In this document: one piece after another, positions 1 through 46,149 of the stretch | How the letters are laid out: every line of letters begins with the position of its first letter | Numbering within the stretch: the first letter of the stretch is position 1 | Origin: Planctomyces sp. | GTDB lineage: Bacteria > Planctomycetota > Planctomycetia > Planctomycetales > Planctomycetaceae | Direction: 5' to 3' | DNA length: 46,149 nucleotides | NCBI GenBank assembly: GCA_016795105.1 | Contig: JAEUIH010000059.1 | Coordinates: 1 to 46,149 of the forward strand | Program-made: the position numbers and the translations under genes | Notes under the pieces: generated by a model | Database searches by the model: none | What the model was told of the DNA's origin: nothing | The model's input: the letters and a program-made list of their open reading frames with translations, nothing else

Positions 1-122
1 TCAAAGAATGGCCAACCAGCATCTCGTTAGCCAAAAACTCACAGGACTCACATTCTCAACCATGTTGTCAAAGATCAGTTCGCTTAACGTCGCCGTGTGG
101 CCTACGTTTTTGCGAGCGGGGA

Positions 123-150
123 AGTGTACAGAGACATCAAAGGATGTCAA
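123..150 (-). promoter_or_regulatory. Strong leftward promoter with boxA-like leader
   Basis: On the minus strand a perfect -35 box TTGACA (150-145) is followed after 16 bases by TACACT (128-123), close to the -10 consensus. An AT-rich tract lies upstream (about 163-169). About 50 bases downstream the minus strand reads TGATCTTTGACAACATG, which resembles the boxA antitermination element found in rRNA leaders. No protein start follows before the window ends. The promoter is seen directly; the link to an rRNA operon outside the window is inference. Confidence 0.5.
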
Positions 151-350
151 CTTCACTCATCGAAAAAAACCACGGCTACCCGTCCTGTCAGCACAACTCT
201 CTCAAGACCCAACCTCTCTCACACTGACTTTCGCCATTCTTCCCGCGTTTTTCCAGCTTCTTTCCGCCCTTATCACGCTCAAATCATTTCATTGCCAACT
301 TTCAGAATTCCCATGAACTCTGCGGTTCTCATCCCAAAAATCATTTCAAA

Positions 351-373
351 CGGGGCGATCATGCGTCGCCCCG
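351..373 (-). terminator. Probable terminator of the leftward proC/GGDEF block
   Basis: A perfect 8-bp stem (CGGGGCGA, 351-358, with TCGCCCCG, 366-373) encloses a 7-base loop. Read leftward it is followed by TTTGAAATGATTTTT, a broken T-rich tract. It lies about 150 bases after the stop codon of the signalling protein at 524. Confidence 0.55.
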
Positions 374-394
374 CAGGACATGAATCGCAGAGGG

Positions 395-443
395 ACCCGA
401 TTGTGTTCTTTCGTGTGGTTCGTGTATTTCGTGGTTACCAATC
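395..443 (-). repeat. Dispersed 49-bp repeat, copy 1
   Basis: The reverse complement of this segment matches 13872-13920 almost base for base; the core CCACGAAATACACGAACCAC is identical in both. It lies between the end of the signalling gene and the hairpin at 351. No coding capacity is seen. Confidence 0.75.
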
Positions 444-523
444 GCGCTGACTACTCGCTCCACGAAGTCCGAATCAACGCACTACAGTCCTCGCTCCGCA
501 AAACGCCAGCACGCAACTCGCCT

Positions 524-2692
524 CTAAGAGCTCAACAGGTAGGCTCGCAATTCCCGAATCAAAACGATGCACCGCTGAGAAAATGTCTCCAGATCCGGGA
601 CCTTTCCCACAGGCCGGGCTTTCACGCAGACAAACCGATTCGTTCTGGGCTTCCCATCAATCGGACTGGTTCCCCGAATCGCTTCAAAGCGAATCTCGAT
701 TTCCAGTGGCTGCCGATTTCGTGTGCTTCCCCAGCGTCGAGTAAACCCGAGTGTGCCAATTTTCAGACGAATCGTGCCCTGTTCCTGAGAAAGGACCTGA
801 ACTCCGGATTCCGCAAGGAACGCCTGCATCTTCAGGCCCGTCAGCTCAAGGGATGTAGAAACACTGATGCGGTCGTTGAATTCGTAGCCGCCTTCCGTTT
901 CACAAACCTGACTGGGCTTCTCATCGCCCTCATGCTTACTCACATGCTCGTCAACCTCTTCGGTCTCCCAGCATGTTCGATTTCTTCCGGTCTCCTTCGC
1001 TCGATACAAACAGGCGTCCGCTCGCTCAACCAAAGTCTGGACCGAATCACCAAGTCGAGCCGTCGACACTCCAAAGGAACTCGTCACACTTAATGTACTC
1101 ACACCCCCAATGGAACTCTTCATAATCGCTGTTCGCAATCGCTCAGCCCGCCGAACTGCGGATTCAAGATCCGTATCCGGACACAACAGCACAAATTCCT
1201 CGCCGCCGTATCGACCAATGATCTCACCGGAATACGTTTCATGCTGAAGCAGCCGAGTCAGGTCCACAAGCACTTCGTCACCGGTCTGATGCCCATAAGT
1301 GTCGTTAATTCGTTTGAATCGATCCACATCGAGAAATATCACACTCAGATTCCTCGTGCCTTCATGGGCATGAAAGTCTTCCAGGAAGTGGCGCAGTTGA
1401 GTCTCCAGTTGCCCGCGATTGGCGACCCCTGTAAGTGGATCCCGGGTGGCGGCCAGTTTCAGCTCCACATATTCACGGCTGTGCCGTCGGACTCCGCTCT
1501 TGTTACGAAGCAACTGCACAACCCCCATGATCTGGTTCCTCGGCCCTGTGACCGGGAATGTGTACACATCAACTTTAAAGTGACGTGCTTCACTCATTCG
1601 GCACAACTGACTGCTGAATTGTGGACGCCCATTTTTGAATACCTGCCCAACGGTCGTGTCGTCATGATTTGTTGAAAACGGACGGTCTTCCGTCAGTGAC
1701 GCCAACTGCACATCGCTCGGCTGCCAGGCTCGCCCCACAGCATTCTGTCCCGGAATGCCGGTCAGATTCAGCATGCCCTCGCTCCACACACAATAATTTT
1801 CCGCCATATCCAGCACAAAGTAGCCGTCATATAGCTGCTGAAACTGGTACAGAATGTTGATGATCTGTGTCAGAAGAACGACTTCATTGTAATGTTGCTC
1901 CGAGACATCAGCAGCTGCCTCCGCTGACTGCAGCGGTTCCGTGTAGCGAAACAGAGCTTCCCCTTCGGTCTCATACCATCGCCCCAGGCAACGAACTACG
2001 TTTCCGTCATATCGACTGCCGGATTTTTCCTCGAGCATGTTCATGACTTCTGCATGTGTCATCCCTCGCCGATACGGCTTCGGTGTGCTCAGCGAATCAT
2101 ACGCATCGGCAACAGCCAGAATTCTCGGACCCAACGGAAGGTCCTGCTGAACAACATCAATGTCAGCACCAAGTTTCCCGCCATCAAAGTTATGATGCAG
2201 CATGTTCAGCATGCTGGTCACACTCGAATCGGTCTGCACGGCCTGCAGCAGACAGACAGCGGCGTGGTGGTGCAGCAACACAAAGTCATACTCTTCACTG
2301 CTCAATTTTCCGGGCTTGTGGAGGATGTGTTCAGGAACTCCCAGCTTTCCAAGATCATGGAGCAGGGCGGCGACTTCAAGTGTCAGCCGCTGCTCACTGT
2401 TCCAGCCCAGCTGCTGTGCAACTCCACTTGAGATTGCGGCAATTCGCTGACAATGTCCCAGTAGTGAAGGATCCCGCAGCTTGATGGCTCGCAGCAGCAT
2501 GGCCAATATCGGCCGAGGTATAATAGGCTTTTGATCGCTGTCACTTCCCATTCGCCGGGAATCCTCGGCCAATGCCAGCAGTCGAAGCAGTATTCCATTG
2601 GTATCCGTCGGCAGTGCCGGGGAGAAGTCACTGAAATTGTTGATAGCTGAAGCGGTGGCGGAGGCGGTTATTGTCACGGTCTCTTCCCACAT
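524..2692 (-). CDS. HD-GYP-like / PAS / GGDEF cyclic-di-GMP signalling protein
   Basis: A probable cytoplasmic c-di-GMP turnover protein of about 722 residues. An HD domain comes first, with HDLGKLG near residue 112 and HHNFDGGKLG near 166; this second site replaces the usual HHExxDGxGYP signature, so the GYP element is degenerate. A PAS-like sensor covers roughly 290-400. A GGDEF domain (about 414-575) has an intact GGEEF active site near 496 but no RxxD inhibitory site just upstream. The last 145 residues match nothing I recognise. The reading frame extends to an ATG at 2890 overlapping proC by 53 bases, but that extension looks non-coding (Arg/Trp-rich), so the ATG at 2692 is preferred; neither start has a clear Shine-Dalgarno. 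It is probably the last gene of a leftward block. Diguanylate cyclase activity is likely; phosphodiesterase activity is uncertain. Confidence 0.85.
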   Translation of the reverse strand: MWEETVTITASATASAINNFSDFSPALPTDTNGILLRLLALAEDSRRMGSDSDQKPIIPRPILAMLLRAIKLRDPSLLGHCQRIAAISSGVAQQLGWNSEQRLTLEVAALLHDLGKLGVPEHILHKPGKLSSEEYDFVLLHHHAAVCLLQAVQTDSSVTSMLNMLHHNFDGGKLGADIDVVQQDLPLGPRILAVADAYDSLSTPKPYRRGMTHAEVMNMLEEKSGSRYDGNVVRCLGRWYETEGEALFRYTEPLQSAEAAADVSEQHYNEVVLLTQIINILYQFQQLYDGYFVLDMAENYCVWSEGMLNLTGIPGQNAVGRAWQPSDVQLASLTEDRPFSTNHDDTTVGQVFKNGRPQFSSQLCRMSEARHFKVDVYTFPVTGPRNQIMGVVQLLRNKSGVRRHSREYVELKLAATRDPLTGVANRGQLETQLRHFLEDFHAHEGTRNLSVIFLDVDRFKRINDTYGHQTGDEVLVDLTRLLQHETYSGEIIGRYGGEEFVLLCPDTDLESAVRRAERLRTAIMKSSIGGVSTLSVTSSFGVSTARLGDSVQTLVERADACLYRAKETGRNRTCWETEEVDEHVSKHEGDEKPSQVCETEGGYEFNDRISVSTSLELTGLKMQAFLAESGVQVLSQEQGTIRLKIGTLGFTRRWGSTRNRQPLEIEIRFEAIRGTSPIDGKPRTNRFVCVKARPVGKVPDLETFSQRCIVLIRELRAYLLSS

Positions 2693-2837
2693 GAAGTGTT
2701 GCGAAATAATGACAAACTCTATGTCATCACCTGATGCAGGGTCGAAACCATTCCCAAATCTCCACCACCTCCTATCCGGAGAATCCGGTACAACTGAATC
2801 ATGAATCGCTACAACCGATTCATCAGGACGGCCGCAC

Positions 2838-3665
2838 CTAAGAAGTGCGTCCCAACTCCTGCGATCGGAGCGTGGCGGCCTGGACGGCATTCATCACAGC
2901 CGCTCGCAGTCCACCTCGTTCCAGCTCATGCAGCCCCGCAATCGTAGTGCCGCCCGGACTTGTCACTCCATCTTTCAGGGCCGCCGGATGCTGCTGCGAC
3001 TGTAGTACCATTTCGGCAGCTCCCAGAACCGTCTGAGCGGCCAGCCGCGTCGCAGTGGCTCGCGGTAGTCCCATCCTGACTCCGCCGTCACTCAATGCCT
3101 CAATAAACTGAAACACATATGCAGGCCCGCTCCCCGACAGCCCGGTCACCGCATCCAGAAGCCCTTCCGACACAATTTCCACACACCCCACACTCGTCAG
3201 TAATGCTGCAATTAACGCGACGTCCGCGTCCGTCGCATGAATTCCTCGAGACAGAGCACATGCGCCGCTTCCGGTCAGACATGGTGTGTTCGGCATCACT
3301 CGAATCAGTCTCGCACCACTCGGTAGCGCTGATGCCATGCGTTCAAGTGTGATCCCTGCGGCCACGGAAACCACAAGATGGCCAGGAGTGATCAGCGGGC
3401 TGATCTCTTTCAGCACTGAATCCATCACCTGAGGCTTGACGGCAAGCACAATGATGTTGCCCGAGTGAACCACGGAGGCGGGTGATGAAGCAAGGTGGAC
3501 TTCTTCACCGACAGATTCCGCAAACCGCTTTCGAGCATCAGCTGAAGGGTCACTGCCTGATATGCGGTCCGCAGAAATCTGAGTCCGGGAAAATCCCGCG
3601 GCGAGTGCTGTGGCCATCTGCCCTGTGCCGATGAACGCAATCCGTACCTGCTCCGGATCAAACAT
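2838..3665 (-). CDS. proC: Pyrroline-5-carboxylate reductase
   Basis: Catalyses the last step of proline synthesis, reduction of 1-pyrroline-5-carboxylate to proline with NAD(P)H, in the cytoplasm. The N-terminal Rossmann fold shows IAFIGTGQMATALAAGF. The C-terminal dimerisation domain carries the family signature around GLSGSGPAYVF and the segment DGVTSPGGTTIAGLHELE. At 275 residues it has the usual family length. The ATG at 3665 is chosen because an AAGGA site lies about 9 bases upstream; the frame could start 18 bases earlier at a TTG. It lies 85 bases after the DUF1549 membrane protein and upstream of the signalling gene, all leftward. Nothing in the neighbourhood concerns proline, so the location looks incidental. 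Confidence 0.95.
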   Translation of the reverse strand: MFDPEQVRIAFIGTGQMATALAAGFSRTQISADRISGSDPSADARKRFAESVGEEVHLASSPASVVHSGNIIVLAVKPQVMDSVLKEISPLITPGHLVVSVAAGITLERMASALPSGARLIRVMPNTPCLTGSGACALSRGIHATDADVALIAALLTSVGCVEIVSEGLLDAVTGLSGSGPAYVFQFIEALSDGGVRMGLPRATATRLAAQTVLGAAEMVLQSQQHPAALKDGVTSPGGTTIAGLHELERGGLRAAVMNAVQAATLRSQELGRTS

Positions 3666-3750
3666 GCTGACGGCTTCCTTCAAAGTATTCCACCTGATAA
3701 TTCTTCCGGCCGGAAAGCATATCAGGTTGAACCAACTGTCGAAAACCGAT

Positions 3751-5925
3751 TCAGTGGATTGCCGAAAACTCGGTACTGTTCAAATAGGCCCAGAACATGT
3801 CTTCCAGTGCCGTCTGCAGTGCATCTTCAGCGGCCATCGTCTGATTCAACGAACGGAAACGACTTCTGAAGACTCGAACTTCATTCTCCGAAGGCCTGCG
3901 AGAAAGTGCGGCTACAGATACTCGCTCAAGTGTCTCACTCGGAGATGGTGTTCGCCCTTCATAAGACCGCAACAAAGTTCGAACGGCGGCCGGTATTGCG
4001 ACTTCGAGGTCCTGACCGTTCATCATCATCAGCGCCTGAGGAATATTTCCGTCAAATCCAAGACGTTCATCATTCTCATCCGTGCCATACGATTCCACAA
4101 ACTGCTTCACCCATTCGCGACGATGTTCGGTGCCAACAGATGATTCCAGTGGCTGCCCGGAAACTGATCGAATCGCAACTCGAATCGAATCGTACACTTC
4201 TTCCGGATCCAGATGTCGTGGATAGACGCGTGAAAACAAAGGCAACTCTCCGTTTTCCGGGATGTCTTCCGTTCCCGCAACCCGAGTACTCGAGCGCTGC
4301 CACGCATCCGTGGATGCGATCCAATACATCAGGCGTCGCAAATCATAGCCAGACTCAACGAATGCTTTCGTCAGGAAGTCGAGGAGTTCGGGATGACTCA
4401 CAGGATTATGTGGTCCCATGTCATCAACAGGCATCGTAAAGCCGTATCCGAAGAAATGCTGCCACATCCGATTGACCATCGAGCGTGCAACGCGGTGCTC
4501 AGGATCCTTCTCAAGAAGTACAGCCAGTTCCGCCCGTCGGCGAACATTGTCGTCCTTTGGCAGTCGCACCCCAGCAAATTCCGGCAACACAGCAATCTGC
4601 TGCCCTCGACGCGTCTCATAGAAGGTCATGCCTCCCTGCTCACGGTCAACCAGCTCCCACTCACTCACTGCAGCAATCTGCCCCTCAGCAAGCACGACCG
4701 GCTTTCGTTCAGCCTGCTTGAAAAAGGCGTTCAGACTCCAGAACTGATCCTGTGTCAGTTCTTTGGCAAATGGGTGATTGTGGCATTGAGTACAATGCAC
4801 CTGCTCTCCAAGAAACAGTCGAGCCGTAACGGCAGTGGCCGGAGTCGCCTGATCATTCAAATGTGCCAGCAGGAAGTTCGTGGCACCGTTCTGGTCGCTG
4901 CGTCCTTCGGCTGCGACGAGCTGTCCAACAGTATTGATCCAGGGCTGATTGCTCTGGAACTGCTGTTTAAGGAATGAATACAGAGCATTCTCGTTGACTT
5001 GTCGAGGATTTGACCGACCAATCAGCAGGTTCAGCCAGTTGACCGAAAGGTTTTCCGCTGTTCGTTCATCCATCGTCAACGACTCGATCAGCTTCGACCG
5101 GCGCTGCGACTCGGAATGCGAAAGAAACTCCCGAGACTCAGCCAGGGTCGGTATGCGACCCGTAAACGTTAAAAACGCTCTCCGCACCCATTCCTGATCA
5201 TCAGCAACCGGGGATGGTAGTGCATGATTGTCATCAAGCTCCTTGCGAAGGTATTCATCGATCCGCGAAATAATGTCATCGTCCCGTTCAGGAACCTCCA
5301 CGTTCGACGCAACCTGAGTTGCATTCGACGCCCCTTCCTCAGACTCATCCGGTCCTGCGACACCAAAATTTCCCGAGGCGGGCTGATTCTGCTGAGGAGG
5401 ATTCAATTTAAGAGGACCAACCGTTGCAAATGGATCCTGATGACCGGTCGCAGATCCGCCCTGTGCAGGTTCGGTCGTCGCAACCATTCCATTCTCGTCC
5501 TGCTTGTTGGTGGACACTATTCCAGGCTCGCCAGCCCCATTCTGAAATACGAATCCCACCAACAACACCGCAGCAAGGCTGATCAACGAAAGTGCGACCT
5601 GAATCCCTGATGGTCGCCTGAAGGCTGAACGAACTGGCGGTGACATCGGCGAGACTTCTTTGTGTCGACGCGTCGTGGAACTCTTCGCCGGAGGACCAGC
5701 CTGACCGCGGTCATCTGCACCAGCAGCCGCAGAATGCAACGCTGTGCCTTCCCATGCGAGCTGTCCGTGCAGCTGTACATATTCGACGAGGAATGCTCGT
5801 GCGTTCGCATCACGACGCAACAGCTGAGTCAGCCGAGCCGCCTGCTGATTGGTTAACTGATGGTCACAATAGCCACTGACCAGCTCGTAAAGCTCGTCTG
5901 TTGGATTCCATTCGCCGGAATTCAC
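3751..5925 (-). CDS. FecR-like anti-sigma / DUF1549-DUF1553 membrane fusion
   Basis: A 724-residue membrane protein. Residues 1-60 resemble the cytoplasmic N-terminus of planctomycete FecR-type proteins (DELYELVSGY ... FLVEYVQLHGQLAWE). One membrane helix follows at about 108-127, then a linker, a DUF1549 domain (about 215-420) with a single CTQCH motif near 378-382, and a DUF1553 domain to the C-terminus ([30 protein letters not shown]). The start is GTG at 5925: a perfect GGAGGT lies 5 bases upstream and the GTG overlaps the sigma-factor stop as GTGA. I infer a single-pass anti-sigma-like regulator whose outer part is the sensor. Whether CTQCH binds haem or a metal is not known to me. It is paralogous to the protein at 7989-9887, which lacks the FecR-like part. 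Confidence 0.85.
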   Translation of the reverse strand: MNSGEWNPTDELYELVSGYCDHQLTNQQAARLTQLLRRDANARAFLVEYVQLHGQLAWEGTALHSAAAGADDRGQAGPPAKSSTTRRHKEVSPMSPPVRSAFRRPSGIQVALSLISLAAVLLVGFVFQNGAGEPGIVSTNKQDENGMVATTEPAQGGSATGHQDPFATVGPLKLNPPQQNQPASGNFGVAGPDESEEGASNATQVASNVEVPERDDDIISRIDEYLRKELDDNHALPSPVADDQEWVRRAFLTFTGRIPTLAESREFLSHSESQRRSKLIESLTMDERTAENLSVNWLNLLIGRSNPRQVNENALYSFLKQQFQSNQPWINTVGQLVAAEGRSDQNGATNFLLAHLNDQATPATAVTARLFLGEQVHCTQCHNHPFAKELTQDQFWSLNAFFKQAERKPVVLAEGQIAAVSEWELVDREQGGMTFYETRRGQQIAVLPEFAGVRLPKDDNVRRRAELAVLLEKDPEHRVARSMVNRMWQHFFGYGFTMPVDDMGPHNPVSHPELLDFLTKAFVESGYDLRRLMYWIASTDAWQRSSTRVAGTEDIPENGELPLFSRVYPRHLDPEEVYDSIRVAIRSVSGQPLESSVGTEHRREWVKQFVESYGTDENDERLGFDGNIPQALMMMNGQDLEVAIPAAVRTLLRSYEGRTPSPSETLERVSVAALSRRPSENEVRVFRSRFRSLNQTMAAEDALQTALEDMFWAYLNSTEFSAIH

Positions 5926-5936
5926 TGAACACCTCC
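5922..5936 (-). promoter_or_regulatory. Shine-Dalgarno and GTGA stop/start overlap
   Basis: On the minus strand GGAGGT (5936-5931), a 5-base spacer and GTG (5925-5923) are followed directly by A, so the sigma-factor TGA stop (5924-5922) overlaps the GTG start of the next gene. This arrangement implies translational coupling and fixed stoichiometry. Confidence 0.85.
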
Positions 5937-6500
5937 GGCGGATGCCATCTGACGGCGAACACATTCCATCAGAACTCGACGAATTCGTCCAAGTGACTGA
6001 TAAACAGAATTCGCCGGTCGCCCCAGTTGATTTGCGACATCGTCTCCCGACTGACCTTCAGAATACCGATGCTGAATCAACTGGCGGTCTTTCTCACGCA
6101 GTTTACCAATACAGGCAGTCAGCGCTTCGCGACGACGATCAAAGTCATTCGGCTGCTGCTGAAGCTCGTCTGCTACGATCTCCAGGACTTCATCACCCAG
6201 AGGCTGTTGGCGGCGATCTTTTCGGCGACGAAATCTGAAGACTTCCAGGCGAGCAATCGCCCGTCCCCAAGCTAGGAAGTTTGTGCCAGCCTGAAACTGA
6301 TCCCACTTGCTCCAGATAACGACATTTGTTTCCTGAAGCACTTCTTCCGCATCCGCCGGGCTTCCCACCAACGGCACGATAAACAAGTATAAGGCTCGTT
6401 GATTCTGAGTAAACAGTCGAACGAAATCTTCCCCCGGGGCCAGTGGCTGGACCGATGGAAAACTGTCGGAAGGTTGTCTGGGGATTACTGCCATTGACAT
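5922..6500 (-). CDS. ECF RNA polymerase sigma factor (Rhodopirellula/Verrucomicrobium type)
   Basis: A sigma-70 family ECF factor of 192 residues. Region 2 (about 24-95) contains FTQNQRALYLFIVPLVG, ADAEEVLQETNVVIW and FLAWGRAIARLEVFRFRR; region 4 (about 125-178) contains LREKDRQLIQHRY and the helix-turn-helix DDVANQLGRPANSVYQSL. This pattern is that of the family abundant in planctomycetes. The ATG at 6500 is preferred: an upstream ATG in frame would translate through the hairpin at 6539-6569. It is coupled by a GTGA overlap to the FecR/DUF1549 membrane protein, which is its likely partner and inhibitor. Its targets are unknown; the DUF1501/DUF1549 genes just upstream are candidates by position only. 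Confidence 0.9.
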   Translation of the reverse strand: MSMAVIPRQPSDSFPSVQPLAPGEDFVRLFTQNQRALYLFIVPLVGSPADAEEVLQETNVVIWSKWDQFQAGTNFLAWGRAIARLEVFRFRRRKDRRQQPLGDEVLEIVADELQQQPNDFDRRREALTACIGKLREKDRQLIQHRYSEGQSGDDVANQLGRPANSVYQSLGRIRRVLMECVRRQMASAGGVQ

Positions 6501-6538
6501 GGCTCTTTGCACCACTTGTCGATGAATTCCACTGACCC

Positions 6539-6569
6539 GGAAAGCCCGGTGTCCAACACCGGGCTTTCC
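6539..6569 (-). terminator. 13-bp perfect hairpin after the DUF1501 gene
   Basis: GGAAAGCCCGGTG (6539-6551) and its exact complement (6557-6569) enclose a 5-base loop. It lies 31 bases past the DUF1501 stop codon and upstream of the sigma factor. No T-run follows leftward, so it may act as a weak or factor-assisted terminator, or as an mRNA end-stabiliser. Confidence 0.6.
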
Positions 6570-6600
6570 AGAGTACATTCTGATCAATCACTTCTAAATA

Positions 6601-7902
6601 TCAGCCAATCAGTTCCTGAATCGGAGTTCCACCGTTGGCCAATGCCATCGGACGACCTCGCTTCGAAGTGTGCACTGTATTGACTGGAATCCCCATTGCA
6701 TAGGCTACAGTCGCCCACACGTCCCCAGGCAGGTACTGTTTGCTGCCTTCAGCAACCGAAGTCCCGTCCTTATCGGTCGCGCCAATCGCCTGACCATTCT
6801 TCAGACCACCACCGCCCATCATCACTGACCAGCTGGCTGCCCAGTGGTCACGACCGACATCCTGATTAATACGAGGTGTTCGACCGAATTCACCCATCCA
6901 CACCAATGTGACATCATCCAGCATTCCACGGGCCTTCAGGTCAGTGACCAGGGCCGAAATCCCCTTGTCCAGCTGAGGAAGTCGCTGAGTCCGCAGAGCA
7001 TCGAACACGCCCGCATGAAGGTCCCAGCCACCCATATTCACTTCAACAAACGGGACGCCCGTCTGAACCAGTCGGCGAGCCATCAGCAGGCCCTGTCCAA
7101 ATGGATTTCGACCGTAGGCATCACGCACTGCGGCTGACTCTTCTTCGAGTCCCAGACCGGGCTCAGAGCGTTCCACATTGAAGGCCGTCATTTGAGGTGA
7201 CGTCATCAGGTTGACTGCGTTGGCATACACATCCTTATGAGCCTCCGGCAATTCTCCACGACCTGATCCCATGAAGCCTTTTTCAATTTCTTCAAGCATT
7301 GTCAGGCGAGGACGCAGGCGGCTCTTTGCATCATCACTTGGCTCATTGCGAATTCGTCCTGTGTTATCCACGACAAACGGTGCGTGAGACATTCCCAGAA
7401 AGCCTGCCTGCCCAGCTCCCCCATCAATGGAAACAAACGCAGGAATCTGAAGTGCTGTTCGCTTACGTCCAATTTCGTAGCTGACAACCGATCCAAACGT
7501 CGGATGAATGACTGTGGGGTTGGGAACATAGCTGGTCTGCATGTAATACCGGCCACGATTATGGTCCGCTTCCCGAGTACTCATCGAGCGGATGATGGAC
7601 AGGTCTCCGAATACTTTTGCAGTCTCAGGCATGTGCTCACTGATCTGAACGCCTGGAGCTGCCGTGTCAATCGGCTTAAATTCCCCGCCATTCTTCGATT
7701 CCGGCTTCAGGTCCCAGATATCGATTGTTGGAGGTCCACCACCCATCCACATCAGAATACAGGCCTTTTGAGCAGCCTTCACCTGTGCTGCATTTGCCTG
7801 CAGATGTGACAGAAAGTTCATTGCAGGTACCGTGGCTGCAGCCGTCGCCATGTGCTGCAGGAAGTGCCGACGGTTCATGCCATAATTATTCCAGATCGCC
7901 AT
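6601..7902 (-). CDS. DUF1501 protein, Tat-exported
   Basis: A 433-residue protein of the DUF1501 family, a sulfatase-like family expanded in planctomycetes and usually encoded beside DUF1549/DUF1553 proteins. The N-terminus carries a twin-arginine signal (NRRHFLQHM followed by a hydrophobic Ala-rich stretch). Family segments are [22 protein letters not shown] near the start of the mature part, GWDLHAG, and [16 protein letters not shown] with GRDHW in the C-terminal half. The ATG at 7902 is chosen because GGGGAG lies 8 bases upstream; a longer frame exists but is unsupported. It starts 86 bases after the stop of the DUF1549/DUF1553 gene and is very likely in the same transcript. The biochemical role of the family is unproven. 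Confidence 0.92.
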
Positions 7903-7988
7903 GAATCTTCTCCCCTTTAAAAGAAAGCGACTGTCCCCAGCCACTCCTGTACTCTGCACTCTGCTTCGCTGGATAATGCACACACATT

Positions 7989-9887
7989 TCAATGTACAAA
8001 CACAAATTCATTCGAATTCAACAACGCCCAAAACAGGTCCTGATATGCAATCAGCTTATTTCCCGACGGATGCCCATTCAGGAACTTCTGCACCTTCTGC
8101 AGCTCGCCACGCGTCGGCTGACGGCTCAATGCAGCCACATACAAATCTATGATCTTCGCGTTTTCATTTCCCGGCCTGTTCAGAGTCTCAAACAGAAAGC
8201 TGCCACGATCAATGCTGACGGCTTTGTCCATCAGAGGGCTGTTCATCATCATCAGCGCCTGAGGAATCGTTCCGTTGAAAGTCGTTGATTCGTCGTTCTC
8301 GTCGTTATCAAACGCAACAATAAACTGCTGCATCCATACTCGTCGCTGATCTTCCTGTGCCCCCCAGCCACCCTGACCGGCCTTGTGTGCATTCGATGCA
8401 ACGATCAACGAGTCATAAAGCTGCTCTGCCTGCATTGATTTCAGATACATCCGACTGAACAGAGGTGTCTCTCCGGCAGAAGGATTGTCAATGGCATTAT
8501 CTTTCCCAACACGACTCGAAAGATGATAGGCCTCGGTGTTACATATGGTGCGAATCAGTTCCTTCACATTATAACCGGATGCTTCAAACTCCTTCGAAAT
8601 CGCAGCGAGCACTTCCGGGTGCGATGCCGGACTATGAGGTCCCATGTCGTCCACAGGTCGAGTAAATCCGTAGCCAAAGAACTGCGACCATGTCCGATTG
8701 ACGAACGCCTGGGCAATCATCGGAGTCTCACCGTCCATGGGTTCGACGATGAGCTTTGCCAGTTCCTTACGACGATCCGTCTCCGGTCCCTGATCCACTT
8801 CACGCCCCATATACTTCGGAAACGCAACCTGCATCAAACCGCTGCGTTTTTCGTAGTACACCGGCCCGCCAAAGTTTCGCCAAACCACCTCTGAGTAGTC
8901 ATCAACCATTCTCTGAGTCTGCGGATCCAGCTTTCGGTGATCGATCTTATCAACCTGCCGAAAGAAGCTGTTGAACTCCCAGAACTGATTCTGCTGCCAC
9001 TTGTTGAACGGATGGTCATGACACTGAGTACACTGGACCTGCAGGCCGAGGAACAATCGAGTCGTCGCGGCTGTGAGTTGCACACCGTCATCCGGCATCT
9101 GCATCTGAGCCAGAATGAAATTGACCGCACCGTTCTCGTCGTAGCGCCCCTCACCCGTAATGATATCAACAACGATGTCTTTCCACGGACGGTTTTTTGC
9201 AAACGCCTCGCGGAAGAATTTCTCCATCCCCGGACGACTTACTCGGTCAGGCTGGCCTCGACCAATACAGTTGTTCGTCCAGATCGTTGTCATGTTTCGA
9301 ACGTAGTCTTCGTTCTCCAGCAGTGAGTCCACCAGAGCAGTTCGCTTCCGAGGATCCTCGTCGGCGACAAACGACTTGGCTTCTTCCAGTGTTGGAATTC
9401 GACCTAAAACGTCCAGATACACTCGACGGATCCACTCTTCATCCGATGCCATCTCTGATGGCTGAATTTCATTTTCTTCCCAGCCCTGACGAATCTGCTG
9501 GTCAATCAACTCTACCAGTGATCCAGCCGCCGGAGTTTCACTGGCCTGTTCACCGCTCGACTTATCATCTGTGGCCTTTATTGCTGCTTTGGCCTTTGCT
9601 GCTGCTTTGGCCTTTGCTGCAGAACCGACTTCATCGGCCTGAACAACTCCGCTGAACTCTACAGGCATCAATCCCGAGACGGGCACAGCCAACTGCAGAA
9701 TGAATCCCAGCCCACACGCGAGACCTGAAGTCGTCAAGGCGAAGCTTCGATAATTCAGAATTCGAGCAGTCATGCGGCTCATTCGTCTCCAAATGGTCGT
9801 CACAGATCGCTCCAAATCAATGTCCATTTGCCCCTGCGGTTCATGCTTTGGTTGCGTTGTCCTGATGTCTGCTCTTGCAGAGACCAT
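7989..9887 (-). CDS. DUF1549/DUF1553 secreted or anchored protein
   Basis: A 632-residue protein with a basic N-terminus, one hydrophobic segment (about 50-75, signal or anchor), a low-complexity Ala/Lys stretch (about 90-106, [15 protein letters not shown]), a DUF1549 domain (about 120-330) with one CTQCHDHPF motif near 286-290, and a DUF1553 domain (about 350-620; [28 protein letters not shown]). The start at 9887 has AGGAG 8 bases upstream; the frame could begin 69 bases earlier without such a site. With the DUF1501 gene it forms the pair commonly seen in planctomycetes, thought to be a surface assembly acting on complex substrates, though function is unproven. It is a paralogue of the protein at 3751-5925. 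Confidence 0.9.
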
Positions 9888-10204
9888 AATTGAAACTCCT
9901 GAGTATCTGGAACGCATCCTGTTTGCAGCAGTAGAGTTACATTGTCGAAGAATCATGGAACAATACCTGCAAATCTACAACAAATTCGACGGGTGATGTT
10001 CGTACGTTTTTCTGAGTTTTCCCTCAAATTCGGGAAATGATGCAATTTCACAACCAATTCGGTCGTTTCCACATGCATCCTGTGCCAATTTCGCATCAGG
10101 GACCAGACCAAACCCAGAGAAAAATCGGCAGAAAGCGATTAACCCGCCTTCTGAAACCGCCGGTTTGAAACGCTCACACCCGAGCGATAGAAGCCTGTAC
10201 TACC

Positions 10205-11602
10205 ATGAAAATCACGTTTCTCGGAGCCGCTGGGGAAGTCACTGGAAGTCAACACCTGATCGAAACTGATTCACTTCGAATCCTGCTCGATTGCGGCCTC
10301 TTTCAAGGCTCTGATGCGGAAACTCGCCCCAAAAACCAGCGATTTCTGTGTAATCCGCGAAGTCTTGACGCGGTCATCCTCTCCCACGCTCATATCGACC
10401 ACTGCGGAAATCTGCCTGGACTCGTACGAGCGGGTTATAAGGGCCCCATCTACTGCACAAGGGCAACCGGCGAAATCGCCTCACTCATGATGCGTGACAG
10501 TGCACGAATCCAGGAAGAAGACGCTCGATACTACGCCAAAAAAAACCTCCGCTGGGGAGAACGCCCATCCGATCCGCTCTATACCGAAGAAGACGCGAAA
10601 GTTGCTTCAAAGCGGTTTGAATATGTCCGTTTCGGCCATTGGGAAAAGCCCAGTACAGACCTGAAGTTTCGATTCCTCCACGCTGGTCATATTCTCGGTT
10701 CTGCCATCACCGAACTCGAACTGAAAGACGGCGATGACTGGAAACGCATCGTGTTCACGGGCGACCTCGGACGAAGAAATCTGCCTCTTCTCGAAGACCC
10801 CGAAACCGTCGATCGCTGTGATGCTCTGATCTGCGAATCCACGTATGCAGATCGAGTCCATCCGGATACGGACAATGTTAAAGTACGACTTTCTGAAATT
10901 ATTTGCGAAGCTTCGCGGCGAAATGGAAAGGTCATCATCCCAGCGTTCAGTCTTGGCCGCACTCAGATGCTGATCTATCTGCTGAACGAGCTTCGCAACG
11001 AAAATGCGATGTGTCGAGTCCCTGTATTTGTGGACAGCCCGCTGGCGACGCGACTCACTGACATCCATCGCGACCATGCAGAAATCATGGATGATGATGT
11101 CCGCCAGACTCTGCTGAATGATGACGATATCTTCGACTTTGAAGGACTCACCTACATCCGCTCGCAGGACGAAAGCATGGCGCTGAACCGCCATAAAGGA
11201 ACCTGTGTCATCATTTCTGCCAGCGGAATGTGTGAAAGCGGACGAATCGTCCACCACCTCAAACATGCGGTCACTGAACCGGAAAATACGATCCTGATTA
11301 TTGGATTTCAGGCCGAAAACACGCTCGGTCGCAGGATCGTGGAACGCCGTCCGTCACTCAACATTTTCGGCAGACAATACCAGCTCAATGCTCAGGTTGT
11401 CGTCCTGAACGGTCTCTCCGCTCATGCCGATGCTGAAGATTTCCGCTGGTGGTTCGGAGCTCTCCAGCGAAAGGGAGGTACCGGTCAGGTGTTCCTCGTC
11501 CACGGCGAACCAGCAGCCGCAAAAGCACTCAGCGAAATCGTTGTCGATGTCTCCGATGAACCACCGATCATCCCTGAATTCAATCAGTCATTCGAGTTGT
11601 AA
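10205..11602 (+). CDS. Metallo-beta-lactamase / beta-CASP nuclease
   Basis: A 465-residue RNA-processing nuclease of the CPSF73/RNase J superfamily, predicted cytoplasmic and zinc-dependent. Metal ligands are visible in HAHIDHCG (residues 60-67), in HAGHILGSA, and in the FTGDLG motif. The beta-CASP region has ESTYADR (motif A), PAFSLGRTQ, and SASGMCESGRIVHHL; the C-terminal part shows GLSAHAD and VHGEP. No KH or RNase J C-terminal domain is present, so it resembles the short bacterial exonuclease group. It is divergent from the DUF1549 gene with 317 bases between the starts, and stands alone. The start at 10205 has only a weak purine-rich site upstream (GATAGAAG). Confidence 0.92.
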   Translation: MKITFLGAAGEVTGSQHLIETDSLRILLDCGLFQGSDAETRPKNQRFLCNPRSLDAVILSHAHIDHCGNLPGLVRAGYKGPIYCTRATGEIASLMMRDSARIQEEDARYYAKKNLRWGERPSDPLYTEEDAKVASKRFEYVRFGHWEKPSTDLKFRFLHAGHILGSAITELELKDGDDWKRIVFTGDLGRRNLPLLEDPETVDRCDALICESTYADRVHPDTDNVKVRLSEIICEASRRNGKVIIPAFSLGRTQMLIYLLNELRNENAMCRVPVFVDSPLATRLTDIHRDHAEIMDDDVRQTLLNDDDIFDFEGLTYIRSQDESMALNRHKGTCVIISASGMCESGRIVHHLKHAVTEPENTILIIGFQAENTLGRRIVERRPSLNIFGRQYQLNAQVVVLNGLSAHADAEDFRWWFGALQRKGGTGQVFLVHGEPAAAKALSEIVVDVSDEPPIIPEFNQSFEL

Positions 11603-11651
11603 CCCTGATTTCATAACAAACTCTCTGAATCGGATTCGCCACTCACGGCGT

Positions 11652-12110
11652 TCAGGCTCCGGATCCGTCGAGCAGCCTCACAATCAAGCTTCGAACTTCG
11701 CGTTCGAGGTGTTCGATTGTCGCTGCCGGCGGGCCGCAGTCGATGTCATCGATGTGCCAGAATTCGACACGCTCGAGCCAGTCCGGAAAGTCTGATTCAA
11801 GCATACTTCTGTGCTCAGCTTCCTTCACAGCGACAATATGCTGACTCCGCTCAAAGTCGCAGGTCAACACTGCGATCGGAAAGCGTTCACTGGATTCATC
11901 CCGGATTCCAAAGCGTTCCAGCGCTGCAACCGTGTGAACCGAAATCGGCCCCGGATTTCGCTCATCCGGTTTCAACCCCCGCGACTCCGCCACCCACCGA
12001 TCACCTGCAGAGATGTGTGAATACTCCAAAGCCATCAGATGATTGAACAAAATCTCAGCAAACCGACTGCGATAGTAGTTGCCAGTACAAAGAAACATGA
12101 CCAGCTTCAT
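11652..12110 (-). CDS. Low-molecular-weight protein-tyrosine-phosphatase-like protein
   Basis: A 152-residue cytoplasmic protein with the phosphatase P-loop near its N-terminus: C8 in FLCTGNYYRSR gives C-x5-R followed by S. A DFPDW segment near residue 110 may supply the general acid aspartate. The usual LMW-PTP loop is CxGNxCRSP; here Tyr-Tyr replaces the second half, so the substrate may differ (arsenate reductase and phosphatase roles both occur in this fold). The start at 12110 is preferred (GGAG about 10 bases upstream). It converges on the beta-CASP nuclease with 49 bases between stop codons. Confidence 0.8.
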   Translation of the reverse strand: MKLVMFLCTGNYYRSRFAEILFNHLMALEYSHISAGDRWVAESRGLKPDERNPGPISVHTVAALERFGIRDESSERFPIAVLTCDFERSQHIVAVKEAEHRSMLESDFPDWLERVEFWHIDDIDCGPPAATIEHLEREVRSLIVRLLDGSGA

Positions 12111-12248
12111 GCAAACCATCTCCGAGCCATCACGGACTTCCCCCAAACAATGCATCCGAAGAAACAATGCACCCGAAGAGTATCACCGCTTGCAGAGATC
12201 CGAAATCCCTGAGATACTTCGCCACGGGGATTTGAGTACTCAAATTCA

Positions 12249-12322
<74 letters not shown>

Positions 12323-12718
12323 TTCGCTTCGCGAATAGAGAGTTGATTGGAGAGAGTAGAGAATAGAGCCATCGTGGACGTTTGTTCGGGGCTCAGTCTC
12401 TTTGAGAGACTCGATCTGCTGCTGGATTCTTTTCATTGAGTTTTGGGCTTCCAGGGATTCAATTCGGTGAGCGACCGTGCCATCACCCCGGGACACAGCG
12501 GCGGCGTGGATTTTTTCAGTCCGACCTTCGGCGGTGAAGGTTTGCGTGATTCGCGGTTCAAACTTTATGTTGCGAATTCCGTGGTCAGTCGAAGCATCAA
12601 AACCAGACACTGATGGGCACTCCTTCCCGAGCAATATTGAGGCATGAATTCATGGCCTGCTGGCCGATAATCTCTGAAAGGGAAGTGATTATTCGTTCTG
12701 CGGGGAAGGGTGGGGCTC
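12323..12718. other. Gap after the tRNA with possible gene remnant
   Basis: No intact gene. On the minus strand about 12390-12600 encodes a coding-looking stretch (ITQTFTAEGRTEKIHAAAVS ... IESLEAQNSMKRIQQQIES) in a frame that runs into the tRNA, so it cannot be a normal gene; it may be a decayed fragment. The right end holds the promoter region and ribosome site of the zinc-ribbon gene. Confidence 0.4.
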
Positions 12719-13396
12719 ATGTACTGTTCAGAATGCGGGACTCGAGCATCCGGCAAATTCTGCCACAAGTGTGGAAGTCGGCTGCATTCGCCCGAACAGC
12801 AACAGGACTCGGTTGTCGATACCGATGTTGAGTGGGAATCGGATGTTCCGTGGGAACACGATCCGCGGTACGAACGAATTGTTCGAGTGGAAGCCGTCCG
12901 CTCTGCAATTACTCGACATTCAGCAGCGGCTCCCAAAGGTATCTCGGGAGAAGCCATTCTTGAGGTCTACGATAAGATCGTTGCATCGCCAATCCCTCTG
13001 GCAACCCTCGCGGCCGTCGTTCAACCTCTGTACGCGTCCTGGGGAATTCGCACCGGAAAGGAGCGGTCAGAAGTTGTCGACATGCCAATCGGCCGCACAA
13101 TCGCCGTTGCCCTGATTTCACTCGCGAAGCATGGATTGCCCTTCCAGGATGCTCAGCAGTCGGACTCCGGATGTCAGCTGAACGCCGAATTGCCGTCTTC
13201 GATTTGCGCATTGAAGGGCAGCCTGAGTATTACTCTGATTCAACAGGGTCAAAAGACCACGGTTCATGCCGCAACAACAATCCCTGGTCAGATGTATGAC
13301 TGGGGAAAAAGCGATCGATGTCTTGATCAACTCCTCAGCGACATTCGATCCGGACACGATCTTCCCCCCGGAATCAGCCAGCGTTCCGCCGCATAG
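12719..13396 (+). CDS. Zinc-ribbon protein of unknown function
   Basis: A 225-residue protein. The N-terminus is a zinc ribbon with two CxxC knuckles (CSECG at residues 3-7 and CHKCG at about 15-19). The rest has no recognised motif: an acidic, Trp-containing linker, then a mixed alpha/beta part (about 75-200) without membrane segments. The ATG at 12719 lies behind a G-rich ribosome site (GGGGAAGGG); a GTG three codons upstream is possible. It is unlinked to its neighbours, with a tRNA on one side and a repeat-rich gap on the other. I do not recognise the family; a nucleic-acid or protein-binding adaptor role would be a guess. Confidence 0.75.
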   Translation: MYCSECGTRASGKFCHKCGSRLHSPEQQQDSVVDTDVEWESDVPWEHDPRYERIVRVEAVRSAITRHSAAAPKGISGEAILEVYDKIVASPIPLATLAAVVQPLYASWGIRTGKERSEVVDMPIGRTIAVALISLAKHGLPFQDAQQSDSGCQLNAELPSSICALKGSLSITLIQQGQKTTVHAATTIPGQMYDWGKSDRCLDQLLSDIRSGHDLPPGISQRSAA

Positions 13397-13412
13397 TGAA
13401 TTGCTGTGACGT

Positions 13413-13460
13413 CACGCAAAGTAGACATCACACAAAGTAGACATCACACAAAGTAGACAT
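13413..13460. repeat. 16-bp tandem repeat, three copies
   Basis: CACGCAAAGTAGACAT followed by two identical copies of CACACAAAGTAGACAT, then a partial fourth beginning CAC. It starts 17 bases past the stop codon of the zinc-ribbon gene. No stem-loop is evident. Confidence 0.9.
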
Positions 13461-13558
13461 CACGCTCCGTCGTGATAAATGACGCGCTGGTTCGCCCATG
13501 CCAGACGCTGCCACGGTTCGCGGCTTCAAGCGGAACCGATTACGAGCGCCGCTGCGCT

Positions 13559-13656
<98 letters not shown>

Positions 13657-13871
13657 AGGAAATGCCCCAGTTTCGGCAGCACAAGAATCACGAAAAGGCC
13701 GGGAGGGTCGACACACCAACACTCCGCTGTTTCAAGATGTAGAACCCAACACAGTCGCAATGTGTCAACCCTCCGGGCCTGAAACGCTGGCAGTATCTGT
13801 CCTGACGTTCTGCAATTGGCCACAGACAGAGCAGAGAATCGCCGAACAGGTGTCCCTGTTTCATACAGCGT

Positions 13872-13920
13872 GATTGGTCACCACGAAATACACGAACCAC
13901 ACGAAAAAAAAACAATCGGG
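13872..13920 (+). repeat. Dispersed 49-bp repeat, copy 2
   Basis: Matches the reverse complement of 395-443 with only a few differences. It is followed by an A-rich run and then by a sequence ending TCTTCCGTGGTTAAAAC, which itself looks like repeat material. Confidence 0.75.
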
Positions 13921-14046
13921 TACTCCTGCGATTCTTCCGTCTTTTCCGCGTCTTCCGTGGTTAAAACGACATCCCTGCCCGCAAGTACCCCAATCTGCTG
14001 GCCTCCCTGAATCTGCTGGACGACAAACTCCACCTGCCGTTCATTC

Positions 14047-14086
14047 GTGCTCGTGCTCGTGCTCAGTGATAACGGTGCTCGTGCTC
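14047..14086 (-). repeat. Short GTGCTC runs, complementary to the GAGCAC array
   Basis: Three copies of GTGCTC (14047-14064), a 10-base interruption, and two more (14075-14086). They are the reverse complement of the GAGCAC unit about 400 bases to the left, so the two tracts can pair as an inverted repeat. Confidence 0.85.
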
Positions 14087-14195
14087 GTAATCGATGGCGC
14101 GGTGGGTAGAGGATCGATGGTGATCCGGCGTGCGAAGGCGTTGGCGGGGTTCGCGTCATCACGGCGGAGCGGGATGAGTACTTTGCCCATAGCAA

Positions 14196-15674
14196 CTACT
14201 GCCGACGCAGTAGCCTCCACGCGGGGGAGGCAGCGAGCAGTCCGCGTTTGGGGATCGGGGTTCCGGCGAACATGCTGGCAAGGTCCAGCATCACTTCCGG
14301 CATATCGCCATAGTACGTATGACCTGTACTAAACAGATCCGAAGAAACATCCGAGACGTCAACTACGTCCCAGCGATCGAGGGCATCGACTTCTTTCGAG
14401 AATTCATTGATCGATCCCAGAGTCTTCCAGCCGTTGAGCTGCTCAGAGAACTTCAGAGCCTTGTCGTATCGAGATGCATAGATTGTGAACTGTCGGCTGA
14501 ATCCCTGAATCCGGTTTACGGTCGACTTACTGAAGTGTTGAGCATTGACATCGGGGGCCGCCATTGCGATCGCATCAAACATCGGCTGAACCTTCTTCGG
14601 TCCGCCCGCCTGATCACACATGATACGCAGTGACTCTGTGAGCAAATGATTGCCCATGCTGTGAGCCACCAGGTGAATTCTTCGAGCACCGGTTCGCTGA
14701 GCCAGTTGAGTCAGGATCTCGACCATCGCATCGCGAGACTCATCAGCCCGCCTAAGGTCGTTTGTATAGTTCCAGCGATTCAACCCTTCCTCCGAACTGC
14801 CGGCTGGCCAGCTGAAGAACATCGCCGGACCGGGGTAGTTCATGTCGTATGCCATCTGAGCAGTCCGCCTCGCGGCATCTCGAAATGACGCACTGAATCC
14901 ATGCACATAGACCAGCAGCTGACGATCATCGCCTGCTGAAACGGAAGTCGAAAGCGAACTCCAGAACTGCACTTCATTCACACACTCAATCTGCATCAGG
15001 ACAACATGCTTTGCCGGGTCCTGACTGAATTCGAACTTCAACACCGAAGGTTCCGGCAATGTCCCCGGTGGGCGTTTATATGGAATACTGACATCACACA
15101 CACCAAACGACAGAGGCCCGGTCGTCGCTCCAAAAAACGTATCCGGATCACTCATCCCCTCTTCAATCACTGCCTGCTCACGATTCGTCACAAAATAAAC
15201 CTGCTCACGAGAAAACCCTTTCCGCTCAACTTCCTGGCCTCCTCGCCGAATCACCACCGCAGGTTCTGTATCGACAGGCACTTCCGTTGAACGAACGATT
15301 TCTTCAGGACTCGCCATTTCGTCTGAACCAGCCGGTTCTTCAGGAGCAGCCGGTTCTACAGGAGTCGGCACGACGTCGGTGACTCCCGTCCCTGGCCAAT
15401 CAGCACCCGCACCAGCTCCTGGCCATTCGGAGCCTGCACCAGCTCCTTCAGTCCCCACGACGGACTCTGGATCGAATTCACCTGGAATCCCATCAGAGTC
15501 AGAAATTGCGTCAGGGCCTGCCGTTCCCGCCGAAGCTGACTCCTCGACCCGACGCGACTCATTCTTCGCTCCACAACCGGACGCGACGACCATGAAGAAC
15601 AGAGCCATCCACACAAAGCCGAGGCAACAGTGATGTCGGGAAGCACAGGATCGCGAAGAAAATCGATTCAGCAT
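14196..15674 (-). CDS. Lipoprotein alpha/beta hydrolase (DUF900-type)
   Basis: A 492-residue predicted lipoprotein: hydrophobic N-terminus ending in VVASGC, a lipobox-like site. A long low-complexity linker follows (about 40-140, rich in Gly, Glu, Pro, with a GAGAGSEWPGAGAGADWPG-type duplication). The C-terminal two thirds are an alpha/beta hydrolase: oxyanion segment VYVHGFSASF, nucleophile elbow VAHSMGNHL, aspartate in AAPDVNA, histidine in STGHTYYGD. This matches the DUF900 group of esterase-like proteins. The substrate is unknown. The ATG at 15674 has AGGA 7 bases upstream and gives a proper signal peptide; an ATG 30 bases earlier has no ribosome site. It stands alone, divergent from the STAS gene. 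Confidence 0.88.
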   Translation of the reverse strand: MLNRFSSRSCASRHHCCLGFVWMALFFMVVASGCGAKNESRRVEESASAGTAGPDAISDSDGIPGEFDPESVVGTEGAGAGSEWPGAGAGADWPGTGVTDVVPTPVEPAAPEEPAGSDEMASPEEIVRSTEVPVDTEPAVVIRRGGQEVERKGFSREQVYFVTNREQAVIEEGMSDPDTFFGATTGPLSFGVCDVSIPYKRPPGTLPEPSVLKFEFSQDPAKHVVLMQIECVNEVQFWSSLSTSVSAGDDRQLLVYVHGFSASFRDAARRTAQMAYDMNYPGPAMFFSWPAGSSEEGLNRWNYTNDLRRADESRDAMVEILTQLAQRTGARRIHLVAHSMGNHLLTESLRIMCDQAGGPKKVQPMFDAIAMAAPDVNAQHFSKSTVNRIQGFSRQFTIYASRYDKALKFSEQLNGWKTLGSINEFSKEVDALDRWDVVDVSDVSSDLFSTGHTYYGDMPEVMLDLASMFAGTPIPKRGLLAASPAWRLLRRQ

Positions 15675-16036
15675 GCTCACATCCTGTGACAAAGTGGACT
15701 CCATTCAGCAGGTCAGGCGGAGTTTGACGATTAAGCCGCAAATCCGTCAACATCCGTTTTCGGCCATTGGGAGCCCCTGAATTGCCAAACCGAAAACAAC
15801 GATTGGGAAGTTTCCCGCCAAATTCGGCCGCGAGTCTGATGGAACCAGGACGGGAACGACTGAGATCACTTGACACTTTGCAAATGAAGGATAATTATCG
15901 CCTTAGGGAATTCTTTTTTCGAACAAGCGATGAATTTCTCCGCCGATCCGGTCGATCCTTCGCCCGAATCGTCGATCAGAGGCTACAGGGTTCGAATCTA
16001 CACGATCAAACGCTAAAATTGGGCCAGAGGCTAAAA
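15675..16036. other. Divergent intergenic region with leader of the STAS gene
   Basis: No gene. A reading frame continuous with the STAS protein crosses part of this region, but its product has no family resemblance before residue 91 and the STAS start at 16037 has its own ribosome site. A promoter-like sequence lies at 15870-15897. Confidence 0.5.
15870..15897 (+). promoter_or_regulatory. Putative promoter of the STAS/kinase pair
   Basis: A perfect TTGACA (15870-15875) is followed after 16 bases by TAATTA (15892-15897), a poor -10 in an AT-rich tract. It would give a leader of about 135 bases before the STAS start. Confidence 0.4.
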
Positions 16037-16393
16037 ATGGGGAAGTCCGATCGCCGCATTGATATTGAAGAGTTCGATGGAATCACGGTGGCAACGCTTC
16101 TCGAGAAGAAAATTCTCGACGAAGCCAACATCGAAGCTCTCGGCCAGGAACTCTTTGCTCTCGTAGACAAGGATGGCCGCAAAAAGATCATTCTCGACTT
16201 CAGTATCGTGGAATACCTGTCCAGCGCTGCTCTTGGAAAGCTGGTCACCATGGACAAGAAGGCGAAGACCAACGGCGGCAAAGTTGTGCTCTGCAATATC
16301 CAGAAGGACATTCTCGATGTCTTCCGGATTACTCAGCTGCATCGCGTCCTCGTACTGTGCTCTGACCGCGAAGATGCGGTCAAGAAGTTCTGA
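16037..16393 (+). CDS. STAS-domain anti-sigma factor antagonist
   Basis: A single STAS domain of 118 residues, like SpoIIAA/RsbV. The key region is LDFSIVEYLSSAALGKL (about 53-69), where a conserved Asp precedes the Ser pair (62-63) that would be phosphorylated by a partner kinase. The start at 16037 has AGAGG 6 bases upstream and gives the normal length for a stand-alone antagonist. It is followed after 48 bases by a HATPase kinase gene, its expected partner. When unphosphorylated it should bind and disable that kinase, releasing whatever target the kinase holds. Confidence 0.88.
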   Translation: MGKSDRRIDIEEFDGITVATLLEKKILDEANIEALGQELFALVDKDGRKKIILDFSIVEYLSSAALGKLVTMDKKAKTNGGKVVLCNIQKDILDVFRITQLHRVLVLCSDREDAVKKF

Positions 16394-16441
16394 ACTCAGT
16401 ATTCGCCCCCATTCAATAGTGGTGTTCCTGAGAGTCCAGCG

Positions 16442-16879
16442 ATGGCCGAACCAATTTTCTTTCAGAAGAAAATCCCCAGTAATACTGCGGACGGTTTAGT
16501 TATTCAGGAAGAACTTGTCTCGCTGATGGAGCAATTCGAATACAGCATGCGGGACGTTTTTGCGATGCGACTATCGCTTGAAGAAGCCATCACAAACGCC
16601 ATCCGGCATGGCAATAAATTTGCATCCGACAAAGTGGTTTCAATCGAATGCGAGATCAGTGAATTTCGCATGAGAGTGGTTGTGGAAGATCAGGGTGAAG
16701 GATTCGAACCGGAAAGCGTGCCGGACCCGACATCGATCGAATACATCGAGCGTCCCAGCGGGCGGGGACTCATGCTGATGCGAGCCTACCTGAACCGATG
16801 TGAATATAGTAATGGCGGACGTTCGCTGGAAATGGAACGCCATCGCAACAGCGATCTGCCCAGAGTCGACGATGAATGA
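16442..16879 (+). CDS. RsbW-like anti-sigma serine kinase (HATPase)
   Basis: A 145-residue GHKL ATP-binding protein of the anti-sigma regulatory kinase type. The N box is SLEEAITNAIRHGN (about 45-58), the G1 box VEDQGEGFEP (about 81-90), and the G2 region PSGRGLMLM (about 105-113). It would phosphorylate the STAS protein encoded just upstream and bind a sigma factor or another target. No B-type sigma factor or PP2C phosphatase is nearby, so the rest of the circuit must lie elsewhere. The start has only a weak ribosome site. A 7-bp hairpin follows the stop codon (16880-16900). Confidence 0.88.
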   Translation: MAEPIFFQKKIPSNTADGLVIQEELVSLMEQFEYSMRDVFAMRLSLEEAITNAIRHGNKFASDKVVSIECEISEFRMRVVVEDQGEGFEPESVPDPTSIEYIERPSGRGLMLMRAYLNRCEYSNGGRSLEMERHRNSDLPRVDDE

Positions 16880-16981
16880 CCGATTTGCTTTGAAAATCGG
16901 GTCTCAGAATCGGCGATCGACACTGTACAGGGGCGGAAAATCCGGGAAATTGGGCGATTTCCGGCGAATCGCAGCATGGAA

Positions 16982-17011
16982 TTGATTGTTTTCCGCCAAA
17001 CTCTCTAGAAT
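16982..17011 (+). promoter_or_regulatory. Putative promoter of the pyruvate dehydrogenase genes
   Basis: TTGATT (16982-16987), an 18-base spacer and TAGAAT (17006-17011) lie 127 bases upstream of aceE. The boxes are near consensus; no operator was recognised. Confidence 0.4.
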
Positions 17012-17137
17012 CCCGCAGCGATTTGAGTTTCGCCGTGCGTTCGGAGTGCGCAAAGGGGTTAGCCGTTCTCAGACACGGTTGACCGAATTGAAAAAACGGA
17101 TTGAACCTGGAAACGATTAGATTAAACGGGGACTGAA

Positions 17138-19843
17138 ATGGTGGATCAGGCTGTTCTGGAAACAGTTTCCGGGATTGACCCGGCAGAATTGCAGGAGTGG
17201 TATGAATCGCTGGAAGATGTTTTACATCGCTATGGCGCTGATCGACTCCGCGAACTTTTGATCCACCTTCAGGAACGCGCATATGCTCGCGGCGTAACCT
17301 TTCCGTTCTCCGCGAACACCCCTTACATCAACACCATTCATCGTACTGAACAGCCCAAGTTCCCTGGCAATCGCGAGATTGAACGCCAGATTAAGAACCT
17401 GGTTCGCTGGAACGCGATGGCGATGGTTGTTCGAGGCAACAAGAACTTCGACGGCATCGGCGGTCACATCTCCACGTTTGCTTCGTCCGCAACGCTCTAC
17501 GAGATTGGACAGAATCATTTCTTCCACGCTCGGAATTCCGAACACACGGGCGACATGGTCTATTTCCAGGGCCACGCATCCCCAGGGATGTATGCACGCG
17601 CCTTTCTGGAAGGCCGGCTTTCGGTAGAGAACCTGGAGAACTTCCGACGTGAACTTCCTGCTGGTGTTGGGCTTTCCAGCTACCCGCACCCATGGCTCAT
17701 GCCGAACTTCTGGCAATTCCCAACGGTCTCGATGGGACTTGGTCCGATCTGCTCAATCTATCATGCTCGATTCCTGAGGTACCTTGAACATCGAGGTCTG
17801 CTGGATACATCAAAGTCACGCGTTTGGGCGTTTCTGGGTGACGGAGAAACCGATGAGCCCGAATCACTCGGCGCTCTCACCCTCGCATCCCGAGAAAACC
17901 TCGACAACCTGACCTGGGTCATTAACTGCAATCTGCAGCGTCTGGATGGACCTGTTCGAGGAAACGGCAAGATCATTCAGGAACTGGAAGCTGCGTTTCG
18001 TGGCGCCGGCTGGAATGTGATCAAAGTCGTTTGGGGCAGTGACTGGGATCCGTTGCTGGATGAAGACCAGGACGGAAAGCTCGTCAAACGCATGGGCGAA
18101 ATTGTTGACGGACAGTTTCAGAAATACAGTGTTGAATCCGGAGCCTACATCCGCGATCACTTCTTCGGCGTCGACCCGGACCTGCAGGCAATGGTGGCTC
18201 ATCTGTCGGATGAAATGCTGCAGAAGATGCGTCGAGGCGGTCACGATCCGGAGAAAGTGTTCGCCGCGTATTACTCTGCAGTGAACCACAAAGGATCCCC
18301 CACGGTCATCCTTGCCAAAACCATCAAAGGTTATGGGCTGGGTGAGGCGGGTGAAGGTCGAAACGTCGCTCACAACCAGAAGAAAGTCAACGAAGACGAA
18401 CTTCGAGCATTCCGCACTCGATTCTCGATTCCCATTGGGGACGACGAAATCGACAAGGTTCCGTTCTATAAGCCGGCTGAAGATTCGGTGGAGATGAAGT
18501 ATCTGCATCAGCGTCGAGCAGCCCTCGGTGGTTATGTGCCAGTTCGTCCAAGATGCGATGAACTACTGGAAGTACCATCCCTCGATGACCGGATCTTTAA
18601 TGCGAAACCACTGCTTCCAGGGAGTGATGGGGGAAAAGGTTCCACCACATTCGCTCTGGGTGCGATTCTTCGTGGCCTTGTTGAGCATAAATCTCTCGGT
18701 GAACGTGTTGTTCCAATTATTCCGGACGAAGCTCGTACGTTTGGTATGGAGGGCCTGTTCAAACAGATCGGGATCTATTCCAGCAAAGGCCAGTTGTACG
18801 AGCCGGTGGACCGTCACCAGACCATGTACTACATGGAATCCCGCGACGGCCAGCTGCTCGAAGAGGGCATCAATGAAGCCGGGGCCATGAGTTCCTTCAT
18901 CGCAGCAGGAACTTCGTACTCGAACCTGGGCATCAATATGTGCCCGTTCTACGTGTATTATTCCATGTTTGGGTTCCAGCGTGTTGGTGACCTGATCTGG
19001 TGTGCGGCTGACTCCCGAGTCAAAGGATTCCTCTGCGGGGGTACCTCCGGCCGAACAACTCTCAACGGTGAAGGTCTGCAGCACGAAGACGGTCACAGCC
19101 AGCTGATGGCTACGACTATCCCGACGCTGCGTTCGTACGATCCAAGCTGGGGTTATGAACTGGCGATCATCGTGCAGGATGGTCTCCGTCGAATGTACGC
19201 GGAAGGTGAAGAAATCTTCTATTACCTCAGCGTCTACAACGAAACGTACGAACACCCGGCAATTCCGGCGGACCGTGAACGCGTTGTGAACGGCGTGATT
19301 CGAGGGATGTACCGTTACTCCAGCACTGAGGGTGGAGTCGGACAGAAACACCGTCCTCAGCTGTTTGGCAGCGGACCAATTCTGCGAGAAGCACTGCGAG
19401 CCCAGAAGATGCTTGCGGACCTGTTCCATATTGGATGCGATGTCTGGAGTGTTACCAGCTACAGCGAACTGCGACGTGACGCAATGGCATGTCAGCACTG
19501 GAACGATCTGCACCCGGATGAACCAGCAAAACGCAGTTATCTTGAAACGATTCTTGACGGCGTCACCGGCCCGTTCATCTCCACAAGTGACAATGTCCGA
19601 CTGGTGGCCGATCAGATTCGTGAGTGGATCCCGGGAGAATACCTTGTCCTTGGAACCGATGGTTTCGGCCGCAGTGAAACTCGCGAAGAACTGCGACGAC
19701 ACTTCGAAATCGACGCGGAATGCGTTACCTATACGACCCTCCGCGGATTGGCTCGCATGGGCGCATTTGATGCAAACCGACTCCCGGAAGTCCTTCGTCA
19801 GCTCGGAATTGATCCTTCCAAGATCAACCCGATTGACGCGTGA
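17138..19843 (+). CDS. aceE: Pyruvate dehydrogenase E1 component, homodimeric type
   Basis: Decarboxylates pyruvate with thiamine diphosphate and passes the acetyl group to the lipoyl arms of E2. At 901 residues it matches the single-chain AceE family (887 in E. coli), not the alpha/beta type. Family landmarks are FPFSANTPYINTI, HISTFASSATLYEIG, NHFFHARN, the ThDP/Mg site opening with GDGETDEPES and closing with NCNLQRLDGPV, and a transketolase-like central part with ADSRVKGFLCGGTSGRTTL and EGLQHEDGHS. A GGGGA ribosome site lies a few bases before the ATG. E2 follows after 127 bases, then E3. Confidence 0.98.
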   Translation: MVDQAVLETVSGIDPAELQEWYESLEDVLHRYGADRLRELLIHLQERAYARGVTFPFSANTPYINTIHRTEQPKFPGNREIERQIKNLVRWNAMAMVVRGNKNFDGIGGHISTFASSATLYEIGQNHFFHARNSEHTGDMVYFQGHASPGMYARAFLEGRLSVENLENFRRELPAGVGLSSYPHPWLMPNFWQFPTVSMGLGPICSIYHARFLRYLEHRGLLDTSKSRVWAFLGDGETDEPESLGALTLASRENLDNLTWVINCNLQRLDGPVRGNGKIIQELEAAFRGAGWNVIKVVWGSDWDPLLDEDQDGKLVKRMGEIVDGQFQKYSVESGAYIRDHFFGVDPDLQAMVAHLSDEMLQKMRRGGHDPEKVFAAYYSAVNHKGSPTVILAKTIKGYGLGEAGEGRNVAHNQKKVNEDELRAFRTRFSIPIGDDEIDKVPFYKPAEDSVEMKYLHQRRAALGGYVPVRPRCDELLEVPSLDDRIFNAKPLLPGSDGGKGSTTFALGAILRGLVEHKSLGERVVPIIPDEARTFGMEGLFKQIGIYSSKGQLYEPVDRHQTMYYMESRDGQLLEEGINEAGAMSSFIAAGTSYSNLGINMCPFYVYYSMFGFQRVGDLIWCAADSRVKGFLCGGTSGRTTLNGEGLQHEDGHSQLMATTIPTLRSYDPSWGYELAIIVQDGLRRMYAEGEEIFYYLSVYNETYEHPAIPADRERVVNGVIRGMYRYSSTEGGVGQKHRPQLFGSGPILREALRAQKMLADLFHIGCDVWSVTSYSELRRDAMACQHWNDLHPDEPAKRSYLETILDGVTGPFISTSDNVRLVADQIREWIPGEYLVLGTDGFGRSETREELRRHFEIDAECVTYTTLRGLARMGAFDANRLPEVLRQLGIDPSKINPIDA

Positions 19844-19882
19844 TCTCTGTTAAATTCGGATCAGCGAAAATCAGCTGAGCGA

Positions 19883-19910
19883 CCTGCGTCGTGCGGATTC
19901 ACGACGCAGG
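19883..19910 (+). terminator. Hairpin between aceE and the E2 gene
   Basis: A perfect 11-bp stem (CCTGCGTCGTG, 19883-19893, with its complement at 19900-19910) and a 6-base loop lie 40 bases past the aceE stop. No T-run follows, so it is more likely to stabilise or process the mRNA or to attenuate weakly than to end transcription. Confidence 0.5.
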
Positions 19911-19970
19911 GTATTCCTGAAGATTCTGCCGAGTGAATTCGGCTTCATTTTCCTGAGACTGTTGCAGAGC

Positions 19971-21662
19971 ATGGCCATTCAATTCAAGTTACCGGAAGTT
20001 TCCGAAGGAGTCACTTCGGTCGATATCGCCGTCGTGAAGGTTGCCGCAGGTGATGTCATCAACGCGGGAACTGTCATCTGCGAAGTGGAAACAGATAAGG
20101 CAGTGGCCGACATCGAGTGTCCTCATGCCGGACGGGTCAGCAAGGTCCTGATGACGGCCGGACAGAAGGCTGCCATTGGAACCGTCCTGATCGAAATCGA
20201 GACAGAGGCGGGTGCAGGATCGAGTGCCGCGGCACCCGCATCGAATCCACCAGTCGCCGCCAAGCCTGCAACTGCGACTCCGGCATCGGCTGCCGCGACC
20301 ACTAAGCCACTGTCAGCAGCGCCGGCTGCCGTCGCCACGTCAGCCCCGGTCCCCTTGGAGTTCAAGTTGCCGGAAGTCTCTGAAGGTGTCAAGAAGGTTG
20401 ATGTCGCTGCGGTCCATGTCAAAGTCGGAGATGTGATCTCTGCCGGGACCAATGTCTGCGATGTCGAAACCGATAAAGCCGTTGCAGAAATTGCCTGCCC
20501 ACACGCCGGCACAGTGCAAGCCGTCCACATTACCCCCGGTGTTTCAATTCCGATTGGCGCTCCGCTGATCACGATCCTGACAACAACCGGAACAGCAACG
20601 TCCGCGAAATCCACTGGTCCTGCTCCCAGCTCTGTTTCGGCCCCGTCAACACCTGCGACTGCCGCTGCCACAACGACATCGGCTCCGGAAAAGAAAGCTC
20701 CGGTCTCCGGAACGGCCGTCGCTCCGCATGTTGCGAAACATCATGATTCACGGCCACCTGCACCTGCAGGACCAGCTTCTCGACGACTGGCTCGCAAGCT
20801 GGGAGTCGACCTTTATCAGGTCAAGGGCTCTGCAGCCGGTGGTCGAATTACGATTGAAGACATTGAAGCTTACGTCCGTGAACGAATGGCTCAGCCAGCA
20901 ATCCCATCAGCTGCCTCGGCCCCGGGCTTTGGCATCGTCACTGCGGCTCCGCTTCCGGATTTTGCAAAGTTCGGACCGGTTGAAAAGCAGCCGATGAACA
21001 AAATTTTCCGCACAGCAGCAGCAAACCTGCATGCGGCCTGGGTCACGATTCCTCATGTTACTCAGCATGACCTTGCGGATATCACCGAGCTGGAAACTGC
21101 TCGAAAGAAATACGTCAAAGCCAACCCCAACGCGCCCAAAATCACGATGACAGCCATCATGATTAAAGCAGTCGTCGGGGCTTTAAAAGCATTCCCACAG
21201 TTCAACTCCAGCGTGGATATGCAGAACAGTGAAATCGTCCTCAAGCAGTACTATCACATTGGCGTTGCCGTCGACACTCCTAATGGTCTGGTTGTTCCCG
21301 TCATCCGCAACTGCGATCAGAAGAATGTTCTGCAGGTCGCTGCTGAACTGACCGAACTTGCCGGAAAGGCGCGTGATCGGAAACTCAAGACTGAAGACAT
21401 GCAGGGCGGCACGTTCACCATCACAAATCTCGGCGGCATCGGTGGTACTGCCTTTACCCCAATCGTTAATTATCCGGAAGTTGCCATTCTGGGTATGTCT
21501 CGCGGAATCAATCAGTTGGTGATGGAAGAAGGTCAGGTCACGGAGCGATTGATGCTTCCGTTGTCACTTTCCTATGACCATCGCGCCGTTAATGGTGCAG
21601 ATGCGGCTCGATTCATTGTGAAACTCTCGAGCAGCCTGAGTAACTTCTTCGAACTCTTCTAA
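19971..21662 (+). CDS. aceF: Pyruvate dehydrogenase E2, dihydrolipoamide acetyltransferase
   Basis: The core of the pyruvate dehydrogenase complex; moves the acetyl group to CoA. Two lipoyl domains are present, each with the ETDKA lipoylation site (lysines near 43 and 169). They are joined by Ala/Pro/Thr-rich flexible linkers. A peripheral subunit-binding domain covers about 265-300 (ASRRLARKLGVDLYQVKGS, GRITIEDIEAYV). The acetyltransferase domain (about 335-563) ends with SLSYDHRAVNGADAARF, containing the catalytic His; Asn replaces the usual Asp two residues before Gly-Ala, as in several known E2p enzymes. The ATG at 19971 is chosen over a TTG nine bases upstream; the ribosome site is weak. 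Confidence 0.97.
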   Translation: MAIQFKLPEVSEGVTSVDIAVVKVAAGDVINAGTVICEVETDKAVADIECPHAGRVSKVLMTAGQKAAIGTVLIEIETEAGAGSSAAAPASNPPVAAKPATATPASAAATTKPLSAAPAAVATSAPVPLEFKLPEVSEGVKKVDVAAVHVKVGDVISAGTNVCDVETDKAVAEIACPHAGTVQAVHITPGVSIPIGAPLITILTTTGTATSAKSTGPAPSSVSAPSTPATAAATTTSAPEKKAPVSGTAVAPHVAKHHDSRPPAPAGPASRRLARKLGVDLYQVKGSAAGGRITIEDIEAYVRERMAQPAIPSAASAPGFGIVTAAPLPDFAKFGPVEKQPMNKIFRTAAANLHAAWVTIPHVTQHDLADITELETARKKYVKANPNAPKITMTAIMIKAVVGALKAFPQFNSSVDMQNSEIVLKQYYHIGVAVDTPNGLVVPVIRNCDQKNVLQVAAELTELAGKARDRKLKTEDMQGGTFTITNLGGIGGTAFTPIVNYPEVAILGMSRGINQLVMEEGQVTERLMLPLSLSYDHRAVNGADAARFIVKLSSSLSNFFELF

Positions 21663-21740
21663 TTCCACACCCTGAAGCTGTCTGCGTTCTGAAGATCAAT
21701 TGCAGAACACTCAGGAGATCGGTGGGGAGAAAACGGTCCT

Positions 21741-23159
21741 ATGTCGAATGAAAACGTCCAGCTTGTAGTACTTGGCGGTGGTCCCGGCGGATACCCTGCA
21801 GCATTTGCAGCAGCCGATCATGGTATGAAGGTTGTTCTCATCGATGATGGACAGAAGCCAGGCGGCGTCTGCCTGAATCGGGGCTGTATTCCTTCAAAGG
21901 CACTGCTCCATATCGCCAAACTGATCAACGAAGCGAAGGAAGCTGAAGAGTGGGGACTGACGTTTACCAAACCCGAAATTCAACTCGATAAGCTTCGGTC
22001 GTTTAAGAACAAAGTTGTCGGGAACCTCTCCGGCGGTATCGAAGCACTCTGCAAATCGCGCGGGGTAGAACTGGTCAAGGGGCGAGGCACCTTTGTGGGT
22101 TCAGACATTCTGGAAGTCAAAACCCCCGAAGGCTCAACTCGACGATTCGCATACGGCAATTGTATTGTCGCCACTGGTTCAACGCCTGCCATGCCGCCGA
22201 TCTTCAATATCGGTGACGAACGAGTAATGGACTCCACCGGCGCTCTCGAACTCAAAGACATCCCCGCACGACTACTCGTCATTGGCGGTGGCTATATCGG
22301 CCTCGAGATGGGGTCGGTTTACGCAGCATTGGGATCCGCGGTCACAGTTGTGGAAATGACCGCTGGACTTTTGCCCGGGGCGGATCGCGATCTCGTGGCA
22401 CCTCTTCAGAAACGATTGGCTCACCACTTCAAAGCCATTCACATGAACACAAAGGTTGCGAAACTTACAGCGACTCCGGAAGGAATCGTTGCCAGCCTCG
22501 AAGGCGAAGGGATTGAACCTCAGCAGACCTTTGACCGAGTCCTCGTGTCCGTCGGCCGACGCCCCAATGGAAAGGGACTCGGACTTGAAAACACAAAAGC
22601 CCATGTGGACGAACGCGGATTCATCCGCATTGATAAGAATCAACGGACTGATGATCCAAAGCTCATGGCGATTGGTGACGTCGCCGGCGAACCAATGTTG
22701 GCCCACAAAGCAACGCGAGAAGCAAAGATCGCTGTTGAGACGTTACTCGGCGAGCCAGTTGAATTCGACAATATAGCGATACCTGCTGTTGTATTTACCG
22801 ATCCTGAACTGGCGTGGTGTGGCATCACCGAAACAGAAGCACTCGCCAAAGGAATCGAAGTCACCGTCCATAAATTTCCGTGGGCAGCCTCCGGCCGAGC
22901 TCAAACCCTGGCGCGAACCGAAGGCCTTACGAAACTGATTATCGAACCAAAGAAACAGCGAGTCCTGGGAGTGGGAATCGTTGGATCAGGCGCCGGTGAA
23001 ATGATTGCCGAAGCCGTGTTGGCTGTCGAGATGGGAGCAACTGCTCGAGATATCGCCGACTCAATCCACGCTCACCCAACATTATCTGAAACTCTGATGG
23101 AAGCTGCCGAAGGTGTTTTTGGGCAGCCAACACATTATCGAACATCGAAAAAGAAGTAA
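21741..23159 (+). CDS. lpdA: Dihydrolipoamide dehydrogenase (E3)
   Basis: Reoxidises the dihydrolipoyl arms of E2 and makes NADH, using FAD. The N-terminal FAD site is [14 protein letters not shown]; the redox disulfide is [13 protein letters not shown] (Cys 44 and 49); the NAD site is [18 protein letters not shown]; the C-terminal active-site base lies in HAHPTLSE. At 472 residues the length is normal. It starts 78 bases after the E2 stop; a GGGGAG site lies about 14 bases before the ATG, farther than usual. It completes the complex encoded by the two genes before it. Confidence 0.98.
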
Positions 23160-23333
23160 CATCTGAACAGCAGCGGTATTGTGATTGCCGAAGTCCACCG
23201 CTGGAAATTTCAGAACTTCAGATGAGACCCCATCGTCGGCTTCTCAAACATCTGCATGCAACTAAGATACCCCTGACGACCGCTTCCGGAGTCAGCGTTA
23301 TTTGAGTTCCTTTCAACGGACAGCATCGGATCC

Positions 23334-24677
23334 ATGCAGCGAATCACAAAAGGTTTAGACCTGCCCATTACGGGCGAACCGGAACAAAAAATCCAGCCTG
23401 GTCCTGGGGTCTCCCGCGTTGGAGTGATGGGGGCCGATTACGTTGGTATGAAGCCATCGATGCTGGTTCAACAGGGCGACCTGGTGAAAGCCGGACAGGC
23501 TTTGTTTTCCGACAAGAAAGCCGCAGGTGTCACCTACACTTCGCCGATCTCCGGGGTCGTTGCAGAGATCAATCGCGGAGAACAAAGGGTATTTCAGTCC
23601 GTGGTGATCGAGCGTTCTGGCGATGAACGCGTCGAGTTTCCGGTTCTGGCCCGGAAAGATTTTTCGTCCATTACTCGGCAGCAACTCGTCGAGGTGCTAT
23701 GCAATAGCGGACTTTGGGTGGGATTTCGAACGCGTCCCTACAGTCGAATCCCGGCGCCGGAAAGCTCTCCCCGTTCCATCTTCGTGACTGCGATCGACAC
23801 CAATCCGCTTGCTGTCGATCCTGCGATTGTGATCCATGATTATGAGCGAGATTTTGAAGTGGGCGTGCGATCGCTTTCGCTGCTCACTGACGGGCCCGTA
23901 TTCGTCTGCCGTCGGCCGGCAGTGCACCTGCCGGGAGATGATGCGCCACGTGTCCAAAGAGCTGAATTTGAAGGCCCACATCCGGCCGGCCTTCCAGGCA
24001 CACATATTCATTTCCTTGACCCGGCCGGCCCAAAAAAGACCGTTTGGCATATCAACTATCAGGACGTGATTGCAATCGGCCGCCTGGTGTCCTCAGGACA
24101 ATTCAGCTCGGACCGTGTGGTATCAATTGCTGGCCCCGGGGTTACTTCACCGCGAATTGTGCGGTGTCCGTTGGGTGCATCGATCTCGGAACTGACTGCC
24201 GGGGCGCTGGCAGTCGGCGACCAGCGAGTTATTTCGGGAAGTGTTCTGAGTGGTCGAGCCACATCAGCCGTCTGTCAGTTTCTTGGCCGATATCATCTTC
24301 AGATCTCGGTGCTGCCGGAAGGTCGCCAGAGAGAATTCCTTGGGTGGCTGGCCCCCGGATCGAATAAGTTTTCGGTGACACGAGTGTTTTCGTCTGTGTT
24401 GAATTCGGCGAAACGGTTTTCGTTTACCACATCGACCGAAGGCAGCAAACGGGCGATGGTGCCGATCGGGACGTACGAACACGTGATGCCTCTTGACATT
24501 ATTCCAACATTTTTACTGCGATCGCTGATCGTCGGAGACACCGATCAGGCACAAGCGCTGGGATGTCTGGAACTCGACGAAGAAGATCTTGCATTGTGCA
24601 CATTTGTATGTCCGGGCAAATATGAATACGGCCCGATCCTGAGAAAGGTTCTTACTCAGATCGAAAAGGACGGGTAA
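23334..24677 (+). CDS. nqrA: Na+-translocating NADH:quinone oxidoreductase subunit A
   Basis: A membrane-associated cytoplasmic subunit of the Na+-pumping NADH:quinone oxidoreductase, implicated in quinone binding. At 447 residues it matches the family (446 in Vibrio). Family features are the N-terminal [13 protein letters not shown], the biotinyl-lipoyl-like fold with [33 protein letters not shown], and the C-terminal [17 protein letters not shown]. It is the first gene of a complete, tightly packed nqrABCDEF set, 174 bases after lpdA. No terminator was seen in that gap, so read-through from the dehydrogenase genes is possible. Confidence 0.97.
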
Positions 24678-24685
24678 ACAGCGAC

Positions 24686-25949
<1,264 letters not shown>

Positions 25950-25960
<11 letters not shown>

Positions 25961-26801
25961 TTCCATTCAAAACACATTTCGAGTCGCGATCCTGCTGTGC
26001 CTTGTCTGCTCCGTCATGGTCTCCGTGACAGCAGTAGGACTGCGAGATACTCAACAGGCACAGAAGGAACGGTTCAGGCAGGAGAATATTCTGAAGGCTG
26101 CCGGACTCTGGGAACCAGGATTGAAAGCTGAATCCGTTTTCCGCGAGCAAATCCACACAGTTGTTGTGGATCTCGAAACAGACAAATCAACCGATCGTTT
26201 TGCTGCTGGTGCAAAAGAGCTTGACGTCAAATCGGCTATTCGAGATCGAAACCTGAGTCGCGCGGTTGATGGCAGTGACGAAACCGGAACAGATTTGGCA
26301 TCGATTGTTCGTCGGGAAACCTATGCCACGATCTACGAAGTCCGCGAAGATGGTCGCACGAAGACTCTGGTGCTTCCAATCCGAGGGTATGGACTCTGGT
26401 CAACATTGTGGGGATTTATCGCAATTGATTTCTCAACCGCTGACCCGGCACACCCATCATCGCTGAAGGTGAAAGGCCTGACGTACTTTCAGCACGCCGA
26501 GACACCTGGACTTGGGGGCGAAGTTGACAATGAGCTATGGAAAGCAAAGTGGCCGGGAAGACAGATCTTTGAAGATGACTGGTCGGTCGCGCTGGAGGTT
26601 TCGAAGACTCCTTCAAAAGATTCACAGGTGGACGCAATCTCCGGAGCAACTCTGACATCCAATGGAGTCACGAATATGCTGAAGTACTGGCTTGGCCCGA
26701 ATGGATTTGGTCCCTATGTCCAAAGTGTACTTGCAAAGAATGCGTCTGCTCCTGCCTCCCAACCGGAATCGGAAACCAGTATTCCGAAAGGTGAAAGGTG
26801 A
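25950..26801 (+). CDS. nqrC: Na+-translocating NADH:quinone oxidoreductase subunit C
   Basis: A 283-residue subunit with one N-terminal membrane helix (about 10-30) and a large periplasmic FMN-binding domain. The flavinylation site is [13 protein letters not shown], with the modified threonine near residue 234, a substrate for ApbE. It is slightly longer than the Vibrio protein (257). AGGAGG lies 10 bases upstream, inside nqrB. The stop codon lies in the ribosome site region of nqrD. Confidence 0.97.
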
Positions 26802-26807
26802 ATAAAC

Positions 26808-27434
26808 ATGGCAGAACCAACCGCCAAACAAGTCCTCGTTGACCCCCTGGTAAATAACAATCCGATTACTTTGCAGATTCTTGGATTGTGCAGCTCACTT
26901 GCTGTGACAACAAATATGCAGACCGCAGTGGTGATGTCCATCGCAGTCACCGCCGTAACTGCCTGTTCCAGTGCAGCTATAGCAGCGATTCGAAACTTCA
27001 TTCCGTCATCAATCAGAATCATCGTACAGATGACGGTAATCGCCACAATGGTCATTGTGGTGGATCAAATTCTTCAGGCCTATGCTTTCGCACTCAGTCA
27101 AAAGCTCTCCGTTTTTGTGGGACTCATTATTACGAACTGCATCGTGATGGGTCGCGCTGAGGCTTTCGCCATGAAGACGGGTCCATGGCTGAGCTTTCTT
27201 GATGGCATTGGAAATGGACTCGGATATAGCATCATTCTGTTGCTTGTCGGATTTGTTCGCGAACTTTCCGGTTCAGGAAAGCTGTTTGGAGTGACAATCC
27301 TGAAACCTGTAACCGAGGGCGGCTGGTATGTCACAAACGGCATGATGCTGATTTCACCAAGTGCTTTCTTTCTGATTGGCGCCATCGTTTGGGCGGTCAG
27401 AACCTGGAAGCCGGAACAGATCGAAAAGGAGTAA
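26808..27434 (+). CDS. nqrD: Na+-translocating NADH:quinone oxidoreductase subunit D
   Basis: A 208-residue membrane subunit with about six helices, homologous to NqrE. Together they form the membrane channel and hold the iron centre that NqrM is needed to assemble. Family segments are [18 protein letters not shown] (the Cys of this half helps bind iron in known structures), [19 protein letters not shown], and [14 protein letters not shown]. It starts 6 bases after the nqrC stop. Confidence 0.97.
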
Positions 27435-27441
27435 TCAGGCG

Positions 27442-28056
27442 ATGGAACATTACCTTAGCCTTTTTGTGAAATCGATATTTCCGGAAAACCTGGCCCTGGC
27501 GTTTTTTCTGGGCATGTGCACATTTCTGGCACTCTCGAAGAACGTAAAAACGGCCTTTAGTCTTGGTATCGCGGTGGCTTTGATTCAGGGAATTACCGTT
27601 CCCGTGAACAACTTGATTTTCCGCTATCTACTGCAGCCCGGTGCACTGGCATGGGCGGGTGAATCCCTTTCCGAACAGGATCTCAGCTTTGTTGGACTGA
27701 TCAGTTACATTGCTGTGATCGCCGCGATGGTTCAGATCCTGGAAATGGCGCTCGATCGATTCTTCCCTGCACTCTACAACACTCTGGGTATCTTTTTGCC
27801 GCTGATCACCGTCAACTGCGCTATCCTTGGCGGCACCCTGCTGATGGTTGAACGAAATCTCTCCTTTGCTGACAGTATCGTGTTCGGCTGGGGTTCCGGA
27901 ATTGGCTGGGGAATGGCCATCGTTGTTCTCGCCGGTATTCGTGAAAAACTGAAGTACAGCGATGTACCAGCGGGACTCCGTGGCCTCGGAATCACATTCA
28001 TTACCGTGGGCCTGATGGCACTTGCGTTTCAGTCGTTCTCAGGAATCAAGCTGTAG
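27442..28056 (+). CDS. nqrE: Na+-translocating NADH:quinone oxidoreductase subunit E
   Basis: A 204-residue membrane subunit paired with NqrD. Family segments are [40 protein letters not shown], and [14 protein letters not shown], the last carrying the conserved Cys. The ATG at 27442 lies 7 bases after the nqrD stop, with GGAG upstream; a longer frame beginning inside nqrD is a shadow extension. Confidence 0.97.
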
Positions 28057-28069
28057 GGTATTAAAGACG

Positions 28070-29296
28070 ATGAGTACCGCCATTATCCTGGGAGTTGTAA
28101 TGTTCACGGGGATCATCGTTGCACTTGTGTGCATGATCCTCGCCGCCCGCAAGCAGCTTGTGCCTGTGGGCGATGTGAAGATTACCATCAATCACCAGAA
28201 AGAAATCTCAGTCCCTGCCGGAGGTAAACTCCTCGGTGCATTGGCCGCCAACGGAATCTTCGTATCTTCTGCCTGTGGTGGCGGCGGAACCTGCGCTCAA
28301 TGTAAAGTGAAGGTCTTTGCCGGCGGTGGTGAGATCCTCGCCACAGAAAAATCTCACATTAATAAGAAGCAGGAACGCGAAGGCTGCCGACTCTCCTGTC
28401 AGGTTGCTGTCAAGCAGAACATGGAGATTGAAGTTCCCGAAGAAGTCTTTGGGACTCGCAAATGGAACTGCACTGTTCGTTCAAACGACAATGTGGCAAC
28501 GTTCATCAAAGAGCTTGTGCTCGAACTGCCACCGGGTGAGGATGTCGACTTCAAGGCAGGTGGATACATTCAAATTGAATGCCCCGCTCATCATGTCAAA
28601 TATGCTGACTTTGCAGTTGCGCCTGAGTATCGCGGGGACTGGGATAAGTTCAATCTCTGGGAGATCGAGTCTGTTGTAACAGAACCAGTGATCCGAGCTT
28701 ACTCGATGGCCAACTATCCTGGCGAGAAGGGCATTATTATGCTCAACGTGCGTGTCGCCACGCCGCCACCGAGGTCCCCAAAAGGAACTCCACCGGGCAA
28801 AATGTCGTCGTTTATTTTTAACCTGAAGCCCGGTGACAAAGTCACGATTTCAGGCCCATACGGTGAATTTTTCATCAAGGACACGCCCGCAGAAAAGATT
28901 TACATCGGGGGAGGCGCCGGCATGGCACCACTTCGATCTCATATCTTTGAACTCTTCCGAACAATGGATACCAAATGCAAGGTGTCGTACTGGTACGGTG
29001 GACGCAGTGTCCGGGAGTTGTTCTACCTTGAAGACTTCCATGAACTGGAGAAGAACCACCCGAACTTTAAGCTGAATATTGCTCTCTCTGAACCTCAGCC
29101 TGAAGACAACTGGACGGGACTCAAGGGGTTTATTCACAAGGTGCTGCTTGATGAATACCTCTCAAAGCATCCGGCACCAGAGGACTGCGAATACTATATC
29201 TGCGGGCCGCCGATGATGCTGAAGGCCGTGACGGATACCCTGAGAAGCCTTGGGGTCGAACCCGAGAACATCGCATACGACGACTTTGGGGGTTAG
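28070..29296 (+). CDS. nqrF: Na+-translocating NADH:quinone oxidoreductase subunit F
   Basis: The NADH-oxidising subunit, 408 residues as in Vibrio. An N-terminal membrane helix (about 5-25) is followed by a 2Fe-2S ferredoxin domain with cysteines at 69, 75, 78 and 110 ([11 protein letters not shown] and GCRLSC). The FAD domain includes [13 protein letters not shown], and the NADH domain includes [15 protein letters not shown] and YICGPPMM. The C-terminus ends in the usual YDDFGG. The ATG at 28070 is 13 bases past nqrE. A strong terminator follows 27 bases after the stop. Confidence 0.98.
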
Positions 29297-29323
29297 TTCA
29301 GAATTCTGCAATGCTTCGCAGGA

Positions 29324-29360
29324 AACCCCGGTACAATTCTTTGTACCGGGGTTCTTTTTT
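29324..29360 (+). terminator. Strong rho-independent terminator after nqrF
   Basis: A perfect 12-bp stem (AACCCCGGTACA, 29324-29335, with its complement at 29342-29353), a 6-base loop, then C and six T residues (29355-29360). It is the most convincing terminator in the window. The next start codon, of the ApbE-NqrM gene, is only 19 bases past the T-run. Confidence 0.93.
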
Positions 29361-29379
29361 GCACACTGGAAATTCCACC

Positions 29380-30702
29380 ATGGCTCTGCGATTTACCCAA
29401 TCTCTGCTGTTCGTTCTGATTCTGACCAGCTCGGTATGTGCACAGACGGATCCAACCGAAACTTCGGCTCCGCTGAAAATCACGGGCGAGACGATGGGTA
29501 CCTACTACAGTGTCGTGATCGAATCACCTGGAACGAAAACTGCCGACGAAGTCAAATCGAAGATCGAGAGTACTCTTGCTGAATTCAGTCGGCAGATGTC
29601 GACCTGGGATCCGAATTCAGAGATTTCTCTGTTCAATCAGTCGCGATCAACGGACTGGTTTCCTGTCAGTGCCGACTTTGCGTTCGTGGTCAGTGAATCG
29701 CTGAGAATCCACTCGTTGAGTGATGGGATCTTTGATCCAACTCTGGCCCCTCTGATCGAAGCATGGGGGTTCGGGAAATCGAAGACTCGGAAGGTGCCAT
29801 CAAATGAGGAGCTATCCAGTGCGTTGAGCAATATTGGTATGAGAAACATCGAGGTACGTCTCGATCCTCCCGCAATCCGAAAGACAAAGCCCGAAGTCTC
29901 GATCAATCTATCAGCAATTGCTCCTGGTTTTGGAATTGATGCTGTCGCTGAAATGTTGACAAAGGAAGGCTTTGAACGCTGGCTCGTTGATATTGGTGGC
30001 GAAGCAAGGGCGGGAAATCGAAAGTTGTCCGGATCGCTCTGGAAAATCGGCGTTGAATCACCTCTCGGTGGAATTCACAAAATTGTTGAACTTGAAAACA
30101 AGGGCATCGCCACATCGGGAGACTACAGAAACTTCTTTGTCATGGATGGTGTTCGGTATTCGCATGTCCTTGACCCGCGGACAGGCCGCCCCGTGCCCAA
30201 TCCGCCCGCATCAGTTTCGATTCTGCACAGTTCGAACATGACCGCAGACGCATTGGCAACGACACTGATGGCTCTCGGCGTCGAGAAGGGTATGCAGCTG
30301 GCAGAACGAGAAAAACTCGACGTTATGTTCCTCGACGTGGACGCCAACGGCAAGGTCATTGAAACGTCTCGCGGGGCATTCGCCAGCCCCAAATCTCAAG
30401 AGACCGCATCGCTGCCCCCCGCCATCATGTCGTCCGGCGCTCTCACACCATCCTCCGTCGCCAATCAAGGCAACCCGAAACCCGCAGAAACCACCAACAG
30501 CACCTTACAGGACCTTGCAATTCCGGCAGGAGCAGCACTCGGAATCTTTTTGCTGGCACTATTGGGAATGTCCGTAGGAGCAATCTTCAACAAGAAGCAA
30601 CTCAAGGGCAGCTGCGGTGGCCTCGCATCTCTCGGCGACGGTAAAGGCGGCTCCCCCTGCGAAGTCTGCAACAAACCCAAAGAAGACTGCCCCAAAGTTT
30701 AA
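29380..30702 (+). CDS. ApbE flavin transferase fused to NqrM
   Basis: A 440-residue fusion. An N-terminal signal peptide (MALRFTQSLLFVLILTSSVCAQ-like, cleaved near VCA) leads to a periplasmic ApbE domain (about 30-340), which attaches FMN to threonine of NqrB and NqrC: TMGTYYSVVI, NLSAIAPGFGIDAVAEML, VDIGGEARAG, HVLDPRTGRPVP and NMTADALATTLMALG. After a low-complexity linker comes one membrane helix (about 386-408) and a Cys-rich tail with KKQLKGSCGGL, CEVC and EDC. This tail matches NqrM (DUF539), the factor needed to load iron into Nqr, including its four cysteines. The topology fits: ApbE outside, NqrM cysteines inside. The start at 29380 lies just behind the nqr terminator; an earlier ATG would translate the terminator and is rejected. 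The stop codon lies in a dispersed repeat. Confidence 0.92.
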   Translation: MALRFTQSLLFVLILTSSVCAQTDPTETSAPLKITGETMGTYYSVVIESPGTKTADEVKSKIESTLAEFSRQMSTWDPNSEISLFNQSRSTDWFPVSADFAFVVSESLRIHSLSDGIFDPTLAPLIEAWGFGKSKTRKVPSNEELSSALSNIGMRNIEVRLDPPAIRKTKPEVSINLSAIAPGFGIDAVAEMLTKEGFERWLVDIGGEARAGNRKLSGSLWKIGVESPLGGIHKIVELENKGIATSGDYRNFFVMDGVRYSHVLDPRTGRPVPNPPASVSILHSSNMTADALATTLMALGVEKGMQLAEREKLDVMFLDVDANGKVIETSRGAFASPKSQETASLPPAIMSSGALTPSSVANQGNPKPAETTNSTLQDLAIPAGAALGIFLLALLGMSVGAIFNKKQLKGSCGGLASLGDGKGGSPCEVCNKPKEDCPKV

Positions 30703-30750
30703 CGGCAAGCCGCAGGCGTCAGCGCAGTTTAGCGGCAAGCCGCAGGCGTC
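30696..30750. repeat. Two copies of a GCGGCAAGCCGC hairpin repeat
   Basis: Two 25-bp units (30696-30720 and 30726-30750) that differ at one base, sharing GCAAGCCGCAGGCGTC and separated by 5 bases. The core can fold (GCGGC-AA-GCCGC in the second unit). The first unit contains the TAA stop codon of the ApbE-NqrM gene. The pair lies between convergent genes. Confidence 0.88.
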
Positions 30751-30791
30751 CGTAACACATCCGCTCCGCTCAGATTCCCCTATCCAAAACC

Positions 30792-32141
30792 TCAGGCACG
30801 ACTTCGATCCAGCAAACACGCAACAAGCAGGATCACTCCCAGTGCAATCTTCTGATCGAAAGAGCCCAGCCCGATCAGATTCATACCATTGCCAATGACT
30901 GCGATCATGATGGCACCGGTCAGGGTTCCGAGCACCCGTCCTTCGCCACCCATGAGTGATGTTCCACCCACGACAACGGCGGCAATCACTTCCATTTCAT
31001 ACATCAGACCGAATGTGGGATTTCCGGCTCCCAGTTTCGATGCCAGAAGTATTCCGCTGACCCCGGATAATGTTCCAGCGATCGCATAGGTCAGGATCAG
31101 CGACCAGCGGACACGAATCCCGGCAAGCCGCGCGCCTTCGCGGTTTCCTCCAATGGCATACAGGATTCGCCCGACGACGGAGTACTTCATCACACAATGA
31201 GCCATGACATAGAGGCACACCATGACAACGATTGGCATCGGCAGCCCAAACGAGAATTCAGTACCCGGAACTTTGATGCCGATCGTTCCTCCCGGTGATT
31301 TGAATACGGCTGGTACCTGATCAAAGGAACCACCGTCGGAAATCCGAAATGCGATTCCGCTGGCAATCATCATCATCGCCAGTGTCGCAATAAATGGTGG
31401 AAGCTTTCCTATCGTCACAAGAACGCCGTTCATAAGTCCCATGGCTGTCGTCAGCAAAACTGCCGCTGTCATCGCCATGATGACGAACCCAACAGAGGCC
31501 GACGTTCCCTGTCCGTAGTTCTGAATCAGGAGTGTTGAAACGACCGCCGACAAAGCCACCAGCGAACCAACACTCAGATCGATCCCGCCTGTGATGACGA
31601 CCATCGTCATCCCAATCGCAACAATTGCTGATATTGCAGCCTGATCCAGAATCACAAGGATGTTGGAGAACTTCAGGAAATTCGGCCAGTCGTAGGGGCG
31701 TGGTGAATAGCACCGCTGAACTCCGATCTCCGGCATTCGTTCCCAGAACGGCCAACCCGCAGAAATCCCGCTGCAGCCCACAGCATCAATTTTCTGCCCC
31801 TGATCCAAAAGTGTCTGGACTGCACTTCTGACGTCAGACGGACGTCCTGCAATCACACCAACAACTTCTACTCCGCGATCCTGCAGCGTTGATGCCAGCG
31901 ACTGGGCCATCAGCTTGTCTGCGTCACTGGCGGGGAAGGCCACGAAAACTCGGGCCTCGGTTCCGGCTGCTTCCACAATCAGATCAGCAACCTGCCGAAC
32001 GGCCTCTGAGCCTTCCGGATACTGAGTCGCGATCGTGGCTCGACTAAACAACACAACAAGCGCCAGCAGAACAAGAATGGTTCCATAGTTTTTCAGCACA
32101 AAGCTGAGCCGGCCGCGGAAGTTGGTCTGCATTGCTGCCAT
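30792..32141 (-). CDS. Sugar ABC transporter permease (RbsC type) with inserted domain
   Basis: A 449-residue inner-membrane permease of the ribose/galactose/xylose class. Family segments are GGIDLSVGSLVALSAVVST, IATLAMMMIASGIAF, AIGGNREGARLAGI and VVGGTSLMGGEG-RVLGTLTGA. Usual members have about 320-340 residues. Here about 105 extra residues (roughly 38-145) lie between the first membrane helix and the rest; they are hydrophilic, without helices, and alpha/beta-like (ARVFVAFPASDADKLMAQ, GVEVVGVIAGRPSDVRSAV). The insertion should face the periplasm and resembles part of a substrate-binding fold. AGGA lies 8 bases before the ATG. It follows the ATPase gene by 2 bases. Substrate not determined. 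Confidence 0.92.
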   Translation of the reverse strand: MAAMQTNFRGRLSFVLKNYGTILVLLALVVLFSRATIATQYPEGSEAVRQVADLIVEAAGTEARVFVAFPASDADKLMAQSLASTLQDRGVEVVGVIAGRPSDVRSAVQTLLDQGQKIDAVGCSGISAGWPFWERMPEIGVQRCYSPRPYDWPNFLKFSNILVILDQAAISAIVAIGMTMVVITGGIDLSVGSLVALSAVVSTLLIQNYGQGTSASVGFVIMAMTAAVLLTTAMGLMNGVLVTIGKLPPFIATLAMMMIASGIAFRISDGGSFDQVPAVFKSPGGTIGIKVPGTEFSFGLPMPIVVMVCLYVMAHCVMKYSVVGRILYAIGGNREGARLAGIRVRWSLILTYAIAGTLSGVSGILLASKLGAGNPTFGLMYEMEVIAAVVVGGTSLMGGEGRVLGTLTGAIMIAVIGNGMNLIGLGSFDQKIALGVILLVACLLDRSRA

Positions 32142-32143
32142 TC

Positions 32144-33652
32144 TTAAAGTCCTGTCGCCAGTTCCATAACGTCTTCCTGAGTTGCTCCGCGTACGTCGGA
32201 GATCTCACCGGCAATTCGGCCGGCACGCATTACGATGATTCGGTCGCTCAATGCAAATACTTCGGCGAGTTCAGAACTGATCAGAAGGACTGCTTTTCCC
32301 GAATCAGCGAGAGCAGAAATCAGCTGGTAGATCTCCTGACGCGCACCGACATCCACCCCTCGTGTTGGCTCATCAAAGATATAGACGTCTGCGTCTTTTT
32401 CGAGCCAACGCGCCAGCAGGACCTTCTGTTGATTTCCGCCGGAGAGATTGCGAATTGGCTGATCCATCCCTGAAATTCGGATCCTCAGTGAATCAACAAA
32501 CCGTCTGAACGCCGTCCGTTCAAGCAAACGGTTCATCCAGCCCCACCACTGGAAACGATCGAGGTTAGCGATTGAAAAATTTTCGCACACACTCCGAGCC
32601 GGAATGATGCCTTCCGCTTTTCGATCTTCTGAAAGGAAACAGATGCCGGCGCTGATGGCTTCCCGCGGATTCCGAATTCGGACCGAAACCCCGTTGATTG
32701 TGATCTGACCGCGTTCTGCCGGATCTGCCCCAAACAGCAGTCGAGCCAGTTCTGTTCGACCTGCACCAACCAGTCCCGTGAGTCCAACAATTTCATGTCG
32801 GTACAGCGACAGCGATGCTTCCTGCACAGACGCCCCGCGACAGAGTCCGGTTGCGGTGAGGCAGAGTTCTCCACGCGTTCCTGTTTCTCGCAAAAATTCA
32901 CGGTCCAGCGATCGGCCGACCATCAATTCGATCAGACGCCTGCGATCGAGCGATGACACGGGCTCCGTAGCCACCGACTCTCCGTCTCGCAACACCTGGA
33001 CTCGATCCGTCAGCGCCAGCACTTCCTCGAGTCGATGGCTGATGTAGATCATCCCGATGCCACGACTTCTGAGATCTCTCATCAGCCGAAACAGGTGTTC
33101 GGATTCCTGTGGCGACAGTGCTGCCGTGGGCTCATCAAGTACCAGAATACGAATTTTGCTGTGCACCACCCGCACGATTTCAATCAGTTGCTGCTGAGCT
33201 ACCGAGAGTTCACGCACAGGAACGCCCAGCGGTAGATTGACACCCATCTCTTCAAAGAGTCTTCGGGCTTCGCGACGTTCCTGTTTCGATCGATTCCAGA
33301 ATCCCGTGCCTGGTTTTCCCAGTGTGAGATTTGCACATGCATCCAGTGTTGGGATCAGACTCAATTCCTGATGAATCACACCCACACCAGCCTGAGCCGC
33401 AGCAAATGGCGAATCCAGACGAACTGACTTTCCGGAAATCAGAATCTCGCCATGGTCCGGCGGAAATACTCCAGCGAGAACTTTGATCAAAGTACTCTTG
33501 CCAGCCCCATTCTCGCCCATTAACCCAAGGATCTCTCCGTGGTTCAACTGCAAAGAGACCTGATGTAGAGCACGCACCCCCGGGAATGACTTCGAGATTT
33601 CTCGCAGTTCCAGCAACTGTCCCTGAGACCTTTCCGGCTCATTCGATACCAT
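32144..33652 (-). CDS. Sugar ABC transporter ATPase, two-cassette (RbsA/MglA type)
   Basis: A roughly 502-residue protein with two fused ABC cassettes, as in RbsA, MglA and XylG. The first has Walker A GENGAGKST, a degenerate signature (LSVAQQQLIEIVR) and Walker B ILVLDEPTAALSPQE. The second has a degenerate Walker A (GLVGAGRTE), an intact LSGGNQQKVLLARWL and YIFDEPTRGVDVGA. Degeneracy of the second Walker A is usual in this family. The ATG at 33652 has AGGA 8 bases upstream; another ATG lies 9 bases earlier without such a site. It is the middle gene of a binding-protein, ATPase, permease operon. Confidence 0.95.
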   Translation of the reverse strand: MVSNEPERSQGQLLELREISKSFPGVRALHQVSLQLNHGEILGLMGENGAGKSTLIKVLAGVFPPDHGEILISGKSVRLDSPFAAAQAGVGVIHQELSLIPTLDACANLTLGKPGTGFWNRSKQERREARRLFEEMGVNLPLGVPVRELSVAQQQLIEIVRVVHSKIRILVLDEPTAALSPQESEHLFRLMRDLRSRGIGMIYISHRLEEVLALTDRVQVLRDGESVATEPVSSLDRRRLIELMVGRSLDREFLRETGTRGELCLTATGLCRGASVQEASLSLYRHEIVGLTGLVGAGRTELARLLFGADPAERGQITINGVSVRIRNPREAISAGICFLSEDRKAEGIIPARSVCENFSIANLDRFQWWGWMNRLLERTAFRRFVDSLRIRISGMDQPIRNLSGGNQQKVLLARWLEKDADVYIFDEPTRGVDVGARQEIYQLISALADSGKAVLLISSELAEVFALSDRIIVMRAGRIAGEISDVRGATQEDVMELATGL

Positions 33653-33671
33653 CGTGTTCATCCTGAGCCCA

Positions 33672-34778
33672 CTACTTACTGAGTTCAGGGTCTTTCATCG
33701 CGTCTTCACGATAATAGAGCTTCGACGGGATCAGCACTTCCCTGGGAACCTCTTCTCCTTCAAAGTACTTCAGAATCATTGCAATCGTGGTGCGCCCCAT
33801 CTCATCGGGAAACTGAACCGGGTCACAGAGAATCTTGCCTTCGAGGATCGCCTTTTTCCCTTCGTACGCTCCGTCAAAGCCAATGATCTGAATTTGTTTC
33901 GTCTTATTCGCCGCTTCGACAGCTACATAAGCACCAAGCGCTGATGGATCGTTAATGGCGAAAATCGCGTTAAGATCCGGATGTGCTTCAATGGCATCCT
34001 GAGCGGCCGCATGACCAGGCTCCCTTGCGCCTCGTCCATCAAGCGTCTTTACAACCTCTATCCTGCTTTCACCCGCGGCGTTGTGAGCATCCACAACCTC
34101 CATGAAGCCTTTTACTCGCAGTTGACATGACTCCACGTCAGGATAACCAATCACAGCAACTCTGCCGCCGGTCTCTCCCAGCAGCTTTACCATTGCATCA
34201 CCAGCCAGTTTGCCTCCCTGATAGTTGTCTGTCGCAACATGACATACCACTTCTGCATCGGTTCCGGCGTATTTAATATCGTTTGTGAACACCGGAATCC
34301 CGGCAGCATTCGCCTTTCGGATCGCTTCGCCAATTGCACTGGAGTCACAGGGATTCAAAACAATTGCTGAAACGCCCTTCACAATAAAGTCTTCGACCTG
34401 TGATGTCTGCTGACTGACATCCTGCTCCCCGGACACAACAATCACTTCGTAACCATGCTTCTCCGCTTCTGCCTTCATCGTGTCGGCAATGACTTTGAAG
34501 AATGGGTTGGTGAGGGTGAGCGTTGAAAACGCAATCGTTCCCCGCTTGCGGCTCGATCCGTTGCTGTTTCCGTTTTGAGTCGGCTCCTCAAGTCCTGTGG
34601 GAGGTTCTTCGGGAACCGCGTCTCCTGATCCCCCACCAGTAGCATCACCGCTTCCGGCTGAACTGGACGCAGTTCCTCCTGTCGCCGCAGCATCCGAGGA
34701 CGTCTCTCCACATCCTATTGAGACCAGTGCACTCAACATCACGAAGCTGACCATGAACTGTTGCGTTGTGGATTTCAC
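33672..34778 (-). CDS. Sugar-binding lipoprotein of the ABC transporter (RbsB type)
   Basis: A 368-residue periplasmic binding protein of the ribose-binding family, exported as a lipoprotein: hydrophobic N-terminus ending in ALVSIGC (Cys near 23). A Ser/Gly/Glu-rich linker leads to two alpha/beta lobes (TIAFSTLTLTNPFFKVIADT, VKGVSAIVLNPCDSSAIGEA, IPVFTNDIKYAGTDAEVV, AIFAINDPSALGAYVAVEAA, IIGFDGAYEGKKAI). The start is GTG at 34778: GGGAG lies 7 bases upstream, while the longest frame begins at an ATG without one. It opens the operon; the ATPase gene follows about 20 bases on. The ligand is most likely a simple sugar or polyol; no catabolic gene nearby tells which. Confidence 0.93.
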   Translation of the reverse strand: MKSTTQQFMVSFVMLSALVSIGCGETSSDAAATGGTASSSAGSGDATGGGSGDAVPEEPPTGLEEPTQNGNSNGSSRKRGTIAFSTLTLTNPFFKVIADTMKAEAEKHGYEVIVVSGEQDVSQQTSQVEDFIVKGVSAIVLNPCDSSAIGEAIRKANAAGIPVFTNDIKYAGTDAEVVCHVATDNYQGGKLAGDAMVKLLGETGGRVAVIGYPDVESCQLRVKGFMEVVDAHNAAGESRIEVVKTLDGRGAREPGHAAAQDAIEAHPDLNAIFAINDPSALGAYVAVEAANKTKQIQIIGFDGAYEGKKAILEGKILCDPVQFPDEMGRTTIAMILKYFEGEEVPREVLIPSKLYYREDAMKDPELSK

Positions 34779-34969
34779 CTGACCGCTCCCGGCTGAACTC
34801 AAATTCAATGCTGCACTCACTCTGCTCCGATCCTGTGAGCTACCTGTTCAGGAGTATGCCCGATCACTGCACAGATTACCACCGAACTTGAACAGACAGC
34901 CCCCCCGGCATAGCATCAGGTACCTCCAGAGAATTTACACCATGACGAACCACAGGATGGAGTCTTCTA

Positions 34970-35590
34970 ATGCCCAGAGCAATTCAACGTCTGCTCGCCC
35001 CCTTCTACAGACATGCTTTCCTTCCGCTGAACGATCAATTCACACAATGGAAACACCTTGCCGTCAACGCATATCATCAGATTGATCAGGTTGTCTCAAG
35101 TTCCCCGGCAACCTGCGCAAGTGCAGCCGCAGTAGTCCTGATCGGACTGAGAATCCTGCGTTCTACCGACGAGCCCCCCGAGGTAACTCTGCATACCCTA
35201 AATGCTGTGGCCGCTTTTGCGGTTGATGGAGATACCATTGAACTCAACGATGGAACTCGAGTTCGTCTGAGCGGGATCGATACACCGGAACGTTTAACAC
35301 CCCGGAATCCAGCAGACGCCGAACTCGCAGATGCTGCAAACGCATGGCTTCACTCCCGAATCGCTGGAAGGCCCGTCAAAGTCGTTTCTGAATCGACGCG
35401 GACAGATCGATACGGGCGGATTACAGGCTGGATCTTTGACGATCGGGATGCTCTCGTTAACGAGGAGATCATCCAACTGGGCTTCTCAAAGCTGGTCGTC
35501 GACTACGGTTTGCCGGAGTCGCTCGAACCTCGACTGCGCCGAGCCGAGGCAATTGCACGGGCAAAGAGGGCAGGGCTGTGGGCAGATTAG
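34970..35590 (+). CDS. Membrane-anchored staphylococcal-nuclease-like protein
   Basis: A 206-residue protein. An N-terminal basic part and a hydrophobic stretch (about 50-66, CASAAAVVLIGLRIL) suggest anchoring, followed by an SNase domain (about 75-205). The calcium-site and catalytic residues of the fold are present: DGDTIEL, VRLSGIDTPE (Arg, Asp and Glu) and TRTDRYGRITGWIF (second Arg). The C-terminus is the typical KRAGLWA. A thermonuclease acting on DNA or RNA outside the membrane is expected. GGAG lies 7 bases before the ATG. It is divergent from the transporter operon. Confidence 0.9.
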   Translation: MPRAIQRLLAPFYRHAFLPLNDQFTQWKHLAVNAYHQIDQVVSSSPATCASAAAVVLIGLRILRSTDEPPEVTLHTLNAVAAFAVDGDTIELNDGTRVRLSGIDTPERLTPRNPADAELADAANAWLHSRIAGRPVKVVSESTRTDRYGRITGWIFDDRDALVNEEIIQLGFSKLVVDYGLPESLEPRLRRAEAIARAKRAGLWAD

Positions 35591-35625
35591 TAATCTTCAG
35601 CGAGATTGACTACGCTGAATGCAGG

Positions 35626-35652
35626 CCAGCGACCAATAACTCAGGTCGCTGG
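35626..35652 (+). terminator. Hairpin between the SNase and DUF550 genes
   Basis: A 9-bp perfect stem (CCAGCGACC, 35626-35634, with GGTCGCTGG, 35644-35652) and a 9-base loop lie 36 bases past the SNase stop. Only a short T-run follows, so terminator function is tentative. Confidence 0.45.
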
Positions 35653-35697
35653 TCAGGTTTCGGCATTTCGCTTTGCGTGATCGGTCAGGAGTAAGAA

Positions 35698-36060
35698 GTG
35701 GACCCACAGAACTCAGCGGACGACAACCACAGTCTGGCACTTGGAAATAGCCTTCATCGACTCGCCGTAGACCAAGCAGAATGGTCGCAGGCAACATTCG
35801 GAACCGATCAGGAACGCGGACCGCTCGGCGCTTTACGTCACCTTGAACGCGAAGCACGAGAAGTTCAGGAAGCGCCGGGAGACGTCGAAGAATATGCAGA
35901 CTGTTTGCTGCTGATCCTCGACGCTGCTCGGCGAGCTGGCTTCAGCCCACTTCGGTTGATCGAAGCAGCAAGCGCGAAGATGCAAGTCAATCGCGCACGC
36001 CAGTGGCCTCGTCCGGTGGACGATCAGCCCGTGGAACACATCCGGCACACCCAAATGTAG
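35698..36060 (+). CDS. DUF550 / MazG-like nucleotide pyrophosphohydrolase
   Basis: A 120-residue protein resembling the DUF550 branch of the all-alpha NTP pyrophosphohydrolases. Visible features are TFGTDQERGPLGALRHLERE, the metal-binding EREAREVQEAPGDVEEYADC (an ExxE ... ExxD pattern), RAGFSPLRLIEAA and KMQVNRARQWP. The family hydrolyses (d)NTPs to monophosphates, which would act in nucleotide-pool cleaning. The start is GTG with a perfect AGGAG 6 bases upstream; no ATG alternative keeps the whole domain. The stop codon TAG is part of the first GTAG repeat of the array that follows. Confidence 0.82.
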   Translation: MDPQNSADDNHSLALGNSLHRLAVDQAEWSQATFGTDQERGPLGALRHLEREAREVQEAPGDVEEYADCLLLILDAARRAGFSPLRLIEAASAKMQVNRARQWPRPVDDQPVEHIRHTQM

Positions 36061-36273
36061 CTTCACATTCCTGCCCCAGCCGCCCCAGTGCGTAGCTTGG
36101 GCATTCCTGCCCGAGCCACCCCTGCCAAATGTAGCTTGGGCATTCCTGCCCGAGCCGCCCCTGCGCGATGGCAGTGCTCGAACCAGAGCGAGACGGGCAG
36201 GAATGCCCATCCTACTTAGTTGGCCGCCCATGCGCCGAACCAGTGCGGTGACGGGCAGGAATGCCCATCCTAC
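36057..36273. repeat. REP-like GTAG hairpin array A
   Basis: Five related units. Three read rightward and begin GTAGCTT (36057, degenerate; 36092; 36131); two read leftward and begin GTAGGAT on the minus strand (36190-36215 and 36249-36273). Apart from the first, each contains GGGCATTCCTGCCC, a 5-bp stem with a TTCC loop. The 5'-GTAG foot before a hairpin and the facing arrangement are features of REP/BIME elements. The array lies between the stop codons of convergent genes. Segment 36092-36220 recurs inverted at 40712-40840 with one mismatch in 129 bases. Confidence 0.9.
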
Positions 36274-36293
36274 CTAGTTGGACGCTGTGGTGA

Positions 36294-36593
36294 TTAGTTC
36301 AGGCCAGGAAGTGCAAACGGATCCTGCGCAACTGGCTTAACCAGTTCACCATTTCGGATCAGGCTCACAGGTACACGACGACGAACTGGGGTGCCTTCTT
36401 CGATAACGCGAACGCGCTTCAGGTTCTTGCGGAACTTGCGTTTTGCAATACCGGTGGTTTTTCGACCGTTACCACCAAGATACTTGGCCTTACCGCGTTC
36501 GGTCTTTGTGTGACCATTCCCTGGTTTCAGGTCGCCGTAGAGTTCCAGGCGAGCGGCTCGTTTAATTCGTTTATTCTTCTTCAGAGTACTCAT
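36294..36593 (-). CDS. rpmB: Divergent ribosomal protein bL28
   Basis: A small, very basic protein of 99 residues. The segment [19 protein letters not shown] and the following [17 protein letters not shown] align by eye with the core of bL28 (R-F-x-P-N-L-x-x-V-R-V ... C-x-x-C-L-x-x-G-x-V). The zinc-type cysteines of some bL28 proteins are absent. The N-terminus ([20 protein letters not shown]) is longer than usual and lacks the classic CxxxGK start. The ATG at 36593 is chosen from domain extent; no strong ribosome site is seen, and the longer frame would run through the hairpin at 36782-36811. Single gene; the neighbours are not ribosomal. The family call rests on motif resemblance only. Confidence 0.62.
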
Positions 36594-36781
36594 GTTAGTT
36601 TGTTTCTGCTGAAAACTGGCAGCGGAATTTCCATTTCCGCTCATTCGAACGATGAACGAGTTCGGTCGATTTGGAAGAGGCGAAGGATAATCGGACCGGG
36701 GCTCAAGTTCAATTGAGTTTTGGCATGTGAAATTGCATTCTTCGGCGGAAATCGCTCTGAAATTGGGCCTCTCAACGGGAA

Positions 36782-36811
36782 AAGCCCAACATTTTTGCAA
36801 ATGTTGGGCTT
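36782..36811 (-). terminator. Terminator of the small cytochrome gene
   Basis: A perfect 13-bp stem (AAGCCCAACATTT, 36782-36794, with its complement at 36799-36811) and a 4-base loop. Read leftward it ends in CTTTTCCC, a short T-run. It lies 68 bases past the stop of the gene at 36880 and upstream of the bL28-like gene. Confidence 0.8.
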
Positions 36812-36879
36812 ATGTGATCAAATCCGTGGCAAATTTGCTGGATTTGTTGAAAAGTCAATTTCTCAGAAAGCCAGCGAAA

Positions 36880-37260
36880 TTACTGAGCAACTTCGTTGGT
36901 GCCTGGGAGTGTTCCTTCTTTGATCAGGTCGCCAAAGGTCTTGCCTTCAGTCTTGCTGGCTTCTTTCTCAGCCTTTGTGATTGCTTCCTTGATCTTCGCT
37001 TCGTCTGTTTCGTTCTTCTTGCCAAGCCCCTTGCCTACTGCAAGTCCATAGTTGTTTCGATCTGTCTTCTTTGTACCTGGATGGCACATTGCACAGGTCA
37101 GTTTTCCATCCGTCTGCTTCTTTGCAAGGTCCGGATACGTTGCTGTTGCAACGGTCAGGTACTTTGGCCGAGCAGAAGCTTCGCCACCAGAAACAACGAC
37201 AACGGCAACCATTACAGCGCCCGCGATTGCAACGCGGACCACGTTCTTCAACGTCAGCAT
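36880..37260 (-). CDS. Small single-haem c-type cytochrome-like protein
   Basis: A 126-residue secreted protein. The N-terminal signal peptide (NVVRVAIAGAVMVAVVVVSG, cleaved near EASA) is followed by one haem c motif, CAMCH (about 56-60, in GKLTCAMCHPGTKKTDRNNYG). The rest is Lys/Glu-rich (AKIKEAITKAEKEASKTEGK), probably helical. There is no obvious distal methionine motif. The ATG at 37260 lies 6 bases after a perfect GGAGGT, a strong site, so high expression is likely; its own terminator follows. An electron carrier in the periplasm is the natural reading, but the family is not one I can name. Confidence 0.8.
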   Translation of the reverse strand: MLTLKNVVRVAIAGAVMVAVVVVSGGEASARPKYLTVATATYPDLAKKQTDGKLTCAMCHPGTKKTDRNNYGLAVGKGLGKKNETDEAKIKEAITKAEKEASKTEGKTFGDLIKEGTLPGTNEVAQ

Positions 37261-37478
37261 CAAAATACCTCCAGAAATTCATTTTCCAACGTCTGCCACC
37301 ACGGAGCAGCGACGACACCATTCTTCGACATTGGCCCCAAAGAATCAACGGTCAAAATGGTTTTATAAAACAGAACAAATTTTTAGAGCGTCCATACGCC
37401 GGATGTCAACCCTTCCGATGGAATCTGTTCCCCAGGTTAACAAACCCGTTTGTCAGGCATTCTGACTCATCAAGGTCT

Positions 37479-39197
37479 TTACTTTTGTTCAGGATTCGGC
37501 TCAGTCGAAATCGCAGATGCCTCTTCAACACTGATAAATCCGTCTTTATCGGCATCGCATTGCTCAAACGCAGCCTTTGGCCCCATAAATTCTCGAACTG
37601 ATAAATCCCCATCACGATTTCGATCCATGCGCCGAAACCATTCCGGGCCTGAAAGTGCGTTCAGGTCTGGAACCACCGCGTCCCCCATCCCTTCCATTCC
37701 CGCCTGCATCTGCATTCCGGATCGTACTGATCTCCGCAGGTCAGACTGTCCAAGGCCGATCGTCAGAGTGTATTCAGTGCCTAGTTCCGAATCTGCAAAC
37801 CGTCCGTCTTTGTTCAGGTCTGTTTCTGCGAGACGCTCCTCTCCAGACCGCAGTTCTCTGATTGTCAGTCGGCGATCGTCATTCTTATCAAGAATTCCAA
37901 ATAACGTTTTGCCTTCCTGCCGAACCGACACCTCAATTCGGCTCGCCGTCGCAATTGTGTCACGAGCAGCAAATGAATACAGCTCCTCACGGGCTACCAT
38001 CTTGTCGCCATTGGAATCCACAGTCATGAAATCTGCGGTGACTCCGGTTCGAGCGAGAATTCCGGCGAATGATCCAAACTCTGCTTCATCGAGATACTGG
38101 TTCTTGTCTGTATCGCTCATCAGGAAGTTCTGCCCGAGAAAGCCTCGAGTATACGCGCGATTATTGGCCCCGCCCCCGCGAGCCACGACCGTCACTGGCA
38201 TTCCGTCGAAGACCAGTCGTGTTGACGAGGAATCCTGAACGTTGACTTCCGGAGCTCCGCTGTCGGCGATTTCCAGAACTTCAAGCCGACTTAAATTCGC
38301 CTGGTCCGACAACATCACATTCAGAACAAAATGAAATTCGTCCCCCTGCAGAAACATGGCTAGCTGACTCTCTGTCAACATCTCACTCTTGTTTAACCCA
38401 ACAGCCGCCAGCATTGCTTCGGTAGGTCGCAAAGCCGCAACGGGCAGCTGAGTGACCTCTCCGTTTGATCCGGCCTGACCATATCGTGCCATCAGTTGGC
38501 TGGCCGCTTTGATCGCGGTAGGCTCGTCCACGATCTCCAGAAACGGCAGGCTCGCCGTTTCTGCTGTCAGGCTGGCGTCGCGAGTTCTTGGATCCCGAAA
38601 CGGAATTAATTCTGTCACGCTCAGTGTCTGATCATCGTCCAGATCGCGAAATCGGAGCAGGTAGTCGGCCCGATTCAGCTCGTCGACCGAAACTGCACCG
38701 TCACCATTTGCATCAATCAGCTCAGAGACTCGAACGGCTTCATCCGCTGATCTTTGCTCAGCACTGACGAAAAATGCCCTCGGTAGTCGCTCGCGAACCC
38801 AGTTCGCAAATACAGCCGCATCAACAGACTCTGCATCCGGATCATTTGAAACCAGTTGCATCATCTCCGCTGTGCTGTTCACCTGCAGCATACCCCGCAG
38901 CCTGGCAGTGACACCATCCATTTCCGTCAAGGACAGTTTTCCGTTTCCATCCGAGTCAAGCTGCTTTGCCAGATAGCGGCCAATCCATTTTCTGTAGGGT
39001 TGCTTCGCAACAGAAATTCTCAAGTCCGCAATCGATGGTCCCAGTGGGGCCAGAATCACCAGTTTCGCGCGGTCATACTGCTGTTCGCCGTTTTCATTGC
39101 CAGCCCGGCTCTGTCGTCCCTGTGCTTCAATTCGACTCGCCAGACAAATTGCAACCAGTATGCACATCGCGGCTGTTCTTAGCTGAATTCGCAGCAT
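37479..39197 (-). CDS. Secreted multi-EF-hand protein
   Basis: A 572-residue protein with a signal peptide (AAMCILVAICLASRIEA) and about nine EF-hand calcium loops spread along its length: DSDGNGKLSLTE (near 81), DANGDGAVSVDE (near 162), DLDDDQTLSVTE (near 185), and further on DTDKNQYLDEAE, DSNGDKMVAREE, DKNDDRRLTIRE, DLNKDGRFADSE, DRNRDGDLSVRE and DADKDGFISVEE. Some loops have substituted ligands and may not bind. The central part (about 210-340) has no loops and no known fold. Secreted EF-hand proteins are common in planctomycetes; the role is unknown, perhaps structural or calcium-dependent at the cell surface. Gaps of about 160-220 bases separate it from its neighbours, so it is likely transcribed alone. 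Confidence 0.88.
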   Translation of the reverse strand: MLRIQLRTAAMCILVAICLASRIEAQGRQSRAGNENGEQQYDRAKLVILAPLGPSIADLRISVAKQPYRKWIGRYLAKQLDSDGNGKLSLTEMDGVTARLRGMLQVNSTAEMMQLVSNDPDAESVDAAVFANWVRERLPRAFFVSAEQRSADEAVRVSELIDANGDGAVSVDELNRADYLLRFRDLDDDQTLSVTELIPFRDPRTRDASLTAETASLPFLEIVDEPTAIKAASQLMARYGQAGSNGEVTQLPVAALRPTEAMLAAVGLNKSEMLTESQLAMFLQGDEFHFVLNVMLSDQANLSRLEVLEIADSGAPEVNVQDSSSTRLVFDGMPVTVVARGGGANNRAYTRGFLGQNFLMSDTDKNQYLDEAEFGSFAGILARTGVTADFMTVDSNGDKMVAREELYSFAARDTIATASRIEVSVRQEGKTLFGILDKNDDRRLTIRELRSGEERLAETDLNKDGRFADSELGTEYTLTIGLGQSDLRRSVRSGMQMQAGMEGMGDAVVPDLNALSGPEWFRRMDRNRDGDLSVREFMGPKAAFEQCDADKDGFISVEEASAISTEPNPEQK

Positions 39198-39359
39198 ACC
39201 TGTTTCTCTCCAACCCTCGGGGCAGTCGTCTCAACTGACCAATTGCTGTGCCAGAATACCGTTCCAGCACGCTGATCTTCGACCCTCCACCGCCTGCAAT
39301 TTGTCTGTTTTTAAGTTCCTGCCCCCGTCTCTGAAGGCTGAAAAAAACAGAATCGGCGG

Positions 39360-39944
39360 CTATGTGGTCCACCATTTGGGCTGAGCAAATACCTGTCGGA
39401 CTTCCATCCGAAATCCTGGAAGCACCGCTGAGCCCTCCAGAAATTGCCAGGTTCCCAGGGCCAGGGTCTGCGATTTTCGCTGCAATACCTGAACTTCCTT
39501 CTTGAAGGGGTCCGGGATCCAGATCATGTCTACTCCCAGTGAAAAGTAAGCTTGCGTCCGATCGCGCATATCACGCCTGCGATCGTTTGAAGACGCGACA
39601 TCCACGACCAGACGAGGCACCTCAGTGGCAATGATATTGTCGGTCTGTCCAAACAACGGACCACTGTCGAAGAAACTGATCGCAGGAACATAGACCGTAT
39701 CGGGAGATCGGCCGACATGAAGCCCAACTTCATGACACGCGTAACCTGATCTCTGCCCGCGATGAGCAGCCAGCCACTCAGCAATCGCCCGCGATAAATT
39801 CAGGACAATCGTTCCGTGTTGGTCATCCGGCTCGGTCAACAGGACAGGGCGCCCGGAATGCAGCTCATGCCAGCGACCGCCTTCCGGCAAGTCGTCGCGA
39901 TGCTGCACGAACTCTTCGGCGGTCATCGGGAATTCACGTCGCAT
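39360..39944 (-). CDS. Uma2-family (DUF820) putative restriction-endonuclease-fold protein
   Basis: A 194-residue protein of the Uma2/DUF820 family, which has a PD-(D/E)xK-type fold and is expanded in cyanobacteria and planctomycetes. Features are the N-terminal MTAEEFVQH, the helix LNLSRAIAEWLAAH, the acidic site in RSPDTVYVPAISFF, LVVDVASSNDRRRDMRDRTQAYFSLGVDMIWIPDP and the C-terminal LEGSAVLPGFRM. Against the usual pattern (EVxSP ... K ... Y) the second acidic residue is Asp and the lysine position is Arg, so catalysis may be altered. A GGTAGGG site precedes the ATG. No methylase is nearby, so it is not part of a restriction system here. Confidence 0.85.
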   Translation of the reverse strand: MRREFPMTAEEFVQHRDDLPEGGRWHELHSGRPVLLTEPDDQHGTIVLNLSRAIAEWLAAHRGQRSGYACHEVGLHVGRSPDTVYVPAISFFDSGPLFGQTDNIIATEVPRLVVDVASSNDRRRDMRDRTQAYFSLGVDMIWIPDPFKKEVQVLQRKSQTLALGTWQFLEGSAVLPGFRMEVRQVFAQPKWWTT

Positions 39945-40047
39945 CGTCCCTACCTCAGTACAAGGCTAAGCCTCTCAGGCGGATCGTTCAGGAACGACGC
40001 CCGCTGAGAGGATTCAACCCAGGGATTCGGATCCGCGAACTCCAGGA

Positions 40048-40245
40048 TTACTCGTCTTCGTCGGAATCGAGCAAGTCACGGTAATTGCGTGCACCACGTC
40101 GTTCGCGGCGATGCGCATTACGGCGATCACTCGAATCGCTGTCGTCATCTTCAAAATTCCGTTTTGCTTTTTGACGGCGATCCTTCCCGGATCGCTTTTC
40201 CATTAAACGCTGCAAATCGTCTGGCAAAGGAAGTTCGTTCGGCAT
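40048..40245 (-). CDS. Small highly charged protein
   Basis: A 65-residue, strongly charged protein: an N-terminal PNELPLPDDLQRLMEKR that looks structured, then a Lys/Arg-rich middle (KDRRQKAKR), an acidic run (FEDDDSDSSD), an Arg-rich run and an acidic tail (LLDSDEDE). It resembles small planctomycete proteins of unknown role; it might bind nucleic acid or protein. No clear ribosome site precedes the ATG. It is kept because composition and codon pattern look protein-like and nothing overlaps it. Confidence 0.5.
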   Translation of the reverse strand: MPNELPLPDDLQRLMEKRSGKDRRQKAKRNFEDDDSDSSDRRNAHRRERRGARNYRDLLDSDEDE

Positions 40246-40849
40246 AAGAACGCTCGGACAGTAGACCTTCTGTGAAATGTCACGAAAAGCACAGGTTCAG
40301 TTGCCGCACATCGTCAAAGCAAAAAGTCGGTAATCAGTAAGTCAGTTAGAGATGTCCGGTGCCATTGTCTGATTGGAATTCTTATAGATTTAATGAGAAT
40401 TCGTCCAGTCAATCAACAAAATACTGGCATTTCAGACGATCTTCATCAAATCGGCAGTTCGCAAACCTCCGCTTCCGGCGGTTTCCAGAACTGCGTTTAA
40501 ACCTCTACTCTTTCATCGAATTTCGTCCCACGGGGGACTTTTCTGATTCTGCCCATCCAGACAAATTCTGAGAAGACTGGTTCTCCACTCCTGACCACTT
40601 CTTCGGCGATTTCCACATACATGGGGGCTGCCAATCGGCAATTTCCGCCGCTCTAAGTAGGATGGGCATTCCTGCCCGTCTCGCTCACTGGATCGAGTGC
40701 AGCGGCGGCTCACTAAGTAGGATGGGCATTCCTGACCGTCTCGCTCTGGTTCGAGCACTGCCATCGCGCAGGGGCGGCTCGGGCAGGAATGCCCAAGCTA
40801 CATTTGGCAGGGGTGGCTCGGGCAGGAATGCCCAAGCTACAACGTGCGC
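40246..40849. other. Non-coding region with REP-like array B
   Basis: No gene seen. The left two thirds (to about 40650) are AT-richer than the surroundings and hold nothing I recognise apart from the upstream region of the small charged protein. The right third is the REP-like array described separately, which follows the stop codon of the lactonase gene. Confidence 0.7.
40657..40840. repeat. REP-like GTAG hairpin array B
   Basis: Four units: two rightward beginning GTAGGAT (40657-40682 and 40717-40742) and two leftward beginning GTAGCTT on the minus strand (40777-40801 and 40816-40840). All but the second keep the GGGCATTCCTGCCC hairpin exactly; the second has A for C in the right arm. Segment 40712-40840 is the reverse complement of 36092-36220 with one mismatch. 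The last unit begins 9 bases past the lactonase stop codon. Confidence 0.92.
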
Positions 40850-42058
40850 TTACTTTAGCTTCATGCGGATACACACTGGTTTGCCGACCTGAATGCGATT
40901 GTCTGTCGATTTCAAACGACCATCTTCAAGCCGGAAAACAATCACAGAATCGCTATTCTGGTTTTCGGCGAGCAACCAGCGCCCTGTGGGGTCAATGACA
41001 AAGTTGCGAGGCTCCTGTCCGCCGGTTGACGTAATCTCCATCAGTGTCAGCTTACCCGTCTCACCATCGATTGCATAGGCTGCAATTGAGTCATGACCTC
41101 GGTTACTCACATAGAGATACCTGCCCGTTGGATCCACCAGACATTCGGCCGTACTTTTCAACCCTGTGAAATCCGCGGGAAGCGTCGACAATTCCTGAAT
41201 TCGTGTCAGTTCCCCGGTTGCTTCGTTTCTGGAAAACGCCGTGACCGTTGCCGTGAGTTCATTATTGGAGTATGCGAACAGTCCACGCGGATGAAGTGCA
41301 AAGTGACGAGGTCCTCCCCCTTTGGTGACCTCTGCCGCAGCAGTTGAGAACATCCGCTTTTCAGACCCATCGGGATTTCGTTCTGAGATCACTACCGTGC
41401 TTACACCGTTCGCTCCTTTCAGAGCACCTGTCTTATCATCGAACTGATACGTCACAATCCGGTCAATGCCTAGATCGGCAGCATATGCGAACCGATTGTC
41501 AGCACTCAAATTGATGGAATGCGCATGAGCCGCTTCCTGTCGTGACTTATCAACCCCTTCACCCGAATGCCAGACATTGGTAACTGCCGAACCGAGCGAT
41601 CCGTCACTGTTCAGTGGATATACAACGACATTACCACCAATATAATTTGCCACCAACAGAAACTTACCGCCAGCGTCCACATTGCAGTGACAGGGGGCCC
41701 CGCCAAATGACTGTTGGACATTCAGAAACACCAGAGTTCCATCTGGCTGAATTCGGTATGAAGAGACTCGGCCATTTGCTCGCCCCGATCCTTCGACCAC
41801 TTCATTCACCGCATACAGAAATCCGCCGCCGGGATGTAACGCGAGAAAGGATGGACTTTCCGATTCGGCGGCCAGCACGGGTTCACTTAGCGTGCCCTTC
41901 GAAGCATCAAAGACAGACGTGTAAATTCCGCGGCTGATACTGCCATCACCCGTGTAGGTTCCGACAAAAACCCGAAACTGCTGCGCTTCCACAGAAGACA
42001 TCATTCCTCCCAGAATAACACTCACCATGCAGGCAATCCTGCAGACTGACCGGAGCAT
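40850..42058 (-). CDS. Secreted lactonase, 6-phosphogluconolactonase-like beta-propeller
   Basis: A 402-residue protein with a signal peptide (CRIACMVSVILGGMMSSVEA) and a seven-bladed beta-propeller of the lactonase (YkgB/Pgl) family: FVGTYTGDGSISRGIYT, SPSFLALHPGGGFLYAVNE, HCNVDAGGKFLLVANYIGGN, HSINLSADNRFAYAADLGID, GPRHFALHPRGLFAYSNNE, CLVDPTGRYLYVSNRGHDS and EPRNFVIDPTGRWLLAENQ. The cytoplasmic enzyme acts in the pentose phosphate pathway, but the signal peptide puts this one outside the cytoplasm, so another lactone is likely. The ATG at 42058 has AGGGG 7 bases upstream; the longest frame starts 48 bases earlier without support. Confidence 0.9.
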   Translation of the reverse strand: MLRSVCRIACMVSVILGGMMSSVEAQQFRVFVGTYTGDGSISRGIYTSVFDASKGTLSEPVLAAESESPSFLALHPGGGFLYAVNEVVEGSGRANGRVSSYRIQPDGTLVFLNVQQSFGGAPCHCNVDAGGKFLLVANYIGGNVVVYPLNSDGSLGSAVTNVWHSGEGVDKSRQEAAHAHSINLSADNRFAYAADLGIDRIVTYQFDDKTGALKGANGVSTVVISERNPDGSEKRMFSTAAAEVTKGGGPRHFALHPRGLFAYSNNELTATVTAFSRNEATGELTRIQELSTLPADFTGLKSTAECLVDPTGRYLYVSNRGHDSIAAYAIDGETGKLTLMEITSTGGQEPRNFVIDPTGRWLLAENQNSDSVIVFRLEDGRLKSTDNRIQVGKPVCIRMKLK

Positions 42059-42113
42059 TACAGCACCCCTCTCTCTGACACAATTCACAGGAAATATCAC
42101 CCACAACGATTCA

Positions 42114-43424
42114 CTAACGTTTCCATCCGCTGATCACGGTGTATTCACCAATCTCGCGAGCCGTTACGTTCCGAAACGACTGTTCCATTCTGGGAATATG
42201 CCAGTCGGTCAGCTTGGTTACCAGCCGAACTTCTCCACCGGGACGGAGTGCTCGAAGAGCAGCATTCAGGAAGAGTTCAGAGATTCGATAATCCGAATAA
42301 TACGGAGGATTGGTCAGCACGAGGTCCCAACTGTTGGGCTCCGGGATCTCCGCATCCGCTGCCAGCATCACATCAACCGTGGTGATACCGTTCAACTGAG
42401 CATTCTGCAAAGTACATTCAATAGCTCGAGCGTGACTGTCAATCGCCAGCACCGAGGCCGAAGGATATTTGATCGCAGCTGCCATCGCCACAGCTCCCGA
42501 ACCACATCCAAGATCCACGATCTTCGCGGGAGCCCTGTTCTCCGGACGTACCTGGCTCGACTCCCCGACTTCCGGGTATGGCTGCAGCGATCGAATCAGT
42601 GCCCGAGCTCCACCGTCAACCTTTCGATGGCTGAAAACGCCAGGTCGAGTCTTCACGTGAAGCAACACTTCGCCCATGCGAAATGCCGATGATGCATGAA
42701 AGTCCCTGATCTTTTTTAATGGCTGTGTGCGAGTAGCGAGGTAGACGACTCCTCGCGAATCTTTTCGAACCGTCACACGACTGTACAACTCCCTCATCTG
42801 CTCATGAAGCCACTTATCATTGGGGTTGCTGGTCGATGCAATCATCTGACCACCATCCTTAAGTCGCTGATGGGCCGCCTGCAGATATTCCTGAGTCTGT
42901 TCGGATGAACTGACCGGGTTGGTCGTAAACACAACCGCATCATACTGACGGTCAGGCAGATCAGGCGCACACATGATTCGAATTGACGGGTCGTTCTCTG
43001 AGTCCGGTGTGGTCCATACCACAATCGGCTGGCTGTCCGATGATTCATCCGGACATGTGCATTCCTGATGAAACTCCTGCAGCGTCTCCAGAAAGAAATA
43101 TTCCGGCGTGTAGAACGTAAATCTCCGGTCAGGCAGAGATTCCTTCAAACCACTTGCGAGCGTTGTACCATACAACAAAATTGCAAGAATGTCGTTTCCC
43201 TGGATCTCCTTTGCTTCATTCAGCAGCAGCCGATCCGCTGTCGACTTGAGCCGAATTCCTCCGTCCGCCTCCTGGCCATTCTGAGATGACCGGGGATTCT
43301 GAGATGACGGGGCACCCGATAAGTTCTGTGGCGCCTGACCGTCGGACATCCTCTGCCCAGATCGGCCGCCGGAGGAGCTCTGTGAAGTGCTTCGCTTAAG
43401 TCTGCGTACCTGTTTTTTGGCCAA
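42114..43424 (-). CDS. RsmC/RlmG-like SAM-dependent methyltransferase
   Basis: A 436-residue cytoplasmic protein. A low-complexity basic N-terminus (about 1-60, Ser/Gln/Arg-rich) precedes a first, degenerate methyltransferase-like half (about 60-240), then a second half with an intact class I site: IVDLGCGSGAVAMAAA (SAM binding) and DLVLTNPPYYSDYRI (NPPY catalytic motif for a base amino group). The two-half layout is that of RsmC/RlmG, which methylate guanine N2 in rRNA; the exact target is not certain. The frame opens at a TTG (43424) with AGGA 8 bases upstream; an in-frame ATG at 43349 is an alternative. It starts upstream of the lactonase, 55 bases apart. Confidence 0.87.
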   Translation of the reverse strand: MAKKQVRRLKRSTSQSSSGGRSGQRMSDGQAPQNLSGAPSSQNPRSSQNGQEADGGIRLKSTADRLLLNEAKEIQGNDILAILLYGTTLASGLKESLPDRRFTFYTPEYFFLETLQEFHQECTCPDESSDSQPIVVWTTPDSENDPSIRIMCAPDLPDRQYDAVVFTTNPVSSSEQTQEYLQAAHQRLKDGGQMIASTSNPNDKWLHEQMRELYSRVTVRKDSRGVVYLATRTQPLKKIRDFHASSAFRMGEVLLHVKTRPGVFSHRKVDGGARALIRSLQPYPEVGESSQVRPENRAPAKIVDLGCGSGAVAMAAAIKYPSASVLAIDSHARAIECTLQNAQLNGITTVDVMLAADAEIPEPNSWDLVLTNPPYYSDYRISELFLNAALRALRPGGEVRLVTKLTDWHIPRMEQSFRNVTAREIGEYTVISGWKR

Positions 43425-43588
43425 CGAGAAATTCCTGATTCGCTGAATACTGCATCCTGCCCGCCATGAAATTTCGCGCAGGCACTCAAGGTCTGCCAGA
43501 ATGGCATTCCTCTTCTACAGTAACAGTCTTTGCGGACCCGCGAAATTCGCAGGCGCGGAATCGAACAAAATTTCCCTGAACAGGGACT

Positions 43589-44329
43589 TCACATCGTGCT
43601 GGAATCCACCCATTTGGACGTGTCTGTCAATTTTGACCTTTCCTGCCACCTTGTACCTTCCATCAGCACTGGCCTGCCCATCGGCTTTGGCTTGCTGGAA
43701 CGAAGGGAATCGACGGGACGAGTCGCCAGCACGGCTCGAGTTGGTTCCACGATCCCAGGTGCTGGCACGGAAATTCCATCCAGAGACGCGATCATTGAAA
43801 ACCGTGAAACGCCATCGTGGCACTTTAAGACGTCTCGAGCCGTCTGCCCCATCAGATTCTGTTCATCAGCCCGAGCACCCAATTCAAGAAGCAATTCAAC
43901 CGCCTCGCGGTTCCCCGACCTTGCAGCAATGTGCAAAAGTCGGTTTCCGTAGGCGTCGGCGGGAGCATCCAGCATTGGCCTCAGACATTCATACTGCCAA
44001 CTGTGAACCAACATCATCTCGGGCATCCACACCATCAATATGGAGCGGTCCAGATCCTGATGATATTCCCGAAGCCCAACTCGCGCCATACTGGCTTCTT
44101 CTTCCAGTAAATCCAGTCCGGCTGAGACTCCCTCCCGACTCACCTTCTCGGGTACTGATTGCTTCGCATGCTGACGTACACCAGAAAACTGTTTTCCCTG
44201 ACTCGCCCCGCTTACTCGACGAAAGCTCGCTTCAAACGCGGAAAAATCCAATAGCGAACATGTTGCCATCAGGACAGCAGTAATCAGCGCACTGAGAGCA
44301 TGAGTCGTACGGAGCATGATCAAGTTCAT
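43589..44329 (-). CDS. Ankyrin-repeat protein with signal sequence
   Basis: A 246-residue protein. The N-terminus is hydrophobic (ALSALITAVLMATCSLL), a signal peptide or anchor with a lipobox-unlike Cys. The middle part is unrecognised. At about 125-170 lies one clear ankyrin repeat and part of a second (DAYGNRLLHIAARSGNREAV, ELLLELGARADEQNLMGQTA). The C-terminal 75 residues look disordered. Such a short ankyrin block would bind a protein partner; none is suggested by the neighbourhood. An alternative ATG lies 4 codons downstream. Confidence 0.7.
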   Translation of the reverse strand: MNLIMLRTTHALSALITAVLMATCSLLDFSAFEASFRRVSGASQGKQFSGVRQHAKQSVPEKVSREGVSAGLDLLEEEASMARVGLREYHQDLDRSILMVWMPEMMLVHSWQYECLRPMLDAPADAYGNRLLHIAARSGNREAVELLLELGARADEQNLMGQTARDVLKCHDGVSRFSMIASLDGISVPAPGIVEPTRAVLATRPVDSLRSSKPKPMGRPVLMEGTRWQERSKLTDTSKWVDSSTM

Positions 44330-44818
44330 CCAATAGGGAATGCGCGCCAGTTGTTCTGAAGCTGAACAAATGACAGACGTCCAGGCGGTCTGCGGATAAC
44401 GTCTCAGAAACAGAGTTCGATCAGACTAAGAGTGCGGCCTGGAGTCTTTCAGGCGACCCGCACATTCAAAAAAATGGATCATTCGATTTTGAACTCCGCC
44501 ATTCTTCTGAAAGGAGATCGCAAGGCCTTTGAAGCTGCACACATTGTTGCCGCTTCCGTGAAAGCCCGATGAAGATTCCAGGAGATTTTTCTGAATCGTC
44601 TTCAGTCGGACACATCACTGATTACAGGGACTTCAACCCATCTGCCATCACTCAGGATTCGCCGCGTTTGAGACAATATTGGGAAATAATCACGCGGAAT
44701 TTTCGCAGAAAACACGTCTCGAATCCTTTTTACCGATCTGATAGCCTCCGTCGGCAATCGCAGTTGCGGAGAAAACCAGGAGGGTGTTTCTGAGCGAACT
44801 GTTGTCGAGGAAATGATC
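44330..44818. other. Divergent non-coding region
   Basis: No convincing gene between the ankyrin gene and the SDR gene. A branched hairpin (GTGCGG 44432-44437 with CCGCAC 44458-44463, inner stem CCTG/CAGG) is present but has no T-run downstream on either strand. Two very short frames overlapping as ATGA (44474-44572 and 44569-44793) were considered and not accepted. Confidence 0.5.
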
Positions 44819-45733
44819 ATGAAACATATCAAAGGCAAGACAGTCCTGCTCACTGGTGCCGCTTCCGGAATCGGCGAAGCTCTCGCCATCGCACTGGCGA
44901 ATCAAGGTTGTCATCTTTATCTCGTTGATGTCAACGAACCGGGCCTCGAGCAACTCCGAATTCGTCTTGCGGCGGTTCCCGGGATTCGTGTCTGGTCAGA
45001 TCTTTGCGATCTCAACGACTCGTCGGCAACCGGACTGATGGTTGAGCGTGCCATCAAAACCGTCTCGGCTGTGGATGTGCTCATCAATAACGCCGGAATC
45101 GCATGGTATGGACAAACTCAGTTGATGTCGGATGCTCAGTTCGATCGCCTGATGAGAATCAACCTGCTGGCTCCAATTCAGATCACTCAACTGCTGCTCC
45201 CTCACTTTCTCAAACGTCCCGAATCTCACATCGTGAATATGTGCAGCATTTCAGGTCTCGTCGCCGGCGGACGTTTCGCGGCATACCACACCAGCAAATT
45301 CGGGCTGATTGGTTACACAGAAGCGATCCGAGCAGAATTCGGACGCCATGACATTGGAGTCTCTGCGATCTGCCCTGGCCCCGTCCTGACGAAGCTCTAT
45401 CAGAATGCATCATCGGATGGCCGAGGTCATGTACCAACACCTCCCGCATGGATTTGCACCACCGCCGAAATCGTGGCTGCAAAAACGATTCGCGCAATTC
45501 AACGAAATCAGCGACAGGTGCTGGTCTCGCCCCTGGCTCACCTGCTGTTCCAGCTCAAACGGTTCGCTCCTGGTCTGATTGATGCCGTCAACCAGTTCAG
45601 CCGCAACAGGAAGAAACGTCGCGCTGCGAGACTCGCACAAATCAACGGTAACACAGCCTCAGGACTCCACGTCACCGTGGAACATCCTGAAACGACATCA
45701 ACGGTCCCTGAAAACAAATCCCGAGCTGCATAG
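44819..45733 (+). CDS. Short-chain dehydrogenase/reductase (SDR)
   Basis: A 304-residue classical SDR with a C-terminal extension. The cofactor loop is LLTGAASGIGEALA; Asp in YLVDVNEP after strand 2 suggests NAD+ preference. Further motifs are NNAGIAWYG, the Ser of NMCSISG, and the catalytic YHTSKFG. The PG motif AICPGPVLT is followed by an active-site lid. The last 60 residues (FQLKRFAPGLIDAVNQFSRN, then KKRRAAR) may form an amphipathic, membrane-associated tail. The ATG at 44819 has GAGG 8 bases upstream; the ATG six bases earlier sits too close to it. The substrate is unknown; lipid or keto-acyl reduction would be plausible. The next gene follows after 30 bases. Confidence 0.9.
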   Translation: MKHIKGKTVLLTGAASGIGEALAIALANQGCHLYLVDVNEPGLEQLRIRLAAVPGIRVWSDLCDLNDSSATGLMVERAIKTVSAVDVLINNAGIAWYGQTQLMSDAQFDRLMRINLLAPIQITQLLLPHFLKRPESHIVNMCSISGLVAGGRFAAYHTSKFGLIGYTEAIRAEFGRHDIGVSAICPGPVLTKLYQNASSDGRGHVPTPPAWICTTAEIVAAKTIRAIQRNQRQVLVSPLAHLLFQLKRFAPGLIDAVNQFSRNRKKRRAARLAQINGNTASGLHVTVEHPETTSTVPENKSRAA

Positions 45734-45763
45734 AGCGTCCAGTGTGCCGGATGAAACGACATC

Positions 45764-46021
45764 ATGCCTCGAGCTCGCGTCGCCATTGAATGCCTGCCAA
45801 ATCTCGGCTCCAAAAGCGCTGCATGGCTCCGACAATGCGGAATCGAGACAGTCAATGACCTGCAACGAATCGGTCCAGTCAACGCATGGCTGGCTGTGAA
45901 AGAATCTCAGCCTCGAGCTAGTCTGAATCTGCTCTGGGCTTTGGCGGCCGGGCTTCAGAATCGCGACTGGAGGGATCTCTCCGAAGCGGAAAAGAGTCAG
46001 CTTAAGGCTGAATTGCCATAG
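45764..46021 (+). CDS. Stand-alone TfoX C-terminal domain protein
   Basis: An 85-residue protein resembling only the C-terminal, helix-hairpin-helix-like domain of TfoX/Sxy: CLPNLGSKSAAWLRQCGI, ETVNDLQRIGPVNAW, ASLNLLWALAAGLQNRDW, LSEAEKSQLKAEL. The TfoX N-terminal domain is absent. Full-length TfoX regulates competence in gammaproteobacteria, but the lone C-terminal domain occurs widely and its role is not established. It is 30 bases downstream of the SDR gene and probably cotranscribed. The stop codon TAG is the first part of the 60-bp repeat array that follows. Confidence 0.82.
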   Translation: MPRARVAIECLPNLGSKSAAWLRQCGIETVNDLQRIGPVNAWLAVKESQPRASLNLLWALAAGLQNRDWRDLSEAEKSQLKAELP

Positions 46022-46149
46022 CAGGCACATTCCATGTGCCGTCCGCTTGAACCCCTGGGACGCGAGGCGGAAGGCATGTAGCAGGCACATTCCATGTGCC
46101 GTCCGCTTGAACCCTGGGACGCGAGGCGGAAGGCATGTAGCAGGCACAT
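46019..46149 (+). repeat. 60-bp tandem repeat array with GTGCC hairpins, running off the window
   Basis: Unit 1 (46019-46078) and unit 2 (46079-46137) are identical except for one C missing in the second; a third begins at 46138 and is cut by the window edge. Each opens TAGCAGGCACATTCCATG, containing a perfect 7-bp stem GGCACAT/ATGTGCC with a TCC loop. In units 2 and 3 the preceding base is G, giving the GTAG foot seen in arrays A and B. The first TAG is the stop codon of the upstream gene. Confidence 0.95.

Follow-up and report, generated by a model that had tools for sequence, protein, structure and literature searches.

The sodium-pumping respiratory enzyme NQR is believed to receive its flavin and its iron with the help of two proteins, ApbE and NqrM, which are usually studied apart. 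To our knowledge, how and in what order NQR gains its flavins and its iron centre is poorly understood. In the window (the whole stretch of 46,149 nucleotides that was analysed), one reading frame downstream of the nqr genes encodes both an ApbE domain and an NqrM domain, which raises the question of whether a single protein has taken the place of two separate factors and could serve both maturation steps of the same complex.

The nqr locus and its predicted ApbE-NqrM protein

The features of the locus, all on the forward strand, are the following:

23334-24677, + strand: nqrA (PF24836, PF05896, PF11973)
24686-25960, + strand: nqrB (NCBIfam NF003756, E 2.4e-180; TIGR01937, E 1.3e-166)
25950-26801, + strand: nqrC (PF04205; TIGR01938, E 1.1e-59)
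26808-27434, + strand: nqrD (TIGR01939, E 2.6e-92)
27442-28056, + strand: nqrE (TIGR01940, E 2.9e-94, queried from 27376; start inferred from MEHYLS)
28070-29296, + strand: nqrF (PF00175, PF00111, PF00970, queried from 28022; start inferred)
29324-29353, + strand: terminator-like hairpin of 13 pairs, then CTTTTTTG, between nqrF and the fusion gene
29380-30702, + strand: apbE-nqrM fusion gene (440 aa; ATG at 29380 to the stop at 30702)
29380-29442, + strand: likely signal peptide (residues 1 to about 21, hydrophobic, SSVCA end; read from the translation)
29494-30330, + strand: ApbE flavin transferase domain (residues 39-317; PF02424, E 4.8e-83)
30394-30504, + strand: flexible linker of about 40 residues (residues 339-375; pLDDT below 50 over most of its length)
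30517-30588, + strand: single transmembrane helix (residues 380-403; pLDDT about 90; hydropathy and AlphaFold2 model)
30583-30696, + strand: NqrM domain (C412, C427, C430 and C437; PF04400 match in the whole-genome search)

The client complex is present as a full nqrABCDEF set, with FMN threonine motifs in NqrB and NqrC and paired cysteines in NqrD and NqrE. The NqrB motif (SGPT) starts at residue 236 (window 25391) and the NqrC motif (SGAT) at residue 231 (window 26640), and both are presumably the expected FMN-threonine sites. In a by-eye comparison, C28 and C111 of NqrD and C26 and C126 of NqrE were found in the same sequence context as both cysteines of the corresponding Vibrio xiamenensis proteins, while a third NqrD cysteine, C53, has no counterpart in V. 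xiamenensis NqrD. The initial annotation, which was made from the letters of the DNA, had placed the fusion directly after nqrABCDEF, and this is right as gene order, since nqrA to nqrF occupy 23334-29296 on the same strand.

The fusion itself is confirmed at 29380-30702, with both domains above their curated Pfam cut-offs, as that annotation had assigned them. The mechanical open reading frame starts earlier, at the ATG at 29311, and this longer version would traverse the terminator-like hairpin. PF02424 matches over its whole length (profile positions 1-266 of 266, 279.2 bits, above the cut-off), residues 32-319 match solved ApbEs by sequence (6nxi, E 9.5e-68), and the predicted structure matches the fold of 6nxi among the solved ApbEs (E 6.6e-33). 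PF04400 matches residues 402-434 (profile positions 2-27 of 43) with 25.3 bits against a cut-off of 22, and with 27.9 bits when the last 110 residues are searched alone, so that the tail, which had been proposed to be NqrM, is recognized as such by Pfam. The other Pfam match to the tail is TrbC alone, well under the TrbC cut-off; in an NCBIfam search the tail had no match and the whole protein matched one ApbE model, below its cut-off. The tail contains the motifs KGSCGGL, CEVC and EDC, which hold C412, C427, C430 and C437.

Hydropathy revealed one hydrophobic stretch besides the N-terminus (19-residue windows starting from 376-387), followed by NKKQLK, so the tail motifs and the one membrane helix described in the annotation are both found. 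The AlphaFold2 model, built on an alignment of 48 fusions (A3), is confident in the ApbE core, contains a helix at residues 2-17 (the signal-peptide region) and predicts the cysteine tail poorly. The protein is predicted to have an N-out/C-in topology, with ApbE outside and the cysteines inside, because positive charge follows the helix (NKKQLKGSCGG) and an exported ApbE precedes it; the periplasmic ApbE and cytoplasmic cysteines proposed earlier agree, as a prediction, with hydropathy and model.

Expression of the gene is less clear. The 104-nt stretch with the hairpin folds better than expected (z -4.59; 0 of 200 shuffles as good), although a terminator scan of 2.1 kb found three terminator-like sites where shuffled sequences gave 2.2 on average, and no sigma-70-like promoter was found in window 28900-31000. 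Co-transcription of the fusion gene with nqrA-nqrF is uncertain, because the hairpin at 29324-29353 separates nqrF from it; the hairpin may lower the ratio of maturation factor to NQR enzyme. In our own hairpin scan (at least 7 pairs), a hairpin was present at the nqrF/fusion position in 4 of 21 loci, fused or separate, those besides the window being in G257, G205 and G327. Just past the stop codon of the fusion gene (window 30701-30750), A(A/G)CGGCAAGCCGCAGGCGTC occurs twice, 30 bases apart. The exact 20-base repeat unit has 16 copies on 13 contigs of the window's genome and none in a reversed control, which identifies it as a dispersed repeat.

Distribution and history of the fusion

NqrM was detected at E up to 0.001 in 79 of 170 genomes of the window's family, and 47 of these 79, among them the two further genomes of the window's genus with NqrM (G398 and G399), carry ApbE and NqrM in one frame. 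Recurrence in 47 family genomes rules out chance as the source of the fusion, which replaces a separate nqrM in many of the planctomycetes surveyed, in line with the initial annotation. For the other 32 of the 79, the genes are separate in 31 (16 by an open frame of 74-140 aa alone and 15 checked gene by gene) and one (G418) is unsettled. A long open frame alone was rejected as proof of fusion, as in G025 such a frame is 456 aa long and ApbE lies in another frame. In another genome (G426, locus L201) ApbE and NqrM lie in different frames and the ApbE frame is short, while the four other members of its genus with NqrM have the fusion; a frameshift, an error or a split are candidate causes of this break.

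The fusion takes up the place of free NqrM in the genomes that have it. In the family, each of the 47 fused genomes was listed with a single NqrM at E up to 0.001, in a search whose first pass scored at most 33 candidates per genome. In the window's own genome (G000; 8.9 Mb, 99.96% complete), a PF04400 search at E up to 10 gave 26.9 bits for the fusion and 10-11.5 bits for the next three matches, which were rejected as a second NqrM against the cut-off of 22; the fusion is thus the sole PF04400 match above the cut-off, and no separate nqrM was found elsewhere in this genome, as the proposed fusion implied. The genome encodes one NqrD/NqrE pair and two ApbEs, the fused one and another (L035) at C325:26473-27258, off the nqr contig, so that flavin transfer in the cell may not depend on the fused ApbE alone.

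NqrM and NQR go together. In the family, 75 of 80 nqrA-positive genomes have NqrM and only 4 of 90 nqrA-negative genomes do (Fisher p 2e-36, kinship not corrected for); conversely, nqrA is present in 75 of the 79 NqrM-bearing genomes. The phylum was sampled with 392 genomes. Of these, 63 matched a profile built from 28 NqrM tails (A2) with an E of 0.01 or less, six of the matches having an E above 1e-4, and Pfam's own NqrM model matched 36. In this sample nqrA was present in 65 genomes: 57 had both genes, 8 had nqrA alone and 6 had NqrM alone, with a few weak ones among the NqrM matches. Further fusions were found in a genome of another family (G274) and in five loci whose tails match none of the other tails read (L056, L057, L067, L068 and L088); named Pirellulaceae, for example Rhodopirellula solitaria, also carry the fusion. 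L038, L039 and L066 (identical tails) and L044 (identical ApbE) apparently come from genomes already counted.

There are exceptions to this association. Five genomes of the family have nqrA without detectable NqrM (G024, G525, G412, G458 and G445). The first of them, G024 (L148), is a single contig with complete nqrA-F and no nqr-linked ApbE; a search with profile A1 found two ApbEs in it, about 32% identical to the fused ApbE of its genus, and no tail. Three other members of its genus are fused, G525 likewise has nqrA without NqrM, and flank synteny of G024 gave scattered matches. NqrM may be dispensable or replaceable, because this one-contig genome has NQR without detectable NqrM; alternatively, a divergent NqrM was missed. 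NqrM without nqrA was found in four genomes of the family, two of them 65-72% and two 90-94% complete. Finally, G361 has an nqr-linked ApbE and a separate and distant NqrM, and in G357, which also has an nqr-linked ApbE, the only NqrM match is doubtful.

Linkage to nqrA was also compared. Of the 31 genomes with separate nqrM, 22 have it no more than 30 kb from nqrA, 2 far off on the same contig and 6 on another contig, nqrA not being found in the remaining one. In the 44 fused genomes with nqrA, the fused gene is linked to it in 19, lies 137 kb to 3.1 Mb off on the same contig in 4 and is on another contig in 21, which is little proof of distance, as the assemblies are drafts. In the four distant same-contig cases the fused gene is out of the operon, yet still alongside NQR in the genome.

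Among the best-ranked loci, those outside the phylum keep the genes apart, although rarer or more distant fusions may lie beyond this ranking. In a scan of one genome per species, in which the best 80 of 590 confirmed relatives were taken, ranked by similarity to the fusion, 59 loci had both genes: 9 fused and 3 separate in Planctomycetota and 47 separate elsewhere, so that apbE and nqrM are separate in 47 of 47 loci having both outside the phylum. The other 21 of the best 80 loci were without NqrM at E up to 0.001.

The arrangement of separate pairs suggests how short the way to a fusion is. In 8 of 21 pairs, the stop codon of apbE and the start codon of nqrM share bases in an ATGA, and in another 8 of 21 nqrM is open in the frame of apbE directly past the apbE stop; this last figure tells no more than that the two genes stand close to a fusion, because one third of pairs is expected to share a frame by chance and most of those 8 are close relatives. 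A tree built from five NQR subunits (NqrA, B, D, E and F; 49 rows, of which 12 are fused; a short search with one support measure) requires five changes of the fused label, and starred branches force five; without the rows lacking ApbE or NqrM, four changes are required. The ApbE tree (53 rows, of which 17 are fused and two of these identical) also requires five, of which starred branches force just two; some long branches meet in it, and the grouping of all fusions in a single clade is rejected weakly (AU p 0.047). These changes of state, in which gains and losses are not distinguishable, number about four or five on the trees and make it likely that there were several fusions, or fusions followed by splits.

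Proposed function and alternative readings

Conservation was read from the A3 alignment, which comprises 48 of the 56 fused sequences collected, leaving out L211, L214, L233, L238, L240, L038, L039 and L066 (partial, duplicate, near-copy or N-bearing). H262, D290, A293 and T294 of the ApbE domain are invariant in all 48, H262 aligns with the SH of 6nxi, and ATSG(D/N)YRN and SHxxDPxTG are kept in an 8-row alignment; we take H262, D290 and T294 to be ApbE active-site residues. Residue 182 (window 29923-29925) is a proline here and otherwise only in G399, of the same genus. In the tail, C412, C427 and C430 are invariant (48/48), P433 is kept in 47/48 and C437 in 46/48. A divergent lineage of fusions (G531, G533 and G408; L239-L241) keeps GSCGG with altered spacing of the later cysteines; in these three and in G532, as far as it is readable, the fourth cysteine is absent from its usual place and another lies earlier. 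The SCGG cysteine of the window aligns with C33 of V. xiamenensis NqrM (L116; cysteines 33, 45, 47 and 51). In V. harveyi NqrM, Kostyrko et al. reportedly found C33 to be essential, changes of the other cysteines merely lowering the yield.

We hold with good confidence that the apbE-nqrM gene is a fusion of both dedicated Na+-NQR maturation factors and that its product is most likely bifunctional, an interpretation already offered by the initial annotation and supported here. The exported ApbE part would act as an FAD:protein FMN transferase in the periplasm, where the SGxT threonines of NqrB and NqrC would receive FMN from it; the linker, about 40 residues long, would connect it to one N-out/C-in helix and the NqrM tail, whose four cytoplasmic cysteines could help to build the iron centre between NqrD and NqrE. 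As the genome's sole NqrM found, the fusion would stand in for the free protein. The order of ApbE, helix and cysteines, with NKKQLK after the helix, fits the expected topology. While the domains, the one-helix topology as a prediction, the kept cysteines, the stand-in for free NqrM and the association with NQR are read directly from the data, catalytic activity, the iron role and a physical coupling of the two steps are what we infer from them: iron delivery by the tail is carried over, by analogy, from work on free NqrM, and one chain might service both sides of one complex at once. Counted against the bifunctional reading are the genomes with NQR and no NqrM, those with NqrM and no nqrA, the second ApbE, the proline at position 182, the cysteine spacing and the hairpin.

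A bolder extension of this reading, which we regard as possible but doubtful, is that a single membrane-spanning factor docks once on nascent NqrBCDE, so that flavin attachment outside and iron-centre assembly inside would be ordered and coupled, and that planctomycetes reached this solution repeatedly because the steps are coupled in all NQR bacteria using both factors.

The tail could instead be a mere membrane anchor for ApbE, derived from NqrM and no longer involved in iron-centre assembly. Anchoring alone might be useful, as ApbE is termed a membrane-bound enzyme in a 2025 review (PMC12052999), and some genomes with NQR manage without detectable NqrM. An anchor needs no cysteines, however, yet three are invariant and the fourth nearly so while the linker between the domains varies across the fusions, and no other NqrM is listed in any fused genome of the family, so we consider this reading improbable. 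A further possibility is that NqrM is set free from the one frame, through an internal start or by cleavage, so that the fusion would be genetic only. Coupled translation may be ancestral, given the ATGA overlap of separate pairs, and in 21 of the 56 fused sequences the 55 codons ahead of the tail include an in-frame start codon (ATG, GTG or TTG) accompanied by a purine-rich site. Such an ATG, however, occurs in only 10 of the 56 (which include near-duplicates), its positions are scattered, and the window is without any such internal start; a conserved internal start was rejected on these counts, and separate products appear quite improbable. That sequencing or assembly error deleted a stop codon, for which the in-frame separate pairs would provide a ready template, is practically negligible as an explanation and is refuted by the recurrence of the fusion in 47 family genomes and in named Pirellulaceae, with a linker between the domains.

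The fusion is of moderate interest, as it lets the coupling between two steps of NQR assembly be put to a direct test. Its recurrence is gene-fusion evidence that ApbE and NqrM act at one place and time, even where they are separate. The fusion also fixes the ApbE:NqrM ratio and the topology, and is therefore a handy tool, in which one gene with separable mutations tests the mutual dependence of both steps.

Relation to known systems

No report of an ApbE-NqrM fusion was found in the literature searched, which did not take in the founding NqrM and V. cholerae nqrM papers, and the fusion is not described in the available portions of PMC12174285, PMC6209661, PMC12052999, PMC8238504 and PMC12682751. 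Domain databases very likely already list the architecture; the fusion is new as a variant of parts, ApbE and NqrM, that are already known. A search for a solved NqrM structure gave one chance-level match (E 0.68).

With ApbE (PF02424; V. cholerae 6nxi, E. coli 4xgv) the fusion shares the whole catalytic domain, its motifs and its fold, but in the separate loci examined ApbE ends after this domain, whereas the fusion adds a membrane helix and the NqrM tail. The other fused ApbEs have lysine at position 182 in 46 of the 48 aligned, in contrast to the proline of the window's protein. With NqrM (PF04400, formerly DUF539) it shares one helix, G(S/T)CGG, three more cysteines and the company of nqr genes. 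Free NqrM is a separate small protein, while here there is an NqrM domain at the C-terminal end of ApbE rather than an NqrM protein, and the cysteines are spaced C-x14-C-x2-C-x6-C, as against C33, C45, C47 and C51 in Vibrio NqrM. A further parallel is found in trypanosomatids, where ApbE is joined to fumarate reductase, its target enzyme, in the cell interior, and both mentions of "fused" in the 2025 ApbE review concern this enzyme (PMC12052999). In both cases ApbE is joined to a protein of the same pathway, but the partner differs, being the target enzyme in trypanosomatids and, here, a second maturation factor across the membrane.
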